A program made the position numbers and the translations under genes. Below the pieces are notes generated by a model, which worked only from the letters and a program-made list of their open reading frames with translations, had not been told where the DNA came from and made no database searches. Below are positions 1 to 64,000 of a stretch of 64,000 bases of DNA, piece by piece (within the stretch, counting starts at the first letter, position 1; each line of letters begins with the position of its first letter). The DNA is from Pocillopora verrucosa (taxonomy: Eukaryota; Cnidaria; Anthozoa; Scleractinia; Pocilloporidae), in NCBI RefSeq assembly GCF_036669915.1, contig NC_089312.1, forward strand, positions 1,050,801 to 1,114,800. The letters are read 5' to 3'.

Positions 1-3000
1 CCATCAGGCAGCCGGGTTATCCCCCAGTATGGAACAAATTGAAATGCTCGCTCAACATCTACCGGATGCAAGTCTCTTGAAGTTATACGTAAGTCCATGT
101 TGTGTCTAAAGTTATGCGAGAGTGCCTTGGTTTTATTTTCCATATCTTTGTTGTTGTGAGAAATTCGCGCCAGTCTCTCACCAAGTACCGCGCGCCTTGT
201 CGCCCGCGTTTTCCCGCGCTTCAGGCGATTTACATACACGTCTATTTACGTTTAGCTCTTCTTAGCTTCCTGTGTTATTTTCCTTCGCTCTTATTGGTTT
301 GGTTTTACGAAAGGTGATTAAAATGCGGAAGTTTTAGCGAGAAGATGTGCAGACTTTGATTGAAGGTGATCCTTAAATCAATAAATGGTTTGAACCCGCG
401 GGTAACATTTGATCACGTGGTCTGATCTCACTTTCGCTCTGGTTATCGAAACTTCAGTCACCGCTTCCGATGAGAGTCGTTCCCAGGACTACACTTACGC
501 GGACGATCAGGCTACACGATCCAATGGTCCATAAACGTGACGCAACGTATTCGAATGTTAACTTTCAGCCGTTGCCCTTAAATTTTGATTGAAAAGTTGC
601 AGAATACTCGTTATTGTTTAACATAGTTTGAATGAAAGTGATCTTCGCAGTGATGTGCACTACTTAGGCAGTAGTGAAAATAAGGCCTGAAAAAAATTCA
701 GGCCTGTACGGGATTTGAACCCATGACCTCTGCGATACCGGTGCAGCGCTCTACCAACTGAGCTAACAAGCCAACTGGGAGCTGGTCATGATGGTGGTTC
801 TACAGGTGAATGGTTCGTACAGGCCTGAATTTTTTTCAGGCCTTATTTTCACTACTGCCTAAGTAGTGCACATCACTGCGAAGATCACTTTCATTCATGT
901 CTTTATCCGCAGTTCAAATATATGACCTTCATATATTCTTAACCGTATATTCATCACTTCACGGGTTTATTTAGAACCACCATCATGACCAGCTCCCAGT
1001 TGGCTTGTTAGCTCAGTTGGTAGAGCGCTGCACCGGTATCGCAGAGGTCATGGGTTCAAATCCCGTACAGGCCTGAATTTTTTTTCAGGCCTTATTTTCA
1101 CTACTGCCTAAGTAGTGCACATCACTGCGAAGATCACTTTCATTCATGTCTTTATCTGCAGTTCAAATATATGACCTTCATATATTCTTAACCGTCTATT
1201 CATCACTTCACGGGTTTATTTAGAACCACCATCATGACCAGCTCCCAGTTGGCTTGTTAGCTCAGTTGGTAGAGCGCTGCACCGGTATCGCAGAGGTCAT
1301 GGGTTCAAATCCCGTACAGGCCTGAATTTTTTTCAGGCCTTATTTTCACTACTGCCTAAGTAGTGCACATCACTGCGAAGATCACTTTCATTCATGTCTT
1401 TATCCGCAGTTCAAATATATGACCTTCATATATTCTTAACCGTCTTAACATAGTTTGTTCTTTAATTCTGAATTAAATACGTAAAGTTTGTCAATATCTT
1501 AGGAAACGTTTGAAAGCGTGGTTCAACTGGATGGTGCAAACTATTTCATGTGCGACCTCGCAGATGTCAAGGTTTGTTTACTGTGTTAAAATTTGCAACA
1601 GTTATTAGGATTCAGTTACATGGCCTCAGTTCTGTGTGAGATCTGCAATTAGTCCAAAATTTGTTCCAGTACAGCAACCCATCACGTCAAACACAAGACC
1701 CATCGTTCCCTTAGTTTCAAATGAGCAGAGAATTGGGACGAGGCTTGTTGAATGGTTGAGAAAGCGTATACTCGTATTTTTCTGAGAAGTTTAATCCTTG
1801 TTGTTTACATTTATTTTGTTTTTGTGTTGTTTTCCTTTTTGTTTTTTTTATTTCATAGATTTTAGCAAGAAAACTAGGAGGAATTCCTTTGTCGATAAGT
1901 GATCAATTTGTATTCAGCAGAGCGCCAATCAGTGTGAAAAAATCGGTCGCCGTAGATCTCGCTGTAAAGGTACGAGGATTTTTTGTCGCATTCCAAAAAT
2001 TCCTCGGCAGAAGTGTTTTATAAGTTGTATTCAGGGAAGAATAGAGGAGGTAAACATAACTACAACACAGAACTCCTCAATTGCTGGAGTAAACTTTAAC
2101 CCTCTAACTCCCAAAAGTGATTAACATATATCCTCCCCATAATGTCGCTATGTTATCCAGCAAACAGGTAATGACAATACGCAAACTCATCCCCGTCATT
2201 GGCAGTTAGTTGGCAATCGATTTTCTACAGCCCACTCCCCCCCCCCCTTTTTACTCTGTTAGCGACGACTGATACCCCCCCTCCTTTTCCACTAAAAACC
2301 ATGTGACCTCCCAAAAATCCTCCATTCCCGACTCCCCCTCTTTCCCCCCCCCCTTCCCCGCGATAAATCATAACTGGTCCGTTATCTGAATGGTCACACA
2401 CGGGTGTTCTTCTTTTAATTTTTTCGCTGATTCTTTTTTTGGTTAAAAGTTACGACTTTATTCACTACAAAAGCCAGCATTTCATGAAAGCTCTTCCGTG
2501 TCTCCTAATATCAAACCTCTTTGGTATCTACCATGCTTCCTTCAATGCTAGTTGCTAAGGAATAGTATCTTCATGATGGAAGTAAAGTAATTCCCATTTA
2601 TTCCTATCAGTTTGCAGAATGTGTGAGTGCAGATTCCCCGATAACAGCTTCAAAGCTCGAAACGTTTTTAAAATGGCCGCCCCAAGCTCCCAGGACGCTG
2701 GAACAACTAAAGAATTTAGAGACGTTACATGAAGGACTTGATCTATATCTTTGGCTCAGGTAGGGTTATCATGAAAGAATCGAGACTAAGGTTAACACTT
2801 ACGAGTCTCCTCTACTCCGCAATTCACTGATTTCTCTGAGTTAAGTTATACCCTGGAAACCAGATATTTTGACTCTAAAAATATCTTTAGAGGGAGGGAG
2901 AGGGATAGTTTGTTTTGAGGGCTCCAGTCTCTTAGGTTCATCTTCTCCCTTTGCAGTGCGCTGTAAGACCTTTCCATTTGGTACTGTAGTCTGATCACTC

Positions 3001-3471
3001 GAGCAAGCCTGAGAAGGCATGTTTTCAGTGATAGTGACTGACTTTTTAGCAACCTGAGCATACTTTATCACGAGGGTCAAGCCACCTGTCTCTGATGATG
3101 ACTTTCAAGAAGGTTATCTCTTGCTTGATCCGAGTTCAAACCATTTACTCGGAGATCTTTAAAGTTTATTCTACCAAGTGAGGGCCTTTTGAGACTCAAT
3201 ACTGCGGCTTGGTCCTTTCTGTTGAAAATCCCTCATTATTTTATTTGTTCTTTTTCTCTTTTTTCCTCGCAGTTACCGTTATCCTCAAATATTTGTAGAT
3301 CAGCAAAATGTATGCAACATGCAGGATGACGTAGAAGCTATTATTGGTGATACAGTGTCGTCCAGTTCATTCGGTGGATCCTCGATCAGCTTGCCGTCAC
3401 GAAGAAGACGTTCGAAAGCAAGGTTCGGCGATAAAAACCTGATAAAGTGGATGAGTTATCACAAATTTTGA
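1..3471 (+). CDS. SUPV3L1: SUPV3L1 / SUV3 mitochondrial ATP-dependent RNA helicase, C-terminal part
   Basis: Exons 1-88 (enters from outside the window), 1503-1571, 1859-1969, 2611-2759 and 3273-3471 (TGA). All junctions are GT-AG and the phases agree (0,0,0,2); they give 204 C-terminal residues. The order of motifs follows animal SUV3: AEQIEMLA-like and QHLPDASLL in the first exon, VVQLDGANYFMCDLADVK in the second, SISDQFVFSRAPI in the third, LKWPPQAPRTL and HEGLDLYLWLS across the last junction. SUV3 unwinds double-stranded RNA in the mitochondrial matrix and works with polynucleotide phosphorylase in RNA decay. The helicase motor lies upstream of the window; what is visible is the helical-bundle and C-terminal region. 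The tail is basic and serine-rich (SLPSRRRRSKARF) and ends YHKF. Intron 1 (89-1502) holds an array of tRNA-like repeats. WDR54 follows on the same strand. The identification rests on motif order recalled for the human protein; I am confident of it. Confidence 0.95.
157..312. repeat. CCCGCG/CCAAT-rich interspersed repeat, copy 1
   Basis: This stretch carries a core CCGCGTTTTCCCGCGCTTCA with flanking TCTCTCACCAAG and TCTTATTGGTTTGG. Related copies lie at about 51530-51725 and 59150-59330. It is GC-richer than the surroundings and contains CCAAT or ATTGG boxes on both sides. It reads as a dispersed element rather than an exon. Confidence 0.55.
701..772 (-). tRNA. tRNA-like sequence, anticodon GGT by position (Thr-type, atypical)
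   Basis: The 72-nt reverse-strand sequence folds as a full cloverleaf: acceptor GGCTTGT/ACAGGCC, D stem GCTC/GAGC, T arm ATGGG-TTCAAAT-CCCGT, variable loop AGGTC. The anticodon stem CTGCA/CGCAG has one A-C mismatch and the loop is CCGGTAT, so position 33 is C rather than the near-universal T, and the anticodon reads GGT. Eukaryotes normally decode Thr with AGT, CGT and TGT. It may be a tRNA-derived repeat rather than a functional tRNA. Confidence 0.55.
1002..1073 (+). tRNA. tRNA-like sequence, anticodon GGT by position, second copy
   Basis: Same 72-nt cloverleaf as the inverted copy at 701-772, with intact A-box and B-box regions and the same C at position 33. Its 3' acceptor strand overlaps the first stem of a 9-bp hairpin (1069-1077 with 1084-1092) whose loop is a T run, so the acceptor stem and the hairpin compete for the same bases. 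No CCA is encoded, as expected for a nuclear tRNA. Confidence 0.55.
1251..1322 (+). tRNA. tRNA-like sequence, anticodon GGT by position, third copy
   Basis: Identical 72-nt core to the copy at 1002-1073, exactly 249 bp further on, again followed by the AGGCCTGAA/TTCAGGCCT hairpin. The tandem spacing and matching flanks show the whole unit was duplicated, not just the tRNA part. Confidence 0.55.
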
Positions 3472-5427
3472 GGTTATATATTCGATTATTTCATTTTAGT
3501 TCCTAGTAGAATTATATGTAAATGTGTATGTATGTATATATAAATTTTTTCGGTTTCGCGATGGCATTCGCTAAATCATGGTTTCATCATCATCATCGCT
3601 CGTTGCGCCAACGTGACGGCCTAGGCACATTAGGCCATCACGTTGTCCGCCCAACCCCCCCTGTGGCGTGCCGCCGCCATGGCTACAATGCAGCTCTTCC
3701 ATCCCGCCTTGCCTCTCTCGCTTTCGACAGTCCTTCTCCAAGTGGTCTTTGGTCTCCCTCTCGCCCTTCTCTGGCTTCGATCTTCTGGTCTGGTCTGACT
3801 TTTTTAGTCTATACCACACAGAAACCAAAAAGAAGTTTATTTCAATCAAAACAACGAAAAAAATAGTCGTAAATTAAAACTCTCGACGCGCGATTTCGTA
3901 TTTTCGGCTGCTCTGATGTGAGTAGTACTTGCTGTTCACTTTCGACCTAGCCAATTAGCGCGCCATTCACCTGTGTGGTATATTCTACCTAAAGATATTT
4001 CATGCACTGAAGACAAATTTTCTCCGACCATGATGAATTAAATGATGTGAAAGAATTATGAATTACTAGTTCAAATTCAATCCTACTGAAGACCCAAATT
4101 TTCCAAATAAAAAATATAAGTATATATTTTTTATAAACATTTTGCTAACAGAACTATTGCGTATTTTATTTAATTTTGCAGAGGCTCTACAGTTAAAATA
4201 ACAAGAGTTTCGTCGCCTGCACACAAGTTCTAAAATCTTGAAGAAGTACTTCCCACGCTCACGCTTCCTCTCTCCAAAAGGGAGAGTTCACCAAAATTAA
4301 AGACCAAGATTTGACTCAAGATGTACGTCGTCGAATTGTCGTGTCAGCTGGGCCAGTTCTCTTATGGTCTACGTGTGCTGTGACATCGTAATTTTTAGAT
4401 GGGTTTCCAGATATTTGGAACTTCTGTGTTACGCACCTTCCAACAGCTCTACATAAAAACTTTATTGTGTGGAATGTTGATTTTTCAGAGTTAAATGTGA
4501 CTTCATGAATAAACAAGTTTGTAAGAAGCCGACAATTTTCAGTTTCCATAATAATTTGTATCTTTTGTTTTAATTTTCCGTGAATGAATACTCTAACAAT
4601 AAAACATGATTTATACGTTTAGATTGGTCAAGAGGAGTCTGCTGATACCCAATTTAATATTTCCACCGATCCTTAAAACAAAGAATATAACAAATGTTCA
4701 AAGATTCTATCCCCTGGGAAAAAAAACTGCGAAAGAACACATTTGATCGAGTGTGTTATCAAGCAACACTAAAACTTCAAGTTGTGCAGTTCATATGTGG
4801 CTGAGTTAAGAAAAAAATCCTTGATTTAAAGCGGAAAGAAATGTACCCATCTGGGCCACAATTTGGATTCAATTTGCATAACTATCAAAACAGCAAGCGT
4901 ACTTTCAGTGACACACACTCGTTTTGTTTGGCATCGTGTAACAGCTGAAGGAGTGAATCACGTATTATAACATCAAGGACGAGAGGGTCACAGGAGCAAT
5001 CCCTTCAGGGATGGGATCAACTCTGCATATCATTACTTCTATAATCCATGAAAGTGTTAATGTCTTTTCTAAAATGCAACAAGTACTCAGTTCCAGCAGG
5101 AATTTTTTCTGAGGTCCTGCCTTCTATTCTAGTTCTTTTTACCTGTGGGATTCATCTCTGTTCTCTGATTTGGTTTCTTTTGTCTCTCAATAGTTTTTTT
5201 AATTGTGTTTTAATCTGAGAAAAGGTAAAGGTTTTAAGAGGTGCGCCTATTTGTCTGCCCTTCTTTGTTCGCCTCCTTGCTCGATAGGTCTGGGAACTAG
5301 CAACCAGGAGAATGCCTTGAGCCTTTAGTCCACCTGCTCACGCTGTATCATCTTCGACGAACTCTATTGCCGAATTTCACATCGAATCACTCCAGATCTA
5401 CTTTTTTAAGGCTGTCTGACGCTAAAA
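3472..5427. other. SUPV3L1 3' UTR, intergenic DNA and probable WDR54 promoter
   Basis: No exon is visible on either strand. A probable poly(A) signal for SUPV3L1 lies at 4106-4111. An imperfect hairpin (AACGTGACGGCCTA / TAGGCCATCACGTT) occupies 3610-3644. Open frames of 114 aa (3522-3866, +), 92 aa (3571-3849, -) and 77 aa (4316-4549, -) have no recognisable domain and cover low-complexity sequence, so I do not call them genes. The WDR54 promoter and 5' UTR presumably lie in the last few hundred bases. Confidence 0.6.
4106..4111 (+). terminator. Candidate poly(A) signal AATAAA for SUPV3L1
   Basis: First good AATAAA on the + strand after the SUPV3L1 stop, about 635 bases downstream. Inferred from the hexamer only. 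Confidence 0.4.
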
Positions 5428-8400
5428 ATGTTTTCTCGAGATTCATCAGTGAGCATCAAAGCCAGTGCCTCCTCCTTGTGCAACAATCTTACGGTTTTAT
5501 CATCGAAGGAGAAGCAGTCGTTAACTTATGGCGTCGTTCATAAGGCATTTGTTTGTATCACCACCGTTACTAAGGGGACTGTCGTCAACCAGAAACAAGT
5601 CTCTTGTAAAGGAGAAGGAGCTCATAGTAGCTCTGCTGTGTTGCAGGTATTTCTTTGCTTTGCTAATTGTTACACCAAGCGGGGTAATGGTTGAATTCAC
5701 ATTCAATGTACTTATATGATCAGCTTGTTTACATTAGCAAGCTTCTTTAGCCATGACCTGAGCATGATCCGGATCGACTTTACTTATGCTGGATATACAG
5801 TACACAGTAAAATATATGGTAACAATTTGGCAATCAAACGTACATGAAAACTGAAAGTGCCTCTAGATCGGTGAAAAGTTAGCTCAGGTGTTCGTTCTTC
5901 TTTGCATTTAGACCTGAAAATCAATTTACAAATTTAAGATTATAAGTCTTTTAGGAGCTGGACAAGAGTTGGGTGACTTATGGTTTGAACTGAGAATTAT
6001 GTTGTAACATTTGAACCATTTGATTGTCAGTAGCATAAACACATTTTCAACAATCTCCAGCATCTTAGTTTACATGTTATTGTCAATTACCTGATTGGCT
6101 GAATTATTCATGCATTTTGATTGGTTGTTACATAGGTCATAAATCTATTAAGAGGACAGATGCATGGGTGATGTCACCATTAACAACATTTGAATTTTTT
6201 ATACATGAAACAAATAGATTTGTTGTTGCTGTGGTTTTGTACAGTAATTTATCACAGAAGACATCAAATTAATGTGGCAAGAACATCAGTGACACACTTG
6301 GCTGCACCTCATATGCCACTTTTTGTTTTTACCACATTTTGACATTATCTGTGATCTATCACAGTCATCAAACAGATGCATGACAACATGGAATCTATTT
6401 GCTAGGAGCAGTACAGGGAGTCTTATTTCTTCACTGAGTTAATTTGTCATGTTTTGGATGATGACAAGTCACATTACTGACCCAATTGCAAATTCTATCA
6501 GATGAACACAAGTCCCGTAATTTCATCCTGAACATTTCAAACTGTTGTTATCCTGAATACATTCTGTGGTCCAAAATAATTTCAGACAACAACATTCTGT
6601 TATGTTCTGATTTTAAAATCACTTCTTACTGATGATAATTAACTTTTCAGGCAAAGTGGTGTGAACTTCCAGACAGAACTGTCTTGGTTATTACCTCTGT
6701 TAAGGGTGCCCAGGTACTATTTCCTTCTTTACTTTGTGAAAATTTTTTTTAGTGCATTGAGAGCTGTAGTTACCAGTAACATTTAGCAAGCTGGACTCCT
6801 TGTAAATCTCTGTGTGTGCTAAATATTCTATTCGGCATAACATGTGAGGCAGTGTTAAGTTACAAATAGAAAGGCCATGTTCTCATTAGTATTGCCAATT
6901 AGGGGCTTGATTAAGGTCCCTATTGACAGGCATCAGCAAAGTTCACAGAAATCTTACAAAATGCTGTGGGGGTGGGGTGACTTATGATGAAGTAGCATAC
7001 AGTTCAGGGGATGTATCAAAACTACCACAGTAGTTGCTTTTTGGTATAAAACTGAGACTTGGATAGGTTTTTTCAGAAAGGGAAGGGTTGTTCTCTTTTG
7101 GGAGATAACTAACACCTTATGATAAGTGGCACTTTTTTTTTTTTTACTGTGCACTAGTTCCCATGACATACATCAACTGATTTACTAGTTCGTGTATGAA
7201 TGGTTTATGATTTAGATGTTTGAAACTGATGGATCTATAATGATATTCTGGCAAGCACTTGGTGAATCAAAGGAAGGAGGTATGCTTTGCATGTATTTTT
7301 CTAAATCATACGCACCATTTACTAACCTTGTTTTGTTGGCCTGTACTGTAAGTTACAGACCACTTGTTTCTGTTCAGATTTGTGACCATGAATTCTTATC
7401 TAAAATGGAGTCCAATTTGGAGACCTTTGTATCACATACCATACTAAATCACACCCATACTCCCAAACTGTAAGTCATAATGAGTATACTCCTTTCATTA
7501 ATCAATATAAGACTTATTATTTATTTTTCTTATATACTTCAGTCTATTCCCATTTTGCAAGAGGAATATCAGCAGTAGGGGATAAGTATATTTGCGTTGG
7601 TGAGTAGAACTACAAGACAGATCTTTAGGATGTGTTTGTTTTAGCTTTGAACCTCTCACTCCAGTTTTAACCATTTGCACACATGTATGTTGGCAAATCA
7701 CCCTCTAAGTGTCTGTTATGTAATCTGGTAAAGAAAGTAGAAAATTAGTAATAGTTTTCATGTTGTTGAGTCCTTGAGAGAGTTGTCTATCTGCCCTTAC
7801 ATGAAGTGTCTGCCTTCAGAGGGTGTACCTCATACAAGGGTGTTGGCATATGAGAAGTGTCCGCATACAGAATTGCTCACCTTGCAGAGAATCGTCAATG
7901 TTTCAGAAGTGTTTTCCCCTTTAATATTTTTACCCACGTATGGTGGTGTACATGGAGCTCTCTGTCCACATAGGTGTGCTTGCTCAAATTTGTTACACCC
8001 AGCAAGTTTGTTATTTTAGGTACTTCTGAGGGTGGTATCATGGTGTTTGACATTCCCCCACGTGGCACAGCTGTTAAACTACAGGAGACACTTACCTCAC
8101 ACAAGACAGCCATTTGTGAGCTTGAAGCACAAGGTGGACGGATGGTGTCATCAGATGAGGAGGGTAACATCATTCTGTGGCAATCAGGAGGACATTTTAC
8201 AGAGATTATTAAGATTGATGGAAAAGGGTTAGCAATCACATCTTTTTTTTGTCTGAAGTCAACTTCACATTTTTGTGATGCCATTGATTTACCATCTAGC
8301 AAAAAACTCAAGTGTTCTGTTGTCAGGTAAAATATAATATATTCCTTAAAATATATTTTTTCTTCCAGGTTTCCCTGTTCAACACTGTGCTTGTACAAGG

Positions 8401-10653
8401 ACTTTATTATTGGTGGTTTTGCCACAGGTCACATTAGAGTCTTCAGTGTGTCATCTGGTGCACTTTGTATTGAGGCTTGTGCTCATGCTCGTTGGATCAA
8501 TGCAATGGATATTTCTGTAGAAGCAGGGCTGGTAAGGAAATTTTTTCTTCTGCATAAACTGATTTAATTATTTGGAAAATTAAGCACAATGTAGGATTTG
8601 ACCTTGCTATTAGAGCACAGCTCAAGGTGTTAAATTTCCAGCTTTACCTTGAAATAAAGGATTTTAGTCACAAGCAAACGGCAAAGAAAAAAATGCGAAT
8701 CCTAGCTTGCCCTCATTATCAGCTCTGCACAACCCACTTTTCTCCATTCACAGGAAGACTTGAGAAGAGTTGTGTAGGGATTTGCTGGGGGTCTGGCACT
8801 AATAATTATCAGTGCTAAACCCCTGGCAGAAATCCCACCGCCTTAAATTGCTCAAGTCCTCAGACTTTCCCGCGAGCGTAGGATCTGCTCGCAGGCTATG
8901 TGAGGCTCATGTAAGGATTCGGATCAATATCAGTATCTGGGCAACTGCCCACCTACCCCTCCCCTAACTCAACAATAGTCAACTGATAACAAGTTAGGGT
9001 TAATGTTGGGTTAGGGTAGGAGTAGGTGGGTAGTTGCCCAGATACTGATATACTCCAACTTCCTCTTATTTCCCAATAGTGCCATCTACCAGCAGAGTAA
9101 CAAAGAAAGTAGGCCATTTTGGACATTCATGCTGGGGCCCTTTTCTCGAAAGTCCCAGTAATTTTACAGGCCCGAAGTTATATATTTCTAAATTTTAAGG
9201 AATGATTACGCGATTCTTCAGTCAAACACTGGTCCATCCTTTTTCATTTCCTGACATCTTTATTGCTTGAATTTCAAATTTGTCAAATCTCGATCTCGAA
9301 TGAAACACGATAGACAAAAAGCCCGCTTTTCGGGCCCTTGAACTCGATAAGTCTCTCAAGAAACGAGCCCCAGCATCCTCTGTGCTCCTAGGAACAGCAG
9401 TGTTTAATTGGTGTTATTTTTGAAAAATCGAGTAAAAAAGATGATCGAGATTTCTAGCCTAGTTGTCTGTATGAAGAAAGATTTGAAACACCTATCATAA
9501 GTGTTGTAACCACCACTGTTTGGATTGTTTGTCTTTTATTGTTTATATATAATTACACGTAAATAACGTAATGTTGTTACTGTCCACAGCTTGTCACAGT
9601 TTCAGAAGACTCTAGTGTCAGAGTATGGAAGCTTTCTGCTGATAGCAGTCCAACGGTAGGTTTTTCAGCAAGGATTACTTTTTGCTGTAATTTTTGTGAT
9701 TGGCTAATCGCCCATGAAGATCCTTAGTTGTGATTGGACATTGTGATACTTTGGATTTGCGACTCTGAACTCCAAGCACAGGAAAACCTGATGAAAGGGG
9801 TAAGTTTCTAAACAAACTGTGGTGCTGCGTCGTTGGGAGAGTATAACTAAACTCCAAGCACAGGAAAACCTGATAAAAGGGTGTAAGTTTCTAAAGAAAC
9901 TGTGGTGCTACGTCGGTGGGAGAGTATAACTGGATAATTTAATATTATCGACTGAGTCGATAACGTAAATTGGCCTCCGTAAAGAGTTTAAAAGCTAACG
10001 TTTTGATAGAACTGGCCAATCGCCCTGACGAAGGGCTAACGCTCGAACCTTTAGCTTTGAAACTCTTTACGGTGGCCAATTTCCGTCAACAACTCGCTTA
10101 ATAATACCAAATTACCCTGAATGACTGATAGCCTACAAAGAGGCCCCCATCGCGGCAGAACGAGCGTTTTTCAGCCTGCGAGAACATTTGAATGGTCTGG
10201 CACTAAAGAGTGTCAGACCATTCGCAGACCTCTAGATGACTCGCGTTTCTCAAGTGCTGAAATATGCTCGCTGGCGAAGAAACGCTAGTACTGAAGCGCT
10301 AAAATTGACGACGGCCAGCTCGCAAGCTGAAAGACCAAGTACTTTGGTTCTAGTCAAACTTTACATCTGATTAGGTTGATCGGTGGCAAGAGGTTTCTCG
10401 ACCAATCACAGAGCGTAAAACAGCAAACCAAAGCAATCCAGGATGCCTTTCGGCACTCATTGGAAATTTCGCTTTAACATACTCAACGTTTGATTCTATT
10501 GCCGAAATTTTTTTCTTTCAGATGGAGATGGTATTTCAACAAGTCATTGGAGATACCCAGCTGTGTGGAGCAAGATTCACAGACTTGTCAGGAGACTCCT
10601 TTGGTGTGGCTGGATATGACTTAGCAGAGATAATAATGTTCTCCAAAAACTAG
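5428..10653 (+). CDS. WDR54: WDR54, WD-repeat protein 54
   Basis: Eight exons: 5428-5646, 6651-6713, 7216-7279, 7543-7599, 8020-8227, 8369-8531, 9590-9655, 10522-10653 (TAG). Phases chain correctly and give 323 residues, close to the ~334 of human WDR54. Family hallmarks run in order: N-terminal MFSRDSSVSIKASASSLCNN and SLTYGVVH, then MFETDGSIMIFWQALG, HFARGISAVGDKYICVGT, IMVFDIPPRGTAVKL, SFGVAGYDLAEI near the end. Several blades carry the WD-type beta-strand pattern (ILWQSG, IRVFSVSSG, VRVWKLS). The protein should form a beta-propeller scaffold; work on the mammalian protein links it to endosomal EGF-receptor signalling, but the function in cnidarians is unknown. The start is the first ATG and matches the family's MF(R/S)R start. 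A foldback repeat and a CGAAGGGCTAACG-type element lie in introns 6 and 7. Confidence 0.95.
8931..9051. repeat. Foldback element, family A (GATCAATATCAGTATCTGGG), copy 1
   Basis: An inverted repeat with arms GGATCAATATCAGTATCTGG...GTTGCCCAGATACTGATAT and inner complementary runs CCACCTACCCCTCCCC / GGAGTAGGTGGG. Related copies are at 44286-44414 and 48542-48670. It has no coding capacity and is small enough to be a MITE or snap-back element. It lies in a WDR54 intron. Confidence 0.85.
9797..10127. repeat. Inverted-repeat element, family B (ACGAAGGGCTAACGCTCG), copy 1, with duplicated end
   Basis: Two direct copies of a ~52-bp segment (GTAAGTTTCTAAA(C/G)AAACTG..., starting near 9800 and 9881) precede a foldback body. 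Its arms carry AAATTGGCCTCCGTAAAGAG on the left and CTCTTTACGGTGGCCAATTT on the right, around the core GACGAAGGGCTAACGCTCGA. The same design recurs at 38039-38285, with fragments near 47980-48075 and 49997-50090. It is a non-coding dispersed element in a WDR54 intron. Confidence 0.85.
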
Positions 10654-13600
10654 AAATTTCCATAATTTATTCCCGGTTACCATAACGTCGAAAATTTCCC
10701 ATAACGATTACTTCGTGGGTGCGTATCGAAAGTGGTTTTGCCAAAGGTAAGCCCGCAACTCCACGGCCCAGCGGGTCAGCGGCCCGCGGTATTCTTAAGG
10801 TCCAAGGCCTGGCGACTCACTTTACTGCCACCTCTCCAATGGGTGCTCCAATATGTCACGCTCTTGTAGCTCGTGGCAATAAAATGATAAAGATGAAATC
10901 TGAGAACTTTGAGAATGAATGTCTGTTTAGCCGGCAGGTTCTGTGATTAAAAAACGTTCAAAGACTAAACATTTTCCCCATGCAAAATGAAAGGAGATGT
11001 AGCAAAGCTTGCAAATGGTTGAAAATATAAAAAAGCACGAGCACAAAGACTTGCCATTATTCGTCTTCAGAGTTCACAATTTTGGTATGTATATGTTGTC
11101 CGCTGACCATGAAAAGTAGCAATGAAATGAGCCGCAGGCCGCGGGCTGCTCTTGGCAAAACCCTTTCAAAGAGACGTTGGTAAAACCTAACTTTGTCTTT
11201 TTTTCCTTTCTGACTTTTACTGGGCCTCATTTTGTTGTTTTGCATTGTATTGTTTCCATTTAATACTCTTAGATACATATTTAATTAGCCGTAGCAACAG
11301 CGCTATTTGCAGCTTGAAAATCCTCTACATAACATGACATAACGCTATAAATATCGGTGCAGTAACCAGCTTAACAGTTTAAAATAAATTTTATCTTGTT
11401 ACATATCAAGGGTTTTAGTTCTTTAAAAATGATATGATTATCGAGATTAACCTTTTTGTTATTTACAAGTAAGTTAGACTCCATTGCCGTTGTTCAAATT
11501 TGCAGCCGTTTTGGCTGGAAAAAGACAGCAAATTCTGTTCTTTTTTTTCTGTAAATAGGGCAGATCACATACATAAACTGGGTTTTGATATAGTGCTTTT
11601 GGAAGGAGTTTGTCTCTTGCGGTGGCAGTTTTACTTGTAAATAGCTGATTAATCGCCAATAGATTACTGTACTTACAACTGACGCAGTTTCGTCTCAAAA
11701 TCCTCTTCATGACGTTGTAAATATAGTACTCGAGCGAATCAATTTGATCCATCAAGAGTTGTAGTAATTTTAAAAATTTTGCAATTATACAGATTAACCT
11801 TTCGTCAGTTGTACCGACAAATTCTGCTTTCCTCTCTGTTGAATTGAGCACACTTATCGACCACGTGAACTGAGTTTTACGATTCAGGGCCCGCTTTTTG
11901 AAAGAAAATTCAAGAACAAAGTGGTAAAATTAAGCTAATTTAGGGTTAAACAGGTCTCATTTACGATTTGAATAAGTCAGTTTTCCAGTGATTTTCATCA
12001 GCATCATTTTCGCTGCTTGAGGGTCGACGACGAGTGTTACAGGAGAGTAGTGAACCTTGATTGACCAGTATGATTAGGATAATTAGCTTGTGAAAATCCG
12101 TCGTCATAAGTGTTTTTCAAGGTGCAATTACCTGACGTATTTCAGCGACAAAAAAACTCTTTGTTGAAATCATAGACACGATCTAAGTTCAAATATTCAT
12201 AATCCACAGAGCGAACTTTGAACGACGCCAAGGTACATTCTAGGTTAGTACAAAAATTAACGAACACCGGAAGTCTTCTCATGGCGACATATGAAGATGC
12301 CGTGGGTTTTGCCAGTGTTTGAAAATATGATCATAAAATTTGTTCGTTGGTTATTTTTCCAGATAAATAATGAGCTATTTCTTCGATGCTGAAGTTACCT
12401 AAGTAGAACGCCAGCAGTTCAAAATAAATCCGTTTCAGTTGTTGATTAGAGAAGATTCGGTTTTTTTTTGTTACATCTTTATTCTAAATGACCTGCAAAT
12501 TATCGGTTTGAAGTAAAAGTACCAGTCACATACAGTGTACTTTAAAAAAATAACTGGAAAAATTATTAAATCGTAGGCACACTTTGATTTAGATAGTTAT
12601 TGAGAAGTGATTTGTAACCATCAGCCGAGCTATTTATAAGATATTAATTCTAATGATATTTATCAATAATGGTAGATCTGTCTATGAGTCACTTCAATTT
12701 CAGTATCAGAGAGTTGCTATGATGGCGACTCATCTTGCACAACTATCGTTAATACTTAAATTTAGTTATAAATTAGTGTTCGTTTATTCGAGGGAAATAT
12801 TCGATGAGTTATAAAAATTTTTTGCTTTCGTGCAGATAGAGAACTAATCTGCAGGGTTTGTATTAAACTTAATGTAAATTTTAACTTTGTCAACAACCCG
12901 TGACATACTTATGCAATTATCACTGTGAAACTAAGGTGTGGTCCCAGAGTGCATGTGTATTTGAACCTTCTTTTCGACAGGAATAACGATGATTTTGATG
13001 CAATTATCTTAATAGGAGACAACCTTGCATTAGCTTTAATGCAAATAGGAAGCTAATGAAGGACTCCTTTAATGGCAAATCATAGCCTACGCCCTCACAC
13101 ACATAAATGAACGAAGTGACGTTACATTAAAGTGGTTGAACTTAAATAAACACTGTTGCCGTGTCTCAGCTATTTTATAAATGACAAGCTTAAGAACGAA
13201 AATGGCTAGGAAATAGCGAAATAATTTTCTTTCCTTTTTTTTTGCGTAGAATGCGAGACTGATTTGGCTTTGATGCAGTTCAAAAGAACTTCCTATTCCT
13301 ATTGATCTAGGATGTAGAGACTCGATGAATCTCTCACCGGTTTAGATCCTTGTAATTTTTTTTGTCGTTCATGTTGCTGCTTTTGTCAGGGACAAAAAAA
13401 AGTTACAACCTGAAATTGTTGAACTGAAATTTTTGTATTTTGAATTATCAATTCTTTTCCTCAAGTTAGAGGTTTTTGAACGAAATATTTGAGGTTTGAA
13501 AACCGTCAGAAAGTAAGTCTCTAACTTGACAACAACATTACCACCTGTTCTGTGAACTTGACTTTTGTTTCGCGGCAAATGTCTAACTCACCTTTCATTG

Positions 13601-14514
13601 GCTGAGACCTGTCCAATCAGAGTTCAGCAAACATTGGTGCTTGTTTCAGCACTGCGCTGAGCGACCCTCGCAATAGAGCAGACATTTTGTTTTGTCCTTC
13701 TTAAATGAGGGAACCAAACTTATACCATAAACAAATGGATGTACGTTGGACGTTATAAGACATGTTATTTAACGAGTGAAGAGCTTGGACAGCGTCCAGT
13801 TAAACCAGAAGCGGGTAAGTTAACGGTGGCTCTTACTGCTCGGAGTTGTATGCCACACTTGTTGATACTGTGAAAGCTTCAAATCATACATTTGTCAACT
13901 GGCGATGGTCATTCACAAAAACAACCAACCGGAGGATTAAGTGGCCATGTGAAATTGCGACTCACTTTACGTGTTATGTGATCTATATCCTGTTAAATCA
14001 CCCACGATATCCGGAATTAGATAGAGGCAAGATCGAGGAACCAAGCGCCAGCTTTAGTTGCGTTACCCTTTGTATATACCAAGCTAAAACTGACTATATT
14101 TAGCCTTGAATATTTACCTGAATGAAAGTTGGTGAAAGGAACGCATGATTTTTGTTTGGTGACTAGCAGTGGGTCAGAAAAACTTATCGATCCTTTTTTC
14201 TCTGCAAAAGATTGCGCCTGAATTAACTTTTATAAAGGTTAATCTGAGTAAAGTTTGTTAAGGCACAAATGTAGTTATAAGCTTAAAACGATCACATGAA
14301 GTGAAGCGTACATTTGTGCAATTCGATCGGGCTCAGTGACCCTTTGTTATTGTAATGACTCTCGCTTTCTTTGTTCGAACTTTATTCAGCTCAACCAAGT
14401 CTTCGCACAGCTTCCTGCTGGACATCAAACACTCAAACAGACGCTCGAACTTCTGATCGAAGCTTCGGGGAGGCTTCGAACGCTTCGAAAACGGCCGATT
14501 CTTGGAACTGGAGG
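10654..14514. other. WDR54 3' UTR, intergenic DNA and LDB promoter/5' UTR
   Basis: About 3.9 kb with no exon I can support. The longest unexplained open frame is 125 aa on the minus strand (11474-11851); it has no recognisable domain and a composition like translated AT-rich DNA. The last ~700 bases probably hold the LDB promoter and 5' UTR, with ATTGG/CCAAT motifs near 13597-13620 (TTTCATTGGCTGAG, TGTCCAATCAGAG). Confidence 0.55.
10878..10883 (+). terminator. Candidate poly(A) signal AATAAA for WDR54
   Basis: AATAAA 225 bases after the WDR54 stop codon, the first on this strand. Confidence 0.6.
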
Positions 14515-17500
14515 ATGCCCAGTGTCCCGCTTCCAAGCCCAAGCTATTCAACGGGGTAAATTATACAGCATAATCTTTATAATTTTTTATTTTACGGTAC
14601 GCTGCGGCAAACCCGCTTTGGATCGACGCATTTTTCTTGCTTCCGTCGTGATCATCGATGCATGCAAGCGTAATAGACATAGCCTGATTTCAGACGGGGT
14701 GCTTTGCAGTTTTGCAACTCGTTCTCTTTGCGTGTTTGCCGCTTATTGAGTTTGTATAATAGGATCGAAACGACACGGCGCAAAAAGTTAATCGATCGAT
14801 TACCAATCTTTCCTTCTCACTTCAGGCGTCATACTCCGTATTACACCCATCCAGATGTGAGAATCTATGAGCTCAATCGTCGCTTACAGCACCGGATAGA
14901 GGTAAGGCGATGTCAAGGGTTGCTAGCATTTGTTACTGTACCGTGAAAGGCAAAAGCAGATATGTTTTTCACCGCGAGGGTCGTCACGAACTTAGGAAAC
15001 GATCGTTGGTACTGTCTGTGGGGTCATATGGACAGATTTCACTCGAGTTTAATTTTACAGGGTGAAACTGCCGAAGATTTACACTCGAAAGGGAACTGGC
15101 TTGCTAACAAAGGCCTACGATAGCTCTCCATTATTTATTGTAGTATTCAAGTGATGCCAAAATACAATATGTTTTGCTCTTTGTACCCAGTAAAGAGATA
15201 AAGTAATATTGATCGTGAGGTTTTTGATTTGTGAAATAAAAGGAAAGCAAGGAGGTTGCAGAGGAGTTGTATCATAGCTTTCCTAACCTTTACAGTCCGT
15301 TAAAATGAATTTTATTAGGCATACAGTCAGATAACGATATGTCCATTCCAAAATGAATTTATTAATGATCTTCAAAACATTATTAATGCCTACTTAGTAT
15401 ACTTAACAATTGCTGAAATATTCTGTCGGTAGTTTAGCCCATTGTTATCATGTCACTTGTCAAACTGCTGTTACTGATCCTTTTAGAGAAATATGAGAAG
15501 CTCTTCCTGTTTAAGTTTTTCTTCCCTACTTCATTGATAATGCAACCAAGCCCATTATTTACAGCCAAAATACATACCAAAGAGAAGTTTCACCACAAGA
15601 CAGTCTAAATGAATATATAAAGTATCATCTGTAATAGCTAAGCTTCTGAACATGTTTAATACTAGGAAATTTTACATACCAACCTTTCACTTAACTATAC
15701 AATTCAATTTCTTAGAGTGAAACTTAATCCACCTTGTTTTGAAAACACAAGTGTAAGGAGTGGTCCATATATATTTGGGTCAGGTAAACCGAAAAGTTAC
15801 CACAAAAATTTATATCACAGATTTAAGAATTCCATTGACAGAATATATCATTTCCTATTACTTAAAGTGGTAACATCTTGTACTCCATGAAAACTTGCAA
15901 GGAGAGGCATTTATGAAAAAAGATTTATAATGTTTGAAAAGAAATGTATCAAGAACAGTGTGGAGAATATTCATAACGATGTTAGGGTGTTAAAGGTTAA
16001 TGTCTGCTAATCTCTTTTTATTTCAGGATGCTGATAATGTTTGGTGGGATGCATTTGCATCAGAATTTTTTGATGATGACGCTACCCTGACATTAAGCTT
16101 TTGCTTGGAAGATGGGCCAAAAAGATATTGTATGTCTCACTTAGAGCCTCTTTAAATCCTTAATGACCACACCTTTATTCATATTTTTTAGTCATTTTTG
16201 TTAACTTTTTGTTAACTTTTTTACCCCTTTACTTGGATATAACTAGATTTGCAAGACTTGAATTTCAGAATCTGGTAGAAAATGCTGGGAAAATATGTCA
16301 CAGTCTGTAACTTCCTAAATATTGATGAGAATAGTGCCATATTTATTGTCCTTTTTCTGATTGGTCTATTTATCTGTTAAAGCAAATTATTGTTAAATAG
16401 GAGAAACAAAACTTTGGGTGAATAGAGAGAACTGTAGGGCTGTGTTAGCCTCTTTTCACCAGCATAAGCATGTTTGGGATTTTCTTGGAGGCCACATTTG
16501 GCATCATGTTTTTTTAATAAACACATATTTAGCAAAATTTGAATTAAAAAAAGGCTCCTTGTATGGTTCTCTGGAATGTCTAAACCCTGTGGAGAGATTT
16601 AGGAATTTAAGAAACTTAAAATTTATGGAACTTAGGATGAAATCTCTTAAGGCATTTGCAACAATATACAATTTTATATGTGAGTGTGATAGAAATATTT
16701 ACAGGGACAGTGCATTGCTCTTTAGTCTCACACTTTTAATGTTTTTTTTCCCTTTTTTTTTTTAAATTCTTTTAGCTATTGGACGGAACTTGATTCCAAG
16801 ATATTTCCGAAGTATATTTGAAGGGGGAGTCAAAGAACTGTATTATCATGTGGTGCAGCCAAAAGAGTCCTACCACAACAACACTAGTACAATAACATTA
16901 GACTGTGAAAATACAACGATGATTACACATCATAAAATGCCAGTCTTCACCAAGGTTTGTATCACAGGTGGTCTGCTCCTTGTTGGGTGGTCATAAGTTT
17001 TGATTAGGTAAACATAAACACTTCATAACCTTGTCCAAATTGAGGATTAAAAATCGAAAATTTGTCACATGGAGAAGCTTTCCTTGTAGTAAGATAAGAT
17101 GTGGTACAACAGATACAAAATTAAACTTTCAATTCAATAGTGACAACAATTCTTAATTTTAGTGACCTTTGTGTGACAGGGTACAGCATCTTACATGTTA
17201 ACCCTTCAACTTCAAAGATCTGGTTGTTAATTGTCCTCTCTAGTTGTTACACATTTCCTTGTAAATTGGTTACAAGAATTGGGTGTTAGATCAAGATTAC
17301 AACTTTTACTGGATTGGTTTGAGTATTCTCATTATCTCTTTGCCGACCAAAGTATGGATGTTGCAGGGAGGAGTTGCATGTCTATCTCTTCTGGGTTAAG
17401 ATTCAGTTCACATTTGTTTGGCCGAAGTGACTTCAGGGAAAATGAAACTTTAAAACCAAATTTTACAGTTTTAGTGTAAACACAGAAGTGACCAACCAAA

Positions 17501-20500
17501 TTAGCAGAAACGCTTCTCAGCCATCTTATATTCCTTCCATCCTAAGCACTTATTGACATGATTTAATTTAGTTTGAAGTCATTGTTCTTTCCCTGTGAGG
17601 TGATTAGTCAAATTGATTCATGAGACCCTATTAACAGTAGTGACACAATAATTTTCAGCCATAGCTGTACTTATCTATATTTTGCATTGGTTGAAAGATT
17701 GCGATATACAATATGTATTTGCCCTCCAGTAGACAAACAGGATGGTCCCATTGACTCTTAGAGGGAGGGTTGAAGGGTCCATATCCCCTTTCCCCACCAG
17801 ACTTCTGATGGAATATTGATATTTTTTATTAGATTTGTCTAATGTCTAATTGCAGGGGGGGGGGGGGGGTGGTGGATGGAGATTGTTTGGGAAGTAAACC
17901 TCCCTCCCTTGATCCACCCCTGATCCTCCTGATATATTAGACTGGAATTTTGATCTATTTATGTTTAGTAATGAAAGACCTTTTTTGACAAACACCTTAT
18001 ACATGTGTGTTCTTGTCATGTCGCAGGTTTGTACAGAAGGCCGTTTGTTACTGGAGTTCACAATGGATGAACTGATGAGGATAAGAAACTGGCATTTTGC
18101 CATTCGGCATTACACTGAAATGATCCCACGGAATGTCATTGTTGGGGCTCAAGATCCGAACTTTTTGGATCAGTTGTCCAAGAATATTACAAGACAAGGA
18201 ATGACAAATGTCACCCTGAATTATCTAAGGGTAAGAATGGGGAAATTTATTTTGGAGAAGTTCAGGTCAAGTCATAAGGGAATGTCATTTCTGAACTCAG
18301 GTCATTGTGGTCTCTTTATGGGTTCCCTCACAGCACACCCAGAAACATTCACTGAATGCTGAAATGTGAATTTTAACATGACCTTTTTATGTTTTTTAAT
18401 AACTGGTTCTTCTTCTCAAAATACTGTGGTCCTGGTATATAAAATAATGTACAACTCTTTCTTCATAAAACTTTTTTCCAACCTTTTTTGTTAAAATTTT
18501 TTTGTGATGAGAGCTTTGCTCAGGCAGCAAACCGATGTATGAGTGATGCAACACACCCATGGCTATATAAATGTGATAAAGGAATATTCCCTAAAATCTG
18601 CTATACAAACCAGTCGGTGCTGATAATTTGTTGCCTGTGTAATGTTATCCTTCTGGCTTTCCCATTATGATTCTTTCTAAAAACAAACCTGTTGAATTTC
18701 TTACAGCTTTGCGTCATTCTGGAACCAATGCAAGAGCTCATGTCTCGTCACAAAACCTACAACATGAACCCCAGAGGTGAGCTACTGCAAGTCTCATGAT
18801 TTGAACCTGTATTTAGTTCTAAGCTGTAAAGAGACTTTTTCCCATCATTTTTTTCAGATCTTAATGAAGGATTGAAAAATTATGTAAAGATCTTCATATT
18901 AAAATAGGAGTTTGCGAAGCTCATCTGAAGTGGCTCAAGAGATATTGATTAGGCATCCAATAAGATTTCAAACAAGTATTCTTAAAGGAACAGATCATTA
19001 CTAATCCAAAAAGACATCATTTGTTTCTGTCGTTTGCCAAGACTTTTCGTATAATGTTACTCATTTATCTTTGATTATCTATGCAACATGCATAATATGA
19101 AATAAAACTTCAAATGTTCAAACTTTAGACAAAAATGATTTTTTGTGTCTGCAGATTGTTTGAAATCCACTCTTTTCCAGAGATGGCAAAGAATGTGTGC
19201 CCCTCCAGGTATTTAGCAAATTATATTATTCTGCTTTTTTCGTTTTTTCAGAATTTGAACTGATTTCTTTTTAGAATTTGGCATAGCATTTTATTTCAAA
19301 TTTTTGGTAACTTTGCTCTATGGTTTCTAATTTAATTTAGAATGTATTTAAATAAATTGTGATTGCCCAGGTTTAGTTAGTTCTGAAGAGGACTACTGTT
19401 GGTAACAGAGACTGAATTTATGACACACTGAGCAGAATTCATAATAAGAGGCTGATGATGATTTTGCTGGGGGTTGTCAAAATGATGATCATTGAAACAG
19501 TCTTCTACAGGACTTCCCTTAACTGTATGATCAAACATCATGAGAGACAGTTTTCTTTTTCAGTTTCCAACACTTTCCTGTAAAAAATGGTTTGTCAAAG
19601 TGAGTTGGAAACTAGCAAATTTTTCTGTCTACTTTGAAAAAGGTGCCAGCTATTCCAAATGTCTGTGGCTAAATATACAGCATGGAAGCATGACATTTAT
19701 AACCCTTAGTGTGGCATACTTTGCATCACAATCTGGTCACTCAAAGTCTTTTTGACAACCCTGAAAAAATTATAGTATGACTTATGAAGGAAAAAAAACG
19801 AAGTAAACTAGAATTGTAATACTCAAGGATAATTCAAAAATGAAAAGTTTGAGAAATAAAAAGTATACCTTTAAGTGTCCAAAGTGTCTCTTAGATAAGA
19901 TAGACAATGAGGGTATGCAGAACAAGCAAGGGATTAACCCTTTAACTCCCAAGATCTAATTGTGAATTCTCCCTTCTAGCTTCAACTCATTCCCTTGTAA
20001 ATTAGTAACGGGAATTTGGTGATAGATCAAGATAACAACTTCTACCCGTCTAAGTTTGAATATTCTCATTACCTGTTTGCTCAATAATGTATGGAAATTA
20101 TAGGGAGAAGGTACATTTTAATCACTTCTGGGAGTTAAAGGGTTAAAGGAAATAATTTGCAAAATGATTACCATTTTGCACAAGCTGAGCTAACTGATTG
20201 ATCCTGACATACATATCTTTGCAAATCTTACCACAGATTATAACCAAGGCAATGAAATGATGTGGCAGCCAAATACTCCGACTACACCAGGTAAGGTCTT
20301 GTTTTGCCTAATTTGGTTTCACTCTGTAGGTTTTGCTAACTTAGTATTATTTTCCTTTGATTTTATTGATTTCCTTTTTAGTTTTAAACATAACATGTTT
20401 GTATTGGTTGCTTGTGTTTAGCAGAATTCCTTTCATCATTCGATAAGGTTATCCTTGTAAGGTTTTTGTAAACTCACTATCAGGGCTACTCAGAAAATAT

Positions 20501-23500
20501 TGCAAGATTTCCAAAGTAACTAATTTTTTGGCATTTGGCCAAAGTGATGGTTAAGAATATTGATTTTTTTTTTTAAATTTTCTTTTTTGGCCAGTTTACT
20601 TTTAAATTTACATTGAAGAGTCCAAAGCCCTGATAGTCAGAACCCATATGCCCAAGATCAGTTTCTTTTGAGCCATGACAAAAATGTCCCCAATGGCCAT
20701 TGGTGATGTAAAGTTTGTGCATGTTCATTAATTGCTCAAGCAGTTGATGAGATTCAGACAAGAATGCTCATAAGACCTGTCATTCAGGGCCTTTATTGTG
20801 GCAGTGTAAAGTCATGTAAATAAGTACTCAGCTGAGAAGCCAGTACTTTCAGCCCCTAAACATGGCCACCCTGGTTGAAAGACTGTTTCATGGCAGCTAG
20901 GACTGTATTTTAACAAGGAGCCATTTTTTTAACCTATCCAATGCATGTAAGTCAAAAATGGCTGCTGGATGATGATCCTAAATTAGAAGAGCACACATCT
21001 TATATATACCTGTTTTACCCCAAAGGATCCCCTTTTCCTAAACTTCTTGAGAGAACCTTGACTGGGCAGCCTGCTTCCAAAAAAGGTTAGCCTCAGTTCC
21101 AATCTTAAACAGTGTTTGATCATAGGTAGACTGGCTTGGTCAACATAGGGTAGCCAACGTTTTTTCCACAGGAAAACCAGCTTGATACTTGACTACGATC
21201 GTCTTAAGGCCTTTTGTCTGGGGAATTTTGCAGTTTAATTCTGTTTTAAAAATGAATCAGTCTTAAAGAGTCAAATCTTGTGGTCAAACACTGTTTGAAA
21301 TCTTAGAGAGAGCATGAAATACTTAAAACAGGGATCCAAACTGCAGCTGCACTGTGTATTTTTAGTAGACATTGCAGACAACATTCAAGTGTCTTCTGTT
21401 TTTCAGAAACCCAACTGCACAATTGTAAAGCAGATTTGGGCTCTTCTGTGCCCTGGTTGATGTTTTTAAAGCATCTTATCCTAGTGTTACCAATTTCCCA
21501 GAATTGACCTTTTCAATTAATACAAGGCTGTTGCAAAAAAAGTCTGCTATATTTTGCAACAGTGCAATCATTGTTTCGCTGAAAACGTTTCGCTGTTGAA
21601 GAATTTTCCGTATTAAGCAGGCGTTTAAGTTAGAAATATTGTAAATAATTTAGTTTTTCCAACTTTATTGCAAAAACAAAATAAAAATCCCCTAATCCGC
21701 ATATGCAACACATATTTCCAGAGAATTGCTATCAACATTCAAGTCTACCAATTTTCCTGAGGTCTCTTCACCATGTCTTAATAGGAAATATTTTTTACAA
21801 GTTAGTCGCGAGCGTTGGAGCAAAAAAAAATTGAAGTCTAAGTACCTGTTGAGAATTTTCACCGTGGACTTTTCCATTTCCAATTCAGAGATTTTAGTAG
21901 AGATATCCTTTATCCTGTAAAATTTATTTCCACGGAGTTAGGCCTCGCACTACGTCCTAAAAAGAGGAAGACATGAGGATATAACCCCAGTCACTCCCCA
22001 CTTTATGGTCAGATGTTGTATCATTAAGCCACAGAGAATTCTGTGGTGCGTCAGGTCATTTGAAATGGGACGCGCGTCTTTCATACTGCCAGAGTCGGCA
22101 GTGTCAAAAGCGTCCCGAGCGAAGATAGAGTAAAAATTTTGAGCTTAGACCCTCATCGAATAAAGAATGTTGGCAGACATTTTTCCTGAGCTTAAGTAAA
22201 ACAAAAACCTGAGAATTCAATAAATTCTATTTTTGCTAGTGGATTAAGTGATAATGGTAACTATAGGGTGACGGTGAAGATGGGAGACATCTTACCCGCA
22301 AGCAAGCTAGTAAGGCAGCAGTTTAAATTGTTATCTTCATCAACTCACTCTAAACCGAGGGTTCCCTTTGTGAGTTTGTTTTCTTTCTTACTTCTCTCCT
22401 ACAATTCCTGAAATTAATGAATTAAGTTTCTTGTTTCCCACCAGCAGAAACGCCTCGTGCTACGAGGACAAGGCGGAAACGGAAACCTACAAATACAAAC
22501 TCATCGACCCCTAATACTGGGATGAACAGCACTTCCAGCAAAAAGAAGTCGCCAAGTGCGTCCGGGTTTACTCTGGCGACCCAGGATGTAATGGTTGTCG
22601 GCGAACCTTCTCTGATGGGCGGCGAATTCGGAGACGAAGATGAGCGGCTCATTACAAGGTGAAATGTTGTTCTGTCATTGATAAAAAGAGGTTAAGCCGT
22701 GCTCACACGAGTTAGTTTCTCGTAACAATTGGTGCAGATGTCAAGGGAACTTTTGTTTTATTCATTAGCGAAGAAAACGTGTCAGTAGTATTTGATAAAG
22801 AAAATTTGCTAAACCCGAAGTTAAGTTATGGGTGTAGTGTACTTCAGAACCCAGTAAGTTTTACCTGCGCTATCGAAAGTATTATAAATTTCAAAAAAAC
22901 TGATCGCGTTTTAAGGTTTCAAGAATTGACTTCAAGTGTGCTTAAAATTCGATTATGGAGGCCGCCATTTTGATTCTTGCTCAGCAACCTAGCCACTCGC
23001 CTTCGACGTAAAGAACACTCTTTTCCCAGGACACGACTTCTTGTTCAAAAACCCACGTCGGTGTCTACTAAGGATAAAATATTGCGTTTTCGTTTCATTG
23101 TCGAGCAACATTAAAGGAAAAGTTGAAAAGGAAACCAGCTAGTGTTAATGCGGCTGTTGAGGAAAACGTAGAAGTTCCAATGAGACCTTGCACTACTGCT
23201 AAAAAAAACTAGCAGGCTTCGACGAGATTCGAATTAATGTGTGGGAGCCAGGTACTTAAATCTAGTCGAAGCCTTGATTTTCGTAGGCTTCTTTTTAATA
23301 GTAGTTTATTCCCTTATTTGAACCTCTATAATGTTATTTGAAATGTTACCGTAGGTAATAAGCACAGATAGTTCATTTAGATTATTCTTAACCCTTTGCA
23401 CTCTAACATCAGTATGTATATTCTCCATACTGCTCTCTATAAATTCTTAAGGTCCTGACAAGGAGAATTTGTTTAACAGTCGAGCTTTTTTTAGTTGGTG

Positions 23501-24812
23501 ATCATTTCCTATATTCTTGTTACTCTTATGGGTGATTCAGGGGTGATATTGTGAGGAGAATTTAGATGTTAGTCGCTTCCAGGGGACAGAAGATTAAAAT
23601 GTGGGGTGTGAATATCCAGTAACGGTTCTTCTTCACTTCAGATTGGGTTGTGATGATGGTGAGAGCAGTTTCCTTGACATTAGGCCCTCGGTGAGTGTTT
23701 ATCCTCCCTCTCGCATTAATTTACCTCTGACAAATAGATAATGAGCTGATGATCCAAAGACTTAACACCTCGCAGAATTTGTCCAATTACGATAAATGTA
23801 AATAGGGGATCATTTGGTGAATGCGTTTTAACTGTTTCCTCCCTTTGATTTACGTACTGTAAGGTCGATATTCACGAGCCGTTTTATTTTAAAATTGTGT
23901 TATTTTGTCAGAGGGAAATTGAAGAGGGAGGGTGAACCGAACGACAACTCTGACCTTGCACTGTATTTAAAGCGATAGAAGACTTTTTCTTTGTGTGCAA
24001 AACTTCGTCTGTCACGAAGGGAGCTGGAAGAATGCGAGATAGTTATGCTTATCCGCGTTTCGGGCTTTCCTTACTTTCGAGAGTTCTTCCAACTTTGCGA
24101 TGGTTACATAACCACAGAGAAGAGTTATTTTGCTTTCAAACGATATTTCTCAAAATATATGTGATAATCGAGAACGTCACATCCGCGTTTACATACCCTA
24201 GTCTAAACGCGTGTATCGACCAATCAGAAAGCCCGTGGTATCTCTGTTATTGTTTGATAAAAATTGCAGATTAAAAATCGAAGTAACACTCGAAAATTAT
24301 GATCTTAGATTTCGCTTAAATGAAATATTATGACAAACATTTGTCGAGATCCAACGGCGTTGTTTAATAGATTCACATGAGACAAGTTTTCTAAATGTTG
24401 AGATGAGTATTGCACAAAGCGGTTTCATCAACAATTTACCCCTAAGTGTTGTGGGAGAGGCCGGGAGAGGGATGTAAGACGCAAATTGAAAATTTTTTAT
24501 TGAGATACTGGAGATCAAGTGTTGGAATATTTCCCTTCTCGCGAATGAAAGGGAAAAGTTTTTTTTTTCTTTTCTTTCGTAAGTTCATCTTAGTCATTGC
24601 TAAATTTACACGAGTACTATTTAGAGCATCCGTCGTGACCAATCGTATCAGTGATATCTTTGATTTCCACTTTCAGACTGGAGAACACTCAGTATGATGC
24701 CAGCAATGGTGTCGGCGACGACGGAGACTTTGGTAACAGCCCTATGAGTGGAAGTCCAAGCCTTTGGAGTGCGGACAGAAAACCTACGCAAGACGACAGT
24801 GCCGGAGACTGA
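14515..24812 (+). CDS. LDB: LIM-domain-binding protein (LDB1/LDB2, CLIM/NLI/Chip family)
   Basis: Ten exons: 14515-14555, 14826-14901, 16027-16129, 16776-16954, 18027-18230, 18707-18776, 19155-19208, 20237-20290, 22445-22658, 24677-24812 (TGA); all phases agree, giving 376 residues (vertebrate LDBs ~375). This nuclear cofactor has no DNA-binding domain; it dimerises and bridges LIM-homeodomain and LMO factors. The dimerisation domain fills roughly residues 15-230 (RHTPYYTHPDVRIYELNRRL, NVWWDAFASEFFDDDATLTL, LIPRYFRSIFEGG, LDQLSKNITRQG, LCVILEPMQELMSRHKTY). A basic nuclear signal RTRRKRK is at 268-274. The LIM-interaction domain begins DVMVVGEPSLMGGEFGDEDE at 308. The ATG at 14515 is the first in frame after a stop at 14356. 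The closest vertebrate match by memory is LDB2, but a single cnidarian gene probably precedes the LDB1/LDB2 split. A 49-bp possible alternative exon lies before the last exon. Confidence 0.96.
17198..17380. repeat. MITE-like element, family C (TTAACCCTTTAACTCCCA ends), degraded copy
   Basis: Starts TTAACCCTTCAACTTCAAAG and continues with ATCTGGTTGTTAATTGTCC and GATTGGTTTGAGTATTCTCA, the same internal order as the full copy at 19934-20146. The right end is not intact. Lies in an LDB intron. Confidence 0.65.
19934..20146. repeat. MITE-like element, family C, intact copy with perfect 18-bp terminal inverted repeats
   Basis: A 213-bp element bounded by TTAACCCTTTAACTCCCA (19934-19951) and its exact reverse complement (20129-20146). 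It has no coding capacity. Homologous sequence appears at 17198-17380, 43688-43901 and about 46316-46516, with end fragments near 2098 and 39505. The terminal TTAA may be target-site derived, which would suggest a piggyBac-like mobiliser; that is inference. Confidence 0.85.
21975..22042 (-). repeat. tRNA-like SINE head fragment (tentative)
   Basis: Read on the minus strand the segment gives CTCTGTGGCTTAATGATACA followed by a B-box-like GGGGTTATATCCTC about 40 bases later. This resembles a degenerate tRNA head like those of SINEs elsewhere in the window. No tail was recognised. Confidence 0.35.
23388..23597. repeat. MITE-like element, family D (ACCCTTT(G/A)CA(C/T) ... AGGGGACAGAAGATT), copy 1
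   Basis: About 210 bp beginning TTAACCCTTTGCACTCTAAC with internal ATTCTCCATACTGCTCTCTA and GGTGATATTGTGAGGAGAAT. Similar internal blocks recur at 26541-26753, 61294-61450 and 63224-63415. It lies in the last LDB intron, directly upstream of the candidate 49-bp exon. Confidence 0.7.
23642..23690 (+). other. Candidate alternative (cassette) exon of LDB, 49 bp
   Basis: Flanked by a good acceptor (TTCTTCACTTCAG) and donor (GTGAGT). Entered in phase 2 from exon 9 it reads LGCDDGESSFLDIRPS, then continues into the last exon in a different frame as TGEHSV and a stop. Because 49 is not a multiple of three, inclusion would cut the LIM-interaction domain after ITR-L and replace the conserved C-terminus. 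It could also be a chance pair of splice signals. Confidence 0.45.
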
Positions 24813-25822
24813 CAGAGAAGCACTGGCCACTGTTATATTCCCCCCAACCTCAAACACCCCCCCCCCCCCTTCATTGAGGATGGACATCACTATTTACCCC
24901 CAGTCTGCAGATGCCCGTTTTAATATTACGCTTTGTTGACCCTACTCGGTCTGAGGACATAACAGGACAGTTGTACTTGAAGGCCACATCAGACCTCTGG
25001 TCACAAGTTTGTAAACATACACTCTGTAAAAAGAGGTTAAATGTAGAGATTTTATGAGGGATGTTTAAAGATATTTATGCTCTTTCTGGTGAAGTTCTCG
25101 CTACAGAATGATATAATTATGACTAGCCATCGCCCTCTTGTATTCACTGTTTATTAGTCAAGTTTACCGACATAAAGTATTTTGCATCTTTTTCTTTTCA
25201 TGAAAATAAAAAAAAAGGTCTTTGTTCTCATGGTATTTAAGTGACAATGTTCACGAAGCAGCTACGTATCAGACAACGATTTGTTTGGAGCGGGGTGATA
25301 TTTCTGACTTTATCAGATTTGTCAAACTGCTTCCGCAGGCGTTGGGCTCAAGTGTCTTAACTCAAAAAACCAGTAAAGTAATCTCGATGACCAGTCAAAA
25401 TAAAGGAGTGTTGGCGCCAAAAAACGCAAGTCGTTTTTTTAATCTTGACTTTGCATCTGATTGATTAGGAGGGTGGCTCGAGATTTCTGAACAAAGACAG
25501 AAAGAAGAAAAGGAAAAAAAAAATAGAAACATCTTCACATAATACATTTCTTATCCTAAGAATATCATTTAAAGCAAAAAAGAAAGTCATTCATCTCAAA
25601 TTTTGAAATTTCCGAAAGGTTCGCGAGAAGAATTTACTAGATGAGACTTACATCAATAGATTAACCAATAGATAAATAGCCCAAGAAAAATATTAGTAGA
25701 GTAAAAAATGGAAAAACAAGTGCTAACCTCCCTAAGAAGAAGTCTCCCTGCTTTGGAAAGAACAGATTTACTAAATGATAAGTACTCTTCTGTTGATTAA
25801 ACGCTGGAACAGTTTGAGTCGA
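24813..25822. other. Convergent 3' UTR region of LDB (+) and TAF1B (-)
   Basis: No exon is seen. The + strand poly(A) signal for LDB is at 25205-25210. On the minus strand, the nearest signals after the TAF1B stop are an ATTAAA (25442-25437) and an AATAAA (25155-25150). If the latter is used, the two transcripts overlap tail to tail. Confidence 0.5.
25205..25210 (+). terminator. Candidate poly(A) signal AATAAA for LDB
   Basis: AATAAA about 390 bases after the LDB stop codon, followed by an A run and a GT-rich stretch. Confidence 0.55.
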
Positions 25823-28800
25823 TCACAACACTCCATTAATAAGATTTTGTTTAAAAAACAAAGCCTTTTCTAGTTTGCGGACTTTAGTTTGCACATCTGC
25901 AGGCCTCATTTCTATGCGGTCTGCCAAAACACCCAACAGCTCTTTGTACGAACTATGAAAATAAGTGTCCTGATCAGCATGGTCTGCTGAGTAACAAATG
26001 TACTTCAAATCGTTACCCTCAACTGAACCACTCCCATGTACAAATTCCACGTTGATTCCACGCGAATGCATTTTGTCGAAACAACTTCCAGTGCCACTTT
26101 CAGGGTCGTCCACATGTCTGCACGTGGCGGGAAAACTTGTAACCTGGGGCGTGTCCGTACTACTGAAATCCTCGTCCCGTTGTCGTGTCATTAAGCTCTT
26201 GAACAGTTGTGCATACCTGCTCTGGCTCTCCTCGTTCGTGATTCGGTTCGCACGCAAATTTTTCTGTTGACTTCCGGTGTAAACGCGGTCGGCTGGCTCC
26301 CACGAACCACAAATGTCCGATTTACAGAACGCGCTGTATGACGTAGGGTCACCAACAAGTTTAAACTGTTCATCTGTCCAAGGAATACCATTATGAAATT
26401 TCTTGGCCTCGCAATGCTTCCAGCTTTTCAGCCAATCAGTGAACAGGGGAATTGTGTGACAAGTTCCTTCATTTAAGCTTGATCCCATGGATGTGGCTTT
26501 TTCTTCCTGGTCCCTACGAGTCAGGATTTACAAAGTATATTGACCCTTTACACCCCAATATCAGTCAGTCAATATCAATATCTTCTCCATACTGGTCTCT
26601 ATACATTTCCTAAGGTACTGACCGGGCGAGTTTATGTAACAATCAATTTTGTGATCATTTCTTTAATTCTTGCGACCCTAATGTTTGATTCACCAGTGAT
26701 ATGGCAAGGGAAATTAGATGTTAGTCACTCTTATAGGTCAAAGGATCAGATAAGGCCTGAAATAATCACACTCCACACAGCAATCAAACGTCTGCGCATG
26801 TAAAAAATTTGTAATAGTACAGGCTGTCAGAATCAAATTGTAAGTGATAAACAACTGCACAAGTCGGTATGCCATGGTGTTTAAAAAGCGTGTTACTTTT
26901 TTTTTTGTTTTTATGAAGCATAACAAAAATGGGAATTCAACAGGATACTCGCCATCAATTAAGCGTTGTGCTACTAAAGTCTCGAGTTTTCCTTTTCCCA
27001 ACTGTTGTTTCATTTCACATATTTTTTATTAACGCAGCAACTGTAGTCTCATTTTACGTAGCAGCTGTGACCAAATTAACCACATGGATTTCAATTTGCC
27101 GATTGCCAGCTACAGTCGTCAAACTAAAAATTAGAATTACTGATTTGATCCTCAATAAGTTAACTCTATGCATGCCTACCTTGAAGCTTCAATCTTTGAT
27201 TTTTGTTTTTCTTTGTTCGTTTTTAGATATTTTGTTTACAAATTATTTAGTTTTACTTGTGCTTACTTTTCTGTTTTGTCGTCAATTCCGTAGCAGAGTT
27301 TCAAGGCAACAACAATGAAAGCCATAGCACCAGCTTCAAGATTTGGAATGGAGGTCTGGAGAGCTGGGTGGATTTTGGTTTTAACTTTTACCTTTTCTGC
27401 TAGTTTGCGCACTACACCATGAAGAAAACCTGTTATAAAACACACTGACAAAATAAGACAACTGCTGGGTAGTTTCAGCCCACGGCATTATAATCTATTC
27501 TGCGTCTAATGATAGACCCCATCTTAGCCTCTTTTGGGCAACTGTGTTAATTTTTTAACCGCAAATCTTCCGCATTTTTAATCCCTCCTTACCAGAATTT
27601 TTCTAACCCAAAAAATCCCGAAAATTTGCGATCCCGATCTAGTAACTGATGAAAACGCAATCCCATAATAGTCAATCCAATTGTGAAAATAAGACAACTG
27701 CTGGGAATTTTTTGGCCGGCAGCATGCGTATTTCATTTTATTTGCTTTTCAGGGAAGTTCAGGGTGAGTGACGCTCCCCTATCACGCTTACCGCGCGCAC
27801 GTCTTGCGCATCTGCTCGGGAAGGGGAGGGCCATATGTAAAAAGAATATGCTTGTGAAGCAGGCTAGGTATCTTAAGTCAGCGTGCTTAACAGAAATAAT
27901 AGCTTTACCTTAACGGTACTATCTTTCCATTGAGAGATTGCTGTCGCCATTGCCGATACAGAGAGCTCAGTTTTCTACTGGTTACAAATCAAATGGGAAC
28001 AAAGGGAATTTACCTATAGACATTTCACAAGTTTGCTCACGTTGTCCACTGTTTCCAGATCGAATTGGAATTTGGAAATGTTGATTTTGTGGGGGACAAC
28101 GACGAGAAGCCACAAAAAACTCAACCCATGTGACGCTAGGGGCCCACTTCTCGAACGTTTTGGTAACTTATCGGGCCCGAAGCCATACTTCAAAATCAAA
28201 ATTTTGTAAATAGAGAAGCAGGTTATAGCACTCTAACTGGTCCACTTTGTTTCTTAAGCTGATAGTCTTATTGTATAATTCTTAAAACTTTTGAAACATC
28301 CATCTTGAATGAAAACAAAAGAGCAGCAGAGAGAGGTCCGAGACCATATTTTTAACTCAAAATTTATACATAAGAGAAGCAGTTTCTACTACCCTAACCA
28401 GTAGATTTTGTTTCTTTGGCTGGTAATTATTTTATATCGTTTTCAAAACCCCGGATGGGAGGCGAGAGCTCTCCGCTCCCCCACGTGCTGGTCTTAGAAT
28501 GAACAAGGAATTTTTCAAATTACCTTCGGCTAAGCCTCTTGCGTTGATTATGAAATATCATAGAGTCTGGTTGCAGTGAAAATTTATCCTACAGCTGTTT
28601 CTCACCTGGGAGATGCAGATCTGTGATAAAACGTGCAGTGTAGGTGGATAATTTAGGTTCTGGAAAACACGGAAGTTGCAATAGTTTTGCAATCCTTGAC
28701 GCATGTCGAAGAATGGACGATACTGGGGGAACTCTGGTAAATGAATTTTGAATAACTAGTGAGAGGAAGATTTATATCATGATAAGAAAAGCCAATAAAA

Positions 28801-31800
28801 TTTGAACGAAAGACCCAACCACCTGAAAAATTCTGCCTGACTTTGTTTTCATACTTTCATCAGACAAGTAACTTTTCATTATTTTTAGTGTTCACATCTC
28901 AGTTTAACAACTTACAAAAACTAAAATATCAAAATGAAGTAAGTGAAGAAACTGATTTTTAAAGTTCACTTACATGACTGGACATAAACAGCTAAAATCA
29001 CCAGAACCAAACTTCATGTGCCCAGGGATGTGTCTTGTTGTCTGGAAGTATGGAAACTGTCCTTGTTTGGCCCATCTGGTAAATAATACATGTACACTGA
29101 AAGTCCTTCTCCATTTGAGTTGGTTGGTTTGAAAATATTTTTAAGTTATGATAATTTGCAAATTTTTTTTTTCAAAAATTATGACTGTAAAGAAATTTCC
29201 AAATCTTAAAGCAATCACAAGAACACGAGAGTAACAAAAATGACACCCTACACTTATGTTTAAGTTTAAGTTTTATGTTTAAGTTTATATCTAAGTTTTC
29301 AATACATGAACCTACCTAATTTAAAAGCAATGCAACTTTAACTTCTAGAGGCATTCAAGTCTCATGTTAAATACATGAGTAGTAGTCCCTCCTTTTTGGT
29401 GAAATCTGTGCAACAAGTTAAAAAAAAAAAAATTAAAAAATCAGCAAACACAAAATTGATGTTTACACTCTGGGAGTGAGGCACAGTGTGCCAACATCAA
29501 TTTTGTTTTTGCTAATTTTTTTAACTCTTACAACCAATTTGGCTGAAAAGGAAGGACTACTTGTAGTCTTTGTTGTGAGAATGAGGTTGGATTAAAATTG
29601 GTTGTGATCAGCAAACACTCAAAGACAAGAAAGAACATCACCCTTCATACCTACCTCACCAAGTCACTGATAAAAACTGGTTCATCTATCCACAGCAAGC
29701 CAAGATAACAAAATGCTAAGGTGGACTGAAGGGTAACATGCCCGCACAACACTCCTCTTTTTTTTGTTTGACGGCAAGTCATGGAACCAATAAATTCGTC
29801 TTCACTACTGTCTGAGACATCATCAACATCCATCTCTTTATTGTGGCAGAGAGAAGTCCAGTCATCACCTGGATTCAAATCATCAGCATCGTCGTCATGT
29901 TTTGGCAATGCTTCTGAAGGATCATCACCTGGAGTGCAAGGAAAAAGTATGAAAAAGTAAAATACTGGTGAGGTACTAGATGTTAATTTCAAATGTATCA
30001 TCTAAGTCATCCATTGACAATAGATGAACATGGGGGGCAGGGTGGGGGGGCTGACAGGTTAGAAGAATCAAGAACTGCTTTTGGGTCTGCTGGTAACCAT
30101 GGCAACCCTGTGAGTAACATTCACAAACCGTTAAGTCAATAGAAGATCTACAAATTTTTGCAAATGAGTACACTGAGTTCTCAATGGCTTCTGGTGAAAT
30201 CTTCAATGTGACACTGACTACTTCTGGGCTATCCAATTTCTTGGTCATGGATTAAATGGGAGGAATTCTTATATCTTCAATACAGCTGAATCTAGAATAC
30301 AACACAATAAAAAAGTCTGTTACTACCTTCGTAAAACTCCTCATCACTAAAGTGTGAACACAGTTCTAATTCATCATCATCATCTGATTCACATGAAGGA
30401 TCCAACTTTCTCTTGCGTCCACTCTTATTTCTTTGATTTCTGTTTAAGAGATTAGCATCTCGCTGGTAAAAAATTGAACCTTTGGTTGGTACAGTTCCCT
30501 GAGGAGATCCAGTGAAGGCAATTTCAGTGACCTGCAAATACTTGTACCACAGCTTGAAGACAACATCCTAGTAGAGGAAGAAGACTTTGAATGAGAGATT
30601 AAAGTTACATGGGATTGGATGGGTTTTGCTGCAAAATATCCCTGTGATCACTTAATACTCAACAGAATGATGTGAAATAGAAACAGTGTGCCATTTGCAA
30701 GATTTCTGAGCCTCTGTTTGAGATGAGGGTCTGTTCCAAGCCTTTAAAGAGAAAATAACTCTATTGAATTTATCTTTAGAGAAAATGAAACTTATGTTTT
30801 CAAGGCTTGTTTTTGGCCTTCTTTTCAGGCTTCCAGACTTTAAAGTAGCCTATTATTACTTGGTTGTTGGCATTTTTTTAATGCTCGAGGCTAAATAAAT
30901 TGAATATGTACTTCAAAACATGGGTCATCATCCAAATCTTATCCATGGTGTTAAATTTGATTGGCCCTGATGGCTTGTTTTGATTTTAAAAATACTTTAA
31001 TTTTCTGACACTCAATCAAAAACTGCTCTTATCAATTAAAAAAAAAATAGCCTGGTAAGAAATTTGGGTATTCTTGCATATGACCACCAGAAAGCTTTAA
31101 ATATAGGAGAAAAAAAAAAACAAAAAAAAAACAAAAAAAAAAAACAGAAAGGCAATAGAACTGTGAAAGAAATGGTTCATGGTTACGTCAGTGGGAAGAA
31201 ATAGGTTTCAGTTCAATTTGAACCATCAATAAAATGCCCATCAAAAAATCAGTTTGAAGCTTTCACAATTTTTCAATAATCAACTGAAGATACTATGTAA
31301 TTCCTTAGTTTTTTCCTTCCTCCTATTAAACCATTAATGAATGAGATACCTTCAATGCATCATTGACTCCAAGTTTTATGAGATAATCCACTTGAACTCT
31401 AATGATGTACTGATACGCTTCATACATGAACCAAGGTTTCCCTTTATCTGCAACTGTTGAATATATGGGAAAGTAAAAAAGCCAGCAATTATAACTAGTA
31501 CAATAATCATCTGCAAAGTTAACACCTCAAGAAAATCAATGAAAAAGAATCTCTTTTCCTGGAGGAAAACGTAGAATAACAACTCTTTATTGTAACTGAC
31601 ACAGCTCAGGGCCCAAGTGCTACTCCTCTCTACGAGACAATCACTTAAAACAACTGGAGAATTATCATAATTAACAACAAAAAGATCAATAGTTAACCCA
31701 AAGAATTATCAAACACTGAAAGAGTGGAAAACATAACCTTATAATTAAACAAGTAATGCACATTTAATTTATAATAAACATTTTTTTTTAAGTCAACAAT

Positions 31801-32481
31801 ATTATTAGGAGGAGAAATTGACTCACAAAACTGTTTCTGTCTTCCACCTTTGCCCTTCCTTGATACCTGCAATCGGCTATCAACTCCAGCTTCATAAGGA
31901 TTTGCTGCCTCTTCATCTCTCATATCCTAATTAAAGATGAAATGCAAAAAAAATCAAAATGAAGAAGAATTACTACTGCACATTATAACTGAGTGTTTAA
32001 AATACCTTGTCAAGCCAATCTGGTTATTCTCTTAGTCATGAGTGAATTTTCCATAACAGCGAACTTTCATTATCAAATCTTACCTCTGAGGATTGAAAAC
32101 TCCCTACCCATGCCCCTGCCCCTCTTTCGCCCGAATTCGAGGATATGTTATTTTAGGTCATGGCTAACCATAAACCAATACGTCACTTGTGTTCGTATAC
32201 AGCGGTGGTTAATTTAGACAGGAAAAGGGACAATTCCATTCTAATTGAAGAAGCCGGGAGCTTTTTGGTTTTGTCGTGGAGTTTGCTGTGAGGTATTTGT
32301 TAACGCCGTGACAGTTGTGGGCCACAGTGAAACACAGTGCTTGTATCGATCGTGAAAGACATTTTAATACAAAGGAAAAGCTTGAAGTGGTTACCTGAGA
32401 CTGAGTTCCACAGCTTTGGCAGTAATACAGTCCATCAATACAGTCAAAGACTTCTCCATCGCACAAAACACACGACGGCAT
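25823..32481 (-). CDS. TAF1B: TAF1B, RNA polymerase I SL1/TIF-IB subunit (Rrn7-like, TFIIB-related)
   Basis: Nine exons in transcript order: 32481-32395, 31926-31827, 31447-31350, 30567-30327, 29928-29655, 29075-28974, 28733-28606, 27429-27267, 26513-25823 (TGA). Phases chain without a break and give 627 residues (human 588). TAF1B is the TFIIB-like factor of the Pol I selectivity complex at ribosomal RNA promoters in the nucleolus. The N-terminal zinc ribbon has C4-x2-C7 and C21-x2-C24. A conserved core follows: WFMYEAYQYIIRVQVDYLIK, then LQSTLAFCYLGLLWIDEP with SDLVRW, RIAKLLQLPCFPEPKLS, and AGAMAFIVVALKLCYGIDDK, corresponding to the cyclin-like folds. Exons 4-5 carry a long acidic segment (SDDDDELE, SDSSEDEF) with a basic RKRK patch. 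It starts back to back with a + strand exon at about 32490. Confidence 0.94.
26541..26753. repeat. MITE-like element, family D, copy 2
   Basis: Shares the internal blocks TTCTCCATACTGGTCTCTAT, GTGATCATTTCTTTAATTCT and ATTAGATGTTAGTCACTC with the copy at 23388-23597. It lies directly upstream of the last TAF1B exon, so the branch-point region of that intron is probably made from or near repeat DNA. Confidence 0.65.
29383..29569. repeat. Imperfect foldback element in a TAF1B intron
   Basis: The left arm AGTAGTCCCTCCTTTTTGGT is mirrored on the right by GGAAGGACTACTTG. Inner arms CAAACACAAAATTGATGTTT and AACATCAATTTTGTTTTTG pair over almost their whole length around a short centre (ACTCTGGGAGTGAGGCACAG). 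It has no coding capacity. Confidence 0.7.
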
Positions 32482-33589
32482 TTTTTCAGATTTGCCTCCA
32501 TTTCACTCTTGTCATGTATGGCCCAACGTATCGTCTCCTCAAATGCCCAGTCCTTCGCGGTTGAATCCGTACTTTGAACCTAATTACCAAATCAAAACAA
32601 ATATTACTCCAGGGAGCTTTCCCGGACCAGCGATAAGCTTCTACTCTGGACGTCACAAGGTATGTAGGATTTTTCCGCCAGGGGCGCAAAGGAAACTCGA
32701 TTTAGTTAAAAAATGTAAAATTAATGCGAACTCTACTGGAAAAAGATACGCTCCACGGCAACATTAAGAACTTGCGTAATATTTGCTTTGCACTGAGAAA
32801 AATGTCATCACTTGTGTGACATTTTTAATTTCTTTGGCTCCAAAAAAGGATATTTACTTGTTGCTTGAACACCGAATATAAATCAGCAGTCACTCTCTTA
32901 TTGATGTTTGAAAGGTACAGTTTCGTACCTGAGAATTTTTCGGGTGTCATTAGGCATCCCGAAGGCATATCAATATCACCTTGTTGCTTTCTGTGGATTA
33001 CAGCTTGTAAACAAAGACTGTTCTTGCAGATTTTTATGCAATTTGCTTTACAGTAACGCTACCAAAGTAAATGAAACTCTTTACTTTAAGCTCTGCTACT
33101 TAATTTTGCTTCAAATTCTTTTTTTTGTAGGTGTTTAATCAGCTATAGATGTCATAAGACTAAATAAGTCTACATGTTATTACTTAACACGTATTTTGAC
33201 ATTTTTTTTTGTGCTTTTTTGTGTTAGATTTTTAGACTAGTAAGTATGCGTTAGGTAATACATGTCACACCTTTTGCTGTACGTAAGTAAAGGGAAAATT
33301 TCCAGCACATACTATTCATAATAGTGTCAACATGTTCTCTTCTAGAAAATATTCTGGCAAAAAGGGAGAAATTCATAATTTATTTTTTTACCAATAACTC
33401 ATTTGAAATGCTAATTTTATAACAGGTCATCATCAAATCTCTCAGTAAACTGGTAAAAAGGAACAAGACACCTGTTAAGAACTCAATTACTTTATTATAG
33501 TTTTTCAGAAGTCATTCCCAGTTTAATTATTTTACGATTGTTTTTCAGAAATCATCCCCCTATTATTAACAGTCAGATTGGCAATAGCC
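32482..33589 (+). promoter_or_regulatory. Bidirectional promoter region and probable 5' non-coding exon of FADS6
   Basis: TAF1B begins at 32481 on the minus strand. On the + strand an open frame with ATG at 32543 runs to a good donor (CACAAG|GTATGT, exon end 32659). Its 39 codons (PGSFPGPAISFYSGRHK near the end) match no family I know. Splicing to the acceptors at 33551 or about 33131 quickly meets a stop, so it may be a 5' UTR exon of FADS6 with an upstream ORF, or a tiny unrelated gene. A TTTTTCAG acceptor at 33550 precedes the FADS6 start codon by 39 bases. Confidence 0.5.
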
Positions 33590-34654
33590 ATGCCCCCGTA
33601 TGAAAAGAATGATGTGGCTGAAGAATTTTTGATGGAGGCTGACAAGAAAGATGAGGACATGTCGCAGAATAGGCCATCCATGAAACAACTCAACTTACTG
33701 GTCAAAGATGTAGTCTCACATAGTACTTGGTGGGACCTCTATGGTGTTGACTTAACAATTATGTTTGCAAACTTTGCACTTCTTCCTATCAGTCTTTTTC
33801 TGATTGGATCTGGCTGTATACCTTTGTTTGCAACTGGCTATCTTCTGTTCTCCTATGTCCATGCCACATTTACAGTGAAGCTGGCCCATGCAGCTGTACA
33901 CAATGCCTTGGCAGGCTCATCACATTTCTTCAACCGCCTTCTGTCTGTGTTCTTCATTGAGATCTGGGGAGGTTTTACAGAACAAGGCAGCTTTGAGGCT
34001 CATATTCAGTTACATCACCCTTACACTAATGTGATTGGTTTGGGTGATTCTAGTTCATGGCGAGCACCATTCTTGGGCCGCTTTACATACCTCTTCATTG
34101 CTCCACTGTCCTTGCCACTCTTCAACACTGCAATAGGCATAACCTTGCTCGCTGGACGCTGGTATTCAATTGCTAGGTTTCTCTGTATAGCAACAGCTGG
34201 CTACATCATGCACTTCTGCTTGTTCCGGTACTTAGCTGGATTGTCCCTTTTGGGCACCATCCTTTGCATGATCACTACTCGTTCGGTATTTGCCATTCCA
34301 TACATCCATGTGAATATCTTCCAGCACATTGGTTTGCCCATGTATGATGTAAAGAAACGCCCAAGACGACTCTACCAATTAGCTTCAGCAGCTCTCAATC
34401 TGCCGAGAAATCCACTTCTGGATTATTCCTTTGGCCATTCCATCATCAGCTGCCATGTGGAACATCATTTATTTCCACGACTGTCTGATAACATGTGCCT
34501 GAAAATCAAGCCTGTGGTGTCCAGCTACCTTAAGAATAATAGCCTTCCATATAATGAAGCCACTTATATGAATCAACTATCAAAATTTTACAACAATTAT
34601 GATGAGCTTATGGTGAAAGCTCCACCAATTACAGAACTGATTGGCATACAGTAA
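33590..34654 (+). CDS. FADS6: FADS6-like membrane fatty acid desaturase
   Basis: Single uninterrupted coding exon of 354 residues ending GIQ-TAA. The three histidine boxes of membrane di-iron desaturases are present: HAAVH (100-104), HIQLHH (138-143) and HVEHH (289-293), with a further GH at 282-283. Hydrophobic stretches at about 55-100, 165-190 and 198-245 fit an ER multi-pass enzyme with the boxes on the cytosolic side. There is no N-terminal cytochrome b5 domain (no HPGG motif), unlike front-end desaturases FADS1/2, and the layout fits the FADS6 branch whose substrate is not settled. The start is the ATG at 33590; the frame is open upstream to 33578 but contains no earlier ATG. An intron probably lies in the 5' UTR. 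The gene is convergent with SLU7. Lack of coding introns among multi-exon neighbours is unusual. Assignment to FADS6 rather than another desaturase clade is from memory. Confidence 0.85.
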   Translation: MPPYEKNDVAEEFLMEADKKDEDMSQNRPSMKQLNLLVKDVVSHSTWWDLYGVDLTIMFANFALLPISLFLIGSGCIPLFATGYLLFSYVHATFTVKLAHAAVHNALAGSSHFFNRLLSVFFIEIWGGFTEQGSFEAHIQLHHPYTNVIGLGDSSSWRAPFLGRFTYLFIAPLSLPLFNTAIGITLLAGRWYSIARFLCIATAGYIMHFCLFRYLAGLSLLGTILCMITTRSVFAIPYIHVNIFQHIGLPMYDVKKRPRRLYQLASAALNLPRNPLLDYSFGHSIISCHVEHHLFPRLSDNMCLKIKPVVSSYLKNNSLPYNEATYMNQLSKFYNNYDELMVKAPPITELIGIQ

Positions 34655-35693
34655 AAATATCTTCAACAGGGAATTAAACTATTTAAAGAAGAATTTAAAT
34701 TAATCAGATGTTTAGAGGTCTCTTTTGAGTGGGTAGTTTTCAAAGTTGAGAGGGCCTTCTATTCCCAGGGAGGTCCAGACTCTCTGGGGAAATTTTGAAG
34801 TTCTAGACTCTTGTAGTAGCTTTCTCCTGCACTTTGGGATATTTTCTATTTTATGTTGCTTTGCTATTCCAAAAATTCAGTCTATTTGAAAAGAAATTGA
34901 AGATAACTACATTTATGTTACGAATGCAATGACGTTTATGATAAGGCTAAAAGCAAGTAGTCTGCTAGATCTACTTCACACCCTGCTTTTTTTAATCAGT
35001 ATCATTACTTGAAGAACTTTTTTTATGTAATTGACTTGAAGTGTATTTAGGTACAAAGGTGCATTGGGTGTCTGTTATTAATTTATCATAGCCTACACTG
35101 TATCCTAACATGGAGGTTCTGAATACATTTCCCCAAATGCAGTGTAAACTAACAGGGCTGTGCTCTAGTAGAACCAGTGTACTATAGGTGACTTACTTTT
35201 ATCATTTAGTGACTTGTAAAACTTTATTTATAAAAGTTTTCAAAACCTGGATACCCCAGTTTTCTGAGACAAGAGCCTTTGGGGATATGGTGATCTTATT
35301 GAAGGGCAACCAGCTTGTGGTCAGGGCATTACCTACAGTACTCACTGTACATTTAAAAATCACATATAAATCAAGTTTAAATTGCTATTATTTATAAATC
35401 ATTGGGAAACAGATGGGAAAACTATTTGTTCTAGATTTCTACAGGGCAAAAAAATTTTGTCATCATTTTCAATTGATGTTATTTATTGATTAGATGTAAA
35501 GTTGAAATATACAGATTTGCCATACCAGTTAAGGTCTTAGTGGTTCAGAGGACAGAAGTCTCCCTTTTTCTTTTCCAAACTATTAATTAAGGGTGTTACT
35601 TTTTTAAAGGGAAAATTAACATTAAATTTGTTGTTGTTGTTAGAGATGAATTTGTGATAATTTTAACATTGGAATCCTTTTCTGGTTGATAGA

Positions 35694-35699
35694 AATAAA
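35694..35699 (+). terminator. Candidate poly(A) signal AATAAA for FADS6
   Basis: AATAAA about 1.04 kb after the FADS6 stop, just before the SINE. Confidence 0.45.
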
Positions 35700-35784
35700 G
35701 ATTATGGATAGAAATCACGATCTATTTGAATTAAATTTATTTATTTATCTTGTGCAAAAAAGGACTTTGCAAAAGATGTTTTTT

Positions 35785-35900
35785 CATCTTGTCACAAGCA
35801 TGGGACAAAGAAAAAATTCTGAGTCCCTGTAAGGAATCAAACCTCAGACCTTTGGTTTGATGCTCCAATGTTCCACCACTGAGTCAAAGCATTATTCGAA
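35785..35900 (-). repeat. tRNA-derived SINE, family S2, copy 1
   Basis: On the minus strand it reads as a degenerate tRNA (TGACTCAGTGGTGGAACA as A box, GGTCTGAGGTTTGATTCC as B box), then the tail GGGACTCAGAATTTTTTC, CTTTGTCCCATGC and TTGTGACAAGATG. The same head-tail order occurs at 57653-57760 on the + strand. It is a Pol III-type non-autonomous retroposon. Confidence 0.75.
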
Positions 35901-36533
35901 CTGAAGGCAAAGTTCAGGTGCATAAAAGCATATTATTACTCCTTGGAACTATTGTTTATTTACAGGAGTGTTTTTTTTTACCAGTACAAATGAAGGATTA
36001 ACAAAAATGTTCTCTTGTGTCTTTGATTTCCTGTGAGACTTGCCTACATACACATCATGAATCATCACTTAACTGTAATTCCAGGTGTCTCTGTACAATT
36101 CTTTAAGGACCACACAATGAAATCCTGTTCCCAGCTACATATGTATATTTGCATGCAAAGCAATACAAGTCATCATTTACTCTCCAGAGTGGTGAATGGT
36201 CTATTGGAGAAGTACATCTTTCAGGTCTCCCAAACCCTATTTTTTCTAGATTTCCATCTAAGATTCTGCATAATTTTTTTAAGTCTCACCCTCATTTCTT
36301 AAAATTATAATTAGACAGAAAAAAGTGAGGGACTTGAATCATTAGCCACAAGCTAAAGTCTTTCCATCTGCTGAAGGATCCTTATGACTAAGCATTATGT
36401 GACTGCTGTTGCAAGTTGATCTTAGAACTCACTGACACTGTTTGAGTCAAGGTAAAGCACATAATCTTTTGCTTGGAAGATGTCAAGTCACTGTTTAGCC
36501 TTCTCTATGGCACCCTGTTTATCGCAAAGTGGG

Positions 36534-38040
36534 CTAAAGGAAGTCCTTCATTGGATCATCTTCCTGGCGACGCTTCATGCGATATGCTTCCATCTCCTCC
36601 TCAGTAACCTCATGGTAATCACCTTTGAGAGAGTTGTACGGTCTCTTTCGTTCATCCATGGCAAGTAGTCTGTCTGCTTCTTTCTGGTTCCGTTCCTCTT
36701 TTCTTAGTGCCTAGCAAAGGAAAGATCTCCTTGTTAAATGCCACTCCCAGTATTGTTAAGAAACAGACGGAATATGAAATAATATGAAATACTTATCTAA
36801 GTGTCTTCATCGAGGAAAGCTTTGATAGCTTTGGCGAAGGATCTATACTTTACCTGGTCTTCTAAAACTACTATGTTTAAAACCCCAATCATAAAGAGCC
36901 TCATTGTCAACAAACCTTGTTTAGCTTTTCCTTTTTAACTTCCTCATCATCTTCATCAACTGACTTTTCACTTTTCTTGCCCCTCTTGCGATTTTCTTGA
37001 TGAAGCTAAAATTAAGGAATCCAAATGAATATTTAGAATGTCAGCTGCAGAAAAAAATTTTTTTTTTAACATCCTTTACCTTGACTTTACGCATTAAAGT
37101 TCCTCCTCCATATAATCTTGTGTATTACCATTGAATGCATGCTGGGGGAAGTTTGACATTGATAAAAAAAAGAACTGTGTCTTACAGCTAAGAGTCTTAT
37201 CCACCATTAGAGGAGAGGTACCTACATTTCAGACACCACTTCTTTTAAAAAGTTTTGTTTATCATTTCTATGAAAATGTGATACTAAGTCAATTTTTAGT
37301 GCTTCATATCTCGATGAACGCACACTGACATATGAACCAATAGTTAACTAGCTACACAAAAATAGTAATAATTCTTTCAATAGCCAAAGCTACAGCTGCT
37401 TATGAACTGCATGTTATGGTTTTGTAGTCACGTTTCTGAGTTGCTTTCAGATGGTGGCATCCATAAACCAAATTCAATGCACATTTGAAGACAATTTTCT
37501 ACCCATTACGACAACAGCAGCCCACTTGACAGACATCATTTGGATTCCTAAGTCACAAGTGAACCAGGAGCTGTAAACCATAGCTTTTAACTCAAGAATC
37601 CAGCATCCTTCTACTCAGGCTTTTCTTTTTAGAATGAATCAACAAAAACAAAAGGAAAAGTGGCTTTCTCACTAGGTAGGGTGTAGGCTACATGGTGACA
37701 TCTCAACTAACCTCAAGTAATGTTTTCCCGTTTTCTTCTGCTTCTTGAATCATTCTTGCTGCACTTGTAATTGGTGGATTATTCTGTGGACAGCACGGGA
37801 ATTTAGAGATAAATTTGAAATTAAATAAGCAGTACACTGTTTAAACTACAAACTCAGATATATTATTGCCTTATGGTTTATTTTGCGGACTGAATTAATT
37901 TTTATCATACCCCTGTTGCAGATGAAGCTTTACCAGATTCCCCAGTGCAGTAGGAATTTCTGACAAAAGAATGACAACAAGCATAGCCCCATCTTCCTTC
38001 CTGCCAGTATGAACCCCAAACACTCTGAAAAGAGAATAAA

Positions 38041-38072
<32 letters not shown>

Positions 38073-41000
38073 ATCAGTGGGAGAGTATAGCAGGTAATTT
38101 AGTGTTAACAACTGGATTGAAAATGTAAATTAGCCACCGTAAAGGGTAAAAAAGCTGACGTTTTGAGCTTTAGCTCTTCGTCTTTTCGCTCTGACGAAGG
38201 GCTAACGCTCGAAACGCCAGCTTTTTTACCCTTTACGGTGGCTAATTTACGTTTTCAACCCAGTTGTTAACACTAAATTACTCTGAAAAGAGAGGCAGAC
38301 TTGGACTGAGAAAACAAACTATAACATACAAAACAAGCAAGATAGCACACGCTGATGTGGAGTATACCACATTTTTAATTAATAAATGATTATCAACTAA
38401 AATAGTACTGATTATCAAAACTACAATACTAATATCATGTTGTAATTTTCATGTTCTCAATTCTCACTGTGTGATTGTTTGTGTACACATCCTCTTCATA
38501 TTTGGACTTTGCAACTGCCTTCTCTTGACCTGCAAGGAACAATTTCAAACACAGTAATTGATTGGTTAAGAGAGTGGCACAAGTTTTCTGGACCAATCAC
38601 AGAGTAAAGAAAAGCAAACCAATGTAACCCTGGATTACCTTTGACACTCAAAGGCAAATTGATCTTTAAGGGAGAATGAATTTATTAATACAGCTGTGTT
38701 ACCTTTGATGACCTTTCCAGTTCTTGAGTACTCAACATAATGCTCCTGAAAATGACATTATTTTTAAACAATTCAATAAGAAATAATACATACAGAGTTT
38801 ATCAATTTTTAATACAATTGATCACAATGTACCATGCATCAAGAAACACTGCCTACTACAGGGCACTTTCAATGCTAATAACACTTACAGTTTGAGCCAA
38901 CAACAAGTCTTTGGGAGGAGCATTCAAGTGTTCTTCACCTCCATACTAAGGAAAAAAACAAAGTAATATTTTTTTAGTTATAATACACTGACATAGCTTA
39001 CACTATCAATGATCAATGTATTTAGAAATACGTAATGCAATTTAAGGATTATGTTAACTGTGTAAAGATTATAAGACCTCTCTAATGTACAATTGTTCTA
39101 AAGGATTCTTACCTTCTCAAGTACTGTTAGCTTCTTGTCTTGTTCAAAGTCACCTTTCTTTACTCTGTACTCTTGGTGTAACAGCTCAAGTTTGGTGGGA
39201 TCTGCCTGAAGATGGACATCAGCTCCCTTCTCATATGCCTCCCAAGCAAATACTGGTAAACACAAAAGAATGCAAGTTATTAGGCATACCCAAATCTTTT
39301 GTAAATACTGGTGACCCACAAATACATAGACTTACACTGTGTTTGAGCCATCTTCTGTGTGTCTCCAGAAAATCGAACAAAGTTATCCCCAGAGTAGGTG
39401 ACACTTGAAAAGGAAAAATTCAGAGCATCTTACATTAACAATTATAGTTATGCAAAAACTTTGCTCTGTCAGTTTTCTTTCTCAACAGAGCTAGCACCAT
39501 GTTCACGTAACCTTTAACTCCCATAAGTGACTAAGAGGGAATTTCTCCTTAAAAAAAATCAATATAATATCAAGCAGACAAATGATGGGGAAACAAATAC
39601 ATCAGTTAGAGGCTGGTATATTAGTTGGTCCAATGATAAATTCTTGTGACTAAAAATTATTAATAGGGATTGTATGGTAAACAGCAAGAATTACTAATGA
39701 TGTCTGATGAAAGAAAGAGTTAGAAATTCAACCACACTTTTATTATTTAGTACCTAGCAGGAAAAAGCCCTCAACCACTATGATAAACATTCTCACAAAG
39801 AAAGTGAAAAATCCTCACTTGTTTGCAGTGGCATCTGTTTCCTTGAAAGGGTTTTCTCTCATTGATCTTGTCTTTGGATCATAATATGCTGAGTTGGGGT
39901 CCAGGTTGTATAAATACTAATCAAAATTGAAACAAGAGAAATGATTACTTACTTTCAGCATCAAAAGTTTGCAAAGGAATAAAGTTACCATAAATATAAC
40001 CTAATTGCAACATGAGTATGTTGTGATACAAATCTTTCTTTTAATTACAATTTTCCTTGATTTAAAGTTATTCAAACAACTTTGATTTTCATTTTTTTTT
40101 GTCTCCGATTGATACAGAATACAACACAAAAGAAAATAAGGATCAAACTAGTTTGAAAATTTTTAAACAACAACAACAACAAAAACATTGAAACACAACA
40201 TATTGTGGAATCACATACCTTTGCAGTGTCTTCACGGATTCTTAAGTTCCTGACTGTTGTTCGTCTGATGATGGAACAAAAATTGATTAGATTTAAAACA
40301 ACATATCCATTGCAAATATTAGACACCCTGCAGATCCTCAATGCATAAAAAAATGAAATGATACCACAATGCTACAACACCTAACTGACTGCCTGGCCAG
40401 CAATCCACTTAAAAGATCAAGAGGTTCAAGATTCCAGACTTAATTGCACAGCAGCATACAGTTATAGAAATTGTGTTACAAAAATTGAGAGTGCGTCAGA
40501 AGGGCTTTATTTTCATGTGTTCATTATTTAGCAATTGTAGCATCAAAGCAGTATCATGTTTATTCAATTCATGCACAAGACAGGTGAAAACTAACCTTTT
40601 TGTATCAAATTTTTGTCCCGGCATGTCAGCCCTGTCTGCGTACTTATCTTCATCTTCACTGTCTGGGTCATCCTGCAAACAATTCCAAAGAATTTAAAAA
40701 GAATACAAATGCATAATCTTGAAAATAGTTTCACAAAAGTTTCCTCTGTTCATCAACTTTAAAATCTTTAAGTTAGCAAGATTTTACCACAATTTCTGTT
40801 TTTTTTCCTTCTGCTAGTTCCTCTTCCAGTCTCTCTGCTTTTAAATGCTGTTTGGCCTGAACACAAAGATATTACATGTATTAAATTATGCTTTAACAAA
40901 TACCAACTAAATTTGTGTTTCCAAAACTTGCCCCTTTTTCTACACTCAGAATTGGTTTGCATCTATTTTACCAAAAGAAAATCATTGCTCAATTCCAAAA

Positions 41001-44000
41001 AAGAGCAAAAATTGTCTAAACATTTTCAAATTATGTTATCTAAATGAAAAAGCTACTTTAATATAGGTCATCCTGGTTTTTTGGTAAGTAAATGAAAATT
41101 CACCTCCCTGGTGAGCTCCAATCATAGACAAAAGCCTTCACTTTTTTTTAAATGCGCAAGCTAGTTGCACATGAATTAATGAGCAGAAAGGATGTGCAAT
41201 GCAATAATACAGAATGAACTTAAATCTAACAGAATGACACAGAATAAGGTAAGTGAAAACCTACCATCTCTAATTTGTTATATTCGTCAACAACTTTCTT
41301 GTAGTCCTGAACATTATAGCCATTCCATCTAAATACGAGGAAGAATTGTCATTAATCACAAGCTAATAAAGCTAATGAAACTGATAAGAGAAATAATTCC
41401 ATTTGTAACCAGGCAGTTGAGTAACAACATAAAACTACTGTGAAGTAGGAATGATTAAAGGCATAGCTAGACAACAACGCGTTGGCCTCATGGTTAGTGC
41501 GCTCGACTCCAGATTGAGTGGTCCAGGTTTGAGCCCTGGCTGGAGTCATTGTGTTGTGTTCTTAGACAAGACACTTTACTCTCACAGTGCTTCTCTTCAC
41601 CCAGGTGTACAAATGGGTACCTGCTTCATGCTAACGGAAACCGGAGATAAGCGCTGGCCTATGGGCCACTTGGGCCTGTATAAAGGCTTTACTTTTTAGT
41701 CAACAAGAAGCACTGCAAGAGTCAACACTATGACAAAATTAACTAATTACCTACTGGTTTCATACATACAAAAATGAAAAATACCAGATGGTTGTTATCA
41801 TGAAAGAAAATGACCCTAAACTAGTAGTTTATATCACAGAACACAAATGTAACATGCACAGTCCAATCATAAACTTTGTGAATGGACTGTGCATGTTACG
41901 TGCTCAACAACAACCCTAAACATGCCTTTAAGGGATGTTTAGGGTTGTTGCTGAGCACTGGCTGCTGGGGAAATTTGTAGCACTTATTTATCGCAGCTTC
42001 TTCCATTTCTTGCATCCACCATTTTCTAAAGAGGAAGGTTAGTAGCCCCACATTTTTGGCATTGCAAACCCCCTCCCCCCTTCACCAAACAATAGAAAGC
42101 ACAAAGTGCCTTCTTTGAGACACCACTTTTGAGCCACCTCACTTGAAATTAGGCCAGAAAGTATGATAAGTAGTTAATTTAGGAAGAGAAAGTAATAGAA
42201 GAGAACAAAAGAGAAAAATGAAAAAGAAATGTGTGAAAAAAAAAATTGAAAGAAATGCAGTTTTACCTATCTCTTTTACCATCATAATCAAATGAAAGCT
42301 GAGGCTGTATGTGTTCATCAGCTTTAATATCCTCTCCACTGAACTTAGCACCAACTCTTCTGGGTCTCTGACACAAAAAAAAAATCAGTAATTCTTTGTT
42401 GTCACTAGATCTAATGAACTTGTAAGGCTACTAATTTCAGCTAGTTGAATCTGTGTACAGACTTCACTGTTATGGTAGGTTTTAACTATCACTCAAACAT
42501 AAAAGGGTACTAACCACCAAATAGACATAATTGCTCATTTTATTTATAAAAACTTAATGTCTTGTACAACATGTATACCTCAAGACAGTCGTTCTTTTTA
42601 TGAGTCATGGCTCCACAGTTTTGACAGGCTCCCTTTCTAAACTTGGTAGCTGCTGGTATCTAGGAAAAGTTAAATAATGCTAACTTTTAACCACTGTGGT
42701 CAAAATTGAATTGATTTCTACATCTTAAAAAGGTTAATGACACTTACCACATCAGTCCCTCTTTTGTACCACTCAGTTATCCCTGAAAATTGCTTTTGCT
42801 TTTCCTCTTGTGGCCGTTGATGCTTTAAGGTTGGTCTAAAATGAAAATACAGCAAATTAATTACTGTAATTCACTAAAAACAAAGGATGTTTGCCTAAAA
42901 TATTGGTCAATTTTTAAATTAAAGAAAATTGGCTAAGCTGAATAGCTATAAATGTTTCAGTAAAGAAAATAAAACCCTAAAAAAGTTGCCTTGCTCCTAA
43001 AGTGTGGTTCTGTGGTCCTTTTTTTGTAGTAGTTCCCAACTAGAATCTGAGAGGGCTTGGGGTTTAAACCCCACCAAAGCCTGACTTTTTCTGAGCCTCT
43101 TTTCTTCAATCAAAGTCCACCTGCCAGGATCATCTCTTTGCTTGATTTTCATCCGCAGGTCAAATTAAATTTATTTAATTAAAAAATAGTGAAATAAAAA
43201 GAATTGATCAAAATAGTCAAACCTCGAGTATCATACTCACACTAGAAATGAAAAAACAGTTTACAAGTAGAGGCCAAAGAGTATCAAAATTTTAAAAATG
43301 TAACAATTAACTAAGCTAACTAAACACTGTGTATCTGGGGAGAAGTAAAGAAAATTAATTAATCTTAGTTCTTACCTTGAAGTGCCATAATACCAAGGAG
43401 CTTGTGAGATATACTGTGGAATATGAGGATTGATATCCCTAAAGAGCAAGCAAATAAAAAATTTAACTCCCCCCTATTAACCGAGTTTGAGATCCATGCT
43501 GTTAGTTATGGACCAAGTTTTTTCCACTTGGATTCATAGCTCCATGTGCAAGGTGTAAGGGCTATAAATCTGAGTGGAAAATACATGGTTTTGTAACTTA
43601 AAATAGAGTTCAAGAAATTCAGGTTACTATGAAGTTTACTATCTTAGGCTTCGAATAGAGGGGGAAGATTTCAATTCAAACACACTTTTAATCCTTTAAC
43701 TTCCCAGATCTGATTGTTAATTCTCTCCCCTAGCTCCTACACATTTATTTGTAAATTGGTTAAGAGAATTTGGTGCTCGGAATCAAGATAATATCTTGTA
43801 CCTGATAAGTTTGAGTATTCTCACTAACTATTTGCTGAATAATGTATAGATGCAATAGGGAGAAGTCACATGTTGATCCCTTCTGAGAGTTAAAGGGTTA
43901 AATAGAGCATGCTATAGAGTGAAATACAAGTAAGGCCTACCAAATTGACCAATCGTAAGCCATGTATGTACTAACTGAGAGATGTACTCCATTATCAGAG

Positions 44001-44822
44001 TAGTGAAAACAAGCATACCCTGAATTAGAAAGCAACAAAAAATGGAGCAAATACGAAAATACAATGCCACAGAGGTCCATCTTTTCAGAAGTCCTTCATG
44101 GGAAATACCTGCATAGCTGGCCTAACAGCATTACAAGGTAATATTCGTATTGTGAATTGCACATTATACCAATGCAATTGTTTGGAGTCAACCATCAAGA
44201 TACAGATTCCTTTCTTTTCTTGTTTTGAGAATATATCAGTCCTTTTATATCAGGTTTTGAGTAAAAAGAAACATATAAGCATAATGGGATCAATATCAGT
44301 ATCTGGGCAACTGCCCACCTACCCCTCCCCTAACTCAACAACAGTCAAGTTAGGGTTAATGTTGGGTTAGGGGAGGGGTAGGTGGGTAGTTGCCCAGGTA
44401 CTGATATTGATCCCTATAACGTAGGTGAAATGTGAAGGTTCAAATTGAGCTGTGTACTGACGTACGTACACAATTGTTGATCATGAAAAGCTCTCGTATC
44501 GTTTCTATTAAACCACAGATTCATGGATTGTGTAAGTTATCAATTATAACTTCCATACTATTCTAACCTTAGAAATGAAACGAAAGTACAGTCATTCGAA
44601 TCGTAAATCTGCACACATTTGTTCCTCCAGATATATCATTTCCATGGACATATCAAAGGATTTGCAAGTTACCAAAATACAACAATTAATAAAGATAACT
44701 TACTTTCCTTCTTCGTCCGTCAATGCTGGTGCCGTACCAGCCTTTCTTGCTTCCTCTAACTCTTTTTCTTTACGCCAATCCAGCCGACTCTTTTTCTGTC
44801 CATCTTCGGTTTTAGCCGCCAT
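36534..44822 (-). CDS. SLU7: SLU7 pre-mRNA splicing factor (second-step factor)
   Basis: Nineteen exons in transcript order: 44822-44704, 43438-43376, 42835-42748, 42659-42579, 42367-42267, 41328-41265, 40856-40788, 40672-40596, 40264-40219, 39916-39819, 39403-39336, 39252-39113, 38945-38889, 38745-38703, 38529-38468, 38024-37911, 37783-37712, 37005-36916, 36710-36534 (TAG). All phases agree; 542 residues (human 586). SLU7 acts in the nucleus and holds the 3' splice site for the second transesterification. Motifs run in family order: [17 protein letters not shown], the CCHC zinc knuckle C-x2-C-x4-H-x4-C ([14 protein letters not shown]), [104 protein letters not shown], a lysine-rich stretch, and [13 protein letters not shown] to the C-terminal DDPMKDFL. 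The start codon is 325 bp from that of the divergent lectin gene. Confidence 0.97.
38039..38285. repeat. Inverted-repeat element, family B, copy 2
   Basis: Begins GGGGTAAGTTTCTAAAGAAA and contains arms AATTAGCCACCGTAAAGGGT and ACCCTTTACGGTGGCTAATT around CTGACGAAGGGCTAACGCTC. Outer arms GTTAACAACTGG and CCAGTTGTTAAC also pair. It lies in an SLU7 intron immediately upstream of an exon. Confidence 0.85.
41473..41700 (+). repeat. tRNA-derived SINE, family S1
   Basis: The head reads GTTGGCCTCATGGTTAGTGC with B box CCAGGTTTGAGCCCTGGCTG, like a tRNA. It is followed by a conserved-looking body (TGTGTTGTGTTCTTAGACAA, GACACTTTACTCTCACAGTG, CACCCAGGTGTACAAATGGG) and a T-rich end. This is a typical metazoan tRNA-SINE layout. 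It lies in an SLU7 intron in the opposite orientation to the gene. Confidence 0.8.
41848..41958. repeat. Two adjacent near-perfect hairpins in an SLU7 intron
   Basis: The first pairs TGTAACATGCACAGTCCA (from about 41848) with TGGACTGTGCATGTTAC (ending 41899). The second pairs GTGCTCAACAACAACCCTAA with TTAGGGTTGTTGCTGAGCAC (ending 41958). The arms are nearly perfect and the two structures touch. Probably a nested or compound foldback element. Confidence 0.7.
43688..43901. repeat. MITE-like element, family C, copy 3
   Basis: A 214-bp element with ends TTAATCCTTTAACTTCCCAG and GAGAGTTAAAGGGTTAA and the same internal order (CTGATTGTTAATTCTCTCCC, TTTGAGTATTCTCACTAACT) as the intact copy at 19934-20146. 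Terminal repeats are slightly diverged. Confidence 0.8.
44286..44414. repeat. Foldback element, family A, copy 2 (most intact)
   Basis: The arms GGGATCAATATCAGTATCTG and CAGGTACTGATATTGATCCC pair almost perfectly, with inner arms CCACCTACCCCTCCCCTAAC and GTTAGGGGAGGGGTAGGTGG. It lies in the first SLU7 intron and is 129 bp long. Confidence 0.88.
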
Positions 44823-45147
44823 CTTGTTTCTGTCCCCAAGATGCTTTTCGAGACTCGTAGAATAGTACTAAAGGCAACGTCACTTCCTATTTCGAATTTA
44901 GTAAGGGAAGGGTGGTACGATTTATGTATTTCATGAAACTTTATTTTTACGCTTGAGATTAAGAAGAATCTTGACTTAAAGAACTTTTAAAGCTAAAAAT
45001 GATAAATAATTTATTCAAACTACAAAAAGGAAAACAACTCTAAATTTACTTTACAGTAGATAAAAGCCCTCTTACCCCACTCTAGAAGTAAATATTCGTG
45101 TCTCACTAAAGCGAGACTGCAGCATAACGCTACAGAAGACTTAAGTA
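44823..45147. promoter_or_regulatory. Head-to-head promoter region of SLU7 (-) and LMAN2-like lectin (+)
   Basis: Only 325 bp separate the two start codons, so both promoters and 5' UTRs share this interval. No TATA box is evident. The SLU7 start is in a strong context (GCCGCCAT on the + strand). Confidence 0.75.
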
Positions 45148-48100
45148 ATGGAGTACTTGAGCACTTACCTCGCGGTATTTCTCCTGTTTCTTTCGAAAGT
45201 TTTAGCTGAAGGCGAAACGAAAGGATACCTTCGTAGAGAGCATTCCGTTTTAAAAGGTGAGTTTGACATGGCGTTGGTTAATTGTGCTCTAAATCCTTCG
45301 TTGGAATGTGACTTTTACACTCTCAAAGAAACTTTCGTGAAAGATTTGATGAGTTCGCGTTTCTCGATTCTATTTCCTGTCGATGTAAACTTCGTCCTCT
45401 AAGAGTTCGATCTTTTTCATATGAAGAATTTTTTCTTCATTTATTCGTTCCAAAGCCTAATTTGACATCCTCAGTTAATGAAAATGTAACGGGTTTCAAT
45501 ATAGTTATTTTAAAATCAGGAACTGCAAATATTCAATCAGTGCCAATGTCTCATGTGACGTGCATGTGAAGACCTCTACAGAGAGATTTTTTTTTTCAAG
45601 CTTCATGCTTTCCTCCCAACTGATTTTTGTACCTATCCCTTCTAAAAGTTTTGTTACAGAAAGATGAATCGTAGGTCATTTCATTGTTCATAAATGATTA
45701 ATTATCCTTAAAGCGAACTTTAGAGTTTTCCTTTCTTACTTAATAAGTTACCATTATGATAACTACTACTATTTCACCCAAGAGAATCGTGCCACCATAC
45801 TAGAGATTTTTCAGCGAAAATAGAACTCAATATATTTGTTTTTGTGTTGACAATCCACTATGATTTCTTAAAGTATTTTATTAGTTACCATTCTTTCATG
45901 ATAATATGAATTAAAAAATTGTACATTAATATTTTAGAGCTCATGTGTAAAAATATTGCAATTACGTAACAGAAAATATACCTCAACCATGATTCTTTGA
46001 GAACAAGAGTTTTTTTGATTTTCCCCCTGAAAAAATTTTTTGAATGCCCTTACAATTTGATCATTCAGATTATGCAGCCAAAAACAAATGTTTGTTTTTC
46101 AAATCCCCAGTTATAACAAAACATGTTGGTTTACTTGTGGAATAGGTATTACATTCGTTTTTTGATGAAAATTGTTCTGCAAAAGTGTGGGAAGAGGGAG
46201 AGTGGGGAAGAGTTATGGAAAGGGAACACTATGATGCATCTGTTAAGTTTCTTTAATTTTGAAAGAGCTCATTACAGGCCATGAAGATGAGTGGCTAACA
46301 TCCCTTGTATTATTTTTCTCACTCCCAAGATCTGATTGTTAATTCTCTCCTTTTGTTGATAAATATTTCCCTGTAAAATAAGTTTCGATAATTTGTTGTT
46401 AGATCAGGATAAATTCTACATGTACCTGATAAGTGTGAGTATTCTCATTACCATTTTGTTGGATAGTGTATGCATATTATAGGGAGAAGTTACATGTGCA
46501 TCACTTAAAAGGCTTAAAATGGATTGTAAAAAGGCTCTAACATTTATGGGATCGGTATCAAAATTTCTTGATCTCAGAAGACATTCTGGTCAGTTGTTCA
46601 TGACTTGCATGCAGATGTTTTTATCAGACAAATTCAAATAAACTGGTTTATGGAATGACTATGATAATAATTTCTCCAGGGGCTGGTCCATCTATTCCTT
46701 ATTGGGATTTCCTTGGAAGTACATTTATTTCCAGCAGCTACATTAGATTAACACCTGACCATCAGAGTAAGAAAGGGGGTTTGTGGAATAATGTGGTAAG
46801 TTGATGGAATTTACTATTACAGTACATGTACTTGTGCTTATAGTTTCATTTCTGGTGATAGCTATAGTAATTCACCACTTGATAAAAGCTTGATTGAGTC
46901 AAAGTACCCACATTTAAGTTTTGTGTTCTGCATTCTCCTTGTTAAATTTGGCACATTTTGTGGAAATGGAAACCTGTTGATCCCTTCTAACCCTCATTAG
47001 CAAGATTTGCCGATTACTATTACATGGCTTTCCTAAAATGTTAGTTAAAATGGGTATGATTAATTGTTTATAGTGTTCCAATACCCTCAAAAATTGTTAA
47101 AAACACCTCTAACTGGTTTGTGTTGATAAAACTGAATTAATAAAAATCTGATATAGTTTTGTAACTTGTGTTTCTTACCAGCCATGTCATGTCAAAGACT
47201 GGGAAATGTTAATTCATTTTAAAGTACATGGAGTTGGTGACACATTATTTGGAGATGGATTTGCATTTTGGTATTCCAAAGACAGGATGCAAGAAGGTAT
47301 TGACTTAATCTATTGAATTTTATAATTAAGTATTAATTTATATAAATTAAAGCACATGATAAGTACAGACAAAGTCCCAAAGTTCTTCACTTTCAGCAAT
47401 TGTCTTATCTGTCACCTTTGCTTTTCTTCTTCTCAGGTGATGTATTTGGTAGCAAGGATTATTTTTATGGTCTTGGAGTATTCTTTGACACCTACAGTAA
47501 CCACAATGGTGAACATCAGGTGGGTGAACTTTTTCCTGTGATCAGGTCATTTTGGCAGCACTCTGTCTATTGTGTTGTAAGACATTTTGCACCCCTTTTG
47601 ATGATCTTCACTTCCTGATCTGTGAATTATGCATAATTTATTGAATAGCATGATCACCCTTACATTTCTGTAATGGTTGGAAATGGATCTCTTCACTACG
47701 ATCACGATCGAGATGGAACACATAGTCAAGTGGCTGGCTGCTCAGTAAGTACATGTACATAGAGAAACCTCCAGCATTGTTACTTTTTTTCTTGATATGG
47801 TTTGAAGCCAGTAGTAATATGTGATTGTGTAGTCTGATCATCAGTGAGAATAGTCCAGAATAGAACTGTTGTCAGTTATAGGTAGTAACATTCCTAGCTT
47901 GTTCCAGGCAGTAAGTGTATGTAAACAAGCAAAACATTGGGGCAGGTAGGAAAAAAGAACAAAGGGGGAGGAGAACAGTTAGTTTAGTGGAAACAACTGA
48001 TTTGAAAACTTAAATTGGTCACCGCAAAGAGTTTAAAGGCTGACATTTTGAGCATTAGCCCTTGGTCAGAGCAAGGAAGGAGGAGGTTTCACTTGCTTGT

Positions 48101-50827
48101 GTTTTCACCATTTTCTGCCAACTGTGAACCTGGTGTGGGATAGATGTGTTGGCGACTTAAACAGAAGTCTAGATCATTTTAGTGAAAATAAGGGATGTAT
48201 AATTGTTATTGTTGATTTGTTAAAAATGGCACCATCATGCAATAAATAAATGGGTTTAAAAATATGTGAGCTTCTTTGGAACTTATGTATCTATGATGAA
48301 GTTTAGGTTATTAAAGTTTATGTGTATAACTTGTATGTTGTGCATCCTGTTTGTTACACTGTGGTAAAGCACTGATAGATTGGAGTGCTTAGTGTACCCA
48401 CACTACAATGTATTTTTTCATACTGTAGCAAAGTTTTCGTGGAAGAGGTCATGATACCTATGCACTGATCCGTTATTCTGGAACACAGAATCGTCTGACA
48501 GTAAGTTGACAATTATGTGACAAACCCTTGATAAACCCTTTGAATCAATGTCAGTATCCTTGCACACCTACCCTCCCCTCCCCTGACCCAACATTAAGTT
48601 GTTATCAGTTGACTTTTGTTGAGTTAGGGGAGGGGTGGGTATGCAGTTTCTCAGATAATGATGCTGATCCAACCAATTTGATCTTGAAAGGTCAGACCCT
48701 AATTCTCTTGAGAGGGGTGGAAGGGGGGGGGCACCCACCCTATGCTTCTTAGTTGGCCATTTATACTTAGGGCATATCCTTGAATTGGAATTTACGAATT
48801 GCCCTTGAAGTCATAATATTATGCATTTGAACTATTTCAAAGTATGACAGTTATTTTCCTGAGAGGTCCACAACACGACTGACAGCAGCATGAAGCCCAA
48901 TTTACCTGATGAATGTGTAACTCCACTGTTGTCGTGCTATCTAATGGCAACAATTAGAACTGTAAGAAAAGGCCAGCTTTCATCAGCAAGCTACTCTGTC
49001 TTTTCAAAAGATAGCCCCTTTATGATAAAGAAGCCATCTTCTCAGTACTGTGCAATGCTCAAGTGCCTGGTAAAGGCATTAGTGAGACCCTTAGGTTTTC
49101 TTACTTTGTATCTCTCAGTAATGAAGAAGTTGAAACAATTTGAGGAAGTTTCAAGGTTCTTGGAAACTCTCTTTGCAACTTATTGGATGGGTTGTCTAAG
49201 CTTTGACAACACTGATTAAAAGATTGAGAAAACTTAAATCAATATCTCTATCTTTTAGAAGATCTGATAATTCACTTCTGATTTTCTTTACTGAAAAACA
49301 CCAGAGGGACTCTAGAGGGAATTTTAGAATATCTTGATTAAAGAATGTTCCGGTGGAATGTGTCTCTTAAGCCTTCACCCTCCCCTCCCCCCCCCCCTTA
49401 AAAATTCCTCACGGCTTTAGCAGTGTCTTCCCATTTTATCAACACAACCACCTCCTCAAAGACTTTTTGACAAACCTTAGTAATAATCAACCAGCTACGA
49501 GGGCAATTTTGAATACAGTGATTCTGTTGTAATTGAATGAATAGATACTGGTGGACGTAGAGAACAAGAACGAGTGGGAGGATTGTTTAGATGTAGGTGG
49601 TGTGAAGCTGCCAACAGGATTGTATTTTGGAACAACAGCAGCTACAGGACAACTTGCTGGTATTTATTGACAATTACATTTTATCATTGACAAAGCTAAC
49701 TTAGGAGGAAATGCATTTTGCTGAACTGCAATGAACCTAGAGTTTTTCTTTACTTACAATGCGACTTGAATATCAAGCGTCTATTTAGGGAGTCGTTTGT
49801 CTCATATTGAACGCCTATTCAACTCAGTGTTGGTGGCTAGTGGTAAGCATTTACCAAACTGCGAAGTAGATAATAAAACCGCAGGGTAATATAGTACAAA
49901 AAAATGATTTTAACTCATTTATTTCTGCTGTAGCTGATTAGAGCGCGCCTTTAACGCTATAAAAAGATTTATCCAATGAGCTTGAAGATGATTTACTCTC
50001 ACGAAGGGCTAACGCTCGAACGTCAGCTTCAGAAGCTCTTTTAGGCACCCAATTTCCGTGATCATCTAAGCTGATAAAACCAAATTAGCTTGAAGATTGC
50101 CAGACTCAAAATTGATTTTTTTCCCTTAGATAACCACGACATCATATCCTTGAAGTTCTACGAAACTGAAATGCCAGTGTCGTCTGATTCTAAAGGAGCT
50201 GATGAAGATCGAACCAAAATAGTTCCGTTTGCATCTGGTGCCGAACAATACAGAGGTAAGAAATACTTGAAATTAAAAACTTGTAAATGGAGAATATTTA
50301 GTTGTCAACGTGCGGGTGTTGACCTACTACAAACGTGGAAACAGAATAATCCTTATTTTTCCTCTTTTTTGTTCTGTATGACCATTTTGTTGTTGATTTT
50401 TACTTGTATGTTTGTATTAATGATTGCAAATTACTACAAGCTAACGAGTACTAGTGGTGCGATTATACTTCGAGATTTAATTCCTCTTTTCGTAATTATC
50501 TTTCTGTTGTCTAGCATAGTTTTGAAACTCGCTTCTAAGATAGCATTTCATATCGTCAGTCACTGTGGCTGATTGAGACTAAATATGAACTAGAGACTGC
50601 TCAGACAGTTATCAAGTCAATACTCATAGTGCGACTCTCTGTTGTTCTTTTTCTCTCTCTTACCCTCTCAAGAACGCGTAGAGGACGTGCAAGGCAGTTT
50701 TTCATCTAAGACTGTAAAGGTCTTCAGCTGGCTCTTCTGGTTTGCCCTTGTTGCCGTATGTGTCGTTGGAGTCTCTATTTACGTATACCAGAAACGTCAA
50801 GAAGACTCCAGGAAAAGATTTTACTGA
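45148..50827 (+). CDS. LMAN2: VIP36-type L-type lectin cargo receptor (LMAN2/LMAN2L)
   Basis: Nine exons: 45148-45256, 46680-46795, 47182-47296, 47437-47519, 47649-47744, 48429-48500, 49545-49659, 50130-50255, 50673-50827 (TGA); phases agree, 328 residues (VIP36 356). It is a type I membrane lectin that binds high-mannose glycoproteins and cycles between ER, intermediate compartment and Golgi. A signal peptide covers about residues 1-20 (YLAVFLLFLSKVLAEG). The legume-lectin-like domain begins GAGPSIPYWDFLGSTF and includes GDGFAFWYSKDRMQ (~99-112), the metal/sugar-binding region FFDTYSNHNGEHQHDHPY (~129-146) and YDHDRDGT, then LPTGLYFGTTAATGQLADNH. One transmembrane helix is at about 294-316, with a 12-residue cytosolic tail ending KRFY, the FY exit signal of the VIP36/VIPL group. 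I cannot separate the LMAN2 and LMAN2L branches by eye. Intron 8 continues the reading frame (see findings). Confidence 0.95.
46316..46516. repeat. MITE-like element, family C, copy 4 (diverged)
   Basis: Contains CTCCCAAGATCTGATTGTTA, GTGTGAGTATTCTCATTACC and ATAGGGAGAAGTTACATGTG in the order of the other family C copies. Ends are decayed. It lies in the first intron of the lectin gene. Confidence 0.65.
47980..48075. repeat. Family B element fragment, copy 3
   Basis: Contains AACTGATTTGAAAACTTAAA, TTGGTCACCGCAAAGAGTTT and GCATTAGCCCTTGGTCAGAG, a diverged left half of family B. The right arm is missing. Confidence 0.55.
48542..48670. repeat. Foldback element, family A, copy 3 (diverged)
   Basis: Reads GAATCAATGTCAGTATCC at the left and TCAGATAATGATGCTGATCC at the right, with inner CACCTACCCTCCCCTCCCCT and GTTAGGGGAGGGGTGGGT. 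It lies in intron 6 of the lectin gene. Confidence 0.75.
49997..50090. repeat. Family B element fragment, copy 4
   Basis: Contains CACGAAGGGCTAACGCTCGA, ACGTCAGCTTCAGAAGCTCT and CCAATTTCCGTGATCATCTA, the right half of family B, 40 bp upstream of exon 8 of the lectin gene. Its left arm is not recognisable. Confidence 0.6.
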
Positions 50828-51529
50828 GTGACAATGAACGCTGGTCTTGAAGTTGGACACTTAACTCAAAAGTCAAAACATTGTTCGTGCGGAGACTCAA
50901 TTTCTTGATAAAGTATGGAAATTTGCCAAAGCCTTGAGGAGAAAAAAAGGAAAAGTGTGGTGTCTTATATGAGGTGCGACAGGTGTTTCACCAATTGATG
51001 GATTAAATATTTTTAAATAGCCTAATTTACCCAAAGTGCCTCGGCCAAAACGTTTCATGAATGGAATCAGAGCGTTTGCAATCGTGGATCGAAGCCTGGG
51101 CATTCATATTTTTCTCAGACCTTGTGATTGGAGTCTCAACTTTGAGTATGGAAATTGAAATGATCGATTAGAAAAAAAAGTAGTGAATTTGGTACAGAAA
51201 ATGCACACTTATCCTTGGAAAGGAAATGTATTTCCTGCGATGGAATCAAGATGATTTATTTCATAAACTTTTCCCAATCTTGAAAACACAAAGATGTTTA
51301 TTTAAACAAGTTTTATCGATAGGTCTGACAATCATTAGTAGAAAATTAGAATTTTTCTCATCGTCTGGGTGTAGAACGGAAGAAGTGATAATTTAGGGAA
51401 ATCGTCAATATTTATACATAAGTACTCGCTGTTTAGAAATTATAGCTTAATCCGGACTGCACAAGTAGATAAGTAGAGCATAGTTTAATTGAGTGTCGAA
51501 AGTTATCTTTGTGTTGGTTTTGTTTTGTT

Positions 51530-51725
51530 TGCTCCAAAACTGGCGTGAGAATCTCGTTTCACCCTCTCAACCAATCAGGTGCAAGACAGAAACCAATCAC
51601 GACTTAGGCGCTCACGATTTCCCGCGCTTTAGGCAGTGTAAGTGAAAATACCTCTGATTGACTCTGTCTGGTATTTTCCTTTTGGACTGGACCTTCTGAT
51701 TGCTTTGGCGTTAGTTTTTTTACAC
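51530..51725. repeat. CCCGCG/CCAAT-rich interspersed repeat, copy 2
   Basis: Contains AAAACTGGCGTGAGAATCTC, TCTCAACCAATCAGGTGCAA, AACCAATCACGACTTAGGCG and ATTTCCCGCGCTTTAGGCAG, in the same order as copy 3 at 59150-59330. Two CCAAT boxes sit about 30 bp apart. Confidence 0.65.
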
Positions 51726-53349
51726 TCCTTAAAAACGTGCTCCATTTTTTACTCGGTTTTCCGTTAGGCTAGATACGGTATCCACTCTATTAGGGTTAGA
51801 TTAGTGTAATGAGAACTTAAAGACATTTCAGTCAGGAGCTTCTAGTTGTGTTCAATAGCATTCGTCAAACAATCAAACCGCTTTGAATCCGCTTTGGGGG
51901 GGGGGGGGGGATGGAGTGGTATGGGAAGTAGGGCAAATAACTATCTCCTTAATAAACCTATGTTTGCTCTGCTTTCCCCTCCCCTCGTCACGCAAACCAA
52001 GAGATTTACCTATTAATTTACGTTCACGGACGTAACTTTAAGTAAAGCACAAATTTAAGACTGGGCCAAATATTGCCCGCAAAATGTTACCATCAAAAAT
52101 GAAGTTGGAGAATGTTAGCTTTACATGGATAAAAATGGCTTTTTAATGAATTGTTATTCCATCTAGTTTTTTTGTAGCTACTGAATGTCAAATATATTGT
52201 TCCATGTCCTTGTTAGATTTGTGGAATAATTTTTTCTCCTAAATTCACCAATTCTCTATCGTAGTGAATGGCATATTTCGCTGGATGATGGTTGAAAATC
52301 TATGAAATACCGATGCTACACATTCCTGGGTTTTACTACAACTTCCCTTGATCATGAATGACTCCCTTCCCCCCTCCCCCTCGAAAAAGAAGCGTGAGCT
52401 TTGTCTTTCGTTTCCAGTACCCTTGCATTTCTACCAGTGTGTAACACTATTGGCCCACAGAACAGGCAGTCTGTAAAAGCATTTTGTCTAGCTATCTATG
52501 GGGTCCGAGTCGATACCGCAAAGGTTTGCGGAAAACATCATTACAAAATGAATTTCGCCACATTAGGTGGGAATCTGGGACGTGCAAGGATTTCTAACTG
52601 TCAACTTGTGTTCGCGCAGCTGCCGTTGAAGGGTTGAAATTTTTCATTTCCTCTTATTCCTGTATTTGAGCTTCCTGGAATATGACATTAAGGCGAAGAC
52701 CCATTGATTCGTGCTGTTTTATTTTGTGACGCAAGACATTGCGTGCATTTCTCGGAACCACGCTACCTAACTACAAAAATAGTGTTACAATTTTGTCACA
52801 GACTGATCAAAAGAAAAACCTTTGACTTGAATAAGCAGGGTGCTTGACAACGACAAACACGTCATGTTTGTAAGAACCGTCCGTGACGTTATTCACTTAG
52901 CAACTTTGGCCTCCTAAATGATAGTCTTACTTAGCGACACGACGACGCCATTTAAATTGTTGACAGCTACCTAAAATTGCGAAGCCTGCTGCGGGTCTCC
53001 TCTCTTGAAATTATTTTGCCATTCTATAAAAATTCAGCAGTTACGTAGGCAAAACGTAACATGCCTCCACTGTACCCTAACAACGCTTAACAAATCATGT
53101 ACTCCTTCTGGTAGTTTTAACAAAATTTTTTACAACCATTTTTCATTTTGAGAGAATCTAGCCTTTAATCACCTACTTTTCTACGAGATCGTACTTCAAA
53201 CAAGGCGATATCAACCTAACATTAAATTCATTACAACCATTACCTAAAAAGCTAAAAAATAGTCTGTGAATTCGTTTCGAATTTCACACAGTCGCACTTG
53301 ACAAATCCCAGCTCTTTTGAGCAGGTTACATAAAGGTTTCCTATAGCAT

Positions 53350-53355
53350 TTTATT
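53350..53355 (-). terminator. Candidate poly(A) signal for alpha-catenin
   Basis: AATAAA on the minus strand, 83 bases after the stop codon. Confidence 0.55.
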
Positions 53356-53437
53356 TTCATGGGTCATAAAAAGAACTATATCCAATGCATGTGCAAGCAA
53401 GTTTTCATCGTTCACTCTGCCAGTAAAATGTTACTGC

Positions 53438-56400
53438 CTAGTAAAAGTCGGGTGTACGTTTCGTCTCCGAAGTGTCAAATTCAGAGAGTGCCTGGATGGG
53501 CGACTCTTGTTTTACTTTCTCTGCACGCTGTAATTGTGGCACGCGGTCATCCTTCTCGAGGTTAACCAGCGGTTTCTTCTCCGGTGCACGCATACGCCAG
53601 GTGAGACTGGAGCCCTAGATTCCGTGAAGGGAAAAGTTAAATGTTACCGAAAACAAGGTTTCAAAAAAATGGTATAGGTGACTTCAAATTCAAATTATTG
53701 TATTCCCGAGGTCAAAAAGCTTGTTGCAAATAACAAAGTACCATTTGAATTAAAAGCCTTAACGATATATCTAACTACACAACGAAACCCTCGCCTAAAG
53801 TTTCCTTATCGATTACATCTGAAAAAAGTGATAGCCACACTGTTAAATAATTAGTTGAATTTCTCTCTTACCCTTGCATCTCCTGACTTGTGCTGTAAAC
53901 CAGAAAGGAAACGTATAAATTTATGTGACATCAAAAGATAAATTCAAGTAATAAAACATTGATGAAATGTTCATTTAATTATGTGGTTGACCTAACTCTC
54001 AACAAACACAAGCTCAACTAGACAAAGAGATGTGATGAGAAGTAAAAGAGCGATAGCCATACCTTGGTGTTAGCAACATACGAGGCCTTCACTGTAGAAA
54101 TGACAGCGTTCATTAGATTTTTGGCCGCTGTGATGAGAGAAGTAGCACTGTCCAACTGAAAAGAAAATAATAGTGATGAGACCAGATGGAAAACGTATGC
54201 CTGCTCTTTTAAAGTTTTTAATTTGGAATTCGAGTTGATGTTCCCCACATTTCACAATCCTATTGGGTTTATTCTTTCGTCAGAAGTAAAGTACAATTTT
54301 TAAGGACCTTCCACGAAAAAAAACGCAACGCATTTGAACGTCGCTTCTTTAGCTTAACACCCGATGAAGGCAAAAGTTTCCCACCCCCCACCCCAAAAAA
54401 AAAATTTGCTGTGAAATAACAATGATTCAAATGGAGATTAGAAGTTATCATGTTACTGAGGAGCAGTGATGAAGACGAACTTACCCCGGACACTACAAGT
54501 TCACCACTGATCATCTGTACGTCAGCTTTCACTCGGGCTGTGATGGTCAGCTGATGGGAATACAGTGCAATGCGCTGTATGTACGCTAACAGATCGTTCT
54601 TTGAACTTGAATCAGGACACTAATAAAAATTTAAGTAGAAGTTGGTATATTAACCAAATGAAGAAACGCAACAATTTCAAAAATCAAAACCCTGTTCTAG
54701 GATTTCAGTCAGTTCAGAAGAGTGAAAATATCGAGCGAGAGAAACATAGCCTGTTCCTTCCGAATGCAATTTTCCCCCACTTCACTTGTCTCCACTGAGT
54801 CAGAGTCTAACACAAACTAAACTCACCAAAGAGCTTAGAACCTCTAATCCACACAACAAAATTAGAGCGCTTTTTTAAAGAGCATTTTGGGCCCAGAAAT
54901 CTATTTCAGCCGCTGCCAAAACATGTTGATCAATAATGCCTCCTTGAGTTAAGAATTTACCTTCTGTGCAATTTCGGTAGCTTTTTCATTCATCTTTCTT
55001 CCAGCTTTGGCAATTCTCTGAAGAATGAAGAACGAATAGAATAATCATCGATGGTCAATTAACACTGAAATTCACCCAAAACACTGTTCCTTACCTTAGC
55101 AGCATCAATCACATCCATCGTAGTTTTCAGCGGTCCTGTTCCCCTGAAGTCAAAATGACAACAACAAAATTAATGAAAATTTCACAATTTCATGGCTTAT
55201 TGACGACAGTTCTGTTTCCAATAAAAACGGGGCCTGAGTTAGAGGTGTTATCAGAAGCATAATGACATGATCGCAACAACCAGCATAATATTGATATCGT
55301 CCGTGACTCCGTTGCTAAACCCGTAACTTCCTTGAGTGACCAAGACAGATTTTCTCCTCACATATATCAGACAGACAAGTTATGAAAATAAAGATAAATA
55401 TTGATTAGGGAATTATTAGTTGATCCAATACCAAAATTCTCCGATCTAACATAATGAGAATTGTATAGCAGACAGACTTTGAGGGTAGTGCCATACTCGG
55501 AAGCCTCGGAACCAGCATTACAATGGATAAATTTGCAACTACGACGATCTTGGTTGCACAGGAGAATTTGCAAAATCGGATGAACACTAACACGTTACGA
55601 ATTCCTCACGACTCCAACTCCGTCGATCTTGCGGCTCCGCTTACGAATCCACCTTCCAATGTTCAATACCTCGTGAGCGCTCCAACGACCTCGTCTCCAA
55701 CTTCATTTCCGTCTCAAACTCAGTCACTAGCAAAAACCAGTAAAAAAACGTACTCTACCTTGTGAAGTCGGACATTTCCATCATCATCATGCACATCTTC
55801 TTCGCCAGGATAATAATATCATTTCCACTTTCGTCCCATTTGGTCAACTCTCTTTCCAGCTTTTTCTTCTCTAGTTTCAGTCCCTCAGCCAGCTGTTCAA
55901 TCTTAGCTCTTTCTTCTGCCGGCAGAGCTCTCATAAGGGACTGGAGACAAGATCAGAAATAACCAAGAATTAATGTTGCAAACTCAAGAAGACGATTATG
56001 TGACGTGTGTAGGAACTGAATACGTAAGACGGATTTTTTGGATTTAATTCCTGCAGATCTTCTGGAGTATCCACGAAAAAACAAAACAAAGTTATAATCT
56101 ACGTGGGAGAAAAAAAGTGAAATATCATGAATGTAAGTGACGTTTCTTTCCTAGACAATGTTCTTCTGCTTAAAGAGAAAGTCGAAAAAATTAGATTCAA
56201 AGGAAATTTCGGTACACTCGGACCGCAAAAATTTGCCCCGATACCGTCATCCTTCTTAATTACACTACCACACAGCTTTCAAGCTACAAAACTTCCTCCT
56301 TCGCGAATGTATTTTTGCTTTAGTCATACGACACGCAACGCGCGACGCGCGAAACTCGACACGCGAAACACTCCCTTGCCTACGGTAAATGAAAGAAAAC

Positions 56401-59400
56401 AAACAGTGGTATCTCCTACCCTTGCACTCCTCTTTGATATACTCTTATCCTTTTCCCATTCGTCAGTGTCATCAAACTCAGACCGTGCCTCATAATCAGA
56501 AACTGCTCCCTCAAATTCGTAATCAGACACTGGTTCGTACTCAGACTCCGCAGCTGTCATGGCGCCTATGGACAATCCAAGAACAACAAAGTAAATATCT
56601 CACTAATCTCGTGTTATAGAATAGTAAATATCCCATTCAACCCACGACATCTTACTTATTTCCTCCTCTGCTGATGGACTCGTCAGCATTTCTTCGATAA
56701 CTGCAGGTCCCTGGTACCGCGGTTGGCTTACATTTTTTGCCCATTTAACTTGCTCGGGCCCTGTGTACCCCACGAAGGCCCAAGAGCCATGGAACCCAGG
56801 ATGAACATTGCCTGTGGCACCTATCTCATAAAGAGCCTCCTTTGCGTCATTCACAGAAGTACCTGTTGAATCAAGTGAGAAAAACCATGAGAGTTAATGT
56901 TTGTAACTGGAAAAAGTAAAGTCAAAACTATGACGGTATTTAAGAAACAAAACACCTATCGATTTAAGGCACAAGTAATAAATGGCAACAACAGAGATGA
57001 CTTTCTCTGCGATAATTTTAAATTCAATAGTCGGACGCCTAAAATTCCCTTTAGACAATCAAATTACAGGTATAACCGTCAAATTAGTGCTTCCTATAAC
57101 CAATCACGTTCAAGAACGGTGACACAGTTTTGAACAATCGTTTGCCTGAACGTCATACTTGGTAATCACTGATTTGTGTGAAGATGCCACAAAGGTGCCC
57201 ATAGATGCAACAAACCATACTCACCAGTGGTTCCCTGAGTACCAATCAGCACTATCCTCTCCTGAGGAAGCTGTTGTAAGAACTTGGCCATCTTTGCCCC
57301 CTCCCCTTTAGACGGATCTGCTGTGTCAAAGTTAGCCGCCATGATAAAGTTTCTGTCACTGTCCAGTATGACAATATTGTGTCCTCGCTGCATGGGCGAT
57401 CTCTCGATGCCATTAACTTTGATTGATGTTCGGCCTGTTCCCTTTGGATCATCTTCTCCGGTAGCGACGATCGCAACACGAACCATTCCTGAAACAACGC
57501 AGCAATAGACGTTACACGGGTGTCACTTTTTATCACTGTTAATAAAATTACCAATACAAATGAGACTTGTTTCAAAAATAGTTCAATGAACCAAAAGACT
57601 TCCGGTGTTCTGATGGAAAAGAGATTTCCACTACAACACGCCCCAGCATTGGCCCTATCTCACCAAAGAGTATTCCGTAGCTCAATGGTGCAACATCGGA
57701 GGTCTGAGGTTAGAATCTTTCGGGGGACTCAGATTTTTTCTTTGTCCGACCTTCGTAACATGAAACACAACACCTTCCTATACTATTACAGTCTTGTACT
57801 GAATACTACTAGGTGTTAGGATATCATGTTAGTGAGCCCGTAGTCCATCTCTTCTAAAGCTTGTCCTAGACTGTGCTGCATGAAAAGACTAGCAGTATTA
57901 CTAATAATGTGAGAATCAAAGCAATTACTGTAAGAGTTCTGAACCAAAAACAAAACAACATGCCATTCTGTGATCCACTATGACTCTCACTTAAGAGGTA
58001 CACACACCTACTAACAATCCAAAAAGTCGAAAAATGGCTATCAGCAGCAAAACGAAAAATATTAACAAATCAAGACAACGAACCTTTCTGTGCAGCTGGA
58101 GTAGGAATGAGTTGCGCCACAATTGCCGGTCCATGGTACCTGGGTCGCACCTCAGCTTTGGTGTAAAATCTTGGTGCGGGTCCAGTACAGCCAGAGAAGG
58201 CGTAAGATCCATGAAACCCAGGGTCAAATGGTCCCTCTGCTCCAAGACGCTCCAGCGCTGGTGCTGCGGCGGCCACATTATTACCTAAAGATCAAACCAA
58301 GTAAAGCAATTTTCAATTCAGTGTCAAAAGTAAAGCATGGCTTCGCCCTCCTTCGTCATGTGATTGGTCTGAAGACCCAACACCACCCTTCCCACCGATT
58401 AGAATAAAAAAAAAACCTAGTTGCGACTTGGCGTTTCGTCGCCCTTCAGGAAACTTGCCTGTTTTCATTTTCCAGTCACATTGAAGCCTTACAATATTTC
58501 CATCAGTTTTACTTGTCGAATGCTTTTATTACTTTGGTTTTGGTTCATCACAGTGTATCCAATAAATTTTGGAGCCGCAAGAGGCAACACATTTATCTTC
58601 TATCCCTTGCGTATGTAACAACTGTGTAGCTTATTTCATGTTAACATAACGCTGACGCGAACTTTGCATTTTTAATGAAATTTTCTCTCAAACGCTTGGT
58701 AGCAAGTTAAGAAAAAATAGCAGGCGCTTCGTTATCTAATCAGGATATCGAGACGATTGTAAAGCGCCATGACCAGGCCGATCGACCTCAAGAACTGTTC
58801 TCTTCGTTTTTAACCCTTACCCTGCTCTCGGCTTGTCAGCTCCTGTGTGGCCACAAGAACAACATGATCCTCAGGAAGTTGGTTCAAAAACTGTCCCATA
58901 GCCGGGCCTTCCCCTGCATTGGTGTTAAAATTTCTGACTGCGTACACGTCACCAATCGGATCAAGTACAACAACATTGTGCCCAGGCTTCCTGGGGCAAT
59001 GTTCCACACCGTTCACCTTGATAGACGACACACCCATTCCCCCTTCATCTTCACCTCCCTCCGATCGCACTTCAAATTGTAATTTACCTAGAATGAAAAA
59101 CAGAAATTGGGCAAACTTTTAAGTAAGCATTTAAAATAACATTGGTTTTTCTCTGCATTTTCCTGCAAAACTGGCGCCATCTTTCAACCAATCAGAAGCC
59201 AAATGATAATCAATAGGGACTTGGTCACCCGCGTTTTCCCGCGCTTCATGCAGTTTGCTTGTCTTTAATGTGATTTCTAAAAGGCTCCTTTCATATTTTC
59301 CTTGGTGCCTTTTGTGTAACTTTTTAATTACAATCATATTCAAGAATAGATTGAAGAGAATATGGTTTCACAGTATCGTGCATCATGGAACTCCTCACTG

Positions 59401-62400
59401 AACACTCTTGGCATGTGCGAGTTTTATCTTTTCTCTGAATAATCAATCACTTTGTTCTGTCAACATACCACTCGCTTTGAGTTGTTCATAGGCAGCTTGC
59501 TCTCTGGCACGAGCCTGTGCCTCGGCAAACAGCACAGCAGCTGCATCCTCCATTTCCACTTCTTCACCAGGACCACCTCGTCTCTACGAAGACAAAAATA
59601 ACAAAATGCAGATGTGAGTCAATGTCTCTCTCGCGATCATAACAGTGTATGTATCAAACATATATCCCGTAATTCATCACTTTAAAGCCCTCCCCTCCCC
59701 CTCCCCCAAACAATGTTACATGAAAATTAGTGAGCATTTTGTTCACAGCAGCACCAGGCAACATAGGAAAGTGGAAGGGGGGGGGGGGGGGAATGAGGGC
59801 GGTTACAGACGACGCTTGCCACTCACTATAGCATCTTTGCAATTAATCTTTTCTTATTTTCTATTCATCGTTATTTCGTTGATTACTTCTGACTCGCGGA
59901 ACGGATCGGCCAGGAAATGAGAAACTGGCCGCAGGAAAGAAAGCTAATGGAAATGAAACTAAAGATGGATAAAGATGGGTGTAATAAAATGAACTTACCC
60001 TTCCAGCGAGAACAGCCTTCCTGATGTCTCTTATACCTTCATACACCTAAAATAATAACATGAGTATTACCCTGGTATTTAAACATTTACTTTATTGTTC
60101 AATTAACATATCCTGGACGTAAACCTCAGAATAGCCCGGCGTCAATTTTTTAATCGCGTTTTTCGGGCGAACGGAAGAAAACGCTTGAGGCTAGTCACGC
60201 TCATTAGAAGGGGCGCGAAAACATGATCGATCATATTTTTCCCACTCTTCCGCTCTACCAATTGACTCACCCCGCGCGCTTTCCTCGCACTGGCATCGTG
60301 TTTGCCTGTGCACGCCGGGACGAACGCAAAAAACATATCAAACAAGCTGATTCTGGTTTAAACGACCACGGCTTTTCCAACAATTTTAGAAAGGCTTGGT
60401 TTCGAGTTCATGTAAAAGCGATATTTCCAAATTGTGTTTGTTGGCAAGCTTTCCTCTGATAAATTACTACGGTCATTTTCCGAGACTTACCCATTTATAA
60501 CTACTGCATTGAACGTTAAGCTTTAACTTACCAGTTTAGAGGCATCAATAAACTGAGCCTCATCCACCTCTCCGTGTGGATCTTTAGCCAGTGTGTTTAC
60601 AGATCTCTCAACATTCTGAGCGAAGTGTGGAATCACTGAAAAGGAACATACAGAAGCATGTGTTGTCAGACTCTTAATGAAAGATCCAGAGGAAACACCT
60701 ACACTGTAGTTCTGTTTCCCTGGGAGTATCACTGTTTCCCGCAAAGAATTCAAGGGTAAATCGAATTTAAAAGGAAAACAGAACATAGTTGTACTTTGTC
60801 TTGCCATGAAGGATATTAAGGGATTTAATTTCTTTGAGAATTTTCTTGAATCATTTTCGTCGGACGGAATCTATAAGAGCTTGTCATTATTCAATTCGAG
60901 CAAATGCTTCACGCTTCTTTTTTTAACATGAATAAAAAATTGCATCGTAATTTCTATTAGTTAAGATTTGTTTACTCAAGCCATACATGTAACTACAGTA
61001 CGTCGATGCCCTGGTCATTTTGGAGTACTCGCTTTTAAAAATACTTTTCATAAATCACAAGCTAGAGTTCTTACCTTCATTCCTCATGTACATGACTGCT
61101 CTCATCACATTATCAGTGTATGGCCCTTGTTGGTAGTTCTCCATTTCTGCAGTGACTACATCCTCGAGTCTTGCTGTGCGTCCACGTATCTGTCCAGCAG
61201 TCCTGTCCACATTCTCGGGATCTCTCTCTTGCAGAGCCTGGACACATTTGTTCACATCTTCCAAGACATGAGCCTCTGATGGATCACAAAAAAGAACACC
61301 CTTTACACCCTAACATCAATGTCCAGATTCTCCATAGTTTTACCCTTCTCTATAATTATACCGTATTTCCTTTGTTACTGACCTTTATCAGAGGGAGAAT
61401 TTGATTTTCTTGACCTTAATGTGTGATTCTGTATTCTAAAACCAAATTATCTTAACTACAAGTAATTTACGAGGTTTGCAGCTGTTGGGGGGGGGGGGGA
61501 ATTAACGATCAGATCTTGTGAGTTGAAAGAGCTAAACAACACTGCACACTTATTCCAGTAAGGGGTCTCTTTGAGGGATAAAACTGGTGATAGCATTCAA
61601 AATTATTTCATTATCATAAATTCAATCATCATTTATTATTGATGAAGATGGTTGTCACAAACTTCCTTCCACCTCCACTCCTAAACTCATGAAATGCACT
61701 TACCTGTAGTAGCTAAAAAGTCTTCAATTCCTGTAATGTCATCAACAGCCTCAGTGAGAACCTGCAATTGCTGTTCCCAGGCCTCTTTAAACACATCCAT
61801 ATTTTCTCGAGCCACCTTACTATGAGGACGGGCAGCAAGTGTTCGAGCAGCGTTAATTACCTACAATCCATACATAAATACACATAATAAATGACCAACT
61901 GCAAAGTTACTGCTTCAAATCTAAGTACAGAACAAGAATTGAGGCAAATTTTCCAAACTATACTTTTGAATAGTAGAGGTACAATACATAAAGTTTTTGG
62001 AGCATACTTTTTCCATTAAAACTTTGATCCTTAATTACAATCTCATTGTTTATGCAAAGCTGATCCTTACCTGAGGACACAAGTTCTGCAATCTCTTGGC
62101 TGCTAGTCTCACCATCTTTACCTTCTCAGGATTCACTGACATTGAACAGGCAAGATTTGCCACCTGAAGAATCATGAAGAGCAAAAATTGTTTTGAAACA
62201 GATGAAATAATGTCAGGTTACTATGTAATCCTCTTCGATAGAGATTCAGATGAAAATTAATCTATCCCTTCATCACCATGGATTCACTGCTTTGGGTTTT
62301 CTACTAGGTTCATATATCTGTCCTCTTAATTTGTTTTCCTGTATGGTAATGTATGAAAGGATGTATGAAAGGATGCATGTAAGGATGAGACTGAACAGTA

Positions 62401-63711
62401 ACAAATATGCACAATGTACACTGTTGAACCAAATAAATAAACTAATTAAAATGAAAAATCACCTCTTCAAGTTTTGCAGCATGGTCTGTAAATAACTTGG
62501 CACATTCTTCTACTTCTTTCTCATTCCCAGCTTGAGCTGCTTCAATCATCATGATCAGAGGCATTGTGGTCTCCAAGAAAGAATCAGAAACATGATCCAC
62601 AACTGCACGGCGCAACTAGAAAACAAAATCAAGAAATATTAGTGACTTTCCTTTAAAGTAACAGCCCACATTCTGGCCAAGCACTGGTTGATTCAAATGG
62701 ACTTGCAGATCCAGTCTGCAGCAGTAAAAGGAATGGAGTTACATGTAAGTAGACTTGCTTTAAAAGATGTCAGTGATTAAGCATCTACAAGATGGAACTG
62801 AAAAGGCAGGATTCAGACTGATGTATGAAAGGAGGAGGGCTAGTTTCACAATGCTAGAACTAGGGAATCTGGGTAGGTCAACACCCTAACCTCCTAGCAT
62901 TCATCCCAGATTTTGATGACAGGTGTTTTCAAAAGCCTGCCAAAATCACTCTTAAGGGGAAAAATAAAATATCAAAAGCTGCCATATTCATGAATTATTT
63001 TACCTGGCCTCTCAGCTCCCTGGTTCGGTTACACATCCTTTCCAAGGCTTGGTCTAGAGACCCTCCAGGAGCAGCCTTCTTCTTTCCTGTGGCCTAAACA
63101 CCCAAGAAAGGAAAACAAAATGTCAAAAGACTGTGACAAAGACTTAATTTCCACAAATACCAGATTCTGCAAAAACATCCCTATACCACAGCCTTGGCAC
63201 TGAACAAGTCAGTCTAAATTTTAATCATTAACAACCTAACATCAGTATGCACAGTCTCCACTGTTCTCTACAACTTTGTACGGTACTGAAAAGGCAAATT
63301 TGCTGAATAATCCACAGCTTCTAAAGTTGATGATAACTCCTTATTCTTACGACTAAACAATTGATTCACCAGTGATACTGTAAGGAGAATTATGGGTCAA
63401 CAGCTGGAGTATTAAAGCAGGTTTTAGATTGGACCACTGTCCTCAAAAAGTCCTATCAATTTATGATACGTGTTGTGTTATCTGCATGAGTAATATGGAG
63501 TTCTTACATGATTCATATACTCTGACAGTAGATCCTGGAGAGCTTGCCGCACACCATTACAGCTTGCTATAATCTTGTCCCGTGTATCATCTCTTGTTGA
63601 CATTGAGTCAGCTAACTGTGCTGCTCCACTGATGATGCTTTCAAGACGCTGCTCCAATGTGGGACGGGTGCGCTTTTCAGAGTATGAAGTTGGATCCATG
63701 TTGATCTGGGA
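53438..63711 (-). CDS. CTNNA: Alpha-catenin (middle and C-terminal parts) carrying two inserted ILEI/GG domains
   Basis: Twenty-one exons in transcript order: 63711-63508, 63093-63004, 62615-62463, 62163-62071, 61860-61704, 61275-61075, 60635-60532, 60046-59999, 59583-59469, 59087-58821, 58284-58084, 57488-57225, 56862-56656, 56565-56420, 55940-55759, 55143-55095, 55017-54961, 54619-54485, 54155-54063, 53892-53872, 53614-53438 (TAG). The frame is continuous for 987 residues; earlier exons lie beyond 64000. Alpha-catenin links cadherin-bound beta-catenin to F-actin at adherens junctions. Family sequence: RLESIISGAAQLADS, QALQDLLSEYM, DRTAGQIRGRTARLEDVV, AQFIDASKLVYEGIRDIRKA (M region), then after the insert an acidic linker (SEYEPVSDYEFEG) and the actin-binding domain (LTKWDESGNDIIILAKKMCM, LVVSGLDSATSLITAAKNL, RMRAPEKKPLV, IQALSEFDT). 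It is not vinculin: there is no proline-rich strap and the tail is of catenin type. Exons 10-13 encode about 313 residues with no counterpart in vertebrate alpha-catenins. Confidence 0.95.
56656..57488 (-). other. ILEI/FAM3-type GG domain 2 inside alpha-catenin (exons 12-13)
   Basis: Encoded by 57488-57225 and 56862-56656, both phase 1-1 and split at the same point as domain 1. Residue pattern: TSIKVNGIERSPMQRGHNIV, ILDSDRNFIMAANFDT, KMAKFLQQLPQERIVLIGTQ, then SVNDAKEALYEIGATG, HPGFHGSWAFVGYTGP and PRYQGPAVIEEML. It is the closer of the two to FAM3/POMGNT1. It lacks the cysteines of domain 1 (S and Y at those positions). The similarity of the two copies shows tandem duplication of a two-exon unit. 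Confidence 0.88.
57653..57760 (+). repeat. tRNA-derived SINE, family S2, copy 2
   Basis: Head CCGTAGCTCAATGGTGCAAC, B-box region GGTCTGAGGTTAGAATC, tail GGGGGACTCAGATTTTTTCT and CTTTGTCCGACC. Same family as the minus-strand copy at about 35785-35900. It lies in the intron between the exons for ILEI domain 1 and domain 2. Confidence 0.72.
58084..59087 (-). other. ILEI/FAM3-type GG domain 1 inside alpha-catenin (exons 10-11)
   Basis: Encoded by 59087-58821 and 58284-58084, both phase 1-1. Residue pattern: SSIKVNGVEHCPRKPGHNVV, VLDPIGDVYAVRNFNT, MGQFLNQLPEDHVVLVATQE, then after the intron ALERLGAEG, DPGFHGSYAFSGCTGP and PRYHGPAIVAQLIP. This follows the ILEI domain of FAM3 and POMGNT1 (RG-x-N-V-x-VLD, F(D/N)T, FL..LP..-IVL, A...L..LG, W/Y-AF-G-x-G). 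It carries two cysteines (EHC and GCT). Its exon 11 donor (GTTCGT) is weak. Confidence 0.85.
59150..59330. repeat. CCCGCG/CCAAT-rich interspersed repeat, copy 3
   Basis: Contains AAAACTGGCGCCATCTTTCA, ACCAATCAGAAGCC, GGGACTTGGTCACCCGCGTT and TTCCCGCGCTTCATGCAGTT, in the same order as copies at 157-312 and 51530-51725. It is inside the alpha-catenin intron just upstream of the first ILEI exon. Confidence 0.65.
61294..61450. repeat. MITE-like element, family D, copy 3 (partial)
   Basis: Begins ACACCCTTTACACCCTAACA followed by TCCAGATTCTCCATAGTTTT, and later ATCAGAGGGAGAATTTGATT, resembling family D at 23388 and 26541. Diverged; right end not defined. Confidence 0.5.
63224..63415. repeat. MITE-like element, family D, copy 4
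   Basis: Contains ACAACCTAACATCAGTATGC, CAGTCTCCACTGTTCTCTAC, AATTGATTCACCAGTGATAC and TGTAAGGAGAATTATGGGTC, matching the internal order of the copy at 26541-26753. It lies in an alpha-catenin intron. Confidence 0.6.
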
Positions 63712-64000
63712 CTGAAATACAAAGAAACATGCACAGTTTAAGCTGTACTACATGACTGGATACTTTGAAAATAAAAAAGGAAGCTCATCCTAATAACTAG
63801 GTATTATGACACAATTTAATTAATCACATGAATGTGATAAGATGGAATAGCTTTAGGTTATATTGGATAAGTATTCCTCTCAACATGTTCTATAAGTATC
63901 ACTCAGCTAAGCACATAATGCAACATGATGTTAAAATGCTTCTGCATAACTTTTGTATCAAAATGTCCCTCACTGCCATACCCAGTAATGGAAGGAGTGG

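Follow-up and report, generated by a model that had tools for sequence, protein, structure and literature searches.

An alpha-catenin gene with two ILEI domains in the hinge before its actin-binding domain

The only canonical alpha-catenin gene that we found in this assembly carries two ILEI domains in the hinge between its M region and its actin-binding domain, and we somewhat favour the reading that these domains were shuffled into place and act as a spacer with a putative partner-docking surface. Alpha-catenin couples cell-cell junctions to the actin skeleton and is the link that senses force in animal adherens junctions; tension reaches its actin-binding domain through the hinge. The window analysed here is the whole stretch of 64,000 nucleotides (C1:1050801-1114800) taken from a 353-Mb assembly of 52 contigs, which the assembly-wide searches cover; the animal is probably a coral.

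On the minus strand of the window, 21 exons between 63711 and 53438 are joined by GT-AG introns in one frame and give a 987-residue ORF that ends at a stop codon. The domain order is M region, Ala/Glu-rich exon, first ILEI module (ILEI1), second ILEI module (ILEI2), acidic linker, and actin-binding domain with tail. The original prediction had placed four ILEI exons in one unbroken frame with both flanks, and this was borne out by the AG/GT borders and the read-through. Their place after the M region and ahead of the acidic linker and actin-binding exons likewise holds in the assembled product and in the alignments. The parts of the gene are as follows.

59999..63711, minus strand: M region, 8 exons (63711-63508, 63093-63004, 62615-62463, 62163-62071, 61860-61704, 61275-61075, 60635-60532, 60046-59999); 215/345 aligned residues identical to human alpha-E-catenin
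59469..59583, minus strand: extra Ala/Glu-rich linker exon, phase 0 to 1; GT-AG, in frame
58821..59087, minus strand: ILEI1 first exon, 267 nt, phase 1-1 (PF15711, exon borders)
58084..58284, minus strand: ILEI1 second exon, 201 nt, phase 1-1 (PF15711, exon borders)
57225..57488, minus strand: ILEI2 first exon, 264 nt, phase 1-1 (PF15711)
56656..56862, minus strand: ILEI2 second exon, 207 nt, phase 1-1 (PF15711, exon borders)
56420..56565, minus strand: acidic linker exon, aligning with human residues from 638, where vertebrates have the P-linker; phase 1 to 0
53438..55940, minus strand: actin-binding domain and C-terminus, 7 exons (55940-55759, 55143-55095, 55017-54961, 54619-54485, 54155-54063, 53892-53872, 53614-53438 with the stop); 117/191 aligned residues of human 670-864 identical
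53350..53355, minus strand: AATAAA-type signal, 3' of the stop codon

In profile searches, the 987-residue part in the window matched the Pfam Vinculin family PF01044 (4.9e-208) and, in two stretches, the ILEI family PF15711 (1.4e-30 together). Among PDB sequences the whole product was best matched by catenin alpha-1 (2e-217), and the best vinculin reached only 1.4e-37. By these scores, both the alpha-catenin and the ILEI matches lie beyond chance, and this vinculin-superfamily gene is assigned to alpha-catenin, being closer to alpha-catenin than to vinculin in the M region and in the actin-binding domain. Seven N-terminal exons, read by eye, lie just outside the window, the first being MSRGTTSVTGDIKVEKSKMKWDPKTLEIRTHSVEKTLEPLVHQ, and with these added the full protein comprises about 1,278 residues. 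No signal-like stretch is apparent by eye at the catenin N-terminus. Within a G run of N-terminal exon 2 (L010 about 2505, near C1 1117205, outside the window), the frame seems to be broken by one base, probably through an assembly slip. A long ORF, CNNM-type by eye, stands head-to-head with the start of the alpha-catenin gene (L010:4980-6617, plus strand).

The catenin part seems intact. Compared with human CTNNA1, the M region (215/345) and the C-terminal part (147 of 260 aligned residues identical) are alike, and the actin, afadin and salt-bridge residues are kept except for D500E. In the stretch 325-360 of human alpha-E-catenin, which we take to be the vinculin-binding stretch, 24 of 36 residues are identical. 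L785, I792 and V796, which PMC6269467 gives as required for actin binding, are identical to human, and V714 is replaced by I. Eight M-domain residues were taken from the salt-bridge and afadin-binding mutants of a preprint (PMC12393524); D392, D503, L520, V523, K525, R548 and R551 are identical and D500 is changed to E, so that 7/8 are kept. The CK2/CK1 sites of the P-linker, S641, S652, S655 and T658, align to Y, S, T and W in a poorly aligned acidic stretch and are not cleanly kept. The acidic linker exon has two Ser-Asp-Tyr-Glu (SDYE) motifs near these positions, which could be substitute phosphosites. The protein is probably cytosolic and would be a normal cadherin-actin linker. The difference from human CTNNA1 lies in the hinge: there, about 40 residues (632 to about 670) lead from the M region to the actin-binding domain, whereas here an extra exon and 313 ILEI residues precede the acidic linker. 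The extra exon (59583-59469, between the last M exon and ILEI1) has no counterpart in the human alpha-E-catenin alignments, and its composition makes it a possible helical spacer.

Searches of the assembly with the Vinculin family profile, the M region and the actin-binding domain found no second canonical alpha-catenin. The profile gave 27 matches, located at the alpha-catenin gene, at C3:902-913 kb, at C1:8.02-8.04 Mb and at C13:16.81 Mb; the loci on C3 and C1:8.02-8.04 Mb are vinculin-like by eye. With the actin-binding domain as query, all five matches fell in the alpha-catenin gene itself, and so did 7/9 matches of the M region, the others being at C13:16.80 Mb (7.5e-6, 55% identity) and C1:8.04 Mb (0.002). 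The gene on C13 (C13:16802900-16809700) was considered as a second canonical alpha-catenin and rejected. Its N-terminal piece matches catenin alpha-2 (6.6e-17) and is 38% identical to the alpha-catenin N region, and its M piece has 38% identity to alpha-catenin over 81 positions, one of which is a stop read through. In tblastn searches of two stretches (L024 and L031) it gave no match to the actin-binding domain or the ILEI pair of alpha-catenin, and a comparison with NCBIfam gave no match. We read this gene as presumably an alpha-catulin. Catulins are reported from cnidarians, and from no other non-bilaterians, in PMC13245172. A divergent second alpha-catenin may still exist in the assembly.

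The ILEI assignment, predicted from the letters of the sequence, was upheld by the Pfam profile PF15711, as both modules alone scored above the curated cut-off of 27: ILEI1 with 49.9 bits (4.6e-13) and ILEI2 with 63.7 bits (2.3e-17). Two homologous modules of about 150 residues had been expected; they comprise 156 and 157 residues, with 65/159 aligned positions identical, and their internal introns fall in the same alignment column. Searched with phmmer against PDB, the insert matched FAM3C (1e-5), TMEM2 (1.4e-4), POMGnT1 (1.5e-4), FAM3B (2.1e-4) and FAM3A (0.006), and a profile-based comparison of the modules gave FAM3B at 9.5e-6 and the POMGnT1 stem at 2.1e-5. FAM3C/ILEI and FAM3B thus have the ILEI core in common with our modules. 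FAM3 proteins are secreted and single-domain, whereas here tandem modules lie within a protein in which no signal peptide is apparent by eye. The match to TMEM2 (8c6i, the cell surface hyaluronidase) consists of two weak stretches, of which the second reaches the end of the longer module; their single-stretch i-Evalues of 22 and 0.16 are not significant. TMEM2 is a cell-surface protein with other neighbours. Between ILEI1 and ILEI2, dN is 0.53 and dS is 2.29, near saturation. These values indicate that the modules are old and, as far as the near-saturated dS permits, constrained; a divergence of this depth would predict that the insertion occurs in related species too. ILEI2 has no cysteine and ILEI1 has two; ILEI2 has one NVS sequon, which is neutral as evidence.

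The genome has 34 matches to PF15711, two of them in the alpha-catenin gene itself, and other ILEI modules, which are presumed to be extracellular, were examined in 13 stretches fetched around such matches. Modules begin after a phase-1 intron in 6/6 cases examined by eye (L017, L025, L026 twice, L027, L028), a count that leaves out L018, L029, L030 and the POMGnT1-type modules. In L017, an EGF-like exon was seen by eye upstream of the ILEI module. Because other modules also start in phase 1, a class 1-1 module may have been inserted in phase 1 and duplicated before or after insertion. ILEI1 and ILEI2 are mutual best non-self matches (1.1e-13 and 6.1e-14, against 1.1e-7 and 3.4e-8 for the next), with scoring done exon by exon, which disfavours modules split over three exons. 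They are also sisters in a 10-row tree, with support of only 87/87, from which L029, L014, L015 and the bacterial row are excluded. A 14-row tree was mostly unresolved and was not used for support, since its group figures omitted ungrouped rows. None of the other modules examined has an internal intron where the alpha-catenin modules have theirs, and thus no donor gene is singled out; in the POMGnT1-type L015 and L016, the internal intron is in phase 0 and, by eye, about three residues upstream. The five introns that surround the modules were compared with one another for a trace of tandem duplication; at E 0.01 no similarity emerged. Taken together, the best reading is that the ILEI pair would have entered the hinge by old class 1-1 exon shuffling.

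Origins outside animals were also searched. A viral or bacterial origin was rejected: ILEI2 had no tblastn match among plasmids (72,556 records) or phages (50,697 records), and the 6 and 113 pattern matches from two viral-contig scans included no relative. A scan of genome contigs found one relative among 382 pattern matches, in a Chloroflexi MAG (L001). Its best segment, over residues 22-123, is 35% identical, with the SIKVNGVE motif in common; there, the ILEI-like domain stands at the C-terminus of an apparently multi-pass membrane protein (L001:1739-4432).

Whether the pair could bind sugar can be judged from the other family members. FAM3C, FAM3A, Fam3L2 and the POMGnT1 stem are GlcNAc binders, and the POMGnT1 contacts R129, D179 and R207 are reportedly conserved in Fam3L2 and the FAM3 members (PMC9802357). 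If our modules bound a sugar ligand like the POMGnT1 stem or FAM3C, the junction would be ligand-sensitive. The family match speaks for this reading, as does the first triad residue, R, kept in ILEI2, and the E of ILEI1 where POMGnT1 has D. Aligned by eye, though, the three positions are R/G/H in ILEI2 (1/3 kept) and P/E/H in ILEI1 (0/3), compared with R/D/R in nine of the 11 other genome modules readable at all three; L015 keeps two and L029 none, and the partly readable L012, L018 and L030 are left out of the count. Thus, compared with the POMGnT1 stem, the ILEI core is alike and the GlcNAc residues are replaced at two of three positions in ILEI2 and at all three in ILEI1. The original prediction had allowed for ligand binding, a suggestion now weakened for GlcNAc, the sole ligand class that could be checked, and we consider POMGnT1-like sugar binding improbable. 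In addition, a C-x9-C pair near the module start, present in 4/8 other modules (L026 twice, L027, L028), is absent from L025, L017, L029, L018 and both alpha-catenin copies; since half of the other modules also lack it, its absence is weak evidence for a cytosolic fit. The degraded triad and the absent Cys pair would fit a cytosolic setting and speak against POMGnT1-type sugar binding, as proof of neither.

Several POMGnT1-type ILEI genes are located at C13:1764000-1820000 and C7:21746688, and the four readable ones have a common C-terminal motif like CxWxxxDxx(K/R)RRxEFCxK(F/Y)xGY. At least 10 ILEI exons of like score lie within about 165 kb at C8:3536000-3700000, which suggests local expansion of a gene family.

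Tension runs along the M region and extends the linker that leads to the actin-binding domain (PMC7588230). In monomeric human alpha-catenin the actin-binding domain stays close to the M region, held there by a linker helix (PMC10020564), and linker phosphorylation has been proposed to prime M-domain opening (preprint PMC12393524). In this setting, two folded domains would break the close packing of the actin-binding domain against the M region. As serial elements of the force path they would lengthen the link between the two, and a surface of the ILEI domains might dock a cytosolic partner, most likely alongside the spacer role. High load could unfold the pair, which would then add about 114 nm of reserve length (313 residues x 0.365 nm). 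Inclusion of the insert might also be regulated by splicing, as with the metavinculin insert. Metavinculin, a splice variant of vinculin, has 68 additional residues in its tail domain (PMC12180986). There the insert is inside the tail, whereas here two folded domains are in the alpha-catenin hinge; for our gene, skipping is shown to be compatible with the frame.

All four ILEI exons are in phase 1-1, and 8/8 skips tested (each exon singly, each pair, the central two, and all four) leave an open frame. Since a skipped form stays in frame, the insert may be adjustable like that of metavinculin. The same property, together with the donor of the second ILEI1 exon at 58084 (gttcgt), which is weak by eye, also favours an alternative cassette, in which the common alpha-catenin lacks the pair and the long form is limited to some tissue or stage. 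Exon shuffling also leaves symmetric phases behind, which counts against this argument; we regard the cassette as a real possibility that falls short of probable, and a spliced form without the insert may be the main form.

An independent secreted ILEI gene, nested within an alpha-catenin intron, would suit a family that includes FAM3C, which cells release, and POMGnT1, which is anchored by a transmembrane segment (PMC9802357). The original prediction had itself named this competitor, and it found no support: neither a signal sequence nor a Met was found ahead of ILEI1, with no in-frame Met from the last upstream stop to the ILEI1 start; the intron after ILEI2 has 90 bp and no A(A/T)TAAA; and the phases match at both flanking joins. 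We therefore hold a nested gene to be very unlikely. We give equally little credence to an assembly chimera or a decaying insertion. The apparent frame break in the G run of exon 2, outside the window, does indicate that assembly or gene is imperfect. Against this stand 21 collinear exons in 10 kb, matching phases at both borders of the insert, and dN far under a near-saturated dS.

Shuffling of the pair into the hinge as a spacer and putative docking surface is the reading that we prefer. Tentatively, and with less than even confidence, we go further: one animal lineage may have an only canonical alpha-catenin that always carries the ILEI pair, of secreted type, and its adherens junctions would gain an element, absent from other animals, that is folded, unfoldable or gated by a partner. 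If true, nature would have run an insertion experiment on the cadherin-catenin-actin mechanosensor. Such an insertion would show that the force link can be greatly altered in length and regulation and still work, and it would offer a system for testing how the catch bond depends on hinge length, domain contact and linker phosphorylation. Moreover, it would place a mainly secreted or lumenal domain family at work in the cytosol. A literature search by titles and abstract openings found, among the matches listed, no published description of an ILEI domain in alpha-catenin, and the phrase 'ILEI domain' had 0 occurrences in the literature searched. Both families are known and their combination is apparently new; an unremarked gene model with the same layout may exist.

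Elsewhere in the window, a 249-bp tandem repeat with two tRNA genes occupies 700-1445, and a third tRNA of equal score is on the other strand at 700-772. Neighbouring coding pieces are those of WDR54 (7974-8327), an RRN7-type zinc ribbon (32212-32502), a fatty acid desaturase (33527-34651) and a legume-like lectin (47346-47615).
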